Below the pieces are notes generated by a model that saw nothing but the letters and a program-made list of their open reading frames with translations, had not been told where the DNA came from and did no database searches. A stretch of 64,000 nt of DNA from an uncultured Candidatus Cenarchaeum sp. (GTDB lineage: Archaea > Thermoproteota > Nitrososphaeria > Nitrososphaerales > Nitrosopumilaceae). The stretch is taken from NCBI GenBank assembly GCA_958295735.1, contig OY282369.1, positions 666,161 through 730,160 of the forward strand. The letters are read 5' to 3'. Both the position numbers and the translations under genes were made by a program. How positions within the stretch are numbered: position 1 is the first letter of the stretch; each line of letters starts with the position of its first letter. Below are positions 1-64,000 of the stretch, piece by piece.

Positions 1-42
1 GAGCGGATCCCCTCGGCCCCGTCCCCGAACTGGCCGGCGGGG

Positions 43-1008
43 TCAGATCTCCAGCGAGTCCAGCAGGGCCGAGACGTCGGTCGACGGCTCCGTCCCGGTC
101 AGGCCGGGCCCCGCTATGCGCTGCGCGGCCGGCGGGTTCTCCGCATAGTTGGGTATCGCGTCCGTTATGCGCCCCTCGTACGGCGTTATGATCTCGTTCC
201 TGTAGAATACCCCGGTGGGTATGCGGTCCCCCCATTCCAGCGACTTCACCAGCGCCTGGCTGAGCCTCGCGTTCACCTCGGACTCCTCGCTGAAGTGGAC
301 CTCGGGGTCGTAGTCGGTGTCCTCCAGCTTGTATATGCGGGAGTGGCGCGCGGCGGCCTCGCGCTCGCCTTCCCCGCCCTGCTCCGGGCCGCAGCCGGCG
401 CCGGCGTACCAGTCGCGCGTGTTGATGTCGTTGTACGTGGGGCACGGCTGGAGCACGTCCAGGAATGCCAGGCCGCGGTGCCGCACGGCCGCCACGATCA
501 GGTCCTTGAGGTGCCGCACGTCGTAGGCGTAGCCCCTGGCCACGAACGTGAACCCGCTGGCCACCGCCAGGCCTATCGGGTTGACCGCGTAGTTCGTGTT
601 GGGCGAGGGGAGCGACTTTGTCTTCTCGCCGAGCTTCAGCGTGGGCGAGGCCTGCCCCTTGGTTAGGCCGTACACGCCGTTGTCGAATATTATGTACGTC
701 ATGTCGACGTTGCGGCGGCCGGCGGCCACGAAGTGCCCCGCGCCGATCCCCAGCCCGTCGCCGTCCCCCCCGGCCGCGAGCACCGTGAGCCCGGGGTTCG
801 CCAGCTTGGCCCCCTGCGCGAAGGTCAGGACGCGGCCGTGCAGCGTGTGTATCCCGTACACGTTGACGAAGTGGGAGGTCTTTCCCGAGCAGCCTATCCC
901 CGAGAACAGGACAGTCCGGTGCCGCGGCAGCCCCATCTCGGCCAGGGCCATCTGCATGGCGCTCACTATCCCAAAGTCGCCGCAGCCGGGGCACCAGTCG
1001 TTGTGCAC
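43..1008 (-). CDS. korB: 2-oxoacid:ferredoxin oxidoreductase, beta subunit
   Basis: TPP-binding beta subunit that oxidatively decarboxylates a 2-oxoacid (pyruvate or 2-oxoglutarate; the substrate cannot be told from sequence) to acyl-CoA, reducing ferredoxin. The N-terminal [12 protein letters not shown] and the GIGCSGK segment are cluster and cofactor motifs of the family; [13 protein letters not shown] followed by an N is the TPP/Mg motif. Length (about 320 aa) is normal. It follows korA directly on the same strand. The GTG at 1008 is the first standard start, but the codons just upstream read LADYKTQ, which matches the usual N-terminus of the family, and no ATG, GTG or TTG exists there. 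Initiation at the CTG at 1029, 1 nt after the korA stop, is therefore more likely. Confidence 0.95.
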
Positions 1009-1030
1009 CTGCGTCTTGTAGTCGGCCAGC

Positions 1031-2947
1031 CTAGGCGCCGTGCACCAGCACCTCCCTCTTGCCCGCCTTGCCCGACACGATGCGGCGGAGCGCCCCTAGC
1101 AGCTCCGTGCAGGTGATGGCCCTCCCCGTGTACTTTGAGATGTAGTGGTCCGGATCCCTGCCGAGGCCCTGCCGCATGAGCGCCCCGAGCTGGCCGGTCT
1201 GGTTGGCCTCCACGTCTATTATGACGGAGGCATCCTCCAGCAGGGAGCCGAGCAGCGCGGCGGGGAACGGCCACAGCAGCTTCACCTGCACCAGCCCCAC
1301 ATCCACGCCGTCCTCCTCCTTCAGCATCGAAATGGCGTCCAGCGCGGGCCCCTTGGCCGAGCCCCAGCACACGACGGTGTGCCCGCGCACCCCGTACGAT
1401 GCGACCTGCTCTTCCTTGGGGACCTCCTCCAGTATCCGCCCCTCCTTCATGAGCCGCTTGTCCATCATCTCGGCGCGCACCACGGGATCCTCGGTGATGT
1501 GGCCGCGCTCGTCGCTCTCGTCGCCCGTGTTCCAGAATATGCCGTTCTCCAGCCCCAGGACGGAGCGCGGGGACACGCCGTCCTCCGCACGCGCGAACCG
1601 GCGGTAGCCCCCCTCCGTCGGCGGGACCTCGCGGAGCAGCTTGCCCCTCCGCACCGAGACCCTGGACGGATCGAAGCGCGGGCAGGTCGTCACCGAGCTT
1701 GCTATGAGCTTGTCCATCATGTGTATGACGGGCAGCTGGTACTTTTCGGCGTAGTTGAAGCACCTCCCCGTGTCGTAAAAGCTCTCCTCCACGTCGCCCG
1801 AGGCGTACACCATCCTCGGGAACTCGCCGTGCCCCGCGTGCACGGCGAACAGCAGGTCGTCCTGCCCGTGCCGCGTGGGGAGGCCGGTGGACGGGCCGCT
1901 CCTCTGGTAGAGCGTCACCACGAGCGGGACCTCGTTTATCCCCGCCCAGCCGAGCATCTCGGCCATGAGGGAGAACCCGGGGCCCGAGGTGCACGTGGCC
2001 GAGCGCGCTCCGGCCAGCGCGCCGCCTATGGCCATCCCTATGGCGCAGATCTCGTCCTCGGTCTGCACCACGAGTGACGAGCCGGGCCGGTGGCCGCGCA
2101 CGCTCAGTATCTGGTTCGACTCCAGGTACACGCTCTCGTCGGAGGCGGGCGTGATGGGATAGTACGGCTGCATGCGGCACCCGCACACCATCTTGCCTAT
2201 GGCCGTCCCCTGGTGCCCCTGCACGAGCATGGTGCGGGTGGCCTTTTCCGCCCCCGCGAGGGGGCCGCACGGGCTGTCGATCTCCTCGCCGCGCCCGTAC
2301 GCGATGCGGGCCGCCAGTTTGTTCAGCTCCGCCACCTGCGGCTTTTTTGCGAATATCGCCCCGATGGCGTCTTCCAGCGGCCCCCGCGGCGCCCGCATCA
2401 GGCCCAGCGACAGCGAGACGCCCAGCACGTTGAACATGCGCTTCATGCCCTTCAGGCGCGGGTTGCCGGCCTCCTCGGCGAGCCGTTCCAGCAGCGCTCC
2501 GAACTGCACGGGGACCACGCTGGCTCCGGCCGCGGCGGCCTCGGCGAGCGCCCCCGGCACGGTGCAGGGGCGGCCGGCCGAGGAGAGGCGCTCCTCCAGC
2601 CTGGCCCGGAACGGGCCGTCCAGCGTGCGCACGTCCCCCGTCGACACGTCGTCCAGCGCGGAATCGTACAGGACGTCCCCGCCCTGCGCCATGTCTATGG
2701 CGTGCCTGAATATGGTCTCCGCGTCGTACGAGACCATCACTGTCACCCCGCTCACGTTGGAGCGTATGATACGGTCGGCCACCCGCACCGCGAAGTAGCT
2801 GTGCTCGCCCTTTATGTTGGAGTAGAACTCGCGCTTGCCGTACACGCTGTACCCCACCGAGGCGCAGACGCGCGAGAATATGTTGGCGGCCGACTCGACC
2901 CCGCTCCCCTGGGGGCCGCCTATCAGCCACGAGACGTCCGTGCCCAT
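1031..2947 (-). CDS. korA: 2-oxoacid:ferredoxin oxidoreductase, gamma-alpha fusion subunit
   Basis: Large subunit of the same enzyme as the next gene. The N-terminal part ([20 protein letters not shown]) is the gamma domain; the alpha domain begins near [15 protein letters not shown] and carries the pyrimidine-binding region. This gamma-alpha fusion is common in archaeal two-subunit enzymes. A longer reading frame begins at 2971, but the TATA-like AATATTA at 2970-2977 lies about 26 nt before the ATG at 2947, so a leaderless message starting at [11 protein letters not shown] is preferred. korA and korB form one transcription unit in central carbon metabolism, supplying reduced ferredoxin or acyl-CoA. 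Confidence 0.94.
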
Positions 2948-2967
2948 TCGCGCGCTTCCGCGCCCCG

Positions 2968-2979
2968 CCAAATATTAAC
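2968..2979 (-). promoter_or_regulatory. TATA box of korAB
   Basis: AT-rich CAAATATTAACA in otherwise very GC-rich DNA, centred about 26 nt upstream of the korA ATG at 2947. The spacing fits a leaderless archaeal promoter. Confidence 0.7.
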
Positions 2980-3404
2980 ACTGCCGCATGCGGCGCGGGC
3001 ACCCGCCCCGCCCGGGCGCGCGGCGGCGGCGCGCCCAGGATCCCGGGAGCGCAGCGCGGGCCCCTTCCCCGCGGCAATAGTCTGCAAACGCGGGCAGGAG
3101 ACGGCGGGAGGACGAAGGCCGTGCGGGAGCAGATCGGGGCGCCGCCCCGGCGCATGCGGTGCGTGGCAACCATGGCGCGGTTTTACTTTGCGCGTAAGGG
3201 ATTTGCGGGATCCCAGTTGCGGCGACGCCCCCGCCCCTTCGCCTGCGCGGTTCCAAAGGTGGCATTCCCCTTCTGCGCGCGCGTCCGAGTCGGAGAATGG
3301 GGGCGGGCCGAACGAGTGATCTGCGGCGGGAACCGGGGTGCGGGAATCCCCAGTTCTGTGCCAGCGGGTCGGAGTCGGGGGGGGCGGGACGAAGCCCGGC
3401 GGGC
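2980..3404. other. Gene-poor GC-rich gap
   Basis: About 425 bp upstream of korA. Long open frames exist on both strands but have the arginine/proline/alanine-rich composition expected of noncoding GC-rich DNA, and none has a recognisable domain or a well placed TATA box. Nothing else identified. Confidence 0.6.
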
Positions 3405-3760
3405 CGGCCGGGCCGGGCACGCGGCGCGCGCTAGCCCGCATCAGCCGCCCGCAGGCCAACGGCAGGCTGGAGCGGTTCCGCGGGGAGCTGCAGCGCGGGT
3501 TGCTCGTGCACGTCGGAGCGCCACGCCGCAAGGCCGTCCGCGGCCCGCCAGCAGGACGTGCGGGGGACGTACTCCGCCCGTCGGGACAGACCGAACCGGC
3601 GGCCGGGCCGATCAAACGGCACGACCGCGACGAGAAGCGCATGTCCACATGGCAGGGGAAGGATACGACCGCCCGGGCGTTCCTGAAGTCGCCGCCGCCC
3701 GAGGCCGTGGTCGTGACGGACAAGCGGGCGGGGAGCAGCATCGTGTCGGGTGAAGGGGCG
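3405..3760 (+). pseudogene. Remnant of an integrase-core (IS481/rve-like) transposase
   Basis: One plus-strand frame contains ISRPQANGRLERFRGEL, the sequence around the third catalytic residue of rve-type DDE transposases (consensus HPQTNGKVERF). About 60 residues later comes EKRMSTWQGKDTTARAFL, which resembles the usual RPHMSLDW..ETPARAF tail, followed by PPPEAVVVTDKRAG. The conserved blocks are in the right order but the catalytic Asp regions, the start and the terminal repeats are missing. It is read as the decayed 3' end of an element. Fragment limits are approximate. Confidence 0.6.
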
Positions 3761-3787
3761 CGGGGTCACTGCTTTTGGGATCTCACA

Positions 3788-3818
3788 ACCAAACTATATA
3801 GTTATAAAAATTAAATAC
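3788..3818 (+). promoter_or_regulatory. AT-rich promoter of the small basic gene
   Basis: The stretch holding CTATATAGTTATAAAAATTA is the most AT-rich part of the region and sits 20-50 nt upstream of the ATG at 3839. TATAAAA at 3803-3809 is a good TATA box. Confidence 0.6.
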
Positions 3819-3838
3819 GGGCAAGATCTACGCCACGC

Positions 3839-4015
3839 ATGGATCATGCAGCAAAATCATCCAAACGTAGGGCGCAGTACGTCAAAGAGATGAGGCAGAG
3901 GAGGAGGAACAGAAAGTCGACGCCGGAGAGCAGAGAGAGACTCTGGAAGTATTCCCGCCCGTTCCGCCGTGACTATGCAAGGACCATGGAATTCGTAATC
4001 GTTGAAGACGACTAG
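3839..4015 (+). CDS. Small basic protein of unknown function (58 aa)
   Basis: Starts MDHAAKSSKRRAQYVKEM and ends MEFVIVEDD. It is rich in Lys, Arg and aromatic residues in the middle and acidic at the end, a layout seen in small nucleic-acid-binding proteins; no known domain was recognised. Codon use is clearly less GC-biased than its neighbours (many A- or T-ending codons), so it may be recently acquired. The strong TATA element just upstream supports expression. Confidence 0.6.
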   Translation: MDHAAKSSKRRAQYVKEMRQRRRNRKSTPESRERLWKYSRPFRRDYARTMEFVIVEDD

Positions 4016-4085
4016 TCGCCTCCCCCTTCAACCGTTTGTGGCGGAATCCGGCTCGCCAGTCCGCCGTTTCCCTCCGACGATGCCG

Positions 4086-4180
4086 GTACGAGGCCACGCG
4101 CCCGCCGCCCGCAGGCGCGAAAACCGCCACGTTGTTCCGGATCCGCGCCCGCGGAGCGGCTGCGGCTACCGGCCTCGTAC
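4086..4180. repeat. Short inverted-repeat element, family M2
   Basis: 95-bp palindromic unit ending in GTACGAGGCC and its complement GGCCTCGTAC. Inside, a GCAGGCGCGAAAA arm faces GATCCGCGCCCGCGG. The same unit, inverted or direct, recurs at 12160, 12259, 16796, 37004, 37104, 37196 and 38196. No target duplication is evident here, suggesting an old copy. It lies between the small basic gene and the HEPN-TPR gene. Confidence 0.75.
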
Positions 4181-4234
4181 TGTCGCCAATCGCAAACAGG
4201 CAAATAGCAGCGGGCCGTACGGCCGGTGGAAGAC

Positions 4235-6532
4235 ATGAAGATGAATTTCAGGCGCGTCGACGAGGCGCGCGGGCAAGACATCGGCACGGTATTCGCGTAT
4301 TTTGGCCAGATCATGTCGAGGCTGAAACGCGCCGACGACTACACGAAGAACTGCTGCACCACAGGGCTGGTCACGGTGATTGAGCAGTTCCTTAGGCATA
4401 CGGTCGAAACGCAACTCGAGGCAGGAAAGGTATCCCCCGGCGAGATTGTGGACGGCAAACTGCCTAGTCCCGAGCAGCATGACGGGGCAACGCTGAGGCG
4501 GCATATTGTTTTTGACCTGAATTTCCAGAATGTCAAGTCCATAAAAGACATCCTGAATAAAATCGGCAAGCCGGGCGCGTTCGACCGCTGCCTGAGCGAG
4601 CCGCGCCGGGCAACGCTCGAAGCCCTGTTCGCTCGCAGGCACTGCCTAGTCCACACGACCGTGAGGCAGCCGCCGATCGATGTCAACCGGTGTTTTGGAG
4701 CCGTCCTGACATTCATAAACTGCACCATGCTTGAGACAAACTCCAGCAGACGCCATTTCTACCTGTACATGGGAAACGGCCTGTTTGACTCGCGCGAGTA
4801 CCGGGAGGCGATCATGTACTACGACATGTTGCTTGCCGTACAGCGGGACGATCCCTACGCGCTTGCCAGAAAGGGGGAGTCGCTTGCGGTGATGGGGCGG
4901 CACGAGGAGGCGGTGGCGTGCTACGACCGGGCCCTGGATCTGGACGACTCTGCGCTTGCCAGAAAGGGGGAGTCGCTTGCGGAACTGGGGCGGCGCGAGG
5001 AGGCGGTGGCGTGCTACGACCGGGCCCTGGCACTGGATCCGGACAACCCGTACGCGCTTGCCAGAAAGGGGGAGTCGCTTGCGGAACTGGGGCGGCGCGA
5101 GGAGGCGGTGGCGTGCTACGACCGGGCCCTGGCACTGGATCCGGACGACTCGCATGTGCATGTCATGAAAGGGAAGTCGCTCGCGGGGATGGACAAGCAC
5201 GAGGAGGCGGTTATGCACTACGACAGGCGGCTGGGCATCGATCCGGACGACTCGGACGCGCTTGCCAGCAAGGGGGAGTCGCTCGCGGTGATGGGACAAT
5301 CCAAGGAGGCGGTGGCGTGCTACGACCGGGCCCCTGCCTTGGATCCAAACGATTTGCTTGCACATGTCATGAAAGGGGTGTCGCTTGCGGATGTGGGGCG
5401 GCACGAGGAGGCGGTGGCGTGCTACGACAGGGGGCTGGGCATCGATCCGGACGACTCGTTCGTACTTACCAGCAAGGGGGAGTCGCTTGCGGAGATGGGC
5501 AAGCACGAGGAGGCGGTGGCGTGCTACGACCGGGCCCTGGCACTGGATCCGGACGACTCGCACGTACATGTCATGAAAGGGATATCGCTTGCGGAGATGG
5601 GCAAGCACGAGGAGGCGGTGGCGTGCTACGACAGGGGGCTGGGCATCGATCCGGACGACTCGATCGCACTTACCAGCAAGGGGGAGTCGCTTGCGGAGAT
5701 GGGCAAGCACGAGGAGGCGGTGGCGTGCTACGACAGGGGGCTGGGCATCGATCCGGACGACTCGATCGCACTTACCAGCAAGGGGGAGTCGCTTGCGGAG
5801 ATGGGCAAGCACGAGGAGGCGGTGGCGTGCTACGACCGGGCCCTGGCACTGGATCCGGACGACTCGATCGCACTTACCAGCAAGGGGGAGTCGCTTGCGG
5901 AGATGGGCAAGCACGAGGAGGCGGTGGCGTGCTACGACCGGGCCCTGGCACTGGATCCGGACGACTCGCACGTACATGTCATGAAAGGGAAGTCGCTCGC
6001 GGAGATGGAGCGGCACGAGGAGGCGGTGGCGTGCTACGACAGGGGGCTGATCCTGAATCCAGACTACTCGCACGTACATGTCATGAAAGGAAAGTCGCTC
6101 GCGGAGATGGAGCGGCACGAGGAGGCGGTGGCGTGCTACGACAGGGGGCTGGCACTGGATCCGGCCGACTCGATCGTACTTACCAGCAAGGGGGAGTCGC
6201 TTGCAGTGATGGGACAATTCAAGGAGGCGGTGGCGTGCTACGACCTGGCCCTGGCCCGGGATCCTGATTACTCTCGCACGCATGTCATGAAAGGAAAGGC
6301 GCTTGCGGAACTGGGGCGGCACGAAGAGGCGGGCACGTGCTACGACAGGGGGCTGGACATCGATCCGGACGACTCCCATGCGCATGTCATGAAAGGAAAG
6401 GCGCTTGCGGAACTGGGGCGGCACGAAGAGGCAGTCATGTATTACGACAGGGGGCTGGACATCGATCCGGACGACTCGGACGCGCTTGCCAGAAGGGTGG
6501 AGTCGCTTGCGGAATTGGGGCGGCACACATAG
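4235..6532 (+). CDS. HEPN-domain protein with long TPR array, truncated by a nonsense codon
   Basis: About 765 aa. Residues 1-160 are helical and contain ARRHCLVHTTVRQPPID, matching the R-x4-H catalytic motif of HEPN ribonuclease domains (RNCIVH..G.VD type). From about residue 185 there are some 16 TPR units of 34 aa with consensus AVACYDRALALDPDDS followed by KGESLAEMGKHEE. The DNA repeats every 102 bp and neighbouring units are almost identical, so the array is being homogenised. GTG at 4229 and ATG at 4241 are alternative starts. The stop at 6530-6532 is a TAG where the repeat normally has GAG. The frame then continues to 6700 with another TPR half-unit, so the original gene was 56 codons longer. 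RNase activity is inferred only from the motif. Confidence 0.8.
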   Translation: MKMNFRRVDEARGQDIGTVFAYFGQIMSRLKRADDYTKNCCTTGLVTVIEQFLRHTVETQLEAGKVSPGEIVDGKLPSPEQHDGATLRRHIVFDLNFQNVKSIKDILNKIGKPGAFDRCLSEPRRATLEALFARRHCLVHTTVRQPPIDVNRCFGAVLTFINCTMLETNSSRRHFYLYMGNGLFDSREYREAIMYYDMLLAVQRDDPYALARKGESLAVMGRHEEAVACYDRALDLDDSALARKGESLAELGRREEAVACYDRALALDPDNPYALARKGESLAELGRREEAVACYDRALALDPDDSHVHVMKGKSLAGMDKHEEAVMHYDRRLGIDPDDSDALASKGESLAVMGQSKEAVACYDRAPALDPNDLLAHVMKGVSLADVGRHEEAVACYDRGLGIDPDDSFVLTSKGESLAEMGKHEEAVACYDRALALDPDDSHVHVMKGISLAEMGKHEEAVACYDRGLGIDPDDSIALTSKGESLAEMGKHEEAVACYDRGLGIDPDDSIALTSKGESLAEMGKHEEAVACYDRALALDPDDSIALTSKGESLAEMGKHEEAVACYDRALALDPDDSHVHVMKGKSLAEMERHEEAVACYDRGLILNPDYSHVHVMKGKSLAEMERHEEAVACYDRGLALDPADSIVLTSKGESLAVMGQFKEAVACYDLALARDPDYSRTHVMKGKALAELGRHEEAGTCYDRGLDIDPDDSHAHVMKGKALAELGRHEEAVMYYDRGLDIDPDDSDALARRVESLAELGRHT

Positions 6533-6700
6533 ACGGTAGCGTGCTACGACAGTGCATCGGCCATCGATCCCAACAACTATTCTGCCGTTGTGGGGAGATC
6601 CGAGCAGGCCGCGATCTTGGGTGCGTTGATGCTGGCAGACATTCGCCCCAACCATGCGTCAGTGCCAGATCCCAAGCCTTTGATCTTTGAGCCTTTCTGA
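6533..6700 (+). pseudogene. Cut-off 3' end of the HEPN-TPR gene
   Basis: In frame with the preceding gene after its premature TAG. It reads TVACYDSASAIDPNN, the next TPR unit, then a divergent non-repeat tail ending in LIFEPF before TGA at 6698-6700. A capping tail of this kind is what the C-terminus of a TPR array looks like, supporting a single G-to-T change as the cause of truncation. Confidence 0.7.
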
Positions 6701-6882
6701 TTTTAGATCGCGTGAGACGAAATTAGCGCCAATCGCCGCCATAAAACCGCGGTTGCGATGCGCGGTTGCACGCGTAGGCCCGCAAAAACAGCGCCGCGCG
6801 GGGGCCGGCAAAGCGCGCGCCATGGTGTGCAAATCTGCGCAGGGGCTTCCGGTCTGGAACTAGCCGTAAAGCGAGATGCTCT

Positions 6883-8805
6883 GTAATAGCTCACGATTTT
6901 GAGGCGATTTGCCTCGCAACCGCGGCTTTGAGATCCAAGCAGGGCCGCAAAATCCCGCGCTTTTGAAGCAGATCGGCAAGCATTCCGGGCACGCCCGCGA
7001 AATCCCGCGCTGCGCGACGGCGTTCGGCCGGAGCGGGCTTTCCTGGCCGTCCCGGAACGGCTCGAATGGGTAAGTTTATTGCTGCGTATATTTACCCCCA
7101 CGCAGATGACGAAGTCCAAGCGCTCCCGCAGGAGGGCCGGCAGGAAGGCCCTCTCGGCACGGGACGCGGAGGTCGCGAAGCTCGGCAGGGCCCTCTCGGC
7201 GCGGGACGCGGAGGTCGCGAAGCTCGGCAGGGCCCTCTCGGCGCGGGACGCGGAGGTCGCGAAGCTCGGCAGGGCCCTCTCGGCGCGGGACGCGGAGGTC
7301 GCGAAGCTCGGCAAGGAGAACGGCGAGCTGAAGGAGGAGAACAAAAAACTGAAGGAGCAGGCGTGCGAGAAAGCGCACGGCGGCGGCCCGTGCCCGTACG
7401 GGGAAGAAAACAAGCGGCTGAAGGAGGATCTCGTGCAGGCCAGGAAGATCAATTCCGCCGTCTCGGCCAAGCTCATCAGGGCAAAGCCCAACGTGCGGGC
7501 CAAGAAGGGCGAGGCCAAGAAGGGCGAGGCCAAGAAGGGCGAGGCCAAGAAGGGCGAGGCCAAGAAGGGCGAGGCCAAGAAGAGGGGGGGCGCCTGGAAG
7601 ATCTGCGAGGAGCCCGACAGGATCGTCGAGGTCGACCCGCGCGCGTGCCAGGACTGCGGCTGCGAGCTGGCGGGGATCGAAGGCAGGTGCTCGCGCACTG
7701 TGAAAAGGCTGAAGATCGAGACGGAGAACGTGAGGTACGACAAGGTCAAGAGGCGCTGCCCCCGGTGCAACAAGGTGCACACGCCGCACACCCCCGGGGC
7801 CATGCCCGGCTGCAGGCACGACCTGAACACGCAGATGGCGGCGGTCAGCCTCAAGATGTGCGGCATGTCATACCGCAACATAGCGGACATATTCCGGACG
7901 GTGCTGGGCATCGACGTCGCGGCGGGGACGATCGTGAAGATGGTGGGCAGGGCGGCCAGGGCGCTCGAGCCGCTGCACGCGGCGATGGCGGGAATGCTGC
8001 GCAAGGCCAAAGCGATAAACGGCGACGAGACCTCGTGGCGGATCAACGGCGCGAACGCGTGGCTGTGGGTGCTCGTCGCCGAGCGGTTCGCCGTGTTCAA
8101 GGTCGAATACTCGCGCGGCGCGTCCGTCCTGCTGTCCCTGCTGGATGGATTCAAGGGCACCATGACCAGCGACTCGCATCCCCCGTACAACCACGTGGGG
8201 GACTCGCACCAAAAGTGCCACGTGCACTACCTGCGCGAGGTAAAAGAGACCCTCGAGTTAAAGGATCCCGGGCCCCAGTTCTGGCGCTTCGCGCGCACGT
8301 TCAAGAAGATGCTGCACGATTCCCACGAGGTGGCCGCGTGCGCGGACCCGGAGGAGCGGAAGCGCGGGGCGGCCAGGCTCCTGGCCCGGCTGGACAGGCT
8401 GATCTCCAAGGATTACGACGAGCCCAACTGCAAGCGGTTCGTCAAGAGGCTGAAGCGCGAGAGGGACCACGCGTTCACGTTCATAATGGCCGGCATCCCG
8501 AGCGACAACAACAGGGCGGAGCGGGCCTTGCGGCTCAGCGTGATCATACGGAACATCACCGGCGGGAGCCGCTCGCGGAAGGGAGCGCGCGGCCACGCGG
8601 TGCTGATGAGCGTGAAGGAGACGTGCAGGATGAACGGCCTGAACTTCTACGAGTTCTGCGTCAAGTACCTGGACAGGGGGTCCCCGGAGGCGTCCCGCCG
8701 CGCGGCGGCCGGGCCGGCGCCCGGCGGGGAGGCGTGGCCGTTCCCCGAGCCCGCGGACGCGGACGCGGATGCGGGCAAAACTGCCTCAAAATCGTGAGCT
8801 ATTAC
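6883..8805 (+). mobile_element. IS66-family insertion sequence, intact (IS-C)
   Basis: 1923-bp element. The left end GTAATAGCTCACGATTTTGA is repeated inverted at the right end, and the element is flanked by a perfect 8-bp duplication GATGCTCT (6875-6882 and 8806-8813). GTAA tips and 8-bp duplications are characteristic of IS66. It carries one transposase gene and no accessory IS66 genes (no TnpA or TnpB homologues), as in single-gene members. Perfect ends and duplication point to recent insertion, just after the HEPN-TPR gene. Confidence 0.93.
7106..8797 (+). CDS. IS66-family DDE transposase (IS-C)
   Basis: About 563 aa. The N-terminal coiled coil holds four copies of a 14-residue unit [14 protein letters not shown] (42-bp DNA repeat), followed by five KKGEA units. 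A zinc-binding part follows (CQDCGCEL, later [14 protein letters not shown]). The catalytic core has GDETSW (first Asp), SDSHPPYNH (second Asp) and [13 protein letters not shown] (Glu). The start is set at ATG 7106, 27-33 nt after TTTATT at 7074-7079. The reading frame is intact to a stop inside the right inverted repeat. The internal tandem repeats are odd for a transposase and look like recent slippage expansions. Confidence 0.92.
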
Positions 8806-8897
8806 GATGCTCTCCGCCCCGCCCTGCCGCCAAACAGCATCCGCGGGCAGAAGCGGGGCGTTCTCTTGCGGGCTGCCCGGAACGGGGCCCGCAGCGG

Positions 8898-9035
8898 CTA
8901 GCCGCCCGTGGCCGCGTCGCCCAGGGCGCACTCGCACCTGTCCCTCTCGCCGCAAAAGGCGCAGACGCACTGGCAGTTCTCCAGCGGGTTGCCGCATTCC
9001 ACGCATATGGCAAAGTCGTCGGCATCCGGAATCAT
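8898..9035 (-). CDS. Cysteine-rich small zinc-binding protein (45 aa)
   Basis: Begins MIPDADDFAICVECGNP and carries eight cysteines arranged CxxC, CxCxC, C and CxC, suggesting binding of two zinc ions (a double zinc ribbon). The ATG at 9035 is about 24 nt from the TATAA at 9059-9064, so it is leaderless. It is transcribed divergently from the hydroxyacid dehydrogenase, apparently from the same TATA sequence. Family not recognised; the role could be regulatory or protein-binding. Confidence 0.7.
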   Translation of the reverse strand: MIPDADDFAICVECGNPLENCQCVCAFCGERDRCECALGDAATGG

Positions 9036-9056
9036 GCTCTGTGTGGGGGGCGCGAT

Positions 9057-9067
9057 GTTATAAATTG
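9057..9067. promoter_or_regulatory. Shared palindromic TATA for two divergent genes
   Basis: GTTATAAATTG is the only AT-rich stretch between the Cys-rich gene (ATG at 9035, minus) and the dehydrogenase (ATG at 9091, plus). Its core TTATAA is its own complement and lies 24-28 nt from both start codons. Confidence 0.65.
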
Positions 9068-9090
9068 GTTGTAGGCCGGGCGCCCGCCCC

Positions 9091-10050
9091 ATGGGCGACC
9101 GCATCCTGATCACGGGAAGTCTGGACGGGCCGTCCCTCGGCATGCTGCGGGAGAGGCACGATGTCGAGGTGTACGGGGGGAAGCTGCCCATGCCGCGGCG
9201 GCGCCTGCTGGAGCGGCTGGCCGGCGCCGACGGGCTGGTCTGCTTTCCGTACGACCGCATAGACGGGGAAGCCATGGATGCGGCCCCCCGCCTGCGCGGG
9301 ATATCCACGTACAGCGTGGGGTACGAGCACGTGGACGTGGCGCACGCCGCGAAGAGGGGGATCAGCGTGGGATACACCCCGGACGTGCTGACCGATGCCA
9401 CGGCCGACCTTACGGTATCGCTCATGCTGGACCTGTTGAGGAGGACGGCCGAGGGCGACAGGGCCGTCAGGGCCGGCAAATGGAAGAGGCCGTGGGCCCC
9501 CATGGAGTACGTGGGAACGGAGGTGGGCGGCATGACGCTGGGCATACTCGGGATGGGCCGCATCGGGACGGCGGTGGCGAGGAGGGCCGCCGCGTTCGGC
9601 ATGAGAATAGTATACCACAACCGGCGCGCTTCCCGGACCAGGCTGGCCAGGCGGGCGGGGAGCCTGGAAAAGCTGCTGGAAGAGTCCGACGTGCTCACGC
9701 TGCACGTACCGCTCACCGGTGAGACGAGGGGACTCGTGGACGCGCGCCGCCTGGGAATGATGAAGAGCACCTCGTATCTGGTGAACACGTCGAGGGGCGC
9801 CATCGTGAACGAGCCCGACCTCATAAGGGCGCTGCGGGACGGGGCGATAGCCGGGGCGGCGCTGGACGTCTTCGCCCGCGAGCCGCTGCGGGCCTCCAGC
9901 CCCCTCGCAAAGATGGAGAACGTCGTGCTCACGCCCCATGTGGGCAGCTCCACGGCGCGGACCAGGGCCGCCATGGCCAAGCTCACCGCCCTGAACATCA
10001 TGGGCTCGCTCGAGGGCGCCGGGCCGGTGCGGCCCGTCCCGGTCACCTGA
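9091..10050 (+). CDS. D-isomer-specific 2-hydroxyacid dehydrogenase
   Basis: 319-aa NAD(P)-dependent oxidoreductase interconverting a 2-oxoacid and a D-2-hydroxyacid. The Rossmann motif GILGMGRIGT is at residues 151-160. The catalytic Arg lies in NTSRGAIVNE, the Glu in FAREPL and the His in LTPHVGSST. It is closest in layout to glyoxylate/hydroxypyruvate reductases and the catalytic part of phosphoglycerate dehydrogenase; the C-terminal ACT/ASB regulatory domains of long SerA are absent. The leaderless ATG is about 28 nt from the shared TATA. The 3' end overlaps livM by 8 nt, convergently. Confidence 0.92.
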   Translation: MGDRILITGSLDGPSLGMLRERHDVEVYGGKLPMPRRRLLERLAGADGLVCFPYDRIDGEAMDAAPRLRGISTYSVGYEHVDVAHAAKRGISVGYTPDVLTDATADLTVSLMLDLLRRTAEGDRAVRAGKWKRPWAPMEYVGTEVGGMTLGILGMGRIGTAVARRAAAFGMRIVYHNRRASRTRLARRAGSLEKLLEESDVLTLHVPLTGETRGLVDARRLGMMKSTSYLVNTSRGAIVNEPDLIRALRDGAIAGAALDVFAREPLRASSPLAKMENVVLTPHVGSSTARTRAAMAKLTALNIMGSLEGAGPVRPVPVT

Positions 10051-11071
10051 ACAGCAGGTCGAAGGCGCGCCTCGCGCCGCTCCGCAGGGGGCCGCGGCCG
10101 TGCGGGATGGTGGGGGTCGGCTTTTCGACCATTATGCCCTGCGGGCGGTACAGCAGCACCACGAGCAGGATCACCCCCAGCAGCAGGAAGTCGAGCCACG
10201 CCACGTCGAACGGGACGGCCGGCGCCAGCGAGTCCTTGTGGAATATTATGACCTTGCGCAGCGTGACGAATATGAGCGTGCCCACCAGTACGCCCTTGTT
10301 GTTGGCCAGCCCCCCGATGAGGATCATCAGGAAGGGCCAGAAGGTCCAGCTCGCCCTGTCGTACGCGAAGGCGATGACGCCCCCGGCGTAAAAGGCGTAC
10401 AGGGCCCCCCCTATGGCGGCCAGCGCCGCCGACACCATTATGACGCGCGTGCGGATGCGGATCGTGTCCTTGCCCAGGGCCCCGGCGGCCACCTCGTCGT
10501 CGCGGACGGCGCGCAGCATGCGGCCCAGCGGGGAGCGCATGGTCCTCTCGCTGTACACGTACACGCACGCGGCTATGGCCACGAGCCCGATGGTGGCGAC
10601 CGGGAACCGCACCTCGCCGGGCAGGAACGAGAGCGGGTCGGGCACCTGCACCCCGAGCGTGCCGCCGACCAGCGGCGAAAAGTTGTTCCCCACCACGCGG
10701 ATGCTCTCCCCGAAGGCCAGCAGGGTGATGGCCAGGTAGTCGCCCCGCAGCCGTATGACGGGGTACGAGGTTATCAGGCCGAGGCCCGCCCCGGCGGCGG
10801 CGGCCAGCCCCAGCGTCATGAAGAAGACGGCGAACCCTATCCCCGTGTTGTCCACCAGCCACGCGTTCACGCCCGACACGACGGCGATGTTGTCCCGGAT
10901 GTAGTCGCCCTCTATGCCGGCCATCCCGGCGAATATGCGCCCCGGGACGGCGGCCGCGACGAAGGCCCCGCCCCCGACGGCCAGCACCTTGCCGAAGTTG
11001 GGTATCCCGGTGTAGCCGAACTCCATGTTCAGGCTGAGGTTCACCACCACGTACACGGCGAATATGGCCAT
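10043..11071 (-). CDS. livM: Branched-chain amino-acid ABC transporter permease LivM
   Basis: 342-aa hydrophobic membrane protein, second permease of a LivFGHM-type importer. The EAA-like region, SYPVIRLRGDYLAITLLAFGE segment and the LGRMLRAVRDDEVAAGALG loop are typical of LivM. It follows livH on the same strand. The first ATG (11071) is 14 codons into an open stretch after the livH stop that also encodes sensible sequence (GTEIVFLADL), so a CTG start in that stretch is possible. The ATPases are 2.3 kb away on the other strand, and no substrate-binding protein is in the window. Confidence 0.92.
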   Translation of the reverse strand: MAIFAVYVVVNLSLNMEFGYTGIPNFGKVLAVGGGAFVAAAVPGRIFAGMAGIEGDYIRDNIAVVSGVNAWLVDNTGIGFAVFFMTLGLAAAAGAGLGLITSYPVIRLRGDYLAITLLAFGESIRVVGNNFSPLVGGTLGVQVPDPLSFLPGEVRFPVATIGLVAIAACVYVYSERTMRSPLGRMLRAVRDDEVAAGALGKDTIRIRTRVIMVSAALAAIGGALYAFYAGGVIAFAYDRASWTFWPFLMILIGGLANNKGVLVGTLIFVTLRKVIIFHKDSLAPAVPFDVAWLDFLLLGVILLVVLLYRPQGIMVEKPTPTIPHGRGPLRSGARRAFDLLFR

Positions 11072-11113
11072 CAGGTCCGCGAGGAAGACGATCTCGGTGC
11101 CCAGCGCCGTGCC

Positions 11114-12067
11114 TTACCGCCCCCTCCCCTTCCCGGGCACGGCCAGCCGGCGCAGGGCCGCCCCCGCGCGGCTCCAGCGTATCCCGGCCAGCCCGCGAGG
11201 AGCCAGCATCAGCGTGGCCACTATCACGACGAGCGGTATGAGCGGCCGGTACGCGAGGAGCCAGCTGCCTATCTCCCCTGCCAGGAACCGCGTCCCGAGC
11301 ACCTCGGCGAACCCCACTATCAGCCCTCCCGCTATGGCCCCGTATATGCTCAGGAAGCCGCCGGCTATGCTGGCCGCGAAGACGCTGGGGATCATCAGCG
11401 GCCCCAGGTTGGGATCCCCCTGGAACCACAGCGACATGAGAGCCCCCGCCACGCCGGCCAGCCCGCCCCCCAGCATCCAGGAGACCCCGTACACCACCTT
11501 GACGTTTATGCCCACGGCCCCGGCCAGGTCGGGGTTCTCGGTGGCGGCCCTCATCGCTATGCCGAACTTCGTCCTGCGCAGCACCACGTGCAGCGCGAGC
11601 GCGATCGCAACTATGGCCAGCGGCGCCACCAGCACTATCATGGGGAACCCGGCCAGCTCGGCGTCGTAGCTGCGCAGCGTGAACTCCCGGGACGTCACGT
11701 GGTACGTGCGCACTATGAAGTCGGCCAGTATGTTGATCGACGCTATCAGCACCAGGTCGAAGGCCAGCGTGGCGATCATGAGTATGGCCTGCGGGGATCC
11801 GCGGCGGATCAGCGGCTTCAGTATGAGCACGTACAGCCCGACGGCGGCAGCCCCCGACGCCAGGAAGGCGACGGGGACGGCCACGTACGGCGTGGTGTTC
11901 CAGAGGTGGGTGGCCACCAGCGCCAGGTACACGCCCAGCGTGGCGAACGATGCGTGCGCGAAGTTCGGCACCCTGGTGGTCATGTACGTGAGGGTGAGGC
12001 CTATGCTCAGCAGCGCCAGGAGGCTCGCGAATATCATGGCATCCGCGTAGATAGGATCGTACCCCAA
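11114..12067 (-). CDS. livH: Branched-chain amino-acid ABC transporter permease LivH
   Basis: About 317 aa; first permease of the Liv importer. It has ALLSIGLTLTYMTTRVPNFAHASF at the N-terminus, AMRAATENPDLAGAVGINV in the ATPase-contact loop and GPLMIPSVFAASIAGG near the C-terminus. Two starts compete: TTG at 12067 lies about 25 nt after the TATA-like GTTAATA at 12091-12097 and gives a leaderless message, while ATG at 12037 starts at the first membrane helix. TTG is preferred on promoter spacing. It forms an operon with livM (gap about 40 nt). Confidence 0.9.
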   Translation of the reverse strand: MGYDPIYADAMIFASLLALLSIGLTLTYMTTRVPNFAHASFATLGVYLALVATHLWNTTPYVAVPVAFLASGAAAVGLYVLILKPLIRRGSPQAILMIATLAFDLVLIASINILADFIVRTYHVTSREFTLRSYDAELAGFPMIVLVAPLAIVAIALALHVVLRRTKFGIAMRAATENPDLAGAVGINVKVVYGVSWMLGGGLAGVAGALMSLWFQGDPNLGPLMIPSVFAASIAGGFLSIYGAIAGGLIVGFAEVLGTRFLAGEIGSWLLAYRPLIPLVVIVATLMLAPRGLAGIRWSRAGAALRRLAVPGKGRGR

Positions 12068-12151
12068 ACAGCCCGCGGGGGGCGGGCCCACTATTAACCG
12101 ATCCGGGCGCGGGACGCGAGATGCGCGCGCGGCCGGGCGCGCCGCCCGGGG

Positions 12152-12358
12152 GCGGCCGCGTGTGAGGTCAGCAACCCACACCGCAGGCGCGAATCAGGAT
12201 TAACGAAAGCGCTTTCGCGCCCGTGACTGACGCGTGCGTGACTTCACACGGCGGCCGCGCATGAGGTCACGTACCTGCTGGCCACAGGCGTGAAAGCGAC
12301 TTCGTTGATCCGCGTTCACGCCTGCGGAGCGGGGGTTGCTGGCCTCGTACGCGGCCGC
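12152..12358. repeat. Two stacked M2 elements separated by one 8-bp word
   Basis: Layout: GCGGCCGC (12152-12159), M2 copy 12160-12250, GCGGCCGC (12251-12258), inverted M2 copy 12259-12350, GCGGCCGC (12351-12358). The first copy has tips GTGTGAGGTC and GACTTCACAC, the second GCATGAGGTC and GGCCTCGTAC. The centre of the first contains the perfect palindrome CGAAAGCGCTTTCG. The three identical words at element-length spacing look like target duplications from successive insertions at one site. It lies between livH and the HARE-HTH gene, which are transcribed divergently. Confidence 0.85.
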
Positions 12359-12365
12359 GGACCGC

Positions 12366-12378
12366 GGCTTTAATTAAG
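12366..12378 (+). promoter_or_regulatory. TATA box of the HARE-HTH gene
   Basis: GCTTTAATTAAGA, centred about 27 nt before the GTG at 12399, immediately after the stacked M2 elements. Confidence 0.6.
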
Positions 12379-12398
12379 AGTGCCGCCCGAGGGGCCCC

Positions 12399-13070
12399 GT
12401 GGCCGGGTACAGGGAAGCGGCGATAGCCGTCCTGCGGGATGCGGGAGGGCCTCTAAAAGTCAAGGAGATCACGAGGCGGGCCATCGACAGGGGGATTCTC
12501 AAGCCCGGCGGCGCCACCCCCGAGGCGAGCATGGGCTCCAACCTGTACACGGACGTCAAGAAGAACGGGGAGGCATCCGCGTTCAGGCGGGTGAGCCGGA
12601 ACGCGTTCGAGCTGCGCCCCGGACCCACGGGCCTGCCGCCAGACTCCCAGCGGATCGTGACGGCGGGCGAACTGCGGGCGATGAGCGAGCTGCTGTTCCG
12701 CGGGTACGGGGCGGACAAGTGCAGCATCGACGACGGCATCGACATAAAGGCGAGCAACGGCTACGACAATTTCGACATACGGGTGAGCGCGGCCACCAGG
12801 AACGAGGACGGCGGGTACGTCACCAGCATAAGCAAGCGCCAGTTCGGCAAGAACGACGCGCCGCACATGCGCTACGTCTTCGTCCTGCGGGATCCGGGAA
12901 ACGATCTCGACTTTGTGATCATGCCGTCCGGGGAAATGAAAAAAATGATCGACGACGGGGACATCTCGTCGGACCAGTCAGGGTACAAGACCAGTTTCAA
13001 GAGGGACGGCGGCAGGATCTTCCTCGGAACGAGGGACGTGGAATCGTACAGGAACGACTGGGATCTCTGA
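12399..13070 (+). CDS. HARE-HTH winged-helix protein, possibly nuclease-like C-terminus
   Basis: 223 aa. Residues 1-75 fit the HARE-HTH winged helix (AAIAVLRDAGGPLKVKEITR, then TPEASMGSNLYTDVKKN and FRRVSRNAFEL), a domain known from RNA polymerase delta subunit, chromatin proteins and some restriction endonucleases. The C-terminal part has YDNFDIRV, YVTSISKRQF, RYVFVLRD and FVIMPSGEM, reminiscent of the beta-rich core of restriction-type nucleases, but no clear PD-(D/E)xK triad could be assigned. The GTG start is leaderless. It sits between the two halves of the liv transporter; whether it regulates them is unknown. Confidence 0.7.
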   Translation: MAGYREAAIAVLRDAGGPLKVKEITRRAIDRGILKPGGATPEASMGSNLYTDVKKNGEASAFRRVSRNAFELRPGPTGLPPDSQRIVTAGELRAMSELLFRGYGADKCSIDDGIDIKASNGYDNFDIRVSAATRNEDGGYVTSISKRQFGKNDAPHMRYVFVLRDPGNDLDFVIMPSGEMKKMIDDGDISSDQSGYKTSFKRDGGRIFLGTRDVESYRNDWDL

Positions 13071-13371
13071 GATCGGGGCGCGCCGGGAAAAGCCGGCGGC
13101 GGAGACGGGGGGCCGCGCCCGCCCGCGTTCCCGGAGCTCCGGAGGGGACAGGCCGGCGGCTCCCCCGCGCGCCCCTCGCCGCTCGGCGTTCCGGGCAGGC
13201 GTGAAGTGGGCGGCTCTTCGGCCGCGGGGCGCGCGCCCCGGCCCGGAGGGCGCGGCGGGGCGGCCGGAGTCCCTGACGATCGGGGCGCGGGATCGCGCGC
13301 GCGGCGGGAGCGCCGGCCCCGGGCGCGGCGCGGGCCGAAGCCTTTATCACACAACGGGCCGCGGAACCGCC
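13071..13371. other. GC-rich gap before livG
   Basis: About 300 bp without a recognisable gene. The only clear signal is CCTTTATCAC at 13341-13350, the TATA box of livG. The upstream part is nearly pure G/C with several inverted stretches of no evident identity. Confidence 0.6.
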
Positions 13372-14127
13372 GTGGCCGGCATACTGTCGGTCTCCCGGGT
13401 GGCCAAGCACTTCGGGGGCATCGTGGTCCTGGACGGGATAGACATGGAGGTGGGCAGGGGCAGCATACACCAGCTCATAGGGCCCAACGGCTCCGGCAAG
13501 ACCACGCTGGTCAACGTCATAACCGGCCTGGTCAGGCCGGACGGGGGCACCATCACGTTCGACGGCACCGACATCACGGGGATGGACCTGTACGAGACGC
13601 ACGAGGAGGGCCTGGTCAGGACCTGGCAGATACCGAAGCCGTTCCGCAGCCTCACCGTCATAGAGAACCTGCTGATCCCCGCATCCAACCCGGGGGAGTC
13701 GTTCCAGAACGCGCCGCTCAAGTCCAGGTGGAGGGACGGCGAGCAGGAGGCCATAGACGGGGCGCTCGCCGTGGCGGACACGGTGGGGCTGGCGGAAAAG
13801 ATCGACACGAGGAGCATGGAGCTGAGCGGCGGCCAGATGAAGCTGCTGGAGCTCGGCCGCGCCATGATGTCGGGCGCCGCCATGATACTCATGGACGAGC
13901 CCATAGCCGGCGTCAACCCCACGCTGGCCCACGAGATCCTGGAAAAAGTGACGGAGATATGCAAGGCGCAGGGGATAACATTCCTCATAATCGAGCACCG
14001 GCTGGACATCTCGCTGCGGTACGTGGACGGCGTCTTCGCCATAGACAAGGGGGTCGTGATAGCGGAGGGCGGCCCCGACGAGGTGGTGAACCACCCCGGC
14101 GTGGTGGAGTCGTACCTGGGGGCGTGA
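13372..14127 (+). CDS. livG: Branched-chain amino-acid ABC transporter ATP-binding protein LivG
   Basis: 251-aa ATPase with Walker A GPNGSGKTT, signature LSGGQMK and Walker B AAMILMDEPIAG, followed by the H-loop (FLIIEHRLD). GTG at 13372 is chosen because TTTATC lies 26-28 nt upstream and because it gives the standard N-terminus ILSVSRVAKHFGGIVVLDG; an upstream GTG at 13201 would add 57 low-complexity residues. It is followed 3 nt later by livF, so the two ATPases form one operon. Confidence 0.94.
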   Translation: MAGILSVSRVAKHFGGIVVLDGIDMEVGRGSIHQLIGPNGSGKTTLVNVITGLVRPDGGTITFDGTDITGMDLYETHEEGLVRTWQIPKPFRSLTVIENLLIPASNPGESFQNAPLKSRWRDGEQEAIDGALAVADTVGLAEKIDTRSMELSGGQMKLLELGRAMMSGAAMILMDEPIAGVNPTLAHEILEKVTEICKAQGITFLIIEHRLDISLRYVDGVFAIDKGVVIAEGGPDEVVNHPGVVESYLGA

Positions 14128-14130
14128 GCG

Positions 14131-15078
14131 GTGGCGGGCAAGGAGGCGGGCGGCGCGGTTCGGGTGAGGGCGCTGGAGGCCGGCTACGACAAGAGCCACA
14201 TACTGTTCGGCGTCGACTTTGAGGCGGCCCCCCGCGAGATCACCGTGATAGTGGGCCCCAACGGGTGCGGGAAGAGCACGCTGCTCAAGAGCATCTTCGG
14301 GATGTGCGCCGTCTATTCCGGGGAGATCCTGCTGGACGGCGCATCCATAACGGGGATGGCCCCGCACCAGGTGGCCAGGAAGAGGGTGGCCTACCTGCCC
14401 CAGGTCAACAACGTCTTCGCGAACCTCACCATACGGGAGAACCTGGCCATGGCCGGGTACACCGTCGACCGCGACGCGGCGGCGGAGAGGCTGCCCCACA
14501 CCATGGAGACCTTCCCCGACCTGAAGGCCCACGAGAGATCCAAGGCGAGCGTCCTGAGCGGCGGGCAGCGGCAGATGCTGGCCATGGCCATATCCCTCAT
14601 CAGGCGCCCACACGTGATGCTGTTCGACGAGCCCACCGCCGGCCTGTCCCCAAAACTCGCCGAGCAGGTGATCTCCAAGATAAGGCAGGTGAACGAAGAG
14701 TACGGCATCACCGTGATACTCGTGGAGCAGAACGTCAGGCGCGCCCTGAGCATGGGCGACATGGCCTACCTGCTGGCGAGCGGCAAGAACGTCTTCAGCG
14801 GGCCCCCGAAGGAGCTGCTGGGGCATCCCGAGCTCGGCAGGATGTACCTGGGAATAGGGGGCGGCCCCGCGGGGGGCGGCGCGGTGAAGGGAGGGAAAGG
14901 GGGCGGCCCCGCGGCGGGGGAGGAGGCAGGAGCCGGCGCGGGGAAGGGCGGAGAAAAGGGCGGAGCCGGCGCGGGGAAGGGCGGAGAAAAGGCCGGAGCC
15001 GGCGCGGGGGAAGGGGGCGGCCGCGGCAAGGACGGCGCGGGGGAAGGACGGCCCGCGGCGGGCGGCGTCCGCGCCTAA
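14131..15078 (+). CDS. livF: Branched-chain amino-acid ABC transporter ATP-binding protein LivF
   Basis: 315 aa; second ATPase of the Liv importer, with Walker A GPNGCGKST, signature LSGGQRQ and Walker B VMLFDEPTAGLSP. The normal LivF ends near LGIGG at about residue 240. The remaining 75 residues are a low-complexity Gly/Ala/Lys/Glu tail containing AGAGKGGEK repeats encoded by a tandem DNA repeat. The tail has no counterpart in typical LivF and probably does not affect the ATPase core. The GTG start follows the livG stop after 3 nt. Confidence 0.93.
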   Translation: MAGKEAGGAVRVRALEAGYDKSHILFGVDFEAAPREITVIVGPNGCGKSTLLKSIFGMCAVYSGEILLDGASITGMAPHQVARKRVAYLPQVNNVFANLTIRENLAMAGYTVDRDAAAERLPHTMETFPDLKAHERSKASVLSGGQRQMLAMAISLIRRPHVMLFDEPTAGLSPKLAEQVISKIRQVNEEYGITVILVEQNVRRALSMGDMAYLLASGKNVFSGPPKELLGHPELGRMYLGIGGGPAGGGAVKGGKGGGPAAGEEAGAGAGKGGEKGGAGAGKGGEKAGAGAGEGGGRGKDGAGEGRPAAGGVRA

Positions 15079-15350
15079 CTGCACGAGTCGGAGCCGCAGT
15101 CCCCCTTTAGGCAGTCGGTGCCCACCGGCCGGACGGCGGAAAAGCGCACCGCGCCCGCCGGCAGCCGCCCTCCCGCATCCCCGCCCTGCATGCTGCGGAC
15201 CAGGCGGCCCATCGCGCCGCGGTGCCTGCCGCACACGACCCCCACCATGTACTCGTCCCCGCCGCCCGACAGCACGGACACGACGAACTCGGGCGGGCTG
15301 GGGCACCGGCCGCGCCCCTCGCGCACCGAGCACCTGTCCGGAAGCGGCAT
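15075..15350 (-). CDS. Conserved-looking small protein with C-terminal cysteines (91 aa)
   Basis: Starts MPLPDRCSVREGRGRCPSPP and ends TDCLKGDCGSDSCS. Four cysteines near the end and two near the start could bind a metal; the middle (EFVVSVLSGGGDEYMVGVVC) has a beta-strand pattern. The ATG is 25-28 nt from TTAATAT at 15373-15380, supporting a real leaderless gene. It overlaps the livF 3' end by 4 nt, convergently. Function not recognised. Confidence 0.65.
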   Translation of the reverse strand: MPLPDRCSVREGRGRCPSPPEFVVSVLSGGGDEYMVGVVCGRHRGAMGRLVRSMQGGDAGGRLPAGAVRFSAVRPVGTDCLKGDCGSDSCS

Positions 15351-15396
15351 CGGCGCGCGCGGGCGGCGCGCATGATATTAACCGTAGGCGGCGGCG

Positions 15397-16749
15397 CTAG
15401 GCCCCGGGTAGCGCCCCCGAAGCCTCCCCGTAGTCCCAGCCAGGCTCGGCCCCGCGCGGGCGCGCGCGCAGCCGGCCGGCGAGCCCGTCCAGCATGCCCC
15501 TCTCCCGCATCTTTTTCACGGCCATCGCCGCGTACGCGGGGGCGCCCGTCGCGCCGGGCGAGTTGTAGTTCACTATGTGGAACGAGTCCCCCTCCAGCCC
15601 TTCCAGCTCCATCGCGTCGTGGACGAACCTCCCGTCCGGCGATATCACGGGGGTGCGGATCCCCGCCGTCCCCCTCCCCGAAAAGAACCCCGGCTCCACG
15701 CGCGGCATGAACCGCCGCACCCTCCCCACCATGGCCGCCTTCGAGACCGAGCTGGCCAGCTCCGCGCACACCAGCGAGAGGAACTCGGGGTTGGCCACGA
15801 GGCGCAGCACGCCGGGCGAGGCGGCGGCCCGCGCCGCGCGCGAGAGCGCCGCGGGCACGTCCGCCAGGCCCCGCCCGTACGCGTGAGGGGCGTGCACGGG
15901 CACGGCGTTGGGGCCCACCTCCGCCCTGCCGTCGGCCCTCCTTATCCAGTGCGGGTCCAGGAACGGGAACCCGGCGAACCTCGCGACGGAGTACACGTTG
16001 GTGCCGGCCAGCCCGGAATGGGCCGCGTCGGCCGTCCAGTACTCGCCGCGGAAGTGCAGCGCGGAGAACCGGCCGGCCAGCCCGAACATCCGCGCCACCT
16101 CCAGCGAGCTCCCGCCGGCGCAGTTGACCACCAGCCCGGCCGCGAGCTCGCCGGCGGGGACTCCGCCGGGGCCGGCCAGCCGCAGGACTATCCCGCCGCG
16201 CCGGCGCCCCGCGGACGCGACGCGCCGGCCCAGCGCGAGCTCGGCCCCCGCGCCGGCGGCCGCCCCGGCCAGGCGGCGGGTGAGCGCGCCGTAGTCGGTG
16301 GAGGCATCCAGCGCGCAGTGCAGCGCCGAGGCGCACCGCACCTCCGGCTCCATCCGGGAGACCTCGGAGGGGCCGAGCAGCCGCAGGGCGCCCTCGGGGA
16401 CGCCGTTCCTGGCCCCCCACTCCATGTGCCTCTCCAGCGCGGCCACCTCCCGCTCCTCGGCGGCCACCTCCAGCGTGCCCACGCCGGCCCACGGCACCCC
16501 GTGCCGCGCGGCGAACCGCTCCCACATGCCGCGCGAGGCGAGCGCGGCCGCGGCCATCGCGCCCCTCCTGTCCGGATCCATGTAGAACGGGGTGTGCACC
16601 ACCCCCGTGTTGCGGCCGCTCGCGTGCGCGGCCACCTCCCCCTCGCCCTCCACCACGCAGATCCTGGCATCGTACAGGTCGGCCATCCAGTAGGCCACGG
16701 CCGCCCCGAGCACGCCGCCGCCTATCACCGCGACGTCGCACTCGCGCAT
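15397..16749 (-). CDS. FAD-dependent oxidoreductase, L-2-hydroxyglutarate oxidase-like
   Basis: About 450 aa of the DAO/GlpD superfamily. The N-terminal dinucleotide-binding motif VAVIGGGVLGAAVAYW is followed by SGRNTGVVHTPFYMDP, characteristic of the LhgO branch, which oxidises 2-hydroxyglutarate or a related hydroxyacid and passes electrons to the quinone pool. The C-terminal FAD region has VRRFMPRVEPGFFSG and a GYGEAS-type end. ATG 16749 is preferred over an upstream GTG because TTAATT at 16771-16776 is 25 nt away. Substrate is not certain. Confidence 0.85.
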   Translation of the reverse strand: MRECDVAVIGGGVLGAAVAYWMADLYDARICVVEGEGEVAAHASGRNTGVVHTPFYMDPDRRGAMAAAALASRGMWERFAARHGVPWAGVGTLEVAAEEREVAALERHMEWGARNGVPEGALRLLGPSEVSRMEPEVRCASALHCALDASTDYGALTRRLAGAAAGAGAELALGRRVASAGRRRGGIVLRLAGPGGVPAGELAAGLVVNCAGGSSLEVARMFGLAGRFSALHFRGEYWTADAAHSGLAGTNVYSVARFAGFPFLDPHWIRRADGRAEVGPNAVPVHAPHAYGRGLADVPAALSRAARAAASPGVLRLVANPEFLSLVCAELASSVSKAAMVGRVRRFMPRVEPGFFSGRGTAGIRTPVISPDGRFVHDAMELEGLEGDSFHIVNYNSPGATGAPAYAAMAVKKMRERGMLDGLAGRLRARPRGAEPGWDYGEASGALPGA

Positions 16750-16795
16750 GGCGCGGCGGGCGCCGGCGCGCAATTAACGGTTGTGGGCCGTCCGG

Positions 16796-16885
16796 CGCGC
16801 GGGGCCGGCAGCCGGCGCCCCGCGGGCGCGGATCGGGATCGGCGAAAGCGCCTTCGCGGCCGCGGCGGCCGGCGCGCGGCCGCGC
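16796..16885. repeat. Degenerate M2 element
   Basis: Carries the M2 core (GCGGGCGCGGATCGGGATCG then GCGAAAGCGCCTTCGCGG) between GC-drifted tips. No target duplication found. It lies between the FAD oxidoreductase promoter and the tRNA. Confidence 0.55.
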
Positions 16886-16903
16886 CGCGCGGCGGAACTG
16901 TGA

Positions 16904-17005
16904 TGGCGCCGGGAGGGAGATTCGAACTCCCGATCCCTTGCGAGAACGCGCTGTGCGGCCGTCAGGTTTCCAGGCGCGCGCCCTACCAGGCTAGGCGATC
17001 CCGGC
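16904..17005 (-). tRNA. tRNA-Ser (GGA) with 15-nt intron
   Basis: Acceptor arms GCCGGGA and TCCCGGC pair perfectly; discriminator G is followed by an encoded CCA. The D stem is GCCT/GGGC, the T arm GGGAG-TTCGAAT-CTCCC, and the variable arm TCTC-GCAA-GGGA makes it class II. The anticodon stem CGCGC pairs with GCGCG only if the 15 nt ACCTGACGGCCGCAC after position 37 is removed, leaving loop CTGGAAA with anticodon GGA. This is the canonical archaeal intron site. The promoter CTATATAAC at 17028-17036 is about 27 nt upstream. Confidence 0.9.
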
Positions 17006-17056
17006 ACGGGGCGCCCCCGCGCCGTTGCTATATAACAGGTGGGAAGGAGGCCGCGC

Positions 17057-17518
17057 TCAGCGCAGCACGTTCACCGTGGCCGAGGCGGACTCCTCCCCGC
17101 CCCCCGGGGCGCGGGCCGAGGCGGAGACCCTGTACGTGCCGGGCGCGGCCGGCGGGCCGTCCGGCGAGCCCTTCGTCTGGTTCCACGTCACGAAGGCCTC
17201 CTCCCCCGGCCCGAGCGCGGCCGGCGGGCCGCCCCGCGGGGGCTCGTACAGCACCGCCCCGTCCAGCTGCGTCACCCGCAGCCCGTACGACGAGTCGCGG
17301 AACTCCAGCGGGACGCTGCCCGCGTTCGCGAGCACCACCACGACCGGCTCGCCGGGGGCGTGGTCCCGCTTCTGCGGCACGACCGACAGCGACGGGCCCT
17401 CCGCGGGCGCGGCGCGCTGCCGCTCGGCGCCGCTCCTGACCTCCTCCAGCGCGAGCCCCAGCGCGGCCATCCCCGCCATCCCGGCCACCACGGCCAGGCC
17501 CAGCCCCCTCGGGATCAA
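17057..17518 (-). CDS. Membrane-anchored BsuPI-domain protein
   Basis: 153 aa. An N-terminal hydrophobic segment (LGLAVVAGMAGMAALGLAL) acts as signal or anchor, followed by an immunoglobulin-like BsuPI domain with GEPVVVVLANAG, FRDSSYGLRV and the diagnostic FVTWNQTKG...PPAAPGTYRVSA. BsuPI was described as an intracellular proteinase inhibitor domain and occurs in many extracytoplasmic proteins; the role here is unknown. It begins at a TTG that overlaps the cbf5 stop (TTGA) and is the last gene of the long ribosomal/secY operon. Confidence 0.75.
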   Translation of the reverse strand: MIPRGLGLAVVAGMAGMAALGLALEEVRSGAERQRAAPAEGPSLSVVPQKRDHAPGEPVVVVLANAGSVPLEFRDSSYGLRVTQLDGAVLYEPPRGGPPAALGPGEEAFVTWNQTKGSPDGPPAAPGTYRVSASARAPGGGEESASATVNVLR

Positions 17519-18627
17519 CCCGCGCCGGCGCCCGCCGCGCCCCCGGCCGCCGCCGCGCCCCCGGCCGCCGCCGCGCCCCCGGCGGCGCCCGCCGCGCCCC
17601 CGGCCGCCGCCGCGCCCCCGGCCGCCGCCGCGCCCCCGGCGGCCCCCTTGGTGCGCCACCCCCTCGGGTACGTCCCCGGCTCCATGATGATCCTCTTGGT
17701 CTCGAACGCGTGCCCCTTCACGTTGTCCGTCATGCCGTCCTCGTCCATGCGGGCGGCGGCCAGCGCGACTGCCTCCCCCTTCATGGTGTACACGCCCGCG
17801 AGGTCGCCCTTGCTTATGCCGTGGGAGACCTGCAGTATTCCCGGTATGGCGAGCTGGGCGCCGTGGCACATGGCATCGACGGCCGAGTCGCGTATCACTA
17901 CCGACTTCAGGCCCGCCAGCGCATCCTCGACGGGCCGTATCATCCCCGCCAGCGCCGCGGGATCCCCGCTCTCGCTCCACCGCGCGCGCGCGTCCGCCAG
18001 CTCGTGCATCGTGACCAGGCCGTCCCGCTCGGTGAACCGGTCCACCCTGGTGCGGCGCAACTCGATCATCGTGGCGCCCGGCCCGAGCACCTCGCCCACG
18101 TCGTAGAGGAGCTTCCTGACGTACGTGCCCGACTCGCACTCCACCCGCAGCAGGACGAGCCGCTCCCTGGACTCCAGCAGCTCCAGGCCGAGGATCCTCC
18201 GCGTCCGCGTGCGCCGCGCTACGGCGGAGCGCTGCGGGGGCCTCTGGAATATCTCCCCGGAGAACTCCCCGAGCACCCCGTCCAGCCTCTCCTTCCCGGG
18301 GAGCGAGTGGAGCCGCCCCAGCGCGTGGTACTCCTTCGGGCCCAGCAGCAGCGCCCCGAGCGCCTTGGTGGCCTCGCCCAGGCCCAGCGGGAGCACCCCG
18401 GAGACCTGCGGGTCCAGCGTCCCGCTGTGCCCCGCCTTGGGCACGCCCAGTATGCGCTTGGCCCACGCCACCGCCTCGTGGCTGGTGGGCCCCGGCGGCT
18501 TGTCCAGCAGTATCAGGCCGTACCGGAGGAGCTGCTCTATGCTGCGGCGGTCGTACCTCGTCCCGTGCGCCTCGTCCGTGACGTCCTGGTCTATGACGCG
18601 CAGGTCGTCCAGCTGCGCGAGGGTCAA
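17515..18627 (-). CDS. cbf5: Archaeal tRNA/rRNA pseudouridine synthase Cbf5
   Basis: 370 aa. Catalytic subunit of H/ACA ribonucleoproteins, and guide-independent tRNA pseudouridine synthase. It has the LLDKPPGPTSHEAV motif, the catalytic Asp in GHSGTLDPQVSG, ECESGTYVRKLLYDVG, and a PUA domain (LKSVVIRDSAVDAMCHGAQLA to FETKRIIMEPGTYPRG). The last 40-45 residues are an odd Gly/Ala tail of repeated GGAAAA-type units not found in ordinary Cbf5. The TTG start overlaps the cmk stop (TTGA). Confidence 0.93.
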   Translation of the reverse strand: MTLAQLDDLRVIDQDVTDEAHGTRYDRRSIEQLLRYGLILLDKPPGPTSHEAVAWAKRILGVPKAGHSGTLDPQVSGVLPLGLGEATKALGALLLGPKEYHALGRLHSLPGKERLDGVLGEFSGEIFQRPPQRSAVARRTRTRRILGLELLESRERLVLLRVECESGTYVRKLLYDVGEVLGPGATMIELRRTRVDRFTERDGLVTMHELADARARWSESGDPAALAGMIRPVEDALAGLKSVVIRDSAVDAMCHGAQLAIPGILQVSHGISKGDLAGVYTMKGEAVALAAARMDEDGMTDNVKGHAFETKRIIMEPGTYPRGWRTKGAAGGAAAAGGAAAAGGAAGAAGGAAAAGGAAAAGGAAGAGAG

Positions 18628-19253
18628 CCGCCCAGCATCCCCGTCACCAGCGACTCGGCGCGGCGGATCACCTGGTCCGCCCCGAGGCCGTCCGTGTCTA
18701 TGCTGATGTCGAACACCCCGGGGTCGGCCCCGAACTCGAACTTGTACAGCCTGCGGTACAGCTCGCGGTTCTCCGAGTAGCGCCGCCCGGTTATCCGCAC
18801 GGCCTCGTCCAGGCCGATGTTGTCGCGCCCGCGCATGCGGCTCGCGCTGTTCTCGGGCGAGCCGCCCAGCCATATCTTGATGCCGCCCCTCACCAGCCAG
18901 GGCAGGGTGTAGCTGGTTATGACGGCGCCGCCGCCGTAGAACGTCCTCTTCAGCTTTTCGTCCACGGCGCGGTCGAACCCGTGGTCCTCGGCCCGCCGCC
19001 CCAGGAACCTCATCCCCTCCTCGGTGTCCCACCAGTCGCTGCCCCCCGGGGCGTACCCCTCCTCCAGGGCTATCTCCTTGAGGACGTCCCCGCCCCCCGT
19101 GTACCTCAGGCCGAACCTGGAGGCCAGCGCGCGGGCCAGCGTCGTCTTCCCCACGGCGGGCGGGCCGGATATCACGACGGACGTCGCCGCCCGGGAAGGG
19201 GCGCCCGCTCCGCCGCTTTCCGCGGCCGGGGGGGCCGCCGCCTCGGGGGTCAA
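18624..19253 (-). CDS. cmk: Cytidylate kinase, archaeal type
   Basis: About 209 aa. Phosphorylates CMP/dCMP. P-loop SGPPAVGKTTLA, then YTGGGDVLKEIA, the lid-like RMRGRDNIGLDEA and RRYSENRELYRRLYKF, which is the archaeal CMK signature. The likely start is the TTG at 19253 overlapping the DUF106 stop (TTGA), which places about 29 low-complexity residues before the P-loop; a later GTG (VISGPP) would leave too little sequence. It lies between DUF106 and cbf5, an arrangement known in other archaea. Confidence 0.88.
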   Translation of the reverse strand: MTPEAAAPPAAESGGAGAPSRAATSVVISGPPAVGKTTLARALASRFGLRYTGGGDVLKEIALEEGYAPGGSDWWDTEEGMRFLGRRAEDHGFDRAVDEKLKRTFYGGGAVITSYTLPWLVRGGIKIWLGGSPENSASRMRGRDNIGLDEAVRITGRRYSENRELYRRLYKFEFGADPGVFDISIDTDGLGADQVIRRAESLVTGMLGG

Positions 19254-19873
19254 CCGAGATCCATCGAGGTCTTCGTTACCTTCATGATGAGGCCGCTGAA
19301 CGCTATCGACGACAGAAAGTACCACGCCCACAGGTACAGCGCGTTCTCCACCTGGCAGACGTGCTCGGGGTCGGCAGCCTGCTCCGCCGTGCAGGTGAGC
19401 TGGAAAAAGTCCCCCGGTATGACGTTTAGCGGTATGGGCGAGAGGGCCACCGTGTACGAGAAGAGCTGCGGCAGGACGAAGTAGAATATCAGTATGAGCG
19501 GCACGAAGGTGATCATCATCGGGCGCATGTTCATCTGCATCATCTCCATGCTCATCTTGTTCATGTACGACGACTTTTTGTTCAGCTCCGCCTGCCTCTC
19601 CAGGTTCTTGGAGCGGAAGGCGGCCATCCTCTCCTTCTGCCACGCGCGCGTCTCCTTCATTATGCGGCGCAGTTTCGCCTGGTCGATCATCTTCTTCCGT
19701 ATGGCCGAGTTGAATATGTTCAGCAGGACGCCGAACCCGGCCACCGCGAACAGCGTGGCCACCGTGCCCTTCACCATCGGGTCGTCGCTGCCGAACGCGC
19801 CCCCCTGGCCCATCCCGAAAAAGTCGCCCTGCAGGAACGCCCCCTCCAGGAACAGCGGGATCCCGCCCAGCAT
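19250..19873 (-). CDS. DUF106 (EMC3/Oxa1-superfamily) membrane insertase-like protein
   Basis: 207 aa with three membrane segments (near residues 35-55, 115-135 and 180-200) and a charged coiled-coil between the first two (KLRRIMKETRAWQKERMAAF), ending in a Met-rich stretch MNKMSMEMMQMNMRPMM. This is the archaeal YidC/Oxa1/EMC3 relative that helps insert membrane proteins; location beside secY fits. Start at ATG 19873, 35 nt after adkA; an upstream CTG at 19906 would extend the first hydrophobic region. Confidence 0.88.
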   Translation of the reverse strand: MLGGIPLFLEGAFLQGDFFGMGQGGAFGSDDPMVKGTVATLFAVAGFGVLLNIFNSAIRKKMIDQAKLRRIMKETRAWQKERMAAFRSKNLERQAELNKKSSYMNKMSMEMMQMNMRPMMITFVPLILIFYFVLPQLFSYTVALSPIPLNVIPGDFFQLTCTAEQAADPEHVCQVENALYLWAWYFLSSIAFSGLIMKVTKTSMDLG

Positions 19874-19907
19874 CGGGGCCAGCAGCGCGGCCGCGGCTGC
19901 GGCCAGC

Positions 19908-20537
19908 TCAGCGGCGGGCGTTCTTCCCCACCCCCACCGCCTCCATCACGGCCGACGATGCCTGCCATATGCCGCCCTCCGGGTTCAGCACCGCCTTCAC
20001 GGGGGCGCCCGAGACGACCGAGCACGCCGAGATCATCGACTGGTGGAACGTCAGCTCCGTCTTGATGCCGCCTATGGACACCTTGTCCCTGCTCCTCGTG
20101 GCATCCTTGAGCCTCCGCGTGTATATGTCCTCGGGGCTCGCGTACACCGACACGATGGTGGCCGGCCGCAGCGCCTCCAGCACGTACACGGGCAGGCCCG
20201 GATAGTACCCCGACGGCGTCACGATGAACGCGTGCGTGTCCACTATCACGAACTCCTCGTCGAACAGGGCTATCCGCTCCGCGGCCGTCCGCTGCAGGCC
20301 CCGCTGCTCGTCTATGGGAAGCTTGCGCAGCAGGTCGCGGTCCGACAGGCCCTTCTTCCTGGCCTCCTCCAGCATCATGGTGCCGAAGCTCACCACCCTG
20401 GCGGTGCGGCCGCCGCGGGTCAGCTCGTCCACCAGCCTCGCCACGAGCGTGGTCTTGCCGACCCCCGGTATCCCGACCATCGCTATGCGGCGGCTCTCCC
20501 CGCCGCCGCCGCCGCTATCTTCGCCCAAGCAGCGCAC
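19908..20537 (-). CDS. adkA: Archaeal adenylate kinase
   Basis: About 209 aa of the archaeal AdkA family (AMP + ATP to 2 ADP). P-loop VGIPGVGKTTLVARL, then VVSFGTMMLEEARKKG, DTHAFIVTPSGYYPGLP and CSVVSGAPVKAVLNPEG, all AdkA-like. GTG at 20537 and TTG at 20528 both lie inside the 3' end of secY; ATG at 20480 would cut the first strand. Cotranscribed with secY, as is usual in archaea. Confidence 0.92.
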   Translation of the reverse strand: MRCLGEDSGGGGGESRRIAMVGIPGVGKTTLVARLVDELTRGGRTARVVSFGTMMLEEARKKGLSDRDLLRKLPIDEQRGLQRTAAERIALFDEEFVIVDTHAFIVTPSGYYPGLPVYVLEALRPATIVSVYASPEDIYTRRLKDATRSRDKVSIGGIKTELTFHQSMISACSVVSGAPVKAVLNPEGGIWQASSAVMEAVGVGKNARR

Positions 20538-21951
20538 CCAGCCGCGGCATGACCACCTCCACCTGCTCCCGGACGAGCTGGTTGTAGTAGTTTATGAGGA
20601 TGTCCACCATGAGCAGGACCCCTATCCCGCTGCCGAAGACCCCCAGCACGTCCGAGGCGCCGGCCAGCGCCCCGAGTATGAGGGACCCTATTATGGTGAC
20701 CGACGGTATGTACCGGTTCAGGAGCACCTCGATGGGCTGGTTGGAGCGCCGGAACCCCGGCACCTGCACGTCCGCGTCCAGGAGGTTCTTGGCCGCGCTC
20801 TTCGGCGAGAGGCCGCCCAGCTCCACCCAGAGCCGGCCGAATATCACCACTATTATCATCATGAATATGACGTAGCCGACGGCGCGCATCGGGTCCTGCG
20901 CGGCGAGGTCCAGGCCGCGCGGCGGCGTCATGTAGTAGACGAGCCCGCCTATCGGCGTCGCGGGGTTGAGCAGGTCGAACTGGCCCAGCAGGTTGAAGAA
21001 CACGTGGTCGTTGCGCGGGTTGAGGTTGGACCAGAGCATCTGCCCGATGAATATGGCGTTCGCGGTCAGGGCCGAGGCCAGTATCACGGGTATGTTCGAG
21101 ACGTACATCAGCTTTATGGGGTAGGTGGCCGAGAAGCCCCTGTACTTGGTGGAGACTATGGGTATCTCCACCTTCATGCCCTGCGTGTACACCAGTATGA
21201 GCAGCACGCCGGCCGTGAGGAGCAGGCCGAATATGCTGGGCAGCTGGTTGTACCTGAAGAAGACGTCGGCGAACTCGCCGATCCCCCCGGCGGCCCACTG
21301 GCCCGCGAACGGTATTATGCCTATGGAGAACCCGTCGTTGGCCGGCAGCGGGCTGAACATGCTCCACAGGATCTGCTGGGCCACGCCGGCCATTATGAAC
21401 AGGCTTATGCCGCTGCCCAGCCCCCAGCCCTTCTGGATCATCTCGTCCAGGAACATGATTATCACCGAGGCGGCCATCATCTGGCCGATCAGTATGTACA
21501 GGACCCCGGGATCGGCGATGTTCGGGCCGTACACGGCGATCCCGTACACGGAGGACTCGGCTATTATGACGACGTACGTCACTATCTTGGTGGCCGTCTG
21601 GAAGATGCCCCGCTCCTCGGGCTTCTTGAAGTCGAACTTCAGTATCTCGGAGCCGCGGAGCAGCTGCATCAGGAGGCCGGCCGTCACTATGGGGCCTATG
21701 CCCAGCTCCACCAGCGTCCCCTGCTGCGAGGCGAATATCACGCGGGCGAACGCCAGGAAGTCGAACTCGGGGACGGTGGCGCCGAACAGGGGCGTCTGCG
21801 CCATCACCATGTAGATGAGCAGCGCCAGGCCGCACCAGAGCAGGCGCGTCTGGAGGGTCAGCTTTTTCTTGGGCTTGGGGACCTGCGGCAGGTAGGGCTC
21901 CGCCACCACCACCATCTTGCGTATAAGCGCGGTAGCCGAGCCCTCAGCCAT
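20515..21951 (-). CDS. secY: Preprotein translocase subunit SecY
   Basis: 478 aa with ten membrane segments; pore subunit of the Sec translocon. Recognisable blocks are TLQTRLLWCGLALLIYMVM (TM1), the plug region after TPLFGATVPEFD, QKGWGLGSGISLFI, and ARDPMRAVGYVIFM plus LWVELGGLSPKSAAK towards the C-terminus. Start ATG 21951, four nt after uL15. SecE is encoded elsewhere in the window (43318). Confidence 0.97.
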   Translation of the reverse strand: MAEGSATALIRKMVVVAEPYLPQVPKPKKKLTLQTRLLWCGLALLIYMVMAQTPLFGATVPEFDFLAFARVIFASQQGTLVELGIGPIVTAGLLMQLLRGSEILKFDFKKPEERGIFQTATKIVTYVVIIAESSVYGIAVYGPNIADPGVLYILIGQMMAASVIIMFLDEMIQKGWGLGSGISLFIMAGVAQQILWSMFSPLPANDGFSIGIIPFAGQWAAGGIGEFADVFFRYNQLPSIFGLLLTAGVLLILVYTQGMKVEIPIVSTKYRGFSATYPIKLMYVSNIPVILASALTANAIFIGQMLWSNLNPRNDHVFFNLLGQFDLLNPATPIGGLVYYMTPPRGLDLAAQDPMRAVGYVIFMMIIVVIFGRLWVELGGLSPKSAAKNLLDADVQVPGFRRSNQPIEVLLNRYIPSVTIIGSLILGALAGASDVLGVFGSGIGVLLMVDILINYYNQLVREQVEVVMPRLGALLGRR

Positions 21952-21955
21952 CCCA

Positions 21956-22384
21956 TCACCCGCGCAGTATGCGGCCGCCCGCCCCTTCGACCTTCCTCTC
22001 GGCGGAGGCGGTGCACTTGCCGACCTTCACCGCGTACCGGCCGCCGGGCGCGGGGCCGCCGCCGAGGAGCTTGCCGCAGCCGGCCGCCGCCAGGTCTATG
22101 GTGCGGGAGCCGTCCGGCCCCTCCGAGCCGTGCCGTTCCGACAGGGCGTCCAGATCCCTCACGTTGGCCGTCCAGCCGGGCGGGGGCCCGCGGCGCGGTG
22201 GCTTCATGGAGTCGTGGCCGAAGTGCCCCGGATCGTCCCGCAGCATGCTGCTGAAGTGGTGCTTCAGCTGCCCCGACACCCCGAGGCCGCCCTTGTGGCC
22301 GCTCGCCCTGTGCTGGCCCACCTGGCCCCAGCCGTGCGTGCGCGAGCCCCTGAGCCTGCGCGTCTTGCGGAACCGCGTCGGCAT
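21956..22384 (-). CDS. rpl15: 50S ribosomal protein uL15
   Basis: 142 aa. MPTRFRKTRRLRGSRTHGWGQVGQHR is the archaeal uL15 N-terminus, followed by the GHKGGLG glycine-rich loop that threads 23S rRNA. The ATG shares its A with the uL30 stop (TGATG), so the genes are translationally coupled. Confidence 0.96.
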   Translation of the reverse strand: MPTRFRKTRRLRGSRTHGWGQVGQHRASGHKGGLGVSGQLKHHFSSMLRDDPGHFGHDSMKPPRRGPPPGWTANVRDLDALSERHGSEGPDGSRTIDLAAAGCGKLLGGGPAPGGRYAVKVGKCTASAERKVEGAGGRILRG

Positions 22385-22860
22385 CAGCCCATCATCCTCC
22401 GCACGAGCCCCGGCAGCTCCCTGTTGGCGCCGAGCACCCCCTTCTGGCCGTACAGGCGCTTGGTGCTGCGCCCGAACCCGCGGCGCGGGGGGGACAGGGC
22501 GAACCAGGGCTTCACGAGGGGCCGCAGCCCGCTCAGGGAGACGCGGCCGCCGGAGAGCGCGTTGGCCAGCTCGCCCACCGAGCGGTAGTCCTCGCGGCCC
22601 TCGAGATCGGCCTCGGAGAGCTTCCTGTACCCGCGCCCGCGGCCCTTTTCCAGCAGCAGCTCCCTCGTGAGCTCGGGGTCGGCCTCGTGCCACGAGACGT
22701 AGTGCTTTACCTTGTCCAGCATCCCCAGCGTGTTCTCCCTGGCGGGCACTATGGTGGCGCGGTACTTTTTCTCCAGGCAGAGCAGCCGCATGGTGGTGGC
22801 CGCCCAGTGGGGGACGTCCGCCTGCCCCTTTATCCTGACCACGAGGTACGCTCCCGCCAT
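22384..22860 (-). CDS. rpl30: 50S ribosomal protein uL30
   Basis: 158 aa, the long archaeal/eukaryotic form. YLVVRIKGQADVPHWAATTMRLLCL is the family N-terminus; KRLYGQKGVLGANREL lies near the end. It sits between uS5 and uL15, the conserved spc order. Confidence 0.95.
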   Translation of the reverse strand: MAGAYLVVRIKGQADVPHWAATTMRLLCLEKKYRATIVPARENTLGMLDKVKHYVSWHEADPELTRELLLEKGRGRGYRKLSEADLEGREDYRSVGELANALSGGRVSLSGLRPLVKPWFALSPPRRGFGRSTKRLYGQKGVLGANRELPGLVRRMMG

Positions 22861-22882
22861 TGCCGCCCAGCCCCTCCCGCCA

Positions 22883-23542
22883 TCAACCCTGGCTGAACGT
22901 CTGCCGGAGGCACTCCAGGACGGCCTTTGACGTGGAGTTCATCGTGGGCGTGGATCCCTTGGCCGTGGTGTACGCGTCCCTGAGCCCCGCCATCGCCAGC
23001 AGTTTCCTTATCTTCCCGCCCGCGACCAGCCCCAGCCCGCGGGGGGCCGGCAGTATCTCAATGACCACGCTGCCGCCCTTCCCCCTGACCCTGAACGGGA
23101 CGGAGTGCTTCTGGTCGCACCTGCACTCCCAGCTGCCGCAGCCCAGCTTTATGGGGCTCACGTTCAGCAGCGCCTGGTTGTTGGCCTTTTCTATCGCTAT
23201 GCGCATCTGCTTGGCCTTCCCCTGCCCCACCCCCAGGTAGCCGTCCTCGTTGCCGGCGGCCACTATCGCCTTGAACCTCGTGGACTGGCCGTTGGACGTC
23301 ATCTTTTGTATTATCCCCACGTCCACCACCTCGGTCTTGAGCCCCGGCAGGAGCTTCTTTATGACCCCGGCCTCCTGTATGCGCCCCCCCTGCTCCAGTA
23401 TCTCGCCGAGCGAGGTGATCTCGCCGGAATGCACCTTTTTCCCCAGGGCGGTCTTGGGCACCCACGGGGCCTCCTCCCTCGGCTCCCTGCGGCGCCTGGG
23501 GCGGTCGTCCCGCCTCCGCGGCGGCCCGCGCGCGCCGTTCAT
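22883..23542 (-). CDS. rps5: 30S ribosomal protein uS5
   Basis: 219 aa. Core sequence KIGRPG-type S5 motifs are seen as RFKAIVAAGNEDGYLGVGQGKAKQM and GSVVIEILPAPRGLGLVAGG. The N-terminus has an Arg-rich extension. The ATG overlaps the uL18 stop by 4 nt (ATGA). Confidence 0.96.
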   Translation of the reverse strand: MNGARGPPRRRDDRPRRRREPREEAPWVPKTALGKKVHSGEITSLGEILEQGGRIQEAGVIKKLLPGLKTEVVDVGIIQKMTSNGQSTRFKAIVAAGNEDGYLGVGQGKAKQMRIAIEKANNQALLNVSPIKLGCGSWECRCDQKHSVPFRVRGKGGSVVIEILPAPRGLGLVAGGKIRKLLAMAGLRDAYTTAKGSTPTMNSTSKAVLECLRQTFSQG

Positions 23543-24021
23543 GCGGATTCACCGTCTATGGCGAGCCGGGCCGCCCCGACGTCGTTCTTCACGGCCAGGT
23601 GCTCGCCGTTGATCCTCGCCTCGTCCGGGAACGTCCCCGGATCCACGGGGACGTCCATCCCCGCATCGACTATCCCCTTCAGGGCGGCCGACATCCTCTC
23701 GGTGTACCGCCTCGTCCCCGCGTACATTATGGCCCTTCCGGCCCCTCCCCGCACGGCCCTCTTCCCGGCCAGGTACCCGGTCAGGTACGAGGCCGGGACG
23801 CTCTTGCGCGAGCCCTTCCAGCCCGCCGCCAGCAGGTACCTCGAGTGGGCGGAGGCTATCACCACGTCCCCGCCCATCCTGGGCGCGTGCACCTGCACCT
23901 GCGTGTTCTCGTTGCTGATGTGGACGGTGACGAAGTCCCTGCGGCCCATCAGCATGGTGCCGCGCTTCTTGTAGTTGGTCTTTTGCTCGCGAAGGCGGCG
24001 CAGTATGCGGGAGTGGGCCAT
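23539..24021 (-). CDS. rpl18: 50S ribosomal protein uL18
   Basis: 160 aa; binds 5S rRNA. MAHSRILRRLREQKTNYKKRG is the archaeal N-terminus. Start ATG 24021, chosen because TTTATAA at 24048-24054 is 27-30 nt upstream. It is the first gene of the minus-strand operon, so this promoter drives uL18 through the BsuPI gene (about 7 kb). In many archaea eL32 and eL19 precede uL18; here they lie 17 kb away at 41073-41928 on the opposite strand. Confidence 0.95.
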   Translation of the reverse strand: MAHSRILRRLREQKTNYKKRGTMLMGRRDFVTVHISNENTQVQVHAPRMGGDVVIASAHSRYLLAAGWKGSRKSVPASYLTGYLAGKRAVRGGAGRAIMYAGTRRYTERMSAALKGIVDAGMDVPVDPGTFPDEARINGEHLAVKNDVGAARLAIDGESA

Positions 24022-24046
24022 GCCTAGCGGCGGGCACGGATCTGCT

Positions 24047-24057
24047 CTTATAAATCT
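24047..24057 (-). promoter_or_regulatory. TATA box of the uL18-secY operon
   Basis: On the minus strand TAGATTTATAA, 27-30 nt before the uL18 ATG, the only AT-rich stretch in the gap to argF. Confidence 0.7.
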
Positions 24058-24072
24058 AGGATCGCGGAGGTC

Positions 24073-24162
24073 GCGCAGACTCGCGCCCAAACCGGAACCG
24101 CGCCCGGCGGCGGCGGCCGCCCCCCGATCCCGCGCCCGGATCGCGGCGGACGCGGCCTACGC
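24073..24162. repeat. GC-drifted M1 element at the argF 3' end
   Basis: About 90 bp. Read on the minus strand it aligns along its whole length with the M1 copies at 32233 and 36904 (for example CGGTTCCGGTTTGGGCGCGAG against the M1 GGTTTCGGTTTGGACGTAAG), most differences being A-to-G or T-to-C. Its tip supplies the last codon and TAG stop of argF. Confidence 0.65.
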
Positions 24163-25155
24163 CGGGCGTTTTCCGTTCCCGCCGCGCGCCGCGGATGCGG
24201 GGCGCCGGGGGCCGCATCGGGGGGCGCCGGGCCCCAGGAGCGCGAGCAACAGGGCCTTTTGCGAGTGGAGCCGGTTCTCCGCCTCGTCCCAGACCGCCGA
24301 CTGGGGGCCGTCGATGACCGCGGCCTCCACCTCGCGGCCGCGCGTGGCCGGGAGGCAGTGCATGAACACGGCATCCTTCTTGGCCTTCCCCATCAGCCGC
24401 CGGCCGACCCTGTACCTGGGGAGGAACGCGGCGAGCCGCCCCGCGTCCTCGTTGTGTATGGACTTGAACGTGTCGGTCGCCACCACGTCCGCCCCGCCGG
24501 CCGCCGCGGCCGGATCGGCCGAGACGTCCACGCGCACGGCCTCCCGCGACTCGCGGACGACCCATTCGAGGGGCTCGAAGCCCTTCGGCGCGGCGACCGA
24601 GACGTCCATCCCCGTCCTGGCGCAGCCGAGTATGAGCGAGTTGCAGACGTTGTTGCCGTCCCCTATCCACGCCAGTTTCAGCCCCTCGAGGCTCCTCCCG
24701 CCCCGCCCCGAGCCCTTTTTCTCGCGCACGGTCATCAGGTCGGCCAGGGTCTGGCACGGGTGGAACGCGTCGGACAGGCCGTTGATCACCGGGATCGACG
24801 AGCCGGCCGCCAGCGCCTCCACGTCGGAGTGGGCGAAGACCCTGGCCAGCACGGCGTCCGCGTACCGCGACAGCGTGCGCGCAGTGTCCCCGAGCGTCTC
24901 CCCCCGGGACAGCTGCATGTCGCCCGGCGCCAGGGCGACCGCGTGCCCGCCGAGCTGGTGCATCCCCACCTCAAAGCTCACGCGCGTCCTGGTCGAGGGC
25001 TTTTGGAATATCATGGCGAGCGTCCTGCCCGCCAGGGGCGCCTTTTTCCCCCCCGCGGCGCCGCGCTTCAGGCGCGCCGCCAAGTCGAGCAGGCGCGACG
25101 TCCCTGACGCGTCGAGCTCGGCGAACGTGAGGAGGTCCCTGGTCCCCGCCCTCAC
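24157..25155 (-). CDS. argF: Ornithine carbamoyltransferase
   Basis: 332 aa. Makes citrulline from ornithine and carbamoyl phosphate in arginine synthesis. KPSTRTR binds carbamoyl phosphate, HPCQTLAD and MHCLPATRG are the other catalytic motifs, and DGNNVCNSL is the ornithine region. The GTG overlaps the ftsY stop (GTGA). The extreme C-terminus (about 25 residues rich in Pro, Arg and Ala, ending NGKRPA) lacks family similarity and its stop lies in a decayed M1 element, so the insertion probably replaced the original end. Confidence 0.95.
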   Translation of the reverse strand: MRAGTRDLLTFAELDASGTSRLLDLAARLKRGAAGGKKAPLAGRTLAMIFQKPSTRTRVSFEVGMHQLGGHAVALAPGDMQLSRGETLGDTARTLSRYADAVLARVFAHSDVEALAAGSSIPVINGLSDAFHPCQTLADLMTVREKKGSGRGGRSLEGLKLAWIGDGNNVCNSLILGCARTGMDVSVAAPKGFEPLEWVVRESREAVRVDVSADPAAAAGGADVVATDTFKSIHNEDAGRLAAFLPRYRVGRRLMGKAKKDAVFMHCLPATRGREVEAAVIDGPQSAVWDEAENRLHSQKALLLALLGPGAPRCGPRRPASAARGGNGKRPA

Positions 25156-26540
25156 CGCCAGAACACCGACCGCTTCTTTTTGGCCCCGCCGCCCTCCCCG
25201 CCGGCGCCGGGGCGCCCCCGCGACACCCAGAGCCTTATGCTGGACGCCATCCTGCCGGCCTCTGCATCGGTCTCGGGCAGCGGGACGCCGTGGAGATCCG
25301 CGTACCTGCGTATGTCGTCCGTGTCTATCCTGTCGAACGGGTCGCTTGGCGCGGGCTCTTGCTCCGCGGCCCGCGGCTCCGTGGCGGGGGCGGGCTCCGG
25401 GGCCGGGGCGGGGGCGGGGGCGGGCTCCGGGGCCGGGGCGGGCTCCGGGGCCGGGGCGGGCTCCGGGGCCGGGGCCGGGGCGGGCTCCGGGGCCGGGGCG
25501 GGCTCCGGGGCCGGGGCGGGGGCGGGCTCCGGGGCCGGGGCCGGGGCGGGCTCCGTGGCGGGGGCGGGCTCCGAAAGGCGCTCCGCGATCCTGGCATCGA
25601 GCTCGGCCGGCCTCTCCACGCTTCCGAAGATGGTCTCCAGGAACTCCGCCTTGCTGAACGCCCTGAGATCCCCGTACTCCTGCCCCACGCCAACGTACAT
25701 GACGGGGGTGGAGGTGATCTTTACCACGGAGAGCGCCGCTCCCCCCCTGGCGTCCGCGTCTATCTTGGTCAGTATGGAGCCGTTGAACCGGACGTGCTCG
25801 TGGAACTCGCGCGCCTGGCTGACCGTGTCGTTCCCGGCCAGCGAGTCGCCCACGAATATCGTGAGGTCGGGGCGGACGACCGACGCGATCTTGGACATCT
25901 GCTCCATGAGGTTCCTGCTGGTCTGCATCCTGCCGGCCGTGTCGACCAGCACGCAGTCCGTCTTGTGCGATCTCGCGTACAGGACGGCGTCCCGCGCCAC
26001 GGCGGCCGGATCCGCGCCGTAGTTCTGCGCTATGAGCTTCAGGCCGAGCCTGTCCGCGTGCTCCCTGATCTGCTCTATCGCCCCGGCGCGGAACGTGTCG
26101 GCCGCGGCCAGCGCCACGGAGAACTTCGCGCGCTGCAGCATGTGCGCCACCTTCGCCAGGCTGGTGGTCTTCCCGGTCCCGTTGATGCCGACGAACACCA
26201 CCACGTACGGGTCGGGCCTGCCGGCGGCGGCGGCCTCCGCCTTTTTCCTGGATATCCCCCCCGGCAGATCCACGCTCCCGGCGCCGTCGAGCAGCATGGA
26301 GACGAACTCCACCAGGCTGCCCCGCACGAACGCCTCCACGTCCCGCCTGCCCACCGACGCGCCCACCAGCCTCTCCTTGAGGTCCGACTTTAGGCCGTCC
26401 ACGACCTCCAGCGCCACGTCCGAGTCGAGCAGGGATGCCTCCAGGCCCAGCAGCGCCTCGTCGACGTCCTTTTCCGCGAGCTCCCGCTCGCCGAGGCTCT
26501 TGGCCACGCCCTGGAACGCCGAGCGGAGGCTGTCGAACAT
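25152..26540 (-). CDS. ftsY: Signal recognition particle receptor FtsY with long C-terminal low-complexity tail
   Basis: 462 aa. An N domain and GTPase domain occupy residues 1-300: G1 FVGINGTGKTTSLAKVAH, DTAGRMQTSRN (G3), SILTKIDADARGG (G4) and YVGVGQEYGDLRAF with FLETIFG at the end. FtsY normally ends there. Here about 75 residues of EPAPAPAP-type repeat follow (DNA repeat of GGGGCGGGCTCC units), then a 60-residue folded-looking end (FDRIDTDDIRRYADLHGVPLP to KKKRSVFWR). The acidic domain usually sits at the N-terminus, so this layout is unusual. It targets ribosomes to SecY. Confidence 0.93.
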   Translation of the reverse strand: MFDSLRSAFQGVAKSLGERELAEKDVDEALLGLEASLLDSDVALEVVDGLKSDLKERLVGASVGRRDVEAFVRGSLVEFVSMLLDGAGSVDLPGGISRKKAEAAAAGRPDPYVVVFVGINGTGKTTSLAKVAHMLQRAKFSVALAAADTFRAGAIEQIREHADRLGLKLIAQNYGADPAAVARDAVLYARSHKTDCVLVDTAGRMQTSRNLMEQMSKIASVVRPDLTIFVGDSLAGNDTVSQAREFHEHVRFNGSILTKIDADARGGAALSVVKITSTPVMYVGVGQEYGDLRAFSKAEFLETIFGSVERPAELDARIAERLSEPAPATEPAPAPAPEPAPAPAPEPAPAPEPAPAPAPEPAPAPEPAPAPEPAPAPAPAPEPAPATEPRAAEQEPAPSDPFDRIDTDDIRRYADLHGVPLPETDAEAGRMASSIRLWVSRGRPGAGGEGGGAKKKRSVFWR

Positions 26541-26542
26541 GC

Positions 26543-26998
26543 CTACCCCCGGCCGGCGGGATCCTGCGCGGGCCGGGCCTGCGCGCCGGGCGCCTCCTCG
26601 TGCCGGAACATGCCCCTTACCTGCTCCAGCCTCGCGCCGGCATCGGCCATCCGCGACGAGTTGTCGCGCATGAGCGCATCCAGCCCGGCGAGCCTGGACT
26701 CGATGCTGCCGATCGCCGACTGCCTGTCCATCTCCATGAACGCGCCGCTTCCCACGTGGACCACGAGTTTTTCGTCGCCGCGCATCGAGGCCTTTGCGAA
26801 CACGGAGGAGCCGAGCGGCACCAGCGCATCCAGCCGCCCGTCCTCCCCCGGGGAGCCCAGCCCGTCGATGGCGGCGATCGCGCCGGCCATGTCCTTGGCC
26901 GCCTCCCGCAGCGTGTTCTCCTTGGCGGCCAGCTCCGCGTAGTGCGCCTCGAGCTGCCGCATGTACTGCAGCGCCTGCGCGGCCTCCTCCTCGCTCAC
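26543..26998 (-). CDS. pfdA: Prefoldin subunit alpha
   Basis: About 151 aa; alpha subunit of the hexameric chaperone that hands nascent chains to the thermosome. Two long coiled-coil helices (EEEAAQALQYMRQLEAHYAELA and MDRQSAIGSIESRLAGLDAL) flank a beta hairpin region (VPLGSSVFAKASM). A longer frame from TTG 27031 would begin inside the TATA box (TTATAAG, 27021-27027), so GTG 26998, about 26 nt downstream, is chosen. It lies 2 nt from ftsY and heads the pfdA-ftsY-argF operon. Confidence 0.88.
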   Translation of the reverse strand: MSEEEAAQALQYMRQLEAHYAELAAKENTLREAAKDMAGAIAAIDGLGSPGEDGRLDALVPLGSSVFAKASMRGDEKLVVHVGSGAFMEMDRQSAIGSIESRLAGLDALMRDNSSRMADAGARLEQVRGMFRHEEAPGAQARPAQDPAGRG

Positions 26999-27086
26999 GG
27001 GCGCCGGCCCCGCCCCGGCGTTATAAGTCAATCACAGCAACCGCGGCCTTCCGGCCGTGGCGGGATAAGAAAAAGTCGGCGCCGGC

Positions 27087-27707
27087 CTAGCGCGCCCTTG
27101 CGAGCCTGGCATCGACCTCGTCCCAGTCGACGACGTTCCACCAGGCGGATATGTAGTCGGGCCTCCTGTTCTGGTACTTCAGGTAGTACGCGTGCTCCCA
27201 CACGTCGCAGCCCAGCAGCGGGACCAGCCCCTCGGTCCTCGGGCTGGTCTGGTTGGGCATCGACCTGTACTCCACCTTGCCGGAGGACGGGCTGTACGCC
27301 AGCCAGCCCCAGCCGCTCCCCTGTATGACCGCGGTGGTCGAGGAGAACTTTTGCTTGAACTCGGCAAAGCCGCCGAACGACGCGCCGATCGCGTCGGCCA
27401 GCGCGCCGCCGGGCTCGCCGCCGCCGCCCGGCTTCATGCCGGCCCAGAACAGCCGGTGGTTGTCGTAGCCCCCGCCGTTGAAGTTGACCGCCCCGCGCTG
27501 CGCGTCGGGGACGCCGCCGATGCCGGAGAGGATCGCCTCCACGTCCCTGTCGCGGATCTCCGCGGGGCAGGCCTCTAGGGCCGCGTTCAGCTTGTCCGTG
27601 TACGCCTGGTGGTGCTTCGTGTGGTGTATCTCCATCGTGCGCGCATCCAGATGCGGCTCGAGCGCATCGTACGGGTACGGCATTTCAGGAAGTGTGTGTT
27701 TTCCCAT
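27087..27707 (-). CDS. sod: Superoxide dismutase, Fe/Mn family
   Basis: 206 aa. Converts superoxide to oxygen and peroxide. HHTKHHQAY near residue 28 holds the first metal-ligand His, GGYDNHRLFW the second, and DVWEHAYYLKYQNRRPDYI the Asp and last His. The leaderless ATG is about 26 nt from the TATA (CATAAAT, 27729-27736 on the minus strand). The IS-A element is inserted 40 bp upstream of the start, beyond the TATA box. Confidence 0.96.
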   Translation of the reverse strand: MGKHTLPEMPYPYDALEPHLDARTMEIHHTKHHQAYTDKLNAALEACPAEIRDRDVEAILSGIGGVPDAQRGAVNFNGGGYDNHRLFWAGMKPGGGGEPGGALADAIGASFGGFAEFKQKFSSTTAVIQGSGWGWLAYSPSSGKVEYRSMPNQTSPRTEGLVPLLGCDVWEHAYYLKYQNRRPDYISAWWNVVDWDEVDARLARAR

Positions 27708-27754
27708 GGCGGCCGGCGGGCAGCGCGCAATTTATGGGTTGGCATGCGGGCGGC

Positions 27755-29885
27755 GTACACACTTACCTCCCCCCCCCTCCCGCCGCGACTTGGCCGCCCG
27801 GGCGGGCCCGCGCGCCGCGCAAGCTTAGGCTGGCCTAAGGGTCGATTTGTATAATTGTGGCGAGTTTGGGCCTGCCGGCATGGCGGAATCCGGGGTGGCG
27901 CTGCTGCGCAAGGAACTGGCGGCCGCGTTGGAAAAGATCGCCGGGCTGGAAGCCGAGGCCGCGGAGCGGGCGGCCGAGATCGCGATGCTGAAGGCCAAGT
28001 CCACGGAGCAGGCGCTGCTGCGCAAGGAACTTGCGGCCTCGCTCGAAAAGATCGCCGGGCTGGAAGCCGAGGCCGCGGAGCGGGCGGCCGAGATCGCGAT
28101 GCTGAAGGCCAAGTCCACGGAGCAGGCGCTGCTGCGCAAGGAACTGGCGGCCGCGTTGGAAAAGATCGCCGGGCTGGAAGCCGAGAACTCCGGGCTGAAG
28201 GCCAAGGCCGCCGAGCAGGCGGTCAGGCTTGCCGTGTGCGACGGCCCGAACGCGCCCTCGTCGTCCCTCACCACGTACGGCCCCCGGCGGAACGCCTGGC
28301 GCAAGGAGCGGGGCTACAAGGGGAGCGACGGGGCCGGATCCGACGGCAAGCCCGCTCCGGACGGCGGCGCCCCGCGCAAGATGGGCCCGCCCCAAGGGCA
28401 CAAGGGCGTCTCGCACTGCAACAAGCCCGAGTTCACCATGAAGTGCGGGATCCTGACGTGCCCCGTGTGCTGCGGCCCCCTGGAGAAGTTCGACAGGTGG
28501 CGAAAGCTGGTCAACGACTTCGATCAGTTCTGGCGCGTGGTCACCGCGATGATCGAGGTGGAGACGGGCTGGTGCGGCAAGTGCGAGAAGTACTACGAGG
28601 CCCAGGCGCCGTTTCCGAAGGGCACCTCGTGCGGCCCGAGGGCGCTCGGCCTCATAATGGCGCTGTTCGAGATGGGCTGCACGGACGCGAGGATCGCCGG
28701 CTTTATCGAGTCCACGTTCTACTTCCGCATCTCGGAGGCGGCCGTGGCGAAGGCCAGGAGGGCCATGGCGGGCGCGTCAAAGAAGCAGCTGGAGGACATC
28801 AAGTGGGCGTTCCGCGAGAGCATGTTCGTGCACATGGACGAGACCGGGTTCAAGATCGGCGTGCTGGGCAAGACCGGCTACGTCTGGGTGGCCGTCGTGG
28901 GCAACGCCGTGTGGGTGCACTTCGCGCCCACCCGGGGGGCGGCGGTCCTGAGGGAGCACTTCGGCTGGCTGTCCCGCAGGGCGGTGGTGGCCGACGGGCT
29001 GCCGGCGTACCGCGCGTGGTTCCAGCATCTGCAGAGATGCTGCAGGCACCTGCTCGCCAAGGGCGAGGCCGTCGCCGTGGACGGCGACCCGGGGGACGAG
29101 GCGAGGCACGACTGGATGCAGGGGTACTACCACAAGATACACGGCATCAAGACGCTGGCGCCGTTCACCGTGACGTACCTGGCCAAGGAGTTCCACGACG
29201 CCGTGTCGGCGTACCCCGACGGCAAGCTGAAGACGCACCTCGCCAACGCCGAGCCGCACGTGCTCACGTTCATGGGATTCCGCGGCATGCCGCCCCACAA
29301 CAACCCCGCCGAGCTCGCCATACGCGACCTCATAGTGACGCAGCGCAATGCGCACCACAAGATCTCCACGCCGGAGGGGCGCAAGACGTTCTCCGAGCTG
29401 GTCACGATCGGGGGCACCGCCCGCATGAACGGCATGTTCCCGGGCAGGGCCTTCACCGAGATCGCCCGCAATCGCGACTGGAAAATGTTCGACCCCGGCC
29501 CGTGGGCCGGGCCCGACTGGTGCGTCTTCGATGACCCCGCATCCGGGCTGGTGCGCCCGCCCGGCTCCGCGGCGGGGCGGGCGCCGGCTCCGGCAGCGGC
29601 GTCCGCCTGACCGGCCCCAGCGGATCTGCCGGGCGCGCGCGGGCGGCGTCAGCCCGCGTCAGGCATCGGGACGGAGCGCCGTACCGGGGCGGCCGCGCGC
29701 CGAAAATGCCCCGAACCCTGCCGCGATCGCGCGGCGCGCGCCGATCGGGGCAGCCCGGGCGCGCGGGGGGCGGCGCCCGCCCGCCGAAGGATCCCCGCTC
29801 CGGCCGCGATCGCGCGGCGCGCGCCGATCGGGGCAGCCCGGGCGCGCGGGGGGCGCCGGGAGGGGGGGGGGAGGTAAGTGTGTAC
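27755..29885 (+). mobile_element. IS66-family insertion sequence, intact (IS-A)
   Basis: 2131-bp element with ends GTACACACTTACCTCC and the complement at the right, each followed by a run of C/G, and a perfect 8-bp target duplication CGGGCGGC (27747-27754 and 29886-29893). It holds one transposase gene. In the 3' noncoding part a repeat of about 52 bp occurs twice (29721-29772 and 29804-29855). IS-B (38892-41025) is a near-identical copy in the opposite orientation. Its right duplication directly abuts the decayed IS-D. Confidence 0.95.
27880..29610 (+). CDS. IS66-family DDE transposase (IS-A)
   Basis: 576 aa. An N-terminal coiled coil built of two and a half copies of a 38-residue unit (LLRKELAAALEKIAGLEAEA...), a zinc-ribbon region (CGILTCPVCCGPL, later WCGKCEKYY), then the catalytic core: MDETGFKIG (Asp), VVADGLPAY (Asp) and PPHNNPAELAIRD (Glu). 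ATG 27880 is about 27 nt from GTATAATT at 27848-27855. Intact frame. Confidence 0.93.
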   Translation: MAESGVALLRKELAAALEKIAGLEAEAAERAAEIAMLKAKSTEQALLRKELAASLEKIAGLEAEAAERAAEIAMLKAKSTEQALLRKELAAALEKIAGLEAENSGLKAKAAEQAVRLAVCDGPNAPSSSLTTYGPRRNAWRKERGYKGSDGAGSDGKPAPDGGAPRKMGPPQGHKGVSHCNKPEFTMKCGILTCPVCCGPLEKFDRWRKLVNDFDQFWRVVTAMIEVETGWCGKCEKYYEAQAPFPKGTSCGPRALGLIMALFEMGCTDARIAGFIESTFYFRISEAAVAKARRAMAGASKKQLEDIKWAFRESMFVHMDETGFKIGVLGKTGYVWVAVVGNAVWVHFAPTRGAAVLREHFGWLSRRAVVADGLPAYRAWFQHLQRCCRHLLAKGEAVAVDGDPGDEARHDWMQGYYHKIHGIKTLAPFTVTYLAKEFHDAVSAYPDGKLKTHLANAEPHVLTFMGFRGMPPHNNPAELAIRDLIVTQRNAHHKISTPEGRKTFSELVTIGGTARMNGMFPGRAFTEIARNRDWKMFDPGPWAGPDWCVFDDPASGLVRPPGSAAGRAPAPAAASA

Positions 29886-29893
29886 CGGGCGGC

Positions 29894-32042
29894 GTGTGGA
29901 CTCACGTCCACTTGCCGGCCGCGCCTGACGGGGGGCCGCCACGCAGGCGAGCAGTGCGCCGGCAGGCGCGGGGCTGCCGGAAAGCGGGCATTCCGCCCTG
30001 CCGGAGGGCCGCGGGGCGCGCTGCGGGCCAGCATTGTTTCGCCACCTTGTCGACGGTTGTCAGCACGCGCGCTTGAGGCCCGCACGCGCGTAACACTAGA
30101 CATGCCCGACTCAAACGGTGCTGGTGCGGAGGGAGCTGGTGGCGGTGACCCGCCGCTTGGCGGCCCTGGAGGCAAAACGCGCGGAACTCGCCGAGGACAG
30201 GCGGCTGGAGTCGGCCGAAACGCGTGGCGAAATCGGCCGCCTCGGGGCCGTGGAGGCGCAGCACGCCGGCTGCGCCGAGAACAGGCTGGAACTTGACAGG
30301 CTGCAGGGCGAAAACGATCGCCTCAGGGCCGAGTTGGCGGCGGCGCTGGGCAACAAGGCGGAGAACGCGGCGGCGGGGCGGGGCGGAGGCGGCGGCCGCG
30401 ATGCGGCCGTGGCGGAGAGGAACGCCGCCGCCAAGCCGGCCGCCCCCGCCCCCGCCGCCAAGCCGGCCGGGCGGAGAAGGGCGCCGCCTGCGCGGGGTGC
30501 GGCGAGCTGGCCGCGAAGCTGAAAAAGGCCGAGAAGCGGATCAACTCGTGCGACAGTTACAACAAGCCCGATGCGGAAAGGCACAACGCCGACAGGGCCA
30601 AGTTCCGCAGAGACCACGGCGCGCACGACGGCGATCGCAAGCCGAGAAAGAAGATGGGCCCGCCCGTCGGGCACAAGGGGGTGTCGCACTCGCGCAAGTC
30701 GGAGGAGGCGCGCTACTGCCCCCTTTTGGCGTGCGGGTACTGCGGGTTGGCCGAGCATCTGCACGCGGAGCGGCCCCGCAACAAACAATACGTCGAGCTG
30801 GACGGCGCCGGGAAGATCGGGGTCTCCCGCATCTCGGCCGGGCGGGCCTGGTGCGCGAGGTGCTGCAGGATCAGCACGGCAAAGTCGGAGTCGATTCCGG
30901 GCACCCACATGGGAGCAGGGCTACTCGGGTCCGCGGTCGCCTGCATCGCGAAAGCCATGCCGTACGCGTCCGTCGCCGAGCTCGTGGAGGAGCTGTACGG
31001 CGTCAGGATGGCGCAGACCGCCGCCATCAGCGCCCACGAGGCCGCCGCCAACCTGCCGGAGCCGGGAGACCGGCGCGTCGCGGATCACGTCCGGGACAGC
31101 GGCGGATGCGGGCAGGCCGACGAGACCCCCTCCAAGGTGCGCGGAAAGCGGGGGTACGCGTGGCTGGTCTGCTGCAGGGATGCGGTGCGCGTGGGGTTCC
31201 CGGGCAGCAGGGCGGCGGCCGTGCCGGGCCTGTACTTTCCCGAGGTGAAGGGCAAGCCGATGGTGACCGACGGGTACTCGGGGCACAACGGGATAGACGT
31301 GAGGCAGATCTGCCTCACCCGCCTGCTGCGGCGCGCCGAGAGCTTCGCGATCCGCTCCGCGGGCGGGGAGCGCGGGGAGCTGCACCTGCTGCTGTGCCTG
31401 CGGCTCCGCTACACGTACCGGAGGATCTCCCGCATCGACACGGCGGGCGAGGCCGCCATCCGGGAGCTGGAGAAGCAGGTGCTGGAGATCGCGGGAGGGT
31501 ACGGCGGGGAGCACGCGATGCGCACCGCCCTCGTCAACGCGCTGCCCTGCATGTTCACGTTCTTGGGGCATCCCGGCATGCCCTGCCACAACAGCCGCGT
31601 CGAGCAGGCGGCACGCGAGGGGCCGGCCAGGGAAAAGAGGTCGCGGCGCCAGCTGAGGAGCGCGGCCGGCATGCGCCGCCTCCCCATAACGTGCACCGTG
31701 TTCCAGACGCGCGGGCGCCTAGGAATCTGGCCGTCGGCCGCGCTGAAGGCCCTCCGCGCCGACCCGGAATGGGACATGTTCGCGCATCCCGCCACCTGGC
31801 CGCCGAGGGCCCCGGCGGCGGTAGCCGCCTGACCGCCGGCAGCGGCCCGCGCGATGCCGCCGCGCGCGCGCCGGGATAGCGCGGGCGGCAGCATCCGCCC
31901 CGGATGCCGGCACGGCCCCGGGCGGGGCCCGTCCCGGCGGCGGATCGGGCGCGATGCCGCGCCGCCTTGTCGGGGGCGGGCCCCGCGGCGCCGGCCGGCG
32001 GCAGCTTTCGGGCGCGGCCGGCAAGTGGGCGTGAGTCCACAC
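29894..32042 (+). mobile_element. Decayed IS66-family element (IS-D)
   Basis: Left end GTGTGGACTCACGTCCA, followed by CTTGCCGGCCGCGCC, is mirrored at the right end (GGCGCGGCCGGCAAGTGGGC then GTGAGTCCACAC, ending 32042). Internal transposase is frameshifted. A second copy of its right end lies at 32420-32518 and is followed by CGGGCGGC, the same word that precedes the left end (29886-29893). The original insertion may therefore have run to 32518, with later rearrangement. Confidence 0.8.
30102..31832 (+). pseudogene. Frameshifted IS66-family transposase (IS-D)
   Basis: ATG 30102 starts MPDSNG, but LVRRELVAVTRRLAALE, which should follow (compare LLRKELAAALEKIAGLE in IS-A), is in the next frame. 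A second shift near 30440-30480 moves to the frame encoding GAACAGCGELAAKLKKAEKR and onward to AVAA at 31832. The catalytic residues are still visible: ADETPSKV, VTDGYSGHNG and CHNSRVEQAAR. Related to the IS-A transposase by its layout (KKMGPPVGHKGVSH and a DWxMF-type C-terminus) but clearly a separate lineage. Two frameshifts make it inactive unless recoded. Confidence 0.85.
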
Positions 32043-32419
32043 CTGCCAGAACTACCAAGATTTATTAAGAAATCAGTTGGAGGGGACGGCAGGGTCTCAG
32101 CGTCACGGCTTTCATCATCCGATGTCAGCTAAACGCCCGTCATGACGCTCGGCCCTTTTTGTAGCCATCATTGACCCCGCCGTCCCGTGGGTTGCCAGAT
32201 TGTAGCATTTTGTTTGTTACCTACGCATCTATGTGTAGACTTACGTCCATCGTGATCTGGGCGTGAGATCATGAGGTGGCTTGCCGTTGCTAGGCGTGGT
32301 TCCGGTTTGGACGCAAGTCTACACTTTTCAAATTTGCAGAGACTTTTTGACGGCGCTATACTGTGTTTGCCGCGGGCGGCGCGAGCCTGCGCCCAAAACC
32401 TACACCTAGGACGTACTGG
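32043..32419. other. AT-richer foreign-looking patch between two IS-D right ends
   Basis: About 380 bp of much lower GC than the surroundings, containing the M1 element 32233-32324. It includes a 14-bp inverted repeat (GGGACGGCAGGGTC at 32083-32096; GACCCCGCCGTCCC at 32173-32186) around 76 bp. No gene recognised. Confidence 0.55.
32233..32324. repeat. M1 element (92 bp)
   Basis: Ends GTGTAGACTTACGTCCA and TGGACGCAAGTCTACAC. Nearly the same sequence and exactly the same length as the copy at 36904-36995. No target duplication here. The tip differs from that of IS-D by only 2 of 17 bases. Confidence 0.85.
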
Positions 32420-32518
32420 ATCGGGCGCGATGCGGCGCCGGCTTGGCGGGGGCGGGCCGCGCGGCGCCGGCCGGCGGCAGCTTTCGGGCGCGGCCGGCAA
32501 GTGGACGTGAGTCCGCGC
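32420..32518. repeat. Solo right end of an IS-D-type element
   Basis: About 99 bp closely matching 31942-32042, the right end of IS-D (shared run GGCCGGCGGCAGCTTTCGGG), ending GTGGACGTGAGTCCGCGC. Followed at once by CGGGCGGC. Confidence 0.75.
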
Positions 32519-32526
32519 CGGGCGGC

Positions 32527-32616
32527 GCGCGGGCTCGGGTCCGCCGCGATCCGGGCGCGGGATCGGGGGGCGGTCCGCCGCTGCCGGGCGCGGCTTCGGC
32601 TTGGGCGAGTCCGCGC
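32527..32616. repeat. GC-drifted M1 element with 8-bp flanks
   Basis: 90 bp aligning with M1 with mostly transition differences (tip GCGCGGGCTCGGGTCC against GTGTAGACTTACGTCC). Flanked on both sides by CGGGCGGC (32519-32526 and 32617-32624). Confidence 0.7.
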
Positions 32617-32624
32617 CGGGCGGC

Positions 32625-32759
32625 GCGCGCTGCCCCCCCCCCCCCTCCCGCCGCGTCCCACGGCGGCCGGCCCGCGCGATCGCGGCCGGACTCGGGGCGT
32701 TCCGGCGCGCCGGGGCGGTCCGGGAATGCGGCGGGGGGAAGGGGGAGGCAAGCGCGCGC
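32625..32759. repeat. M3 element: short derivative with IS-A-type ends
   Basis: Right end, read inward, is GCGCGCGCTTGCCTCC, matching the IS-A tip GTACACACTTACCTCC apart from transitions only; the left end is a similar GCGCGC...TGCC followed by a C run. About 135 bp, no coding capacity. A second example lies at about 58902-59024. Confidence 0.55.
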
Positions 32760-32806
32760 GGCGGGCGCGCAGAATGAGTTTTTAGCCGCCGCTCCGCGCA
32801 GGGGGC

Positions 32807-34960
32807 GTGCGGGCGCGGCGGCGGCGGGCGGGGGCGGCGGCGGCGGCGCTCGTCCTGCTGCCGCCCGCGGCGCTGCTGCTCGCGCTGGCCGCGCCCCCCG
32901 CGGAGATGCGCGGCGATGCGGGCGGCCCGCCGCTCGCCGCCGCCGTCGACCGCAGCGTCCCGTACGTGGGGGCCGGCGGGGAGGGGCAGCCCACCGGGAA
33001 GGGGGTGGTGATAGCCGTGATAGACACGGGCGTGGACGGCTCGCATCCGGACTTCGCGGCGGGCGGCGGCTCCAGGGTGGAGGCGGCCCACGACCTGTTC
33101 GGCGGCGGGAGCGGGAACGACACGGACGGGCACGGGACCGGGGTGGCGGGGGTCGCGGCGGCGGGCGGCGCGCTGCGCGGGGTGGCCCCGGACGCGCGGA
33201 TAGTCTCGTACAGGGTCTCGGACCACGGCGAGTCCGTCTCCTCGGATCTCATAGTCGAGGCCATAAGGCGCGCCGTCCTGGACGGGGCCGACGTGATCAA
33301 CATAAGCCTGGGGGTCAACCGCAGCAACTCGGCCATAGACGCGGCGGTGAGCGAGGCCGCCGCGGCCGGGGCGGTGGTGGTGGCCGCGGCCGGCAACGAC
33401 GGGCCCGCCCCGGGATCGATAGGCAGCCCCGGCATAAACCGGATGGCGATAACAGTGGCGGCCACGCACAACGACCTCGAGACCAGCGCGGTGGCCACCC
33501 TGGAGGCGGGCGGCAGGCACTACCAGGCGCTGCCGATGCTGGACGCCCCGGTCCCCGGCGGGCCGGTCAGCGGCCCCGTGGCGGAGGGGGGCCACGCGAC
33601 GGAGGCGGACCTGGAGGGGGGCGGGTACGCGGGCAGCATACTGCTGGCCGAGCGCGGCGGGGGCGCGGGGGGCGGGCCGGTGTACTTTTCGGACAAGGAG
33701 CGCAACGCGGCGGATGCGGGGGCCGCCGCGCTGGTCGTGTACAACAGCGGGGACGGCCCGTACCTGGGCGAGCTCGTCCACGAGTTCTCCCCCGAGGGCT
33801 ACTCCCCCAGGATACCCACCGTGTCCATGTCGGGGGAGGACGGCAGGGAGATCGCGGGGATGCTGGCCGGGCGCGGCGGGGAGGGGCTGGAAGGGACGCT
33901 GCTGGTCCTGCACGACCCCGATGCCGTCGCGCAGTTCAGCTCCAGGGGCCCCGTCTCCCCGTTCTACGTCAAGCCCGACCTCGCCGCGCCCGGCGCCTTC
34001 ATCAACACGACGCAGGCGGGGGGAGGGTACAACTTCACCAGCGGCACCAGCTTCGCCGCCCCGCACGTGGCCGGCGCCGCCGCGCTGCTGCTGGAGAGGA
34101 GCCCGTGGCTGCGGCCCGAGGAGGTGAGATCCATCCTGGTCTCCACGGCGGATCCGTCCGGCGCCGGCCTCGGGGCGGCGGGCGCGGGGCGGCTGAACGT
34201 CACCGCGGCCCTCGGGGCCTCGCTGGCGCCGTCCCCGTCCCACGTGTCGTTCGACCTGTCCCCGGCGGGCCCCGAGGACTCGGCCGGGCTGCTGCTCGAG
34301 GCGGTGCGGGGGCGGGCGGGGGCGGGCGGGGGCGGGCCCCCGCGCGTGGAGGTCGACGCGCCGGACGGCGTGCTGGCATCGCACGAGGTAAGGGACGCGG
34401 GGAACGGCTCGTGGGCCGTGGACGTCTCGGCGCGGCTCGCGCCGGATGCGCCGGCCGCCCCCGGAACGGGGGAGGGCATGGTGACCGCCCGCGACGGGGC
34501 CTCGCGCTACTCGGTGCCGGCCATTTTCAGGATCGCCGAGGGGACCGTGCTCGCGTCGGAGGAGGGGGGCCGCGTGTCGTTCGCCGTGGAGGGCCCCGGC
34601 GGCTGGAGGTACGCCAGGATCACCGCCACCGACTCCGAGACGGGGCGCGCGTACGCGGCGGCGGCCAGGCCCGGCGAGCCGGCCTCGGTCGAGGTGGCCC
34701 GCAACGGGACGTACTGGGTGGAGGCGGAGATACGCCTCGGGGAGGGCGGCGCCGCCGCGGCGTTCGGCGAGGTCGAGGTGCGCGGGGCGCGGGAGGGCGC
34801 GGCCGGCTGGGCGGCCGGCTGGGAGGACGGCCACGGCATCCCCGCGAGGGCGGCGCTGGCGGTCGGCGCCGTCTCGGCCGCGGCGCTGGCGGCCGGCGCC
34901 GCGGCGGGGAGGGCGGCCGGGCCCCGGCGCCCCGTCAGGCGGCCGGGCCCGCCGCCCTGA
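32807..34960 (+). CDS. Secreted subtilisin-family (S8) serine protease with PA insert
   Basis: 717 aa. An Arg-rich N-terminus and hydrophobic stretch (AAAALVLLPPAALLLALA) form a signal peptide. Catalytic residues: Asp in VIAVIDTGVDGSHPD (about residue 70), His in DTDGHGTGVAG and Ser in TSGTSFAAPHVAGAA. A protease-associated domain is inserted between His and Ser (GGGPVYFSDKERNAADAGAAALVVYN). After the catalytic domain come beta-rich stretches and a final hydrophobic segment plus Arg-rich end, suggesting a membrane anchor with the enzyme outside. GTG 32807 is 27 nt from TTTTTAG. Overlaps pckA convergently. Confidence 0.92.
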   Translation: MRARRRRAGAAAAALVLLPPAALLLALAAPPAEMRGDAGGPPLAAAVDRSVPYVGAGGEGQPTGKGVVIAVIDTGVDGSHPDFAAGGGSRVEAAHDLFGGGSGNDTDGHGTGVAGVAAAGGALRGVAPDARIVSYRVSDHGESVSSDLIVEAIRRAVLDGADVINISLGVNRSNSAIDAAVSEAAAAGAVVVAAAGNDGPAPGSIGSPGINRMAITVAATHNDLETSAVATLEAGGRHYQALPMLDAPVPGGPVSGPVAEGGHATEADLEGGGYAGSILLAERGGGAGGGPVYFSDKERNAADAGAAALVVYNSGDGPYLGELVHEFSPEGYSPRIPTVSMSGEDGREIAGMLAGRGGEGLEGTLLVLHDPDAVAQFSSRGPVSPFYVKPDLAAPGAFINTTQAGGGYNFTSGTSFAAPHVAGAAALLLERSPWLRPEEVRSILVSTADPSGAGLGAAGAGRLNVTAALGASLAPSPSHVSFDLSPAGPEDSAGLLLEAVRGRAGAGGGGPPRVEVDAPDGVLASHEVRDAGNGSWAVDVSARLAPDAPAAPGTGEGMVTARDGASRYSVPAIFRIAEGTVLASEEGGRVSFAVEGPGGWRYARITATDSETGRAYAAAARPGEPASVEVARNGTYWVEAEIRLGEGGAAAAFGEVEVRGAREGAAGWAAGWEDGHGIPARAALAVGAVSAAALAAGAAAGRAAGPRRPVRRPGPPP

Positions 34961-36521
34961 CCTCGGGCGGGGCGTCCGGGAACTTTTTGAAGTTGTCCGC
35001 GAACATGTGCGCCAGCTTCCTGGCGGACAGGTCGTACGAGTCCTTTTCCTGCCAGGTGCCGCGCGGGTCCAGCACGCTGCGGGGCACGCCGGGGCACTCC
35101 TCGGGCACGTCCAGGTTGAACAGGGCATCGTGCCTGTACCGGACTATGTCCAGCCGCCCCGAGAGTATGTCCGTGACCATCGCCCTGCTGTGCCCTATGC
35201 TTATGCGCCTGCCCACCCCGTACGGGCCCCCGGACCACCCCGTGTTGACCAGGTACACCACGGTGTTGTGCTCGGCTATGCGCCTGCCGAGCAGCCCCGC
35301 GTACACCGACGCGGGCCTGGGCATGAACGGGGCCGCGAAGCACTCCGAGAAGACGGCCCTCGGCTCCTTTATCCCCCTCTCGGTGCCGGCCAGCTTGCTG
35401 GTGTACCCGGACATGAAGTGGTACATGGCCCCCTCCCGGGTGAGGCGCGAGACCGGCGGCAGGACCCCGAGGGCGTCGGCCGTCAGGAACACTATCGTGC
35501 GGGGGTGCGTCCCGATGCTGGGCGCGGCGGCCCCCGGTATGTGGCCGAGCGGGTACGCGGCCCGCGTGTTCTCCGTTATGCTGCCGTCCGCAAAGTCCGG
35601 CCTGAGCGTCCGGGCGTCCACCGCGACGTTCTCCAGCACCGCCCCCGGCCGGATCGCCCCCCATATCTGCGGCTCGGCCTCCCTGCTCAGGTTGATGCAC
35701 TTGGCGTAGCAGCCGCCCTCGAAGTTGAACGAGCCCCTCTCGGACCAGCCGTGCTCGTCGTCCCCTATGAGCATCCTGTCGGGGTCGGCCGAGAGCGAGG
35801 TCTTTCCGGTGCCCGACAGCCCGAAGAACAGCGCCGTGTCGCCGTTCCTGCCGATGTTCGCCGAGCAGTGCATGGGAAAGACGCCGCGGGGCGGCATGAC
35901 GTAGTTCATGACGCTGAACAGCGACTTTTTCACCTCGCCGGCGTAGCTGGTGCCGCCTATCAGCACCACCTTCCGGCTCAGGTCAATCAGTATGAAGGCG
36001 GCCGAGTTGGTGCCGTCCTCCTCGGGCACGGCCTCGAAGCCGTTGATGCACATCACGGTGAACTCGGGCTCGTGCGCCTCGAGCTCGTCCTCGGACGGGC
36101 GTATGAACATCTGCTTGGCGAACAGCGACTGCCACGCGCGGTCGTTTATGATCCGCACGGGAAGCCGCGCCTCCGGGTCCGCCCCGACGAACCCGTCGCA
36201 GACGTACAGCGTCCTTCCGGACACGAACCTGCGCATCTTTTCGAACATCCTGTCGAACCGCCCCGCGGGGAACCGGCGGTTTATCTTCCCCCAGTCCACC
36301 GTGCCGTGGGTCATGTCGTCGTACACTATGTAGCGGTCGTCCGGGGAGCGTCCCGTGTACCTGCCCGTCCTCACGGAAAGGGAGCCGGTGCTGGCCACCA
36401 CCCCCTCGCCGGCCTCCACGGCGAGCCGCGTGAGCTCCTCCGGCGGCAGGTTCCTGCGCACCGCGCCCGGCGCTATCCCGAACTCGCGCAGCTGCGCCGC
36501 GAGCCGCCCGCTGCACGCCAT
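34935..36521 (-). CDS. pckA: Phosphoenolpyruvate carboxykinase (ATP)
   Basis: About 528 aa. Converts oxaloacetate + ATP to PEP, the gluconeogenic branch point. RTGRYTGRSPDDRYIV at the N-terminus, GGTSYAGEVKKSLFSVMNY, P-loop GLSGTGKTSLSADP, metal site GDDEHGW and ENTRAAYPL are diagnostic of the ATP-dependent enzyme. Start at ATG 36521; a TTG at 36536 would add five residues (MSESS). CATAAGC near 36576-36582 may be the TATA. The 3' end overlaps the subtilase gene. Confidence 0.96.
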   Translation of the reverse strand: MACSGRLAAQLREFGIAPGAVRRNLPPEELTRLAVEAGEGVVASTGSLSVRTGRYTGRSPDDRYIVYDDMTHGTVDWGKINRRFPAGRFDRMFEKMRRFVSGRTLYVCDGFVGADPEARLPVRIINDRAWQSLFAKQMFIRPSEDELEAHEPEFTVMCINGFEAVPEEDGTNSAAFILIDLSRKVVLIGGTSYAGEVKKSLFSVMNYVMPPRGVFPMHCSANIGRNGDTALFFGLSGTGKTSLSADPDRMLIGDDEHGWSERGSFNFEGGCYAKCINLSREAEPQIWGAIRPGAVLENVAVDARTLRPDFADGSITENTRAAYPLGHIPGAAAPSIGTHPRTIVFLTADALGVLPPVSRLTREGAMYHFMSGYTSKLAGTERGIKEPRAVFSECFAAPFMPRPASVYAGLLGRRIAEHNTVVYLVNTGWSGGPYGVGRRISIGHSRAMVTDILSGRLDIVRYRHDALFNLDVPEECPGVPRSVLDPRGTWQEKDSYDLSARKLAHMFADNFKKFPDAPPEVRAAGPAA

Positions 36522-36646
36522 GCTGCTCTCGCTCAAGCGCGTCCCGCCGCCGTCCGCCCCGCCCCGCCAGCCGTAGACATAAGCAAGTCAAGCCGGCCGG
36601 AAATTCCTTATTATCTCTTTTCAAGAAAACGGGGCGGGGTTGCGGG

Positions 36647-36856
36647 TCAGGCGCCCGGCACGGCCTGGTACGACGCCGTCTTCCTGTCCTTGAACGGGCA
36701 CGTGCCGCCGTCCGATCCGCCCCCGTGCGCCTCGCCGTCCACGGCCGCATCCCGATCCTCGGGGGGCGAGGCCGCCGCATGGTCAAGCGAGGGGGCCGCC
36801 AGCGCGAATATGGCCGCGAACGCGAGCGCCGCGAGCGCGGCGGTCTTGGCATCCAT
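36647..36856 (-). CDS. Small secreted or membrane protein with signal peptide (69 aa)
   Basis: MDAKTAALAALAFAAIFALAAPS is a good signal peptide, followed by an acidic, Gly-rich mature part with one Cys (GGTCPFKDRKTASYQ). The ATG is 25-30 nt from CTTAAAT (36880-36886, minus strand), supporting expression. Function unknown. Confidence 0.6.
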   Translation of the reverse strand: MDAKTAALAALAFAAIFALAAPSLDHAAASPPEDRDAAVDGEAHGGGSDGGTCPFKDRKTASYQAVPGA

Positions 36857-36903
36857 GCGGGGCGTGGGGACCTCTTTGATTTAAGCATTTGCCAGAGGGA
36901 TCG

Positions 36904-36995
36904 GTGTAGACTTACGTCCATTGTGATCTAAGCGTGGGATCGCGGAGCGGATTGTTGCCGCTAGGCGTGGTTTCGGTTTGGACGTAAGTCTACAC
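36904..36995. repeat. M1 element (92 bp) with perfect 8-bp target duplication
   Basis: Ends GTGTAGACTTACGTCCA and TGGACGTAAGTCTACAC. Flanked by AGGGATCG at 36896-36903 and 36996-37003. It lies upstream of the small secreted-protein gene. It has no coding capacity and is too small to move by itself. Confidence 0.9.
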
Positions 36996-37003
36996 AGGGA
37001 TCG

Positions 37004-37287
37004 GCGCGGGGCCGGCGGCCCCCGCCCTGCAGGCGCGAATGCGGATCAACGGGGTCGTTTTCACGCCCGTGACCGACGGGCGCGTGACCCCGTGCGGGGA
37101 TCGGCGCGGGGCCGGCGGCCCCCGCCCTGCAGGCGCGGATCCGGGTCGGCGGAAGCGCTTTCGCTCCTGCGGCCGGCCGGCATCCGGCCCCGCGCGCGCG
37201 GGGTCAGCGGCCCCCGCCCTACAGGCGTGGATCCGGGTCGGCGGGACGGTTTTCGCTCCCGTGGCCGGCGGGCAGCTGGCCCCGTGC
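37004..37287. repeat. Three consecutive M2 elements
   Basis: Copies at 37004-37095, 37104-37195 and 37196-37287, each 92 bp and in the same direction. The first is bounded by AGGGATCG and GGGGATCG (37096-37103), making an exact 100-bp period with the M1 copy before it; the second and third abut directly. All hold the M2 core GCAGGCGCGGATCCGG-type arm and a TTTTCRC..CC facing arm. The third copy overlaps the 3' end of the coiled-coil gene. Confidence 0.85.
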
Positions 37288-37896
37288 CGGCGCCTCGCCC
37301 CGCGCGGCAGGATCGGCATCCGTCTTTCCCCTTTCCGCGGCACCGTCGCGCGCCGGCAACCATGCCGCCAGGGGAGTATTGCTCTGGCCGGGTTCCCGCA
37401 TCCCGCCCACGGCCTCTTCGACTTCGCCCAGCCGGTACTCCACGTCGCCCTTTTCCTCGCTTATCCTCCACTCTAGGTCGGAGATCCGGTCCGTCGCATC
37501 CAGCCCGCCCGCCACCTCCTCCTTCAGGTCGGAGATCTGCTCCTTCGCGTCCTCCAGCCCGCCCGCCACCTCCTCCTTCAGGTCGGAGATCTGCTCCTTC
37601 GCGTCCTCCAGCCCGCCCGCCACCTCCTCCTTCAGGTCGGAGATCTGCTCCTTCGCGTCCTCCAGCCCGCCCGCCACCTCCTCCTTCAGGTCGGAGATCT
37701 GCTCCTTCGCGTCCTCCAGCCCGCCCGCCACCTCCTCCTTCAGGTCGGAGATCTGCTCCTTCGCGTCCTCCAGCCCGCCCGCCTTCTCGTCCAGGCTGTC
37801 CGATATCGCCCCCACCGCGGATGCCAGCTCCCCCAGCTGTTCTCTCATTTCTTCGACCGCTTGCTCGAGATACGGCAGGCTGTACTCGTCGCTCAT
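37219..37896 (-). CDS. Coiled-coil repeat protein of unknown function
   Basis: About 225 aa. MSDEYSLPYLEQAVEEMREQ begins a long coiled coil whose centre is five exact 18-residue units (GGLEDAKEQISDLKEEVA, 54-bp DNA repeat) and a sixth diverged one (GGLDATDRISDLEWRI). ATG 37896 is about 27 nt from GTTATTA at 37921-37927. The last 20-25 residues (GSENRPADPDPRL and stop) are encoded by an M2 element, so the natural C-terminus was replaced by insertion. No family recognised; structural or scaffolding roles are possible. Confidence 0.75.
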   Translation of the reverse strand: MSDEYSLPYLEQAVEEMREQLGELASAVGAISDSLDEKAGGLEDAKEQISDLKEEVAGGLEDAKEQISDLKEEVAGGLEDAKEQISDLKEEVAGGLEDAKEQISDLKEEVAGGLEDAKEQISDLKEEVAGGLDATDRISDLEWRISEEKGDVEYRLGEVEEAVGGMREPGQSNTPLAAWLPARDGAAERGKTDADPAARGEAPARGQLPAGHGSENRPADPDPRL

Positions 37897-37935
37897 GGCG
37901 GACGGATCTATTCCCGGCGTAATAACTCGTGTGCG

Positions 37936-38110
37936 GCCGGGACCGCGGGGGGCCGCATGCCCGGCTGCGGCGAGCGCGGAAGCGTTTTCGCCGATCCGGA
38001 TCCGCGCCAGCGGGGATCCGCGCGCCCGTTGCGCAAGAACAGGCATGCCCCTCCGAGGCGCGGATCCGGATCGGGAGTGCCCCCGCCCGCGGCTGGCGGG
38101 CGCGCGGCCC
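37936..38110. repeat. Two decayed M2 elements
   Basis: An inverted copy at about 37936-38030 (GGAAGCGTTTTCGCCGATCC then GGATCCGCGCC) and a partial direct copy at about 38047-38110 (GAGGCGCGGATCCGGATCGG). Both are strongly GC-drifted, boundaries approximate. Confidence 0.5.
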
Positions 38111-38195
38111 GGAGCCGCGGATCAGCGGGCCGCCCCTCCCCGCCCGCGCAGCCGGCCGGCCGGCCGCCGCTTTTTCCTTTTGGCCCGCCGGCACC

Positions 38196-38287
38196 GTACT
38201 AGGTCAGCAACCACCGCTCCCCGGGCGCGAATCCGGATCAACGAAGCGGTTTTCGCGCCTGCGACTAGCGAGTGCGAGACCTCGTGC
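38196..38287. repeat. M2 element (92 bp) with perfect 8-bp target duplication
   Basis: Tips GTACTAGGTC and GACCTCGTGC; core GGGCGCGAATCCGGATCAAC then TTTTCGCGCCTGCG. Flanked by CCGGCACC at 38188-38195 and 38288-38295. This copy gives the clearest proof that M2 is a mobile element that duplicates 8 bp on insertion. Confidence 0.9.
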
Positions 38288-38334
38288 CCGGCACCCCCGC
38301 GGCGGCGGCGTCCCGCCGCCCCGGACGCCAGCCG

Positions 38335-38660
38335 TCACTTTTTCTTTTTGGCCTGCCGGTACCGGCGCACCTACGCCTTTACCCGCCTGCGGTGCTCGGG
38401 ATCGTCGCGGTGTTTCCTCCGCACGCGGTAGCGGCGCAGCTTCATGGTCTCCGGCTCCGAGGTACCGCGCATGGTTCTCGCGCTCGCGCTCGCGGAACTC
38501 GGCATCCGTCTGGCGCACGGTGCGCGCCTTGGCGCGCCTCCCGCGCTTGCATTCCCCCAAGCCGCGGAACAGGCGCGGGCGGCCGGGCTGCCTCTTCGCC
38601 GGCACGCGGAACTCGGTGCCGCACGCCACGCGCGCCACGGGCAGCACGGCCTTCCCGGCC
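38335..38660 (-). pseudogene. Broken small zinc-ribbon-type gene
   Basis: One minus frame reads CGTEFRVPAKRQPGRPRLFR, then GECKRGRRAKARTVRQ and DAEFRERERENHARY; the next frame takes over with MKLRRYRVRRKHRDDPEHRR, then RVKA, TAG, VRRYRQAKKKK, TGA. Joined, they resemble a basic protein with a Cys ribbon (GRPR..C..CK) and Arg-rich repeats. At least one frameshift, one TAG and lost cysteines show decay. A second diverged copy of its 3' end (CTTTTTCCTTTTGGCCCGCC) lies at about 38168-38190. Limits approximate. Confidence 0.55.
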
Positions 38661-38891
38661 GCCCCCCGCGCGCTTCGCCTTTCCGGCGCCGCCCGCGCCG
38701 CCCGCGCCTTCCTCCGCACGCCGTTCAATGCGGAGGTCGCGGGGCCCGAGGCGCATTCGGCGTTTTCACGCGCCTGCCGCCGAAAGCCGCGCGGATGCGG
38801 CGGCGGGCAGTGCGGCGCGGCGCCGCCCGGGCCGGCGCGCGGCCGGATGCGGGGCGCGGCGCCTCCCCGATGCGGCGCCCCCGGAGGCGCC

Positions 38892-41025
38892 GTACACACT
38901 TACCTCCCCCCCCCCCCCTCCCGGCGCCCCCCGCGCGCCCGGGCTGCCCCGATCGGCGCGCGCCGCGCGATCGCGGCCGGAGCGGGGATCCTTCGGCGGG
39001 CGGGCGCCGCCCCCCGCGCGCCCGGGCTGCCCCGATCGGCGCGCGCCGCGCGATCGCGGCAGGGTTCGGGGCATTTTCGGCGCGCGGCCGCCCCGGTACG
39101 GCGCTCCGTCCCGATGCCTGACGCGGGCTGACGCCGCCCGCGCGCGCCCGGCAGATCCGCTGGGGCCGGTCAGGCGGACGCCGCTGCCGGAGCCGGCGCC
39201 CGCCCCGCCGCGGAGCCGGGCGGGCGCACCAGCCCGGATGCGGGGTCATCGAAGACGCACCAGTCGGGCCCGGCCCACGGGCCGGGGTCGAACATTTTCC
39301 AGTCGCGATTGCGGGCGATCTCGGTGAAGGCCCTGCCCGGGAACATGCCGTTCATGCGGGCGGTGCCCCCGATCGTGACCAGCTCGGAGAACGTCTTGCG
39401 CCCCTCCGGCGTGGAGATCTTGTGGTGCGCATTGCGCTGCGTCACTATGAGGTCGCGTATGGCGAGCTCGGCGGGGTTGTTGTGGGGCGGCATGCCGCGG
39501 AATCCCATGAACGTGAGCACGTGCGGCTCGGCGTTGGCGAGGTGCGTCTTCAGCTTGCCGTCGGGGTACGCCGACACGGCGTCGTGGAACTCCTTGGCCA
39601 GGTACGTCACGGTGAACGGCGCCAGCGTCTTGATGCCGTGTATCTTGTGGTAGTACCCCTGCATCCAGTCGTGCCTCGCCTCGTCCCCCGGGTCGCCGTC
39701 CACGGCGACGGCCTCGCCCTTGGCGAGCAGGTGCCTGCAGCATCTCTGCAGATGCTGGAACCACGCGCGGTACGCCGGCAGCCCGTCGGCCACCACCGCC
39801 CTGCGGGACAGCCAGCCGAAGTGCTCCCTCAGGACCGCCGCCCCCCGGGTGGGCGCGAAGTGCACCCACACGGCGTTGCCCACGACGGCCACCCAGACGT
39901 AGCCGGTCTTGCCCAGCACGCCGATCTTGAACCCGGTCTCGTCCATGTGCACGAACATGCTCTCGCTGAACGCCCACTTGATCTCCTCCAGCTGCTTCTT
40001 CGACGCGCCCGCCATGGCCCTCCGGGCCTTCGCCACGGCCGCCTCCGAGATGCGGAAGTAGAACGTGGACTCGATAAAGCCGGCGATCCTCGCGTCCGTG
40101 CAGCCCATCTCGAACAGCGCCATTATGAGGCCGAGCGCCCTCGGGCCGCACGAGGTGCCCTTCGGAAACGGCGCCTGGGCCTCGTAGTACTTCTCGCACT
40201 TGCCGCACCAGCCCGTCTCCACCTCGATCATCGCGGTGACCACGCGCCAGAACTGATCGAAGTCGTTGACCAGCTTTCGCCACCTGTCGAACTTCTCCAG
40301 GGGGCCGCAGCACACGGGGCACGTCAGGATCCCGCACTTCATGGTGAACTCGGGCTTGTTGCAGTGCGAGACGCCCTTGTGCCCTTGGGGCGGGCCCATC
40401 TTGCGCGGGGCGCCGCCGTCCGGAGCGGGCTTGCCGTCGCTCCCGGCCCCGTCGCTCCCCTTGTAGCCCCGCTCCTTGCGCCAGGCGTTCCGCCGGGGGC
40501 CGTACGTGGTGAGGGACGACGAGGGCGCGTTCGGGCCGTCGCACACGGCAAGCCTGACCGCCTGCTCGGCGGCCTTGGCCTTCAGCCCGGCGTTCTCGGC
40601 TTCCAGCCCGGCGATCTTTTCCAACGCGGCCGCCAGTTCCTTGCGCAGCAGCGCCTGCTCCGTGGACTTGGCCTTCAGCATCGCGATCTCGGCCGCCCGC
40701 TCCGCGGCCTCGGCTTCCAGCCCGGCGATCTTTTCGAGCGAGGCCGCAAGTTCCTTGCGCAGCAGCGCCTGCTCCGTGGACTTGGCCTTCAGCATCGCGA
40801 TCTCGGCCGCCCGCTCCGCGGCCTCGGCTTCCAGCCCGGCGATCTTTTCCAACGCGGCCGCCAGTTCCTTGCGCAGCAGCGCCACCCCGGATTCCGCCAT
40901 GCCGGCAGGCCCAAACTCGCCACAATTATACAAATCGACCCTTAGGCCAGCCTAAGCTTGCGCGGCGCGCGGGCCCGCCCGGGCGGCCAAGTCGCGGCGG
41001 GAGGGGGGGGGAGGTAAGTGTGTAC
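38892..41025 (-). mobile_element. IS66-family insertion sequence, intact (IS-B)
   Basis: 2134-bp copy of IS-A in the opposite orientation, same tips (GTACACACTTACCTCC), with its own perfect 8-bp duplication GAGGCGCC (38884-38891 and 41026-41033). Its independent duplication shows it was inserted separately rather than arising by inversion. It stops about 15 bp short of the eL32 TATA box. Confidence 0.95.
39170..40900 (-). CDS. IS66-family DDE transposase (IS-B)
   Basis: 576 aa, differing from the IS-A protein at only a few positions (for example LEEIKWAFSES where IS-A has LEDIKWAFRES, and AENAGLK where it has AENSGLK). All catalytic residues and the coiled-coil repeats are kept. Start ATG 40900 by the same promoter argument as in IS-A. 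Confidence 0.93.
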   Translation of the reverse strand: MAESGVALLRKELAAALEKIAGLEAEAAERAAEIAMLKAKSTEQALLRKELAASLEKIAGLEAEAAERAAEIAMLKAKSTEQALLRKELAAALEKIAGLEAENAGLKAKAAEQAVRLAVCDGPNAPSSSLTTYGPRRNAWRKERGYKGSDGAGSDGKPAPDGGAPRKMGPPQGHKGVSHCNKPEFTMKCGILTCPVCCGPLEKFDRWRKLVNDFDQFWRVVTAMIEVETGWCGKCEKYYEAQAPFPKGTSCGPRALGLIMALFEMGCTDARIAGFIESTFYFRISEAAVAKARRAMAGASKKQLEEIKWAFSESMFVHMDETGFKIGVLGKTGYVWVAVVGNAVWVHFAPTRGAAVLREHFGWLSRRAVVADGLPAYRAWFQHLQRCCRHLLAKGEAVAVDGDPGDEARHDWMQGYYHKIHGIKTLAPFTVTYLAKEFHDAVSAYPDGKLKTHLANAEPHVLTFMGFRGMPPHNNPAELAIRDLIVTQRNAHHKISTPEGRKTFSELVTIGGTARMNGMFPGRAFTEIARNRDWKMFDPGPWAGPDWCVFDDPASGLVRPPGSAAGRAPAPAAASA

Positions 41026-41041
41026 GAGGCGCCGAAAGATA

Positions 41042-41051
41042 CCTATTTATC
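41042..41051 (+). promoter_or_regulatory. TATA box of eL32-eL19
   Basis: CCTATTTATC centred about 27 nt before the GTG at 41073. The end of IS-B and its duplication (to 41033) lies directly upstream, so any upstream activator or BRE region was replaced or displaced by the insertion. Confidence 0.7.
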
Positions 41052-41072
41052 CCAAATTCCAAGATCGGGGCC

Positions 41073-41471
41073 GTGCCGGCAAACAGGGAGGCCTTGAAGG
41101 CCAGGAACGAGGCGGCGGCCCGGAGGCCGAAGTTCGTCCGCCAGGAGAGCTGGCGGTACAAGAGGATAAAGCCGGCGTGGAGGAAGCCCAAGGGCGTCGA
41201 CAACCACCAGAGGAAGCAGAAGAGCCGCGGGAGGCCCGGCCTCGTGAAGATAGGGTACGGCGGCCCGAAGGAGGGCAGGCACCTCCACCCGTCGGGGTAC
41301 ACGGACAACCTGGTGCACAACGTGAAGGGGCTCGACGGCCTGGATCCCGCGAGGGACGGCGTGAGGATAGGCCACAGCGTCGGGACCAGGAAGAGGAAGG
41401 AGATAGTGGGCGAGGCCATCGGGCGCAAGTTCAGGGTGTTCAACGCGAGGGTGAAGGCGCCTGGTAGTTAA
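41073..41471 (+). CDS. rpl32e: 50S ribosomal protein eL32
   Basis: 132 aa. KFVRQESWRYKRIKPAWRKP with GVDNHQRKQKSRGRPGLVKIGYGGP and LHPSGYTDNLVHN identify eL32. The leaderless GTG start follows its TATA by 27 nt. The ribosomal neighbours usually found before it in the archaeal spc cluster (uL6 and others) are absent; IS-B is there instead. Confidence 0.95.
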   Translation: MPANREALKARNEAAARRPKFVRQESWRYKRIKPAWRKPKGVDNHQRKQKSRGRPGLVKIGYGGPKEGRHLHPSGYTDNLVHNVKGLDGLDPARDGVRIGHSVGTRKRKEIVGEAIGRKFRVFNARVKAPGS

Positions 41472-41928
41472 CCTGAGGGCCAAGAAGCGGCTGGTGTCCC
41501 GTATAACCGGGGCCGGAGTGCACAGGATAAGGTTCGATTCCGAGCACCTCGACGAGATCTCCGACGCCATAACGAGGAACGACATCAGGGGCCTCATCGC
41601 GGGAGAGAGGATAACCGTCAAGCCGATAGTGGGGACCTCGCGCGGCAGGGCGCACCGCAAGAGGCTGCAGAGATCCAAGAGGGGCGCCAAGGCGGGGGCC
41701 AAGCAGGGGAAGGCGGGGGCCCGCACGGTGAGGAAGCGCGCGTACGTCAGGAAGGTCCGCGCGCTCAGGCACCTGCTCAAGGTGGCCAAGGACAGGAAGG
41801 ACATAACGAACCGCGAGTTCTGGGGGCTGTACAAGAGGGTGGGCGGGAACACGGTGCGCAACAAGGCGCACCTGATCCAGCTGATGGCCGAGGCCAAGGC
41901 GGCCAGGGCCAAGGCGGCAGGCGCCTAG
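41461..41928 (+). CDS. rpl19e: 50S ribosomal protein eL19
   Basis: About 155 aa. The first standard start (GTG 41494) would lose the conserved N-terminus VNLRAKKRLVSRITG, which is encoded in frame just upstream beginning at CTG 41461 (CTG GTA GTT AAC). A CTG start overlapping the eL32 end by 11 nt is therefore proposed. ITRNDIRGLIAGERITVK and the Lys/Arg-rich helix after GTSRGRAHRKRLQ are typical. Confidence 0.9.
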   Translation: MVVNLRAKKRLVSRITGAGVHRIRFDSEHLDEISDAITRNDIRGLIAGERITVKPIVGTSRGRAHRKRLQRSKRGAKAGAKQGKAGARTVRKRAYVRKVRALRHLLKVAKDRKDITNREFWGLYKRVGGNTVRNKAHLIQLMAEAKAARAKAAGA

Positions 41929-41935
41929 CCGCGGG

Positions 41936-42044
41936 GCGGAAAGGGCGGCCCGCGCCGGGCGCCGATCGACGCCTGGAGTTGGAGGACGACTTTGACTTGG
42001 ACGACAAGCGGAAAGGGCGGCCCGCGCCGGGCGCCGATCGACGC
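41936..42044. repeat. Repeat-spacer-repeat locus a (37-35-37 bp)
   Basis: A 37-bp sequence beginning GCGGAAAGGGCGGCCCGCGC occurs identically at 41936-41972 and 42008-42044, around a 35-bp unique spacer of more balanced composition. Three other gaps in the window have the same geometry with unrelated sequences (56179, 58152, 59800). Confidence 0.8.
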
Positions 42045-42118
42045 GGGGCGGCATGCGGAAAGGGCGGCTTGGGGGAGGCCCGTTTCGCGGTAGGTCCGGC
42101 GGGGGAAAGGGCGGGCGC

Positions 42119-42463
42119 CTAGCCGCCGAGGGGAAGGAACCGCCCGCGGGCAAAGTCCACCACGCGGCCGCCGCGCACCTCCACGCCCTCGCCCGCCAGC
42201 ATGGCCTCCTTGCGGGGCGTCCCGTGCGCGTACCCGCCCACGCGCCCGTCCGACATCACGACGCGGTGGCACGGGACGATCCCCGGGTACGGGTTGTCCC
42301 GCATCATGCGGCCCACGGCGCGCTGGCCCCCGGCCATGCCGGCCGCCCTGGCCAGCTCGCCGTACGTGGTGACGCGGCCCGGGGGCACGGCGCACAGCGC
42401 GGCGTACACGCGCTCGGCCGCGCGGCCGCCGCGGCGGCCCGGCGGCCCCCCCTTCCCGCTCAC
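42119..42463 (-). CDS. ogt: Methylated-DNA-protein cysteine methyltransferase
   Basis: 114 aa, the catalytic domain only. Repairs O6-alkylguanine by transfer to its Cys in IVPCHRVVMSDGRVGGYAHG; VPPGRVTTYGELARAAG is the helix-turn-helix. The N-terminal domain of long Ogt/Ada forms is absent, as in many archaeal proteins. The GTG overlaps the dtdA stop (GTGA). Confidence 0.92.
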   Translation of the reverse strand: MSGKGGPPGRRGGRAAERVYAALCAVPPGRVTTYGELARAAGMAGGQRAVGRMMRDNPYPGIVPCHRVVMSDGRVGGYAHGTPRKEAMLAGEGVEVRGGRVVDFARGRFLPLGG

Positions 42464-43272
42464 AGGCGGATCACCTCCAGCCCGGTCCCCTCCAAGAGGC
42501 CGAGCACCTCGCGCCTGCGCGCGCCGAGTCCCTTGTCGTCGACCAGCGCGGCCGAGGCCCCCGCGTTGCGCTCCAGTATGTGCGAGAGCAACCCCTCGTC
42601 CAGGAGCGCCAGCGCGCGCTTCGGGACCACCGTGCCCAGGGCGAACTCCCCGCGCGCCGCCTCGTCGGTGAACTTCTTGGAATAGTGGGGGCCCCCGAAG
42701 CAGATCCCGAACCTGGGGGAGGGGCCGGCGGCCGCCTCCGCCACCGCCTCGCGGGCCAGCCCCGCCACCGAGCCGCACAGCGCGTCGTCGCGCCACTCCC
42801 TTTCCGTGGTGCCCACCTCCACGAACGCCACGGGCCTGTCGAGCGCCGTGGGCCCGTGGTGCGTCGCCTCTATGGTCACCTCGAACCCCGGAAACTCCCC
42901 CCTGCGCTCCCACAGCATGCGCATGAACGACTTTTGCAGCGCGGGGTACGGCACGGCCACCTCGCCCTCGCGGCCCCCCAGGGAGGCGGGGCCGACGTTG
43001 CCCGTGCTGTGGCAGGTCAGCGCCGGGATCCCGGACGCGGCAGAGTGCCTGGAGAGGAACACGAACCCGCCGTACCCGCCGTACCCCTCCTCGTCGGCCA
43101 GCCAGTCGGCCGAGACGGCCGGCGTGTCGATCACCAGCAGGTCGAAGCCGTCCCCCCTGCGCAGGGAGCCGCGGCCGCCGGGCGCGGCGCCCGCCTCCCC
43201 CATGCCCGCGGCCAGGGACGCGGCCATGCGCGAGCCCGCCGGATCGCCGCCGTGCGCTACCAAAAGATCCAT
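42460..43272 (-). CDS. dtdA: D-aminoacyl-tRNA deacylase, archaeal type
   Basis: 270 aa. Frees tRNA from mischarged D-amino acids. Motifs GGFVFLSRHSAASGIPALTCHSTGN, EATHHGPTALDRPVAFVEVGTT and CFGGPHYSKKFT are those of DtdA/DTD2. ATG 43272. It is transcribed divergently from secE; AATATAT at 43291-43297 is the only AT-rich element between them. Confidence 0.93.
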   Translation of the reverse strand: MDLLVAHGGDPAGSRMAASLAAGMGEAGAAPGGRGSLRRGDGFDLLVIDTPAVSADWLADEEGYGGYGGFVFLSRHSAASGIPALTCHSTGNVGPASLGGREGEVAVPYPALQKSFMRMLWERRGEFPGFEVTIEATHHGPTALDRPVAFVEVGTTEREWRDDALCGSVAGLAREAVAEAAAGPSPRFGICFGGPHYSKKFTDEAARGEFALGTVVPKRALALLDEGLLSHILERNAGASAALVDDKGLGARRREVLGLLEGTGLEVIRL

Positions 43273-43288
43273 GGCCGACCGGACAAGG

Positions 43289-43298
43289 GATATATTGG
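43289..43298. promoter_or_regulatory. TATA region shared by dtdA and secE
   Basis: GATATATTGG lies about 25 nt before the secE GTG (43318) and 20-25 nt before the dtdA ATG (43272). It is the second place in the window where one near-palindromic TATA seems to serve two divergent genes. Confidence 0.55.
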
Positions 43299-43317
43299 CG
43301 CCATATGAATCACGGCC

Positions 43318-43491
43318 GTGAACCCACGGCAGACCGTGAAGAACATGGTGAACACCATGAAGATGGCGAAAAAGTCGGACAAGGAGGACTACGTGCAGCA
43401 CCTGAGGCTGGTGCTGCTCGGCATATGCGGCGTCGGAACGATCGGGTTTATAATTCAGTTCGTGTTCTCGGTGGCTACGTTTGGTAACTGA
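43318..43491 (+). CDS. secE: Protein translocase subunit SecE
   Basis: 57 aa. NPRQTVKNMVNTMKMAKKSD is the amphipathic helix and LRLVLLGICGVGTIGFIIQFVF the single membrane segment of archaeal SecE/Sec61-gamma. It clamps SecY. The leaderless GTG is followed directly by spt5, the standard archaeal pair. Confidence 0.9.
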   Translation: MNPRQTVKNMVNTMKMAKKSDKEDYVQHLRLVLLGICGVGTIGFIIQFVFSVATFGN

Positions 43492-43948
43492 GCTGTCGTC
43501 GGCCGGGGCGGGATCCCACCTATTCGCGGTGAGGACCACGGGCGGCCAGGAGAAGGTAGTGATGAACGCCTTGGAGGCCAAGTCCCGCGTGGGCAAGGCG
43601 GGCATACAGGCCGTCCTGCTGGTGGACAACCTGAGGGGCTACGTGGTGGTGGAGGCCACCGACCCGAGCGCCGCGTACCAGGCCATCGACGACATCAGGC
43701 ACGTCAGGGGCCAGCTGCGCGGCGAGCTCGCGTTCAAGGACATCGAGGGCTACCTGATCAAAAAGTCGGCAGTCACCTCGCTGGAAAAGGACCAGACCGT
43801 CGAGATCTCGGGCGGCCCCTTCAAGGGCATGAAGGCCACCATAACCCGCATAGACCACGGGAAGGAGGAGGCGACGGTCGTGCTCCTGGACGCGTCGTAC
43901 CAGCTTCCGGTCACGGTGGACGCCAACTACCTCAAGGCCTCAAAGTAG
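43481..43948 (+). CDS. spt5: Transcription elongation factor Spt5 (NusG family)
   Basis: 155 aa. NGN domain (HLFAVRTTGGQEKVVMNAL to RGYVVVEATDPSAAYQAI) and KOW domain (VEISGGPFKGMKATITRID). Stimulates RNA polymerase processivity with Spt4. The TTG start at 43481 overlaps secE by 11 nt. Confidence 0.94.
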   Translation: MVTELSSAGAGSHLFAVRTTGGQEKVVMNALEAKSRVGKAGIQAVLLVDNLRGYVVVEATDPSAAYQAIDDIRHVRGQLRGELAFKDIEGYLIKKSAVTSLEKDQTVEISGGPFKGMKATITRIDHGKEEATVVLLDASYQLPVTVDANYLKASK

Positions 43949-43977
43949 CCACGGCCGGCGGCTCGTCCCGCGGCGCT

Positions 43978-44365
43978 GGTTGCTCGCAGTTCGGCAGGGC
44001 GGCGGCGCGGGTTGCTCGCAGTTCGGCAGGGCGGCGGCGCGGGTTGCTCGCAGTTCGGCAGGGCGGCGGCGCGGGTTGCGCGTTACGCCGGGGCGGCATC
44101 CTGCCGGCGGCGCGGCCTTCCGGCGGCGCGGGTTGCTCGCAGTTCGGCAGGGCGGCGGCGCGGGTTGCGCGTTACGCCGGGGCGGCATCCTGCCGGCGGC
44201 GCGGGTTGCGCGTTACGCCGGGGCGGCATCCTGCCGGCGGCGCGGCCTTCCGGCGGCGCGGGTTGCGCGTTACGCCGGGGCGGCATCCTGCCGGCGGCGC
44301 GGGTTGCGCGTTACGCCGGGGCGGCATCCTGCCGGCGGCGCGGGTTGCGCGGTACGCCGGGGCCG
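43978..44365. repeat. Mixed tandem-repeat block of 32- and 41-bp units
   Basis: About four 32-bp units (GGTTGCTCGCAGTTCGGCAG plus 12 bp) and five 41-bp units (GGTTGCGCGTTACGCCGGGG plus 21 bp), all ending GGCGGCGCG and interleaved, two followed by an extra GCCTTCCGGCGGCGCG. It begins 30 bp after spt5 and has no plausible gene. Confidence 0.85.
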
Positions 44366-44577
44366 GCCGGCGGATGCGCGATCGGGGAGGAGGCGCCCTG
44401 CAGGCTTCCCCGCGCGGCCCGCGGGGCCGGCCGGCGGCGCGTGCCGAAAGCGACGCCCCCGCGGGATCGGCGGGGCCCCGGGCCGCCGGCTCTCCCCCGG
44501 CGGCCGCGCGCGGTGCGATGCGCGGGCCCTGCCCGGGCGGACGGCCCCCGCCCCCTGGCAGGGAATCCCCGATGCGG

Positions 44578-44801
44578 GCCGCCGCGCGCCGGGAGGCCGG
44601 GCCGCCGGACGGGCCGCCGCGCGCCGGGAGGCCGGGCCGCCGGACGGGCCGCCGCGCGCCGGGAGGCCGGGCCGCCGGACGGGCCGCCGCGCGCCGGGAG
44701 GCCGGGCCGCCGGACGGGCCGCCGCGCGCCGGGAGGCCGGGCCGCCGGACGGGCCGCCGCGCGCCGGGAGGCCGGGCCGCCGGACGGGCCGCCGCGCCCG
44801 C
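44578..44801. repeat. 35-bp tandem repeat, about six copies
   Basis: Contiguous near-identical units starting GCCGCCGCGCGCCGGGAGGC. Open frames through it only translate to Gly/Pro/Arg/Ala repeats. Together with the block at 43978 it fills the gap between spt5 and uL11, which are normally close. Confidence 0.85.
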
Positions 44802-44872
44802 GCGGGAGCCGCCGGCGCGGCCGAAAGCGCGCCGGGAGCAAGGGTTAAATTTTCGCCGCCGGGCCGCCCCGC

Positions 44873-45355
44873 ATGGGCGAGCCACAAAAGATCGCGGCGC
44901 TGGTGACGGGCGGCAAGGCATCGGCCGGCCCGCCGCTGGGCCCCGCGCTGGGGCCGCTGGGCGTCAACATAATGGAGGTCATAGCGGCGATCAACGAGAA
45001 GACTGCCGACTTTGACGGCATGAAGGTGCCCGTCACGGTGGCCGTGGATCCGGGCACGAAGGCCTGGGAGATCGAGGTGGGGATCCCTTCGGCCGCGGCG
45101 CTCCTCCTCAAGGAGGCCGGCATCCAGAAGGGGTCGGGCGCATCGGGCACCGAGTGGGCCGGGGAGATCGGCATGGACTCGGTGGTGAAGGTGGCCGGCG
45201 CCAAGATCGACTCGCTGTACACCTCGTCCGCCAAGGCGGCGGCCAAGGTGGTGGTCGGCACGTGCCTGCCCCTCGGGCTCAAGGTGGAGGGAAAGACGCC
45301 CAAGGAGATCACCGCGGAGATCGACGAGGGCAAGTGGGACGAAAAGTTCGCCTAG
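44873..45355 (+). CDS. rpl11: 50S ribosomal protein uL11
   Basis: 160 aa. ALVTGGKASAGPPLGPALGPLGVNIMEVI is the family N-terminus; the C-terminal RNA-binding domain includes EIGMDSVVKVAGAKIDSL and VVVGTCLPLGLKVEGKTP. ATG 44873 follows GTTAAATTT at about 26 nt. The usual partners uL1, uL10 and P1 are 11 kb away. Confidence 0.96.
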   Translation: MGEPQKIAALVTGGKASAGPPLGPALGPLGVNIMEVIAAINEKTADFDGMKVPVTVAVDPGTKAWEIEVGIPSAAALLLKEAGIQKGSGASGTEWAGEIGMDSVVKVAGAKIDSLYTSSAKAAAKVVVGTCLPLGLKVEGKTPKEITAEIDEGKWDEKFA

Positions 45356-45819
45356 GCCGGCGGGCAGCCCGCGAGGTACGCGGGATCCTTGTCGGTCTTT
45401 TGCAGCTCCACGAACGTCTCGGTGCTCTGTATGCCGTCTATCCTGCCTATCTTCTTTATGACCACGGAGTGCAGCTCGTCCAGGTCGGCCGCCGCCACGC
45501 GGATCATGATGTCGAACCTGCCCGTGACCTCCGAGATCGAGACGACCTCGTCCGCCCCCATGAGCGCGCGGTGGATCGACTCCTTCATCTTGGGATCGCG
45601 GTTGATCCCCACCGCGGCCATCACCCCTATGCCGAGCATCGACTCGTCCACGACTATGGTGAACTTTTTGATCAGGCGCCTCTTCACCATCCGCTTGATC
45701 CTGCTGTACAGCACCGACGTGTTCGTCCCGAGCTTCTCGGACAGGCGGGGGACGGACACGGAGCCGTCCGTGGCGAGCTCGCGCAGGAGCCTCTTGTCGA
45801 GATCGTCCGGCTTGTGCAC
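45352..45819 (-). CDS. Lrp/AsnC-family transcription regulator
   Basis: 155 aa. N-terminal winged helix (LDKRLLRELATDGSVSVPRLSEKLGTNTSVLYSRIKRM) and a C-terminal RAM ligand-binding domain (SEVTGRFDIMIRVAAADLDEL). It probably senses an amino acid; a link to the liv transporter is speculative. ATG 45819, TATA TTAATA at 45842-45847. Overlaps uL11 by 4 nt, convergently. Confidence 0.92.
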   Translation of the reverse strand: MHKPDDLDKRLLRELATDGSVSVPRLSEKLGTNTSVLYSRIKRMVKRRLIKKFTIVVDESMLGIGVMAAVGINRDPKMKESIHRALMGADEVVSISEVTGRFDIMIRVAAADLDELHSVVIKKIGRIDGIQSTETFVELQKTDKDPAYLAGCPPA

Positions 45820-45858
45820 GGATGGAGCCGCCGCCCGAGGGTATTAACGATTTTCAAC

Positions 45859-45945
45859 GCGGTCCGGCCGCCCCCCTCCGCCCGGCGCGGATCCGGATCG
45901 GGGCGTTTTCGCGCCCGCGGCCGGCGGGGGCGCGGCCTCGCCCGC
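45859..45945. repeat. Degenerate M2 element
   Basis: Core GGCGCGGATCCGGATCGGGG then GTTTTCGCGCCCGCGGCC, ending GGCCTCG. Strongly GC-drifted, between the Lrp and PEFG gene promoters. Limits approximate. Confidence 0.5.
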
Positions 45946-46003
45946 GGCCTCGCGCGCGGCCGCCGGTCCAATACATAAATACGAACCGCCCCGCCGCGGG
46001 CCG

Positions 46004-48394
46004 TTGCGCGGAGACGGCCCGGCGGGGCTCCAGGGACGGTGGACGGCGGCGGCGATCGCCGCGGCCGCGCTGGCGGTAGCCTGCGCGGCGCCGGCGGCGT
46101 TCGCCGACGGGGAGGCGCGGCCGGGCGAGACGGTGGTGGCCGAGAGGTGGACCATGGTGGAGGCGCTGGTCGCCGGCAAGATGTGGGGCGGCGAGGCGAT
46201 AGTGATACTAGGGAGCGCGGACGGGCCGGTCTCGGTGACCGTGAACCCGCCTGGCGGCGGCGAGGCCCTAGAATACTCGGCGAAGCCGGGGCCCGACGGC
46301 AGGCTGGACGCCAGGATAGACGCCGGCGGGATCGCGTGGAGCCTCGACGGCACGTACGGCGTGGTGCTGAGGCAGGAGGGCGATCCCGCGCGGGCCGACC
46401 GCGTGGGGATAAGGATGGCCGGGGGGGAGGCCGTGCCCGTGCCGGGGATGGCCGGGAGGCCCCTGCCCGCCGGCCTGCCGGCCTCGCTCGCGGACGCCAG
46501 GCTGATCGACGAGGAGTGGAAGGTGATAGAAGAGGTGGCCGTGAGGCGCGCGGAGGGGAGGGATGCCGTGCTGGTGCGGGGCTCCGCCCCGGAAGGCGGC
46601 GCCTCCGTCTCCGTCGCGGGCCCCGGCGGGGAGAGGGTGGCCGGGCCGCACTCGGCTGGCCCGGATGCCGGCCCCTTCGAGGCCGTCGTGTACGTGGACG
46701 GCGGGGGGTGGCAGCGGGACGGGGCGTACGTGATCACCGTGCAGGCCGGCGGGCACTCCGACCCGTTCCTGGTGGACGTTGCGGGCGGCAGGGTGGACCT
46801 GGGGCCCGGCGCGGCGGCCGAGGTCGGGGCGATCAACCTGGGGACGAGGTGGAACGTGGTGGAGGGCGTCTCGGTGGCGCGCCTGGGCGGCGCCGAGACC
46901 CTCATAGTGAGGGGGACCACCGACAGGCCGCAGGAGCCCGTCAGCGTGGAGGCCTCCCCGCCGGGCGGCGGCGCGCCGGCGTTCGGGGGGACCGTGATGC
47001 CGGATCTGGACGGCGGCATCGAGGCGAGGATCCCGCTGGAGGGGGAGGCGTGGGGGCTCGACGGGGCGTACGCGGTGGTGCTCAGGCAGGGCGGCGCGCC
47101 GCCGTACGCGGACGGCTTTCCCGTGCTGATGGCGGGGGGAAGGGCGGTGCCCACCCCGGAATACGGCGGCGCGGAACCGCCGGAGGGGGCCAGCATATAC
47201 GAGGATCTCAGGCTGGTGGACTTTGCGTGGAGCCTCGCGGAGAGGGCCTACGTGGAGAGTTTCGAGGGCCGGCCCGACCACATAGTGGTGGAGGGAATAA
47301 CGGACAGGCCCGCCGAGGAGGTGGCCGTGGTGGTCAGGGCGCCCGGGGGCGCCGTGGTAGTTGACGAGAACGTCGGGCCAGGCTCGGACGGCCGCTTCGC
47401 CGCGCGCATCATAGTGGGCGGCGAGGACTGGGCGGAGGACGGGACGTACGGGGTGGCCGTCTCGCAGGGGCACCTGGGGACGGGGCCGCCGGACCGCATC
47501 GCGGTGGAAGTGGCCGGGGGCAGGGCCGCTCCGGGGCCGGGCGCCGCGGACGACGGCGGGATAGAGGGGGAAGGGGGCAGGATCGCCGCCATCGGGTACG
47601 GGTGGAACATGGTCGAGGCGGTGGCGGCCGCGAGGGTCGGCGGCGAGGAGACGCTCGTGGTGGCGGGCAGGGCGGATCCGGCCGGCGGCGCCGTCGCGGT
47701 CTCGGTGACCTCGCCCGGCGGCGAGGAGGCCGGCGCCGCCGTCGCAGTTCCCGGGAACGACGGCCGGTTCACGGCCAGGGTGGCGGCCGGCGGGGACGGC
47801 TCCGGGTGGGGGGCGGACGGGACGTATGCGGCGGAGGTCTTGCAGGAAGGCGCCACGGGGGGCGCCGACGCGCTGTCCTTCACGGTCAGGGGCGGGAAGG
47901 CCCTGGCGGTCCAGGAGTTCGAGGGCCTCGCGGCCCCTGCCATCGAGGGCGACTTTGACGAGGTGAGGGTGCTGGTCGACCGGTGGGTGCTGGTCGAGAG
48001 CGCCTTCGTGGAGCGCAGGGGCGGCACGGACACGGTGGTGGTGGCCGGCACCACGGACAGGGCCCACATCCCCATCGGCGTCAAGGTGAGGGCGCCCGGC
48101 GGCGGGACGATCGCCAGCTACGCCATCGGGGCCGATCCCCGCGACGGCGGGTTCGAGGTCAGGGAGCGCGTGGCCGGAAAGTCGTGGGAGCAGGACGGCA
48201 CGTACAGGATCACGCTGGTGCAGGGCCAGCGGCCCGCGTTCACCGATCTCGTCCTGGTGGACGTCGCCGGAGGCGCCGTCGTCCCCGAGTTCGGCCCCCT
48301 CGCGGCGGCGGCGCTGGCCGCCGCGGTCGCGGCCGCGGTGATCGCGGCGTCTTGCAGGGCGGGGGCGGGCCCCGCCGCGCGCTGGGCATCCTGA
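46004..48394 (+). CDS. Secreted repeat protein with PEFG-CTERM-like anchor
   Basis: 796 aa. N-terminal signal peptide (TAAAIAAAALAVACAAPAAFA), then about six diverged 115-125-residue beta-sandwich-like repeats, each containing a PGGG turn, a W..DGTY.V.L.Q motif and ending in a VAGG strand. The C-terminus reads VVPEFGPLAAAALAAAVAAA then Arg-containing residues: a PEFG motif, membrane helix and basic end, the arrangement recognised by archaeosortase in Thaumarchaeota. It is probably a cell-surface or S-layer-associated protein. TTG 46004 is 25-30 nt from ATAAATAC at 45974-45981. Confidence 0.82.
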   Translation: MRGDGPAGLQGRWTAAAIAAAALAVACAAPAAFADGEARPGETVVAERWTMVEALVAGKMWGGEAIVILGSADGPVSVTVNPPGGGEALEYSAKPGPDGRLDARIDAGGIAWSLDGTYGVVLRQEGDPARADRVGIRMAGGEAVPVPGMAGRPLPAGLPASLADARLIDEEWKVIEEVAVRRAEGRDAVLVRGSAPEGGASVSVAGPGGERVAGPHSAGPDAGPFEAVVYVDGGGWQRDGAYVITVQAGGHSDPFLVDVAGGRVDLGPGAAAEVGAINLGTRWNVVEGVSVARLGGAETLIVRGTTDRPQEPVSVEASPPGGGAPAFGGTVMPDLDGGIEARIPLEGEAWGLDGAYAVVLRQGGAPPYADGFPVLMAGGRAVPTPEYGGAEPPEGASIYEDLRLVDFAWSLAERAYVESFEGRPDHIVVEGITDRPAEEVAVVVRAPGGAVVVDENVGPGSDGRFAARIIVGGEDWAEDGTYGVAVSQGHLGTGPPDRIAVEVAGGRAAPGPGAADDGGIEGEGGRIAAIGYGWNMVEAVAAARVGGEETLVVAGRADPAGGAVAVSVTSPGGEEAGAAVAVPGNDGRFTARVAAGGDGSGWGADGTYAAEVLQEGATGGADALSFTVRGGKALAVQEFEGLAAPAIEGDFDEVRVLVDRWVLVESAFVERRGGTDTVVVAGTTDRAHIPIGVKVRAPGGGTIASYAIGADPRDGGFEVRERVAGKSWEQDGTYRITLVQGQRPAFTDLVLVDVAGGAVVPEFGPLAAAALAAAVAAAVIAASCRAGAGPAARWAS

Positions 48395-48715
48395 GGCGCT
48401 CCCGCGGAGGCCGCTGGTCGGCTGCCGCTTCGCGCGTGGCAGAATGCCGCGGAGTGCACAGTTCAGACCCGCAACATGGCGGCCTGGTGCATGCAGCGCG
48501 GCGGACCAGCCGCCGCAACCCACGCTGTACGCTCAAAAGTTACGTCTGGAAACTGCCGATGTTGATCAAAAATCACCCAGTTGGCTAGCTTTGTCAACAG
48601 ATCAGCCGAATACAGAGGCGCAAGGACGCCCGCTTGAGAACCTGATAGATGTCCGCCTCTCAGAATTCTCGGTTGTTTCTACGACTGATTTTGTTGCTTT
48701 CGAGTTAGCTGCGCA
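48395..48715. other. Boundary of the restriction-modification island
   Basis: About 320 bp in which composition shifts from very GC-rich to moderate. Open frames are present on the plus strand but have no recognisable product and run antisense into the methyltransferase. No direct repeat or tRNA marking an integration site was seen. Confidence 0.5.
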
Positions 48716-50776
48716 TCACGCAGTTTTTGATTTCGCCAGATCGATCTCTTTAAGCATCTCATCCCCAGTGGTGGTTATTATCTTGACAGCGATCCTACCT
48801 GTCTTGCTTGTGAACGGAACAGATTTCAAAGACGTGAACGCATTCCACTGATCTTGATCTAAATCACGTCCGAGCATCGTCCTGATCGCATCCATCTGAC
48901 TCTTTGCCCACTGGGGCACTGTGTTTGGAATGTGCACCATGCGGGCATAGAACGATTCGCGATCATAGTCAGTGTCTATCATCCAACAGTCCACGTCGCT
49001 ACTTTCTCCACGCAGCACATTGCCGGAGATTGGATCGTACGCGTTGTATCCATCAACTTCGACCGACCAGAGATTGCCAGATTCTCGGCTGACCTTGATG
49101 CGTGGATCCGCAATCATGACTAACGCTCGGTCAATTTGTGACTTATCTAGTTCCTTTTGCATGAGTGCCCTGTTTATTACCACTTTTCTCACCTCAAATT
49201 CTTTAGGGGGATTGTCCGCGAGTGGCTGGAATTCGAACGCAACTGCGATCAGTGTGTTCAGATTGTTACGACGTGCACCTTGGCTTGCTTCTTGGATCAT
49301 GCGGTTGTCAACAGCCCGGAATTCAGGTGCAATCAGCAGAGCCACGTCGGCGCCACCCATTTTTCCCACATGCGTGTAGCCCCTGCCTGCAGGCATTGGC
49401 ATTATGTCGGCAACGCGGATACATTCATCTCCCGACTGTGTGTCTATTCCGTTCTTCATCAACGCATCCATTATGCGTCCCGAGAACTGCTCGTATTCAT
49501 CTGGATTGACCAGCGAGAGGGTATACGAGATGGTCTCCGATTCTACGGTGAACGGTCCAGTGACGCGCTTCACGCCGGGAAGCTTTTCTGGTTTGTCTAC
49601 GATGAGAATCGGGGGGGCGGCTTGCTCGCGGGTTAATGTGCCAGCCGACACATCAGGACACCTGGCATATACGAACCCAAAGGCAGGATCGTTGGTGAAT
49701 TTTCCTCTGGAATTCAACGGCTTGCCTCCAAGTTCCTTCTCCCTAGCAACGCCGACTTTGCTGTCTTGAAGCAGGTACCATTCGTATGTTTGAGCGGCAA
49801 GATAGTGACGCATCGTAGCAATCGCAACAGGCGACGAATCTATGACAACCCAGCGCCGGCCATGCCGTTCTGCCGCTACTGCGCTGGCACCAGAACCTCC
49901 CGTTGGATCAAGCACCAGATCACCCGGATCACTAGTCATGAGTATGCATCTCTCTACGACCAGTTCGCTGGTTTGAACGGCATAGCGAAGTGTTTGGGGG
50001 CGAGACATTGATGCCCATTGGTTGCTTATTCTTTTGCCGGGAATCTCGATCTCGTATTTCTTCCAACTCAGAGAGCCACCGCCAGAACTGATCAGCCTGT
50101 TCATTTTGGCCAATTTGTCCATTTCGGTTATTCCGATGCTCCAGTGTCTCCCCGGTGAGCATTTGTAAGTAGTTCCTTTCCAAACATAGTCTTCGCGTCT
50201 TGACGAATGCTCACCTTGCGATTCAAGCCGGTCTCTATAAAAAAGCCTACATCCGTCTGGGATTTTTCGGGTGTCGTGTTTTTCTTCGGGAGTGAGCAGG
50301 CGCGAATTTTTGTTTGGTTCTTCAAGCATGATATAACTCATCTTCGATTTTACTAGTTCCTGGCGAGTTAGAGGTTCGTAGAGTTGATGATGCTTGACAT
50401 GATTCTTGTCCTTAGCGTACCAGAGCAGAAAATCCGAGCCTTCCGGCATGGTCGAACTCGATGTCCCACCCGATTTCTTGAACATGATCGTGGTCACTGC
50501 ATTGTCGTGACCGAATACCTCGTCTAAGAGTAGCGCCATCTTATGCACGTTTGCTGATCCGATCTGGACGAATATGCTTCCGGTAGCGTTGAGAAGATCT
50601 CTCATTATGTTTAGGCGGCGCAGAATCGCATCCAAATAGCTGTCAAGTCCCCTTTCCCACGTGTCACAAAACGCCTCGCATGTGGTGGGATCTTTGGTCA
50701 GCATCTGCTTGTCTGTAACTTTGGATCTTTTCACGCCTTGCATGGATGGAGCGTAGTTGCTGTTGAACCTTATTCC
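48716..50776 (-). pseudogene. DNA methyltransferase (type III Mod-like), C-terminal part cut off by IS630
   Basis: 687 codons reading from the IS junction: GIRFNSNYAPSM follows directly on DPPY of the N-terminal part. It continues with TWERGLDSYLDAILRRLNIM, GSIFVQIGSANVHKMALLLDEVFG and GDLVLDPTGGSGASAVAAERHGR, the SAM-binding motif I (DPTGGSG), located after motif IV as in beta-class adenine or cytosine N-methyltransferases. The insertion makes the whole gene inactive. ATG 50743 could start a truncated product lacking the DPPY motif. Confidence 0.85.
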
Positions 50777-52075
50777 GTAGTAAATCTAACTACTTACGGA
50801 CTAACAGATCTGCGGCCCTTTAAGCATGACGTTTAGATATCAGCGCTGCCAGCACCGCGAATGCCAGCGGGCCCGCAACGCCACAGGCGGGAAATCCCCG
50901 ACCGGCGCGCCCGCAGATCGCCAAAAAAAAAAGCCGGAGGCGGCAACGCGCCGCCTAAGACAAATAAGAACTCATTTTGGCGATCTTGACCTCGCCCTTG
51001 CGCAGCATGGCCAGCATCGACTTTTCCATCGCGCCCGCGCTGTCATGCAGCATGTTCGCGGTCGCTTTCCGGAACATCTTCCACTGCCCCTCCACGGGGT
51101 TGAGTTCCGGCGTGTAGGGGGGCAGGTACATGAGGATCATGTCCCCGCCGAGCGAGTCGACGAACTTCTTGACCCCCGCGGATTTGTGGTAACTGGCGTT
51201 GTCGAGGACCACGATCGACTTGCCGTAGCGCTTGTGCAGGTAGCTCAGCATGTCTATGATCGCGGCGGTGTCCATCTTTCCGTAGAACTCGGAGTCGAAA
51301 CCGCCGCTGTGCAGGGCGCCCAGCATGTAGACCCTTTCGCGCGACAGGCTGATCGGGCACGAGATGGGCAGGCCCTTGAGGTACCACGCGTATTGGATGT
51401 TCCAGCCGGCGATGAACCACGCCCCGTCTATCGCGAACTTCTTGTGGTCCGGGTTCGCGGCGGCCACGGCCTCAACTTTTTTTTTGAACGCGTTTTTCTG
51501 GCGGGTCGAGGCCGATTTCGGGTGCTTCGGCCTGGGCTTCCTGCACGAAAAGCCCAGCCTGTGCAGGACGACGTACATGCTGGAGCGGGCGTACGCCACG
51601 CCGAACTTTTTCTTGACGTGCCGCATGAGCAGCGGCACCGTCCACGCCCCCGACTCGAACCCGCAGGCGCGCGGGCCCGCCACCAGGTCCGCGTGCAGCT
51701 GCCCCTGCTGCCCCGGGCTGAGCTTGTTCGGCGCGCCTTTCTGGGGGATGCTGTGCCGGCCGTCGACTCCCGACTGGACGGCGCGCACGAGCCAGTTGCG
51801 GACGGTCGAGTACGATCTTTTGAGCGAGTCCGCTATCTGCTGTATAGTCATGCCGTCCTTGCGCAGGTTGTACGCTATCAGCCTGACCGCGGCTTTGGGA
51901 TCCTTCTCCGCCTTTTGCATCTTTTTCAGGCGATTCGAGGACGTGCCGGCCAGGAATTTGTCGCCTGTTGGTATCGAAGATTCGTCGGCATTCATCGTGT
52001 TGACCGTGCTAGGGTCCAAACGTCGTACTTAAAAAAGTATTGATTTTTCCATTCCTTATTAGTTGGATTTACTAC
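50777..52075 (-). mobile_element. IS630-family insertion sequence inside the methyltransferase
   Basis: 1299 bp with imperfect ends GTAGTAAATCTAACTACTTA (left) and GTAGTAAATCCAACTAATAA (right, read inward). It interrupts the codons for DPPY and GIRF at CCG-TAC. IS630 elements insert at TA; because the tips themselves carry TA the exact duplication is ambiguous by 2-3 bp. Precise loss restores one open frame of 839 codons plus stop. Confidence 0.92.
50955..51995 (-). CDS. IS630-family transposase
   Basis: About 346 aa. Helix-turn-helix (KAAVRLIAYNLRKDGMTIQQIADSL, YSTVRNWL) then DDE domain: FAIDGAWFIAGW (Asp), SIVVLDNASYHKSAG (Asp) and YLPPYTPELNPVEGQWKMF (Glu). Full length and intact. ATG 51995 is about 30 nt after TTTTTTAA at 52027-52034. 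Codon GC is higher than in the methyltransferase it interrupts, closer to the host genome, so the element may have jumped in locally. Confidence 0.94.
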   Translation of the reverse strand: MNADESSIPTGDKFLAGTSSNRLKKMQKAEKDPKAAVRLIAYNLRKDGMTIQQIADSLKRSYSTVRNWLVRAVQSGVDGRHSIPQKGAPNKLSPGQQGQLHADLVAGPRACGFESGAWTVPLLMRHVKKKFGVAYARSSMYVVLHRLGFSCRKPRPKHPKSASTRQKNAFKKKVEAVAAANPDHKKFAIDGAWFIAGWNIQYAWYLKGLPISCPISLSRERVYMLGALHSGGFDSEFYGKMDTAAIIDMLSYLHKRYGKSIVVLDNASYHKSAGVKKFVDSLGGDMILMYLPPYTPELNPVEGQWKMFRKATANMLHDSAGAMEKSMLAMLRKGEVKIAKMSSYLS

Positions 52076-52534
52076 GTACGGCGGATCGAAAAAAATAGTC
52101 TGCACATCACCCCGATAGCTTTCAAACGCACCAAGCGTGGCCATGACCCTGGCCGAGTCGCCGCGTATCATCCTGTTCTGCCATTTCCCTCGTGACTTGT
52201 GGTTGTAGTACTGATACTTGGAGCCCGGCTCAAACCCGTTAAAGTCGTCAAATATCTTCGTCTGGGCCTTCTGCTTTGAAAGCATCGTGATCATCTCTTG
52301 CGGACTGAATTTTTCCCGTATGTGCAGCGCATGCGCGTGTTCTTTGCCTTGCGTGTCGCATCGACGATCCCATTGCAGTCGCGGCTCTTTCGCCCCCACA
52401 GGCCTCATGTTTGCTGCGTACTCTCTCCCTTCCAAATCTACATCCCTTTCTGTCTGTTCAGTGGGAATGCTGAGCCGTTTTTTGCCGAGGTGATCATACA
52501 CTTTAACGTCGCGCTTGGACTTTCGTTGCGGCAA
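52076..52534 (-). pseudogene. DNA methyltransferase, N-terminal part cut off by IS630
   Basis: 153 codons from MPQRKSKRDVKV to VQTIFFDPPY. The end is the catalytic motif IV (DPPY) of the methyltransferase; beyond it the frame runs into the IS630 tip and stops at 51992. It begins 33 nt after the restriction gene, so res and mod form one operon. Confidence 0.85.
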
Positions 52535-52566
52535 ACGTCATTCACCTCCGGCCCATGTATTTTTTT

Positions 52567-55383
52567 TCAACGTTCGTTGCAACTCCCGATCACGTCGTCC
52601 AGCGCAGAAATTACTTCGTCCTCGTGCCCGACTTGCACGAACGCCCACTCGCCGTAGGTGCGCTCTGCGTTTATCGCCGGGATCCATAACTTATCCGCAA
52701 AATGCGCTTTTGCCCTCGACGCATCGTCATCTACCCCCTTGGCCTCTACCAGACAAAATATGCTCCGCCCTCTCGCTTTTAGCCGAGCCACAAAGTCCGG
52801 CTGGTACATCCTCCACCCATACTCGTAATAGTATGGGATGGTCCATCCTATCTTTGGGTGGTTCCTCACCCATGCAGTCACTCTAGGATGTGCGTCCAGA
52901 TTCTTGGCCACGCGGGCCTCCAGCCCACTGTGGAATGCGGCTTTGGTGTGGGAGCATTTGGCCTGATCCGCGCAGACGCGTTCGGCGTCTGGCACGGTAG
53001 TCACATACGGTTTGTCCAAGGTGCTTTCCACCAGATCCACCCTTGGGCGCGGCACGACTGCTTCTCGGCTGTCGGGCACTCTGACGTCGCATGCTAGTCG
53101 TATCTTCTCCGCCACTTTGTCCGTGTTGGAACCAGCACACAGCCATGCTATTTCGGAGCCGATGTTCGGCGTGGCCAGGTCCAGCCACCTGTGCACGATC
53201 GGAACAAGCTGGTAGTACAACGAGACCCTGTCAGCATCCATCCCGCTTGTGAGTTTTTTGACTACCGCACCCGCCAGAAACGTGGCGACGCTGTCGGGAT
53301 CGTCGTACTCGGACGGAACTATGCGTCCCGACTTTCCCGTTGTCCCCTCAAGCATCTCGCTCTTCACATCGTACCTTTCCACCTTGGACTCATTCAGGCT
53401 TACTTCCGCGTCTGCCGATCGAACCCAATCGTACCTGCTGACCATGGGAAACTCGATAGCAAGGCCGGGATCCGGCGACGGATCTGCCGTCACCGGGATG
53501 CCGGGAGGAGCCGGAGGCGCCGGGTTGTCTATGTTAAGCATGTAGTCAAACGGGACGCCGAATATCTCCGCATACGACGGTGTCTCGTACCAGCCACCGG
53601 ACTCCGTGTCTTGGCGCCGCAACGCTCTGCCGGCTACCTGCTCGCAGAGGAGCTGCGTGCCGAACTTGCGGAATCCGAAAACGTGTGTGACGTTCTTGGC
53701 ATCCCAGCCCTCCGTGAGCATTGAGACGGACACCACGCATCGTACTCCCCTTCCCGGACGGCCTATTTTGCCAACGGTGTCGAGGATCCTGCGCAGTGCG
53801 GTTCTCTTGTTGCTCGGGTTGCTGACACTCGTGAAGACGGAATCGTCTCGTACCAAATCTGTGACCTTGTCTGGGATGTCGTCTTCCTTCAAATCGCTGT
53901 GCACCACTATGGTCCGAGGCGGATGGTTCGGATCGTTTGACAGTAAATCAAACTTGCCGGGAACCCACGAGCCTGCCACTTCGTGACCTGCTACGTGCGC
54001 TGCGAGCGCCTCTGCGTTCTCTATGGTGTTGGCTACAATTATGAAAACGGGAGGTATTTCCCACCCTGCCCCACTCCATTCCTCGAAAACGCTCGCATAG
54101 CTGCGATACAGCGCGCGGAGGGGATCATCGACAGAAGACGGCAACGCATCCACGTCAAGATTGCGCTCCGAGTCAGGAGTGTTGTCGAACACATTGCGGC
54201 ACATGTCTCCAGTCATCATGCCCCCGCTGACCGGGACACGTGGTATCTTTACCAGCCCCGACTCTATGGCATCAGTCAGCGGAAAGTCTGAGACTGTCCA
54301 CGGAAACAGGGAATCGGTGCTGGCATCACCACGCTCTATGAACCGAGGCGTGGCCGACAGGTCGTGCACGCGCAGCAGTCCGTTCCCCCCGTTCTTCATT
54401 CCCAAGATTGCCTTGAACCAAAGAGCGGCTCTTTCATGATCCTCATTGCTCACGCCGCGGCGCCGCGCCGTTCCCGGCTTGTAGCAGTGGTGCGCCTCGT
54501 CGTTGATAACCACGAACGGGGACGAAAAGTCGATCATGCCGCCCAGCACGCGCCCGAGCATGGCGGACGTGTCTTCTTCTGGGACGTCGGTCTTGGATCC
54601 GACCAAGACGCGCCTTTCTAGCGCTCTAGCACCAAGCCGGCTCAGCACATTTCTTTTTTGGAATGCCTGGTACGTTCTGATCTCTACGGTAGCCACTTTT
54701 ACGCGGCTTTTCATCATGGGGGGCAACAGCGCCATCCGATCGTACACGTTGGCGCCAGTGCCGGGGTCAAGCTCCGCAAGGCGCTCGCGTATGGTCGTGG
54801 TCGGAGAGATCACCACGAACTGCGACGCGTACCTGTCCGGATCAACGCCAGCGTTGCATGCCTGCCACGCTATTATCATGGCCATAACGACGGTCTTGCC
54901 AGTCCCCGTAGCCATCTTTGATGCCAATCTGGGGATGCCGTTGCTGTGGACGGCGTTGAATTTAGCCACATCTTCCATGATCTCGCGTCCCTCGTCTGTC
55001 TCGGGGGCGACCTCGAACGCCCAAACGAGCGTCTCGATGGCCTCCAGTTGGGCCCAGTACGGGCGCTGCTCTTCCCCGTCGCACCAGTGTGCGAGAAGGG
55101 TCTTTGTCGCACTCGTGGCCCCGCGCCAGCCGCCTTTCCGCCACTGCGACACCAAGCGGCGCGTTCGGTTTATCCTCTCGTGCGTGTTGTCGCTATCAAG
55201 GTTCGGGGGCCTGTCGCCCGGGACCATGACCAACCCCGGCGACGATTCTCGCCTGCCGCTAATGATGTTGGCAACGGCCCTTCCGTTCTGATCAATGTCC
55301 CAGTGCTTGTCGGGTTCTGAATACGGATTGCAGATTATCGGGCATCTTTCGGGGTCGGGATCGACAGACGCTTGCGAGCCCAT
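52567..55383 (-). CDS. Restriction enzyme subunit with DEAD-box helicase and PD-(D/E)xK nuclease
   Basis: 938 aa, Res-like. SF2 helicase motifs: SKMATGTGKTVVMAMIIAWQ (I), VVINDEAHHCY (II, DEAH), HDLSATPRF (III) and CEQVAGRALRR (VI). The C-terminal nuclease has YQPDFVARLKARGRSIFCLVEAKG, with Asp and E-x-K of the PD-(D/E)xK fold. The N-terminus (IICNPYSEPDKHWDIDQNGRA) resembles the BPTD_3080-type restriction family. With the methyltransferase split, the enzyme would be toxic unless protection is supplied elsewhere or it is not expressed. Lower GC than the rest of the window suggests horizontal transfer. Confidence 0.9.
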   Translation of the reverse strand: MGSQASVDPDPERCPIICNPYSEPDKHWDIDQNGRAVANIISGRRESSPGLVMVPGDRPPNLDSDNTHERINRTRRLVSQWRKGGWRGATSATKTLLAHWCDGEEQRPYWAQLEAIETLVWAFEVAPETDEGREIMEDVAKFNAVHSNGIPRLASKMATGTGKTVVMAMIIAWQACNAGVDPDRYASQFVVISPTTTIRERLAELDPGTGANVYDRMALLPPMMKSRVKVATVEIRTYQAFQKRNVLSRLGARALERRVLVGSKTDVPEEDTSAMLGRVLGGMIDFSSPFVVINDEAHHCYKPGTARRRGVSNEDHERAALWFKAILGMKNGGNGLLRVHDLSATPRFIERGDASTDSLFPWTVSDFPLTDAIESGLVKIPRVPVSGGMMTGDMCRNVFDNTPDSERNLDVDALPSSVDDPLRALYRSYASVFEEWSGAGWEIPPVFIIVANTIENAEALAAHVAGHEVAGSWVPGKFDLLSNDPNHPPRTIVVHSDLKEDDIPDKVTDLVRDDSVFTSVSNPSNKRTALRRILDTVGKIGRPGRGVRCVVSVSMLTEGWDAKNVTHVFGFRKFGTQLLCEQVAGRALRRQDTESGGWYETPSYAEIFGVPFDYMLNIDNPAPPAPPGIPVTADPSPDPGLAIEFPMVSRYDWVRSADAEVSLNESKVERYDVKSEMLEGTTGKSGRIVPSEYDDPDSVATFLAGAVVKKLTSGMDADRVSLYYQLVPIVHRWLDLATPNIGSEIAWLCAGSNTDKVAEKIRLACDVRVPDSREAVVPRPRVDLVESTLDKPYVTTVPDAERVCADQAKCSHTKAAFHSGLEARVAKNLDAHPRVTAWVRNHPKIGWTIPYYYEYGWRMYQPDFVARLKARGRSIFCLVEAKGVDDDASRAKAHFADKLWIPAINAERTYGEWAFVQVGHEDEVISALDDVIGSCNER

Positions 55384-55803
55384 CTACGCTTTCTCCCCCC
55401 CCCCCCCCCGACGGGGAGCGCTGCTAGTGACCGGCGTGGCTCCGCATAGATGCCTAGGGCGTTCTGCCCACAAGCGGCGTAATCAGCGCCGCGCGTGGGA
55501 GGAATGCGCCTCAATCGCTCGCTAGGCACGATCTTCACGGACGGCCCCCCCTTGCGGGGTTTGTTTTAACATTGCGGTGCGGCAAAACGGGTGTGTTGTG
55601 CGGCAAAACGGGCGCCCAAACCCAAAATTGATTACCACAAGGATCGCGTCCGGCCGCGCCCGTGGCCGTCGCCCACCATGCTGTTTCGCCGTCCGCACAC
55701 CGGCGTTTCCGCCGCGGAGCGGCACGGCCTTCTCTAGCCGCCCCGCGCGTCGATTTCCACTCCGGCTTGGCAACCGGCGCGCGAATGCCCGCGCTGGCGT
55801 CTC

Positions 55804-55910
55804 CGGGTTGCCTGTCCGGGTTGCCTGTCCGGGTTGCCTGTCCGGGTTGCCTGTCCGGGTTGCCTGTCCGGGTTGCCTGTCCGGGTTGCCTGTCCGGGTT
55901 GCCTGTCCGG
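55804..55910. repeat. 13-bp tandem repeat, eight copies
   Basis: Eight perfect head-to-tail units of CGGGTTGCCTGTC. 13 is not a multiple of three, so all frames cycle through the repeat; not coding in any obvious way. Confidence 0.9.
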
Positions 55911-56178
55911 CGGCACGCATGGCCTTGCACCGATCCGCCAGCAGAAGATCGTCCGCGCCGCGGAACGGGCACAACCAAGCCTTTCCTCCCGCAGGACCTC
56001 CCCGTCTAGCCGTTAGCGCGGGGGCGTTCACCGCAGTACGGCCGCCGCCGGAGGCCGACATTCCGCACCACTACAGCACGTCGGAGCGGGCCGTGCGGCC
56101 AAACGCGGCCACACGCGGGTTCGCGGGCGGGAGCCGCACAGGGAAGGGCGCGCGCCGCCGCGCCAACGGGCGCGGGAG

Positions 56179-56286
56179 CGGCGCGCAGGACTCGCTGGTT
56201 CGCCGCGGAACGCCTCCTGCCGTCCGGGGGGCCGCCGCGTGTTGCGGTGGCGGCGCGCAGGACTCGCTGGTTCGCCGCGGAACGCC
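56179..56286. repeat. Repeat-spacer-repeat locus b (36-36-36 bp)
   Basis: A 36-bp sequence containing CAGGACTCGCTGGTTCGCCG is present identically at 56179-56214 and 56251-56286 around a 36-bp spacer. Confidence 0.8.
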
Positions 56287-56457
56287 CGGGGGCGGGAGCG
56301 CTCCAAAAGCGGCCCGCCGCGCGGCGGCCGGGCCCGCGCCCCGGGCCGAGGCGCCCCCAGAGCAGGGCCGCGGCGGGGGCAGGCCGCCCCAAAAGCGCGG
56401 GATCCCGCAACCGCCCGCCGCCGTACGGTTTTAAAAGGGGCGCGGGCGGCCACGCTC

Positions 56458-57105
56458 ATGGCGGTTGGCGAGTCCGAGCTCGCGGAGATGATAGGCAGGG
56501 CAAAGTCGGGGGGGAGGAAGCGCAAGTTCAAGCAGGCCGTGGAGATGATCATCGTCTTCAAGGACATCGACGTGAAGAAGGGCTTCGCGATAAACGAGAC
56601 CGTGCAGCTCCCGAAGACCGCCTCCCCGTCCACCGTCTGCGTCATGGCCTCGGGGGACATGGGCGCCAAGGCCAAGGATGCCAGCGCGGACATGGTGCTC
56701 AGCGCGGAGGAGCTGCAGAGGCTCGGCGCCAACAGGCGCGAGTCCAGGAAGTTCATCAGCAGGTACGACTTTTTCCTGGCAGACACGAAGATGATGCCCG
56801 CGGTCGGCAAGGTGCTGGGCCAGATGCTGGGCCCCAGGGGCAAGATGCCCACCCCCGTCCCGTTCAACGCGCCCATCGGGGCGTTCCTGGACAGGTTCAG
56901 GTCGTCCATAAGGATCAGGGTGAGGGGGTCGCTGTCCCTGTCGTGCAAGATAGGCGACGAGACCATGGACGACTCCAGCCTCGCCGCCAACGCGATGGCG
57001 GTGTACGGGACCGTCGAGAAAAAGCTCCCCAGCGGCGACAGGAACGTGAGGAGCGTGATGGTGAAGACCACGATGGGCGGGCCCGCCAGGCAGGCGAAGG
57101 CGTAG
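56458..57105 (+). CDS. rpl1: 50S ribosomal protein uL1
   Basis: 215 aa. SGGRKRKFKQAVEMIIVFKDIDVKK, the FFLADTKMMPAVGKVLGQMLGPRGKMPTPV loop and VGTVEKKLP-type end identify uL1. ATG 56458 follows TTTTAAAA by about 26 nt. It shares one base with the uL10 start. Confidence 0.96.
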   Translation: MAVGESELAEMIGRAKSGGRKRKFKQAVEMIIVFKDIDVKKGFAINETVQLPKTASPSTVCVMASGDMGAKAKDASADMVLSAEELQRLGANRRESRKFISRYDFFLADTKMMPAVGKVLGQMLGPRGKMPTPVPFNAPIGAFLDRFRSSIRIRVRGSLSLSCKIGDETMDDSSLAANAMAVYGTVEKKLPSGDRNVRSVMVKTTMGGPARQAKA

Positions 57106-57980
57106 TGCACGAGAACAGGACCGAGTACCCCGGGCAAAAGGCCGCCATGTACGAGAGGCTGCAGAGGCTCCCGAGGAGGTACAGGGTGGTGGCCCTGGTG
57201 AGGATGGAGAAGGTGAGGGCCTCGCAGATACTCCCGCTGCGCAAGAGGCTGAAGGGCGAGGTGGTGTTCGTGAGCGTGAAGGACCGCGTGGCCGGCAAGG
57301 CGTTCGCGGCCGTCTCGGACGTGCCGGGGCTGGCCAAGGCGATGGGCCGCCTCACCGGCCAGTGCATGCTCGCGTTCACGGACATGTCCCCGTTCAAGCT
57401 CAACGTCCTGCTGGCCAAGAACAGGGTGATGCTCCCGGCCAGGGCCGGCGACATCGCGGACATGGACGTCGTGGTGCCCGCGAAGAACACGGGAATAGCG
57501 CCGGGCCCCATGCTCACGGAGTTCAAGGAGGCCGGCATACCCACCAAGATAGACCAGGGGACCATCTGGATCACGAAGGATACGGTCCCCGTCAAAAAGG
57601 GGGAGCCGGTGGGCGAGAGGCTGGCCCCGCTGCTCGGAAAGCTCGACATAAAGCCGGTCGAGGCCGGGATATCCCTGGAATCGGCCCTGGAGGACGGCGA
57701 GGGGTACGGCAGGGAGGATCTAGCGGTCGACGTGGAGGCCGCGCGCGAGGGGCTGGCCGCGGCCCACCTCGAGGCGCTCTCCCTGTCGGTGGAGGCGGCG
57801 TACGCCGTCCCCGAGAACGCGGCGCTCCTGCTGGCCGCGGCGGCGCGGCGCGCCGAGGCCCTCGCGGTCGAGTCGGCGTTCATGACCGCGGAGACCGGCG
57901 GAAGGGTGATCGCGGCCGCCGGCGCCCGCGCCAGGGGCCTCGCGGCCGCGGCCGCCGGCTATTCCCCCGGCGAGGACTAG
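57105..57980 (+). CDS. rpl10: 50S ribosomal protein uL10 (P0)
   Basis: 291 aa; anchors P1 dimers to the ribosome. RYRVVALVRMEKVRASQILPLRKRL and PAKNTGIAPGPMLTEFKEAGIPTKI are typical. The C-terminus forms the P1-binding helices but ends AGYSPGED and lacks the acidic SLFG end shared by many archaeal P0 proteins. GTG 57105 overlaps the uL1 TAG by one base. Confidence 0.94.
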   Translation: MHENRTEYPGQKAAMYERLQRLPRRYRVVALVRMEKVRASQILPLRKRLKGEVVFVSVKDRVAGKAFAAVSDVPGLAKAMGRLTGQCMLAFTDMSPFKLNVLLAKNRVMLPARAGDIADMDVVVPAKNTGIAPGPMLTEFKEAGIPTKIDQGTIWITKDTVPVKKGEPVGERLAPLLGKLDIKPVEAGISLESALEDGEGYGREDLAVDVEAAREGLAAAHLEALSLSVEAAYAVPENAALLLAAAARRAEALAVESAFMTAETGGRVIAAAGARARGLAAAAAGYSPGED

Positions 57981-58151
57981 CCGGGCGCCCCCTCCGGGCG
58001 GGGACCTGAATAGGCCGGGGCGCCCCCGCCCCTCCCCGCGCGCGCCGGCGGGAGGACTCGGGAAAAACGCGCCGCGCCCGCCGTGGCGGGCCGCAGGGGA
58101 TTGCCGCGGAGTAGGACGGCAGCAGGACACAAAGCCCACGACGCGCAGGGT

Positions 58152-58256
58152 TGCGGGCGCGGGCAGATCAGGCGGGAATGATCGCCTGCTCGACGGGGGG
58201 ATCGGGAGCGACGCGATCAAGCTGCGGGCGCGGGCAGATCAGGCGGGAATGATCGC
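58152..58256. repeat. Repeat-spacer-repeat locus c (34-37-34 bp)
   Basis: A 34-bp sequence containing GGGCAGATCAGGCGGGAATG is present identically at 58152-58185 and 58223-58256 around a 37-bp spacer, in the gap between the convergent uL10 and P1 genes. Confidence 0.8.
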
Positions 58257-58277
58257 GGCGCGGGAAAAGCGATTCCG

Positions 58278-58589
58278 CTAGCCGAACAGGGACGACAGGC
58301 CTTCCATCGCCTGCTCCTCCGACTTTGAATCGTCCTTCTTCTCTTCGGCCTTTTCCTCCGCGGCGCCGCCCTCCGGCGCTGCCGCGGCTGCTGCTGGCGC
58401 CGCCGCTGCCGCGACCGGCGCCGCCTTTACCGCCTCGTCAATGTCGACGTCCGCCAGGGCCGCCACCAGCGACTTTACTTGGGCCGCGTTGACTTCGGCG
58501 CCGGACGCCTTTACGACCGAGGAAAGGCTTTCCTCGGTGACATCCTTCTTGAGCTTGTGGAGCATAAGCGCCGCGTAGACGTATTCCAT
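58278..58589 (-). CDS. rpl12: 50S ribosomal protein P1 (archaeal L12)
   Basis: 103 aa. [22 protein letters not shown] is the dimerisation domain; an Ala-rich hinge and acidic tail end in GLSSLFG, the factor-binding C-terminus. ATG 58589 is about 26 nt from TTTTATA (58616-58622, minus strand). It faces uL10 instead of following it in the same operon. Confidence 0.95.
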
Positions 58590-59074
58590 GCGTACGGCGC
58601 GCAATCCGTGAGCAATATAAAACTATGGCGCGCGGTAGTTCGAAAAACCGTCCCGCCGCGGCCGCCGTAGGCGCGATTGTGGGATAGACTAGCGCGCGGC
58701 GGCGCGCGGACTCGGGTCCGCCGCCCGGCCGTGCCCGAAAGCGGCTCCTGGACGGCGCGGCGGGGCCCGTCCCCGCCGGGGCATCGCGATCCGTGGCACG
58801 GACGAACCCCGCCCGGCGACGCGACGGCGGCGGGGGCGGGTGCTGCCGCTCGCGCCGCCTCGGCAGGCGCGCGGGGCGGCGGCGGGCGATCCGGGCCGGC
58901 GGCGGGCAGCTGCCCCCCTCCCCCCCCCCCTTCCGGCGGGCGGCGGCCCGGCGGCCGACTGCGCGGCGCGCAGGCCATCCGGGGCAGCCTCAACGCGCGG
59001 CGAGGGGGGGGGGCAAGCGCGCGCGGAGGCGCGGCGAAAAGCAACAAATACCGCGCGCCGCGTGCTGCGCCGCG
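58590..59074. other. GC-rich gap with decayed element ends
   Basis: 485 bp. It holds the P1 promoter, an M1-like tip (GCGCGGACTCGGGTCC, about 58708) and an M3-like element at about 58902-59024 (right end GCGCGCGCTTGCC read inward, with long C and G runs). No gene seen until 59075. Confidence 0.55.
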
Positions 59075-59218
59075 ATGGAGCGGGACGACGAAGGCGATCA
59101 GATCGTGGAAATGGAAGGAAGGCACCACAAGTCGATCTACAGGTACGACAAGGACAACAACCTCATTTCAGTCAAGACCGTCATGAAAAAGGACAGCGCG
59201 GCCACGGAAAAGGACTGA
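59075..59218 (+). CDS. Small hydrophilic protein of unknown function (47 aa)
   Basis: MERDDEGDQIVEMEGRHHKS, then IYRYDKDNNLISVKTVMKK and an acidic end. The Y-D-K-D-N-N-L-I pattern suggests a small beta hairpin. ATG 59075 is about 28 nt from ACAAATAC at 59044-59051. Balanced codon use suggests a real gene; no family recognised. Confidence 0.6.
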   Translation: MERDDEGDQIVEMEGRHHKSIYRYDKDNNLISVKTVMKKDSAATEKD

Positions 59219-59301
59219 CGCGGCCGGCCTCCCGGCTGCGGGCCCCGGCCGATCCGGGTTTTTCGGGCCCCGGCATCCCGCCCGGCGCCGCGGCGGCCCC
59301 G

Positions 59302-59823
59302 CTACTCCTGGCCGGACAGCACCCGGAGGCTCCGGCACACGGAGTACAGGTTGCGCCGCAGGTCCTTGTCCAGCAGCGTGTCCATCTTCTGCTTGAGCGC
59401 CCGCCTCGCCGCGTCGCGCTCGTCGCCCTGCGGCAGCGACAGGACGCCGTTGATCATCTCGGGCAGCTCCTCGCGCACCCAGCCGTCCAGCACCGCGTAC
59501 GATCTCGGGGAGATCAGCTCGACCCTTTCCCTCCCGGCGTCCATCACCTCGGTGAAGTTGTCGTGCTCGATGCGGTATATCAGGCAGTGTATGCAGTTGG
59601 TGGGCGTCGGGTTCGCCAGTATCTCGGCCGAGCGGGGGCCGGCCTTGCCCTGCATCACCTTGTTCCTGAGGCCCACCGGGTTCACGAGTATGCCGTTCAC
59701 CCCTATCTTGCCGCCGTCCACGCCGGTGACCACGCCGAACAGGAAGTCGCGGTAGTCGCCGTTGGGCCTGGTCGAGAAGACGTGGGCGCCCTCCTTCCAC
59801 CCGGAGGGCCTCCTGCCTAGCAC
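59302..59823 (-). CDS. Unknown protein with disturbed N-terminus (173 aa)
   Basis: Starts LGRRPSGWKEGAHVFS at GTG 59823, followed by NGDYRDFLFGVVTGVDGG, NPVGLRNKVMQGKAGPRS and CIHCLIYRIEHDNFTEV. It looks like a folded cytosolic protein of a conserved but unnamed family. Just upstream, another frame reads VAFYDFVSALKADG, which would make a natural N-terminus if one base were gained or lost. In addition a 36-bp sequence over the start (59800-59835) is duplicated at 59871-59906. The true start and whether the gene is intact are uncertain. Confidence 0.65.
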   Translation of the reverse strand: MLGRRPSGWKEGAHVFSTRPNGDYRDFLFGVVTGVDGGKIGVNGILVNPVGLRNKVMQGKAGPRSAEILANPTPTNCIHCLIYRIEHDNFTEVMDAGRERVELISPRSYAVLDGWVREELPEMINGVLSLPQGDERDAARRALKQKMDTLLDKDLRRNLYSVCRSLRVLSGQE

Positions 59824-59906
59824 GGCCCGTCCGCCTTGAGCGCAGAGACGAAATCATAGAACGCCACAAACCCGGAGGGCCTCCTGCCTAGCACGGCCCG
59901 TCCGCC
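59800..59906. repeat. Repeat-spacer-repeat locus d (36-35-36 bp)
   Basis: Identical 36-bp copies (containing GGGCCTCCTGCCTAGCACGG) at 59800-59835 and 59871-59906 around a 35-bp spacer. The first copy includes the start of the 173-aa gene; the second lies about 27 nt from the TATA-like ATTTAATTG (59918-59926). Confidence 0.8.
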
Positions 59907-59928
59907 CCCGCGCGGTATTTAATTGATC

Positions 59929-60117
59929 TCAGACGAGCCCGGGGCCCGCGGCGTGGGCGGGGGGCGTCCCCTCGTACAGCACGAGCACGGTCACCTGCGG
60001 CTTGTCGCCGTGGACGTGGGTGGAGATCCTGACGTCGACCACCTTGACGTCCTTGGCGAACCGGTTGACCGATCTCTCCACCACGTAGTCGACCCCGCTG
60101 AATATCTTCACCGGCAC
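59929..60117 (-). CDS. Small protein of unknown function (62 aa)
   Basis: MPVKIFSGVDYVVERSVNRF then AKDVKVVDVRISTHVHGDKP and VTVLVLYEG: a beta-alpha-beta-beta pattern like small dodecin- or sporulation-type folds, but not assignable. ATG 60117 follows TATAATT (60135-60141, minus strand) at about 22 nt. Confidence 0.65.
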   Translation of the reverse strand: MPVKIFSGVDYVVERSVNRFAKDVKVVDVRISTHVHGDKPQVTVLVLYEGTPPAHAAGPGLV

Positions 60118-60323
60118 GCGGGGGCCCCGCCCCGGAATTATATCATCGTTTCTGGCGCGCCCCCGCCGCGGATCGGCCCCGCCCGGGGCGGCGGGGGAGA
60201 TGCCCCCCGGCCCGCGCGGGGCCCGGGCGCCGCGCCGGCGGCCCCGCCCGGGGGAGGGCCGCGCGCCCCGCCCGGCGGAGCGCGTCGGTTTTCTTTTTAT
60301 TCCCCGCGGCCGCGGGGCCGCGG

Positions 60324-63056
60324 ATGGACAAGCGGCGGCTGCTGGCCGAGTTCTCGGCGGAGCCGGACGCGCACTACAGGGTGGAACTGTTCGGGGAGGA
60401 GGGCTTTTCCAGGAAGGGCTGCCCGCGGTGCGGCCGGTTCTTCTGGTCCGCGGGCGGGGAGGAGGGGGAGCTGTGCCCCGACGACGCGGCGGGGGCGTAC
60501 TCTTTCATCGGCGACCCGCCCACCCCGAAGCGGTTCGACTACGCGCGGGCCTGGAGGGAGGTGGAGGGGTTCTTCGTGGAGAACGGGCACGAGTCCGTGC
60601 CCAGGTATCCGGTGGTCTGCAGGTGGAGGGACGACCTGCACTTCACCATAGCGAGCATAGTGGACTTCCAGCGGGTCACGGGCGCCGGCATCGCGTTCGA
60701 GTTCCCCGCCAACCCGCTGGTGGTGCCGCAGACCTGCCTCCGGTTCAAGGACCTGGAGAACGTCGGGGTGACCGGCAGGCACTTTTCCTCATTCTGCATG
60801 GTGGGGCAGCACGCCGTTCCCGGCGAGGGCGGCGGCTACTGGAAGGACGAGTGCATCAGGCTGGACTACGAGATGCTCACGGGGCGGTTCGGGATACCCG
60901 GCGGGGAGATAACCTTCGTGGAGGACGTCTGGGCGGGGGGCGGCTCCTTCGGCCCCTCGCTGGAGTACTTCGTGGGGGGGCTGGAGCTGGGCAACGCCGT
61001 GTTCACCGAGTTCCGCGGGGACGCGGAGAGGCGCGAGAGGCTGGGCAGGAGGGTCATAGACATGGGCGCGGGGCTGGAGCGCCTGGCCTGGATCACGTCC
61101 GGCACCCCGACGGCGTACGACTGCTGCTTCGGCCCGGTGTCGGCCCGCCTCGCGGAACTGGCCGGCGCCCCGGCCCCTGGCGGGGAGCTCGCGGGGTACT
61201 GGGCGGAGGCGGCCCGCGCCGGGGAGGGCGCGGGAACCGCGGAGAGGGGGGCCAGGGCGGAGGCGGCCGGCCTGGGCGCGGATGCGCTGGCCCGGGCGGA
61301 GGCGGCGTACATGGTGGCCGACCACACCAGGACGCTCGTCTTCGCCATATCGGACGGCGCGCTGCCGAGCAACGTGGGCGGCGGGTACAACCTCAGGATG
61401 ATGCTGCGCCGCGTGGTCGGCGCGGCGGAGAGGCTCGGGATGAGGCTGGACCTGGACGAGCTGGTGGACATGCACATAGACTACCTGCGCGGCACGTACC
61501 CGGAGCTGGAGGAGGGGAGGGCCGACGCCAAGGAGATACTCGGGATAGAGCGGAGGAGGCACGGGGAGTCGCGGTCCCGCGTGGAAAGGATAGTGTCCAA
61601 GCTCCGCGGGCCGCCGGACGCGGCGGGGCTGGTCACGCTGTACGAGTCGGACGGGATAACCCCGGAGCGCCTCGTGGAAGAAGGCGTAATTCCAGAGGTG
61701 CCCGCCTCGTTCTATTCCAGGCTGGCCGACCTGCACGAGGCCGGGAAGAGGGGCGCCAGGGGGACAGGCGGGGAGGCGCCCCCCGGGCTGGGGGGCCTCC
61801 CGGATACGGAGCTGCTGTTCTACGGGAGCGATCCCGCGTCGTTCGAGGCGACCGTGCTCAGGGCGGTCGGCCCGGAACGGGGGGCCGGGGCCGGGGCCGG
61901 GATAGTGCTGGACAGGACGTCGTTCTACGCGAGGGGCGGGGGGCAGGAGCCGGACCGCGGCGCCATAGGCGGGGCGAGGGTGGCCGACGTCACAAAGCAC
62001 GGCGGGGTGGTGCTGCACCGGCTCGAGGCGGGCGGGAGGCCGCCGGCCGAGGGGGAGCGGGTGCGCTGCGAGGTGGACCGGGACAGGAGGCTGGCCGTCT
62101 CCAGGAACCACACCAGCACCCACGTGCTCAACGCCTCGGCGCGCCGCGTGCTGGGGTCGTGGGTGTGGCAGCACTCGGCGTTCAAGGACGCCGACCACGC
62201 CAGGCTGGACATCACCCACCACTCCCCGCTGTCCGCGGAACAGGTGCGGGAGATAGAGGGGGCCGCCAACGAGGCGGTGCGGGCCGACCTGCCCGTGGAG
62301 GCCAGGACGTACGCGAGGGGCGAGGCCGAGCGCGCGCACGGCTTCAGGATATACCAGGGCGGCGTGGTCCCCGTGGGCAGGGTCAGGATAGTCACCGTCG
62401 GCGACCTGGATGCGGAGGCCTGCGGCGGCACGCACGTGCCGAGCACCGGGAGGATAGGGTCAATAAGCATAACGAGGACCAAGAGGATACAAGACGGCGT
62501 GGTCCGGCTGGAGTTCGAGTCGGGGCCGGGGGCCGGCGCGGCCGCGGCGGCCGCGAGGGGCGAGGCGGCGCGGAGGAGCACCGCGGAGGAGGAGGCGGCC
62601 GCGGGGCGCGCGGGGAGGAGGGCCGCCGAAAGGGAGGGGGACAGGGAAAAGATCCCCGAGATCCTCGGGATGGTGGCGGCGGTCCCCGCGGGGAGCCGCG
62701 CGGACGTGCTGGGGATACGGGTGGATGCGTCCGGCCCCTCGCCGGCCTGCTTTACGGACGATGCGCGGTACGGCGAGAACTTCCACGTCGAGTTCGGGAA
62801 GAGGCTCGTGCGCGGCGACCCGGGCGCCTCGTACTGCGGCATGTTCAAGTCGGGCACCTCCGTGATGGTGGTCGCGCACGTGGGGGAAAAGGCGGCCGGC
62901 GATGCGGCCGCCGTAGCGCGGGAGGCCGCCGCCGTGCTGGGGGGCTCGGGGGGCGGCACGCGCGCGTTCGCGCGCGGCGGCGGCAGGGACGCGCGGCGCG
63001 CGGCCGAGGCGGCGCGCGCCGCCAGGCGGGCCCTGTTCGGGGAGGGGGCGCCGTGA
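60324..63056 (+). CDS. alaS: Alanyl-tRNA synthetase
   Basis: 910 aa, archaeal type. An N-terminal zinc-like CPRCGRFFWS, class II core (VVCRWRDDLHFTIASIVDFQRV, FEFPANPLVVPQTCLRFKD), the editing domain with NHTSTHVLNASARRVLG (HxxxH) and CGGTHVPSTG (zinc-binding Cys), and a C-terminal C-Ala-like end. ATG 60324 is 25-30 nt from TTTTTATT. Followed by leuS with a GTGA overlap. Confidence 0.96.
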   Translation: MDKRRLLAEFSAEPDAHYRVELFGEEGFSRKGCPRCGRFFWSAGGEEGELCPDDAAGAYSFIGDPPTPKRFDYARAWREVEGFFVENGHESVPRYPVVCRWRDDLHFTIASIVDFQRVTGAGIAFEFPANPLVVPQTCLRFKDLENVGVTGRHFSSFCMVGQHAVPGEGGGYWKDECIRLDYEMLTGRFGIPGGEITFVEDVWAGGGSFGPSLEYFVGGLELGNAVFTEFRGDAERRERLGRRVIDMGAGLERLAWITSGTPTAYDCCFGPVSARLAELAGAPAPGGELAGYWAEAARAGEGAGTAERGARAEAAGLGADALARAEAAYMVADHTRTLVFAISDGALPSNVGGGYNLRMMLRRVVGAAERLGMRLDLDELVDMHIDYLRGTYPELEEGRADAKEILGIERRRHGESRSRVERIVSKLRGPPDAAGLVTLYESDGITPERLVEEGVIPEVPASFYSRLADLHEAGKRGARGTGGEAPPGLGGLPDTELLFYGSDPASFEATVLRAVGPERGAGAGAGIVLDRTSFYARGGGQEPDRGAIGGARVADVTKHGGVVLHRLEAGGRPPAEGERVRCEVDRDRRLAVSRNHTSTHVLNASARRVLGSWVWQHSAFKDADHARLDITHHSPLSAEQVREIEGAANEAVRADLPVEARTYARGEAERAHGFRIYQGGVVPVGRVRIVTVGDLDAEACGGTHVPSTGRIGSISITRTKRIQDGVVRLEFESGPGAGAAAAAARGEAARRSTAEEEAAAGRAGRRAAEREGDREKIPEILGMVAAVPAGSRADVLGIRVDASGPSPACFTDDARYGENFHVEFGKRLVRGDPGASYCGMFKSGTSVMVVAHVGEKAAGDAAAVAREAAAVLGGSGGGTRAFARGGGRDARRAAEAARAARRALFGEGAP

Positions 63057-64000
63057 CGAAGGGCGTGGACTGGGCCGCCGTCGAGGAAAAGTGGCGCCGG
63101 CGCTGGGCCGGGCGGGGCGACTTCGAGGCGGACCCGGACGGCGCGAGGCCGAAAAAATTCATCACCGTGGCGTACCCGTACCCCAACTCGCCGCAGCACG
63201 TGGGGCACGGGAGGACGTACACGCTGGCCGACGTGCACGCGCGGTACTCCAGGATGAGGGGGTTCAACGTCCTGTTCCCGATGGGGTTCCACTACACGGG
63301 GACGCCCATACTGGGGATGGCCAGGAGGGTGCAGGAGAACGATCCGGACACCATGGGGGGCCTGCGGGGGGCGTACGGCGTACCAGAGGAGGAGATCGAG
63401 AAGTTCAAGGAGCCGCTGAACATAGCGCGGTACTTCCACCGCGAGATAAGGGCGGGGATGGTCGAGATGGGCTATTCCATAGACTGGCGCCGCGAGTTCA
63501 CCACGATAGACCCCGCGTACTCCAGGTTCGTGGAGTGGCAGGTGGGGGCGCTGCGCGACAAGGGCCTCATAGTGCAGGGCTCGCATCCCGTGGGGTGGTG
63601 CCCGCGCGACCAGAACCCCGTCTCCCAGCACGACACGCTGGGCGACGTCGAGCCGGACTTTACCGAGTACACCCTGGTGAGGTTCGCCGGGGAGGGGGGC
63701 GAGATCCTGCCGGCCGCGACGCTGCGCCCCGAGACGCTGTTCGGCGCCACGAACCTGTGGGTCAACCCAGGGGCGGAATACGCCAGGGCGGAGGTGGACG
63801 GGGAGGAGTGGGTGGTCTCGCCGGAGTGCGCACGCAAGCTGGAGTTCTTGGGCAGGAAGGTCGAGGTGAAGGGGACCGTGGCGGGGGCCGACCTGGTGGG
63901 CACGCGGGTTGCGGTCCCGGCCGCGGGCGGCGCCGGAGGCAGGAAGGTGCCCGTGCTGCCGGCCGGGTTCGTCGAGCCGGGGACGGGCACGGGGCTGGTG
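63053..64000 (+). CDS. leuS: Leucyl-tRNA synthetase, N-terminal part (runs off the window)
   Basis: First 316 codons. KKFITVAYPYPNSPQHVGHGRTYTLADV contains the class I HIGH-type motif (HVGH); MGFHYTGTPILGMARRV follows, then the start of the editing (CP1) domain with HPVGWCPRDQNPVSQHDT and LRPETLFGATNLWVNP, which is the archaeal/eukaryotic LeuRS arrangement. The GTG overlaps the alaS TGA by 4 nt. The gene is open to the last base. Confidence 0.95.
   Translation, partial: MTKGVDWAAVEEKWRRRWAGRGDFEADPDGARPKKFITVAYPYPNSPQHVGHGRTYTLADVHARYSRMRGFNVLFPMGFHYTGTPILGMARRVQENDPDTMGGLRGAYGVPEEEIEKFKEPLNIARYFHREIRAGMVEMGYSIDWRREFTTIDPAYSRFVEWQVGALRDKGLIVQGSHPVGWCPRDQNPVSQHDTLGDVEPDFTEYTLVRFAGEGGEILPAATLRPETLFGATNLWVNPGAEYARAEVDGEEWVVSPECARKLEFLGRKVEVKGTVAGADLVGTRVAVPAAGGAGGRKVPVLPAGFVEPGTGTGLV

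Follow-up and report, generated by a model that had tools for sequence, protein, structure and literature searches.

How IS66 elements choose their targets is, to our knowledge, poorly understood. Target-site duplications of 8 bp have been reported for the Paracoccus IS66 elements ISPpa5a and ISPpa7 (PMC3281130). IS30 has two kinds of target, namely hot-spot sequences and sites that adjoin its own inverted repeats (PMC9333248). Among bacterial MITEs, MITEPsy1 is about 100 bp long and has inverted repeats, and its adjacency with other elements is on record (PMC3189936).

The window, that is, the whole analysed stretch of 64,000 nucleotides, has a GC content of 69% and is part of one 3.17-Mb contig. 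The PEPCK encoded in this genome has 69% identity with the Nitrosopumilus enzyme, which puts the organism near Nitrosopumilaceae. At 36896-37287, the sequence-only reading had described one copy of the M1 element followed by M2 copies with a 100-bp period. Rereading of the sequence confirmed its coordinates and anatomy exactly (Table 1). The terminal inverted repeat of M1 is perfect over 16 bp (GTGTAGACTTACGTCC). The AGGGATCG 8-mer occurs on the + strand of the window at two sites only, both in the stack at 36896-37003. The level of identity among the M2a, M2b, and M2c copies is 76-85%. The junction at which M2b and M2c abut differs from the other junctions of the locus in having no spacer. 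No recognisable 8-bp duplication was found to the right of M2c; AGGATCGG comes 21 bp on, at 37309. An ORF on the minus strand (window 37219-38046), which contains identical 54-bp repeats encoding the coiled-coil-like SDLKEEVAGGLEDAKEQI, terminates inside M2c, and M2c would provide its last residues and stop codon. Elsewhere in the window, sixteen tandem repeat units of 102 bp are located at 4850-6679.

Table 1. Features of the locus, of the rest of the window, and of stacks found elsewhere in the genome. Positions are those of the window unless marked "genome".
Feature	Position	Strand	Remarks
Target-site duplication, 8 bp	36896..36903	.	AGGGATCG; left of M1
M1 MITE, 92 bp	36904..36995	+	Terminal inverted repeats of the ISA type of IS66; near-pristine, 1.1% off consensus
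Spacer	36996..37003	.	AGGGATCG; common to M1 and M2a
M2a MITE, 92 bp	37004..37095	+	ISB-type IS66 ends; decayed, 23 changes relative to the consensus, mostly AT to GC
Spacer	37096..37103	.	GGGGATCG; equals AGGGATCG with one A-to-G change
M2b MITE, 92 bp	37104..37195	+	First 34 bp identical to M2a
M2c MITE, 92 bp	37196..37287	+	Abuts M2b without a spacer
Solo M2 (38196-38287)	38188..38295	+	Duplication CCGGCACC
Second M2 stack	12152..12358		GCGGCCGC - M2(+) 12160-12250 - GCGGCCGC - M2(-) 12259-12350 - GCGGCCGC; opposite orientations
Heterotypic triple stack	27747..32624		CGGGCGGC - ISC IS66 27755-29885 - CGGGCGGC - ISA-type IS66 29894-32518 - CGGGCGGC - degenerate M1 32527-32616 - CGGGCGGC; 8-mer at all four boundaries
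Transposase gene (IS66 family) of the ISC element	27847..29610	+
Second ISC IS66 copy	38892..41025	-	Duplication GAGGCGCC; inverted relative to 27755-29885
M2, M2, M1, M1 stack	genome 910796-911186		CCGGAGGC between members
M2 and ISA stack	genome 383476-385892		CGGGGAGC three times
ISC and M1 stack	genome 1632074-1634308		GTCGTAGT three times
Further stacks with full IS66 elements	genome 176849-179081; genome 2199075-2201235

The members of the locus differ in age. M1 diverges from its consensus by 1.1% and M2a by 22.8%; the 8-mers on the two sides of M1 do not differ, and the spacer on the right of M2a has decayed by one A-to-G base. Because of this difference in divergence and the decayed right spacer, M1 should be later than M2a. 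Assuming similar substitution rates, the young M1 most likely landed in the duplication on the left of the old M2a. The M2 copies would thus have come first, and the young M1 would have been added afterwards on their left flank.

Both families are abundant in this genome. M1 is represented by about 45 copies according to BLAST and by at least 150 according to a profile search, which also found at least 150 copies of M2. Among the matches listed, M1 has a length of 91-92 bp in 129 of 150 and M2 is exactly 92 bp long in 103 of 150. When small wobble of the boundaries was allowed, 8-bp duplications were recognised around 83 of the 140 M1 copies whose flanks were read (58 matching at 8/8 positions and 25 at 7/8) and around 90 of the 139 such M2 copies (48 and 42, respectively). 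Neither element was found in 60 relatives, and the Rfam search gave no match. Most of the differences between the decayed M2 copies and their consensus are AT-to-GC changes (19 of 23 in M2a, 27 of 33 in M2b, and 22 of 31 in M2c), a drift that amounts to a strong substitution bias in this archaeon with 69% GC; the analysed stretches of G016, another genome of the family, have 35% GC. Structural selection for pairing between the decayed M2 ends was considered and set aside, since AT-to-GC drift in both arms would itself preserve complementarity.

The origin of the two families is indicated by full IS66 elements. About 45 IS66 (PF03050) matches are present in the genome, and 31 full elements have both ends and an 8/8 duplication. 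By their terminal sequences, these fall into four groups: ISA (ends GTGTAGACTTACGTCCAT, 2318 bp; a variant with GTGTGGACTCACGTCCAC, 2244 bp), ISB (GTAYGAGGTCAGCACCCC, about 1.9 kb), ISC (GTACACACTTACCTCCCC, mostly 2.13 kb), and ISD (GTAATAGCTCACGATTTT, about 1.9 kb). The first 20 bp of M1 are identical to both ends of the 2318-bp ISA element at genome positions 383575-385892, and the first 24 bp of M2 are 91.7% identical to ISB1. The transposases match PF03050 (DDE_Tnp_IS66); NF033517 is the best match, and its cut-off is passed by ISB only. The level of identity of the ISA transposase is 26% with that of ISB and 30% with that of ISC. Scanning of viral contigs with the ISB transposase revealed no relatives. 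Judging by these sequences, M1 and M2 are both non-autonomous MITEs, each belonging to a different IS66 subfamily, since their ends match those of ISA and ISB, whose transposases differ to this extent. They would be moved in trans by the IS66-family DDE transposases of the two subfamilies, with 8 bp duplicated at each insertion. The earlier suggestion that the same machinery handles both families thus holds in kind, as there are IS66 elements with M1 ends and others with M2 ends, all with 8-bp duplications; it fails if a single enzyme is meant, given the 26% identity. All four sets of ends share GTR, as well as T, Y, and A at positions 9-11, and these common positions might permit cross-recognition.

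The ISC group deserves two further remarks. Its two copies in the window are near-identical over 2.1 kb, inverted, and about 9 kb apart, which makes them a potential substrate for inversion. In addition, three pairs of ISC-type ends lie 202-215 bp apart (G000:C1:483519-483728, 878922-879123, and 1322615-1322829), which suggests a third, longer MITE family.

The length of 92 bp had been taken for a functional size, a claim that wide length variation among intact copies elsewhere would have refuted. The length is in fact tight within each family, but the size is not general: another genus has an 81-bp MITE whose ends are M2-like, and the three ISC end pairs of this genome lie farther apart. The shared length of M1 and M2 is a matter of inheritance and not a general functional size.

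The stacking at 36896-37287 is real, and it is broader than had been noticed, extending across the genome. When neighbour gaps were measured among 331 mapped elements, 30 pairs were separated by exactly 8 bp, whereas 0.03 were expected, which excludes chance. Forty pairs have gaps of 6-9 bp, and there are nine other pairs within 0-100 bp. In 24 of the 29 sequenced cases, the 8-bp spacer is identical to an outer duplication; in the cross-stack control, seven or more matching positions were seen in 2.7%. When the surroundings of every element were searched for IS66-type ends, 54 observations of an end fell at 8 bp, a number in which each pair may be counted twice, and few fell elsewhere. Pairing is random with respect to family (18 of 35 MITE pairs are homotypic, with 17.5 expected), and the orientation is the same in 27 pairs, convergent in 9, and divergent in 7. 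The divergence of stacked partners is uncorrelated (rho -0.10 and -0.03). Since stacked partners differ in age, the insertions were sequential. Selection for safe intergenic sites was also considered and rejected, because it would not give a spike in one register. A loose scan for third-party elements sharing a duplication returned mainly GC-rich noise and was less informative than the search for known IS66 ends. At G000:C1:1649937-1650137, M2 and M1 are 17 bp apart, and the gap resembles two duplications (AACCGCCC C GACCGCCC); this is possibly the footprint of an excised element. The elements themselves are ordinary in kind, being IS66 MITEs; it is the in-register, family-blind stacking that is unusual.

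Taken as a whole, these data are best explained by IS66-type MITEs in which a resident element is the landing pad for later insertions, and we regard this explanation as probable. What can be read directly in the DNA is that the elements are of the IS66 type, that they share 8-bp duplications, and that their stacking was sequential and blind to family. As for the mechanism, an older element would serve as a landing pad for IS66-type elements that arrive later, whatever their subfamily or orientation. Each newcomer would insert exactly into the 8 bp flanking the resident, giving the order duplication-element-duplication-element-duplication. One of the two strand-transfer positions would then fall on the element boundary, and, from the chemistry of DDE enzymes, this boundary bond would be the one whose cleavage by the transposase is required for mobilisation of the resident. 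The attractant for the new insertion would be the end of the resident, either its transposase-bound terminal repeat or the base of its hairpin.

A more specific version can be put forward tentatively, with a chance that we place slightly short of even: IS66 transposases of several subfamilies may recognise IS66-type ends of every kind, including decayed ones and the hairpins formed by them, and may insert in register into the adjoining 8 bp. MITEs would then be safe landing pads for all IS66-type elements of the genome. Few stacks can be ordered in time. Several pristine M1 copies adjoin M2 ends that match only 7-10 of 14 consensus bases, which makes it doubtful that the M1 transposase recognises the resident repeat in the classical, sequence-specific way. 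Because pristine copies stand beside such decayed ends, the resident hairpin may be the cue. In this variant, the landing mark is the hairpin or cruciform of the resident MITE and not the sequence of its repeat, and insertion occurs 8 bp outside the base. M1 folds into a near-perfect hairpin, and its young copies adjoin M2 ends whose sequence identity has been lost, as the variant would have it. However, the complementarity of M2 ends is moderate (median 8/14), and full IS66 elements of about 2 kb, for which no such hairpin is expected, occur in stacks as well, even if the resident in those cases may have been the MITE. On balance, we find a purely structural mark rather unlikely.

It could also be supposed that the 8-mer, or a local hot spot of sequence, is itself the preferred target and that the resident element is irrelevant. 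The 8-mer is indeed common to all members of a stack, and the targets of solo copies are slightly richer in G+C than the background. However, solo targets contain only about 0.9 bit of information over 8 positions, and neither a consensus nor dyad symmetry was found in them. The 24 spacer 8-mers have 6,900 copies away from any element in 592 kb, with 3 insertions there, and 27 confirmed secondary insertions at copies beside an element. A preference for the 8-mer itself is therefore very improbable. Nor is the target word that the sequence-only reading saw in both families a word recognised by the machinery: each stack has its own 8-mer, and the preference at solo sites is slight.

Tandem duplication or unequal recombination of an element together with its 8-bp flank would produce similar arrays, and some copies look as if they had arisen in this way: those at genome positions 364450 and 364550 agree in their scores and in their ends, and M2a and M2b coincide over their initial segment. 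Such an origin of the stacks in general has very little to recommend it, given that about half of the MITE pairs are heterotypic, the members of 16 of 43 pairs point in opposite directions, and even homotypic partners are dissimilar in divergence (rho -0.03). Family-random pairing, mixed orientation, and uncorrelated divergence show that stacks do not in general arise by tandem duplication or by co-insertion; duplication is refuted as their general origin and may act locally.

A selected functional array of 92-bp units (a regulatory, RNA, or repeat-spacer system) is hardly credible, for the constancy of unit length in two families is outweighed by the lack of an Rfam match, the decay of copies by AT-to-GC drift, the transposon duplications borne by most intact copies, and the different lengths of related families. 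A CRISPR or other tandem repeat array, with constant repeats, variable spacers, and an integrase or array RNA, was likewise rejected, since the unit ends are IS66 ends and Rfam gave no match.

In G016 (loci L371-L383), many IS66 elements were found, some with GTATGAGGTCAGCT ends and 8-bp duplications. Five of these loci (L371, L374, L375, L377, and L383) contain the 81-bp MITE with its IS66 partners. In L383, one MITE lies 9 bp from an IS66 end, which makes a candidate stack at most; a clear one, with duplications in common, was not found in G016. IS66 MITEs of the M2 type therefore occur in another genus of the family, which does not by itself establish stacking there.

The observed stacking suggests a poorly known way in which IS66-type transposons choose a landing site. 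One genome offers a natural experiment with dozens of in-register secondary insertions that are blind to the subfamily, the 8-mer sequence, and the age of the resident. If confirmed, this would mean end-directed targeting without self-specificity, and also a route by which transposons build up at occupied neutral sites and form tandem-looking arrays without duplication.

As in the tnpC-only type of the IS66 family (PF03050), the elements described here have a PF03050 transposase, 8-bp duplications, and GTA/GTG ends, with GTAA in one subfamily. Unlike IS66 elements, M1 and M2 encode nothing and have only about 20-25 terminal bases in common with the full elements. Our literature search for IS66 stacking in shared duplications, or for stacking of IS66 MITEs, found no description. 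Bacterial MITEs of the MITEPsy1 type belong to other IS families and have other duplication lengths, and the accessible part of the MITEPsy1 report (PMC3189936) describes no stacking with shared duplications in one register.

The closest parallel is IS30, which also inserts directly beside a resident end, as the pairs at exactly 8 bp do here. IS30 targets its own repeats, whereas here heterotypic pairs are as common as in random pairing. Moreover, in the reactive junctions formed by IS30 the ends are about 2 bp apart, while here they are separated by an 8-bp spacer identical to the duplication, and residents of other subfamilies are used just as well. By analogy, IS30 may be regarded as a precedent for end-directed targeting, the effect in this genome being blind to the subfamily.
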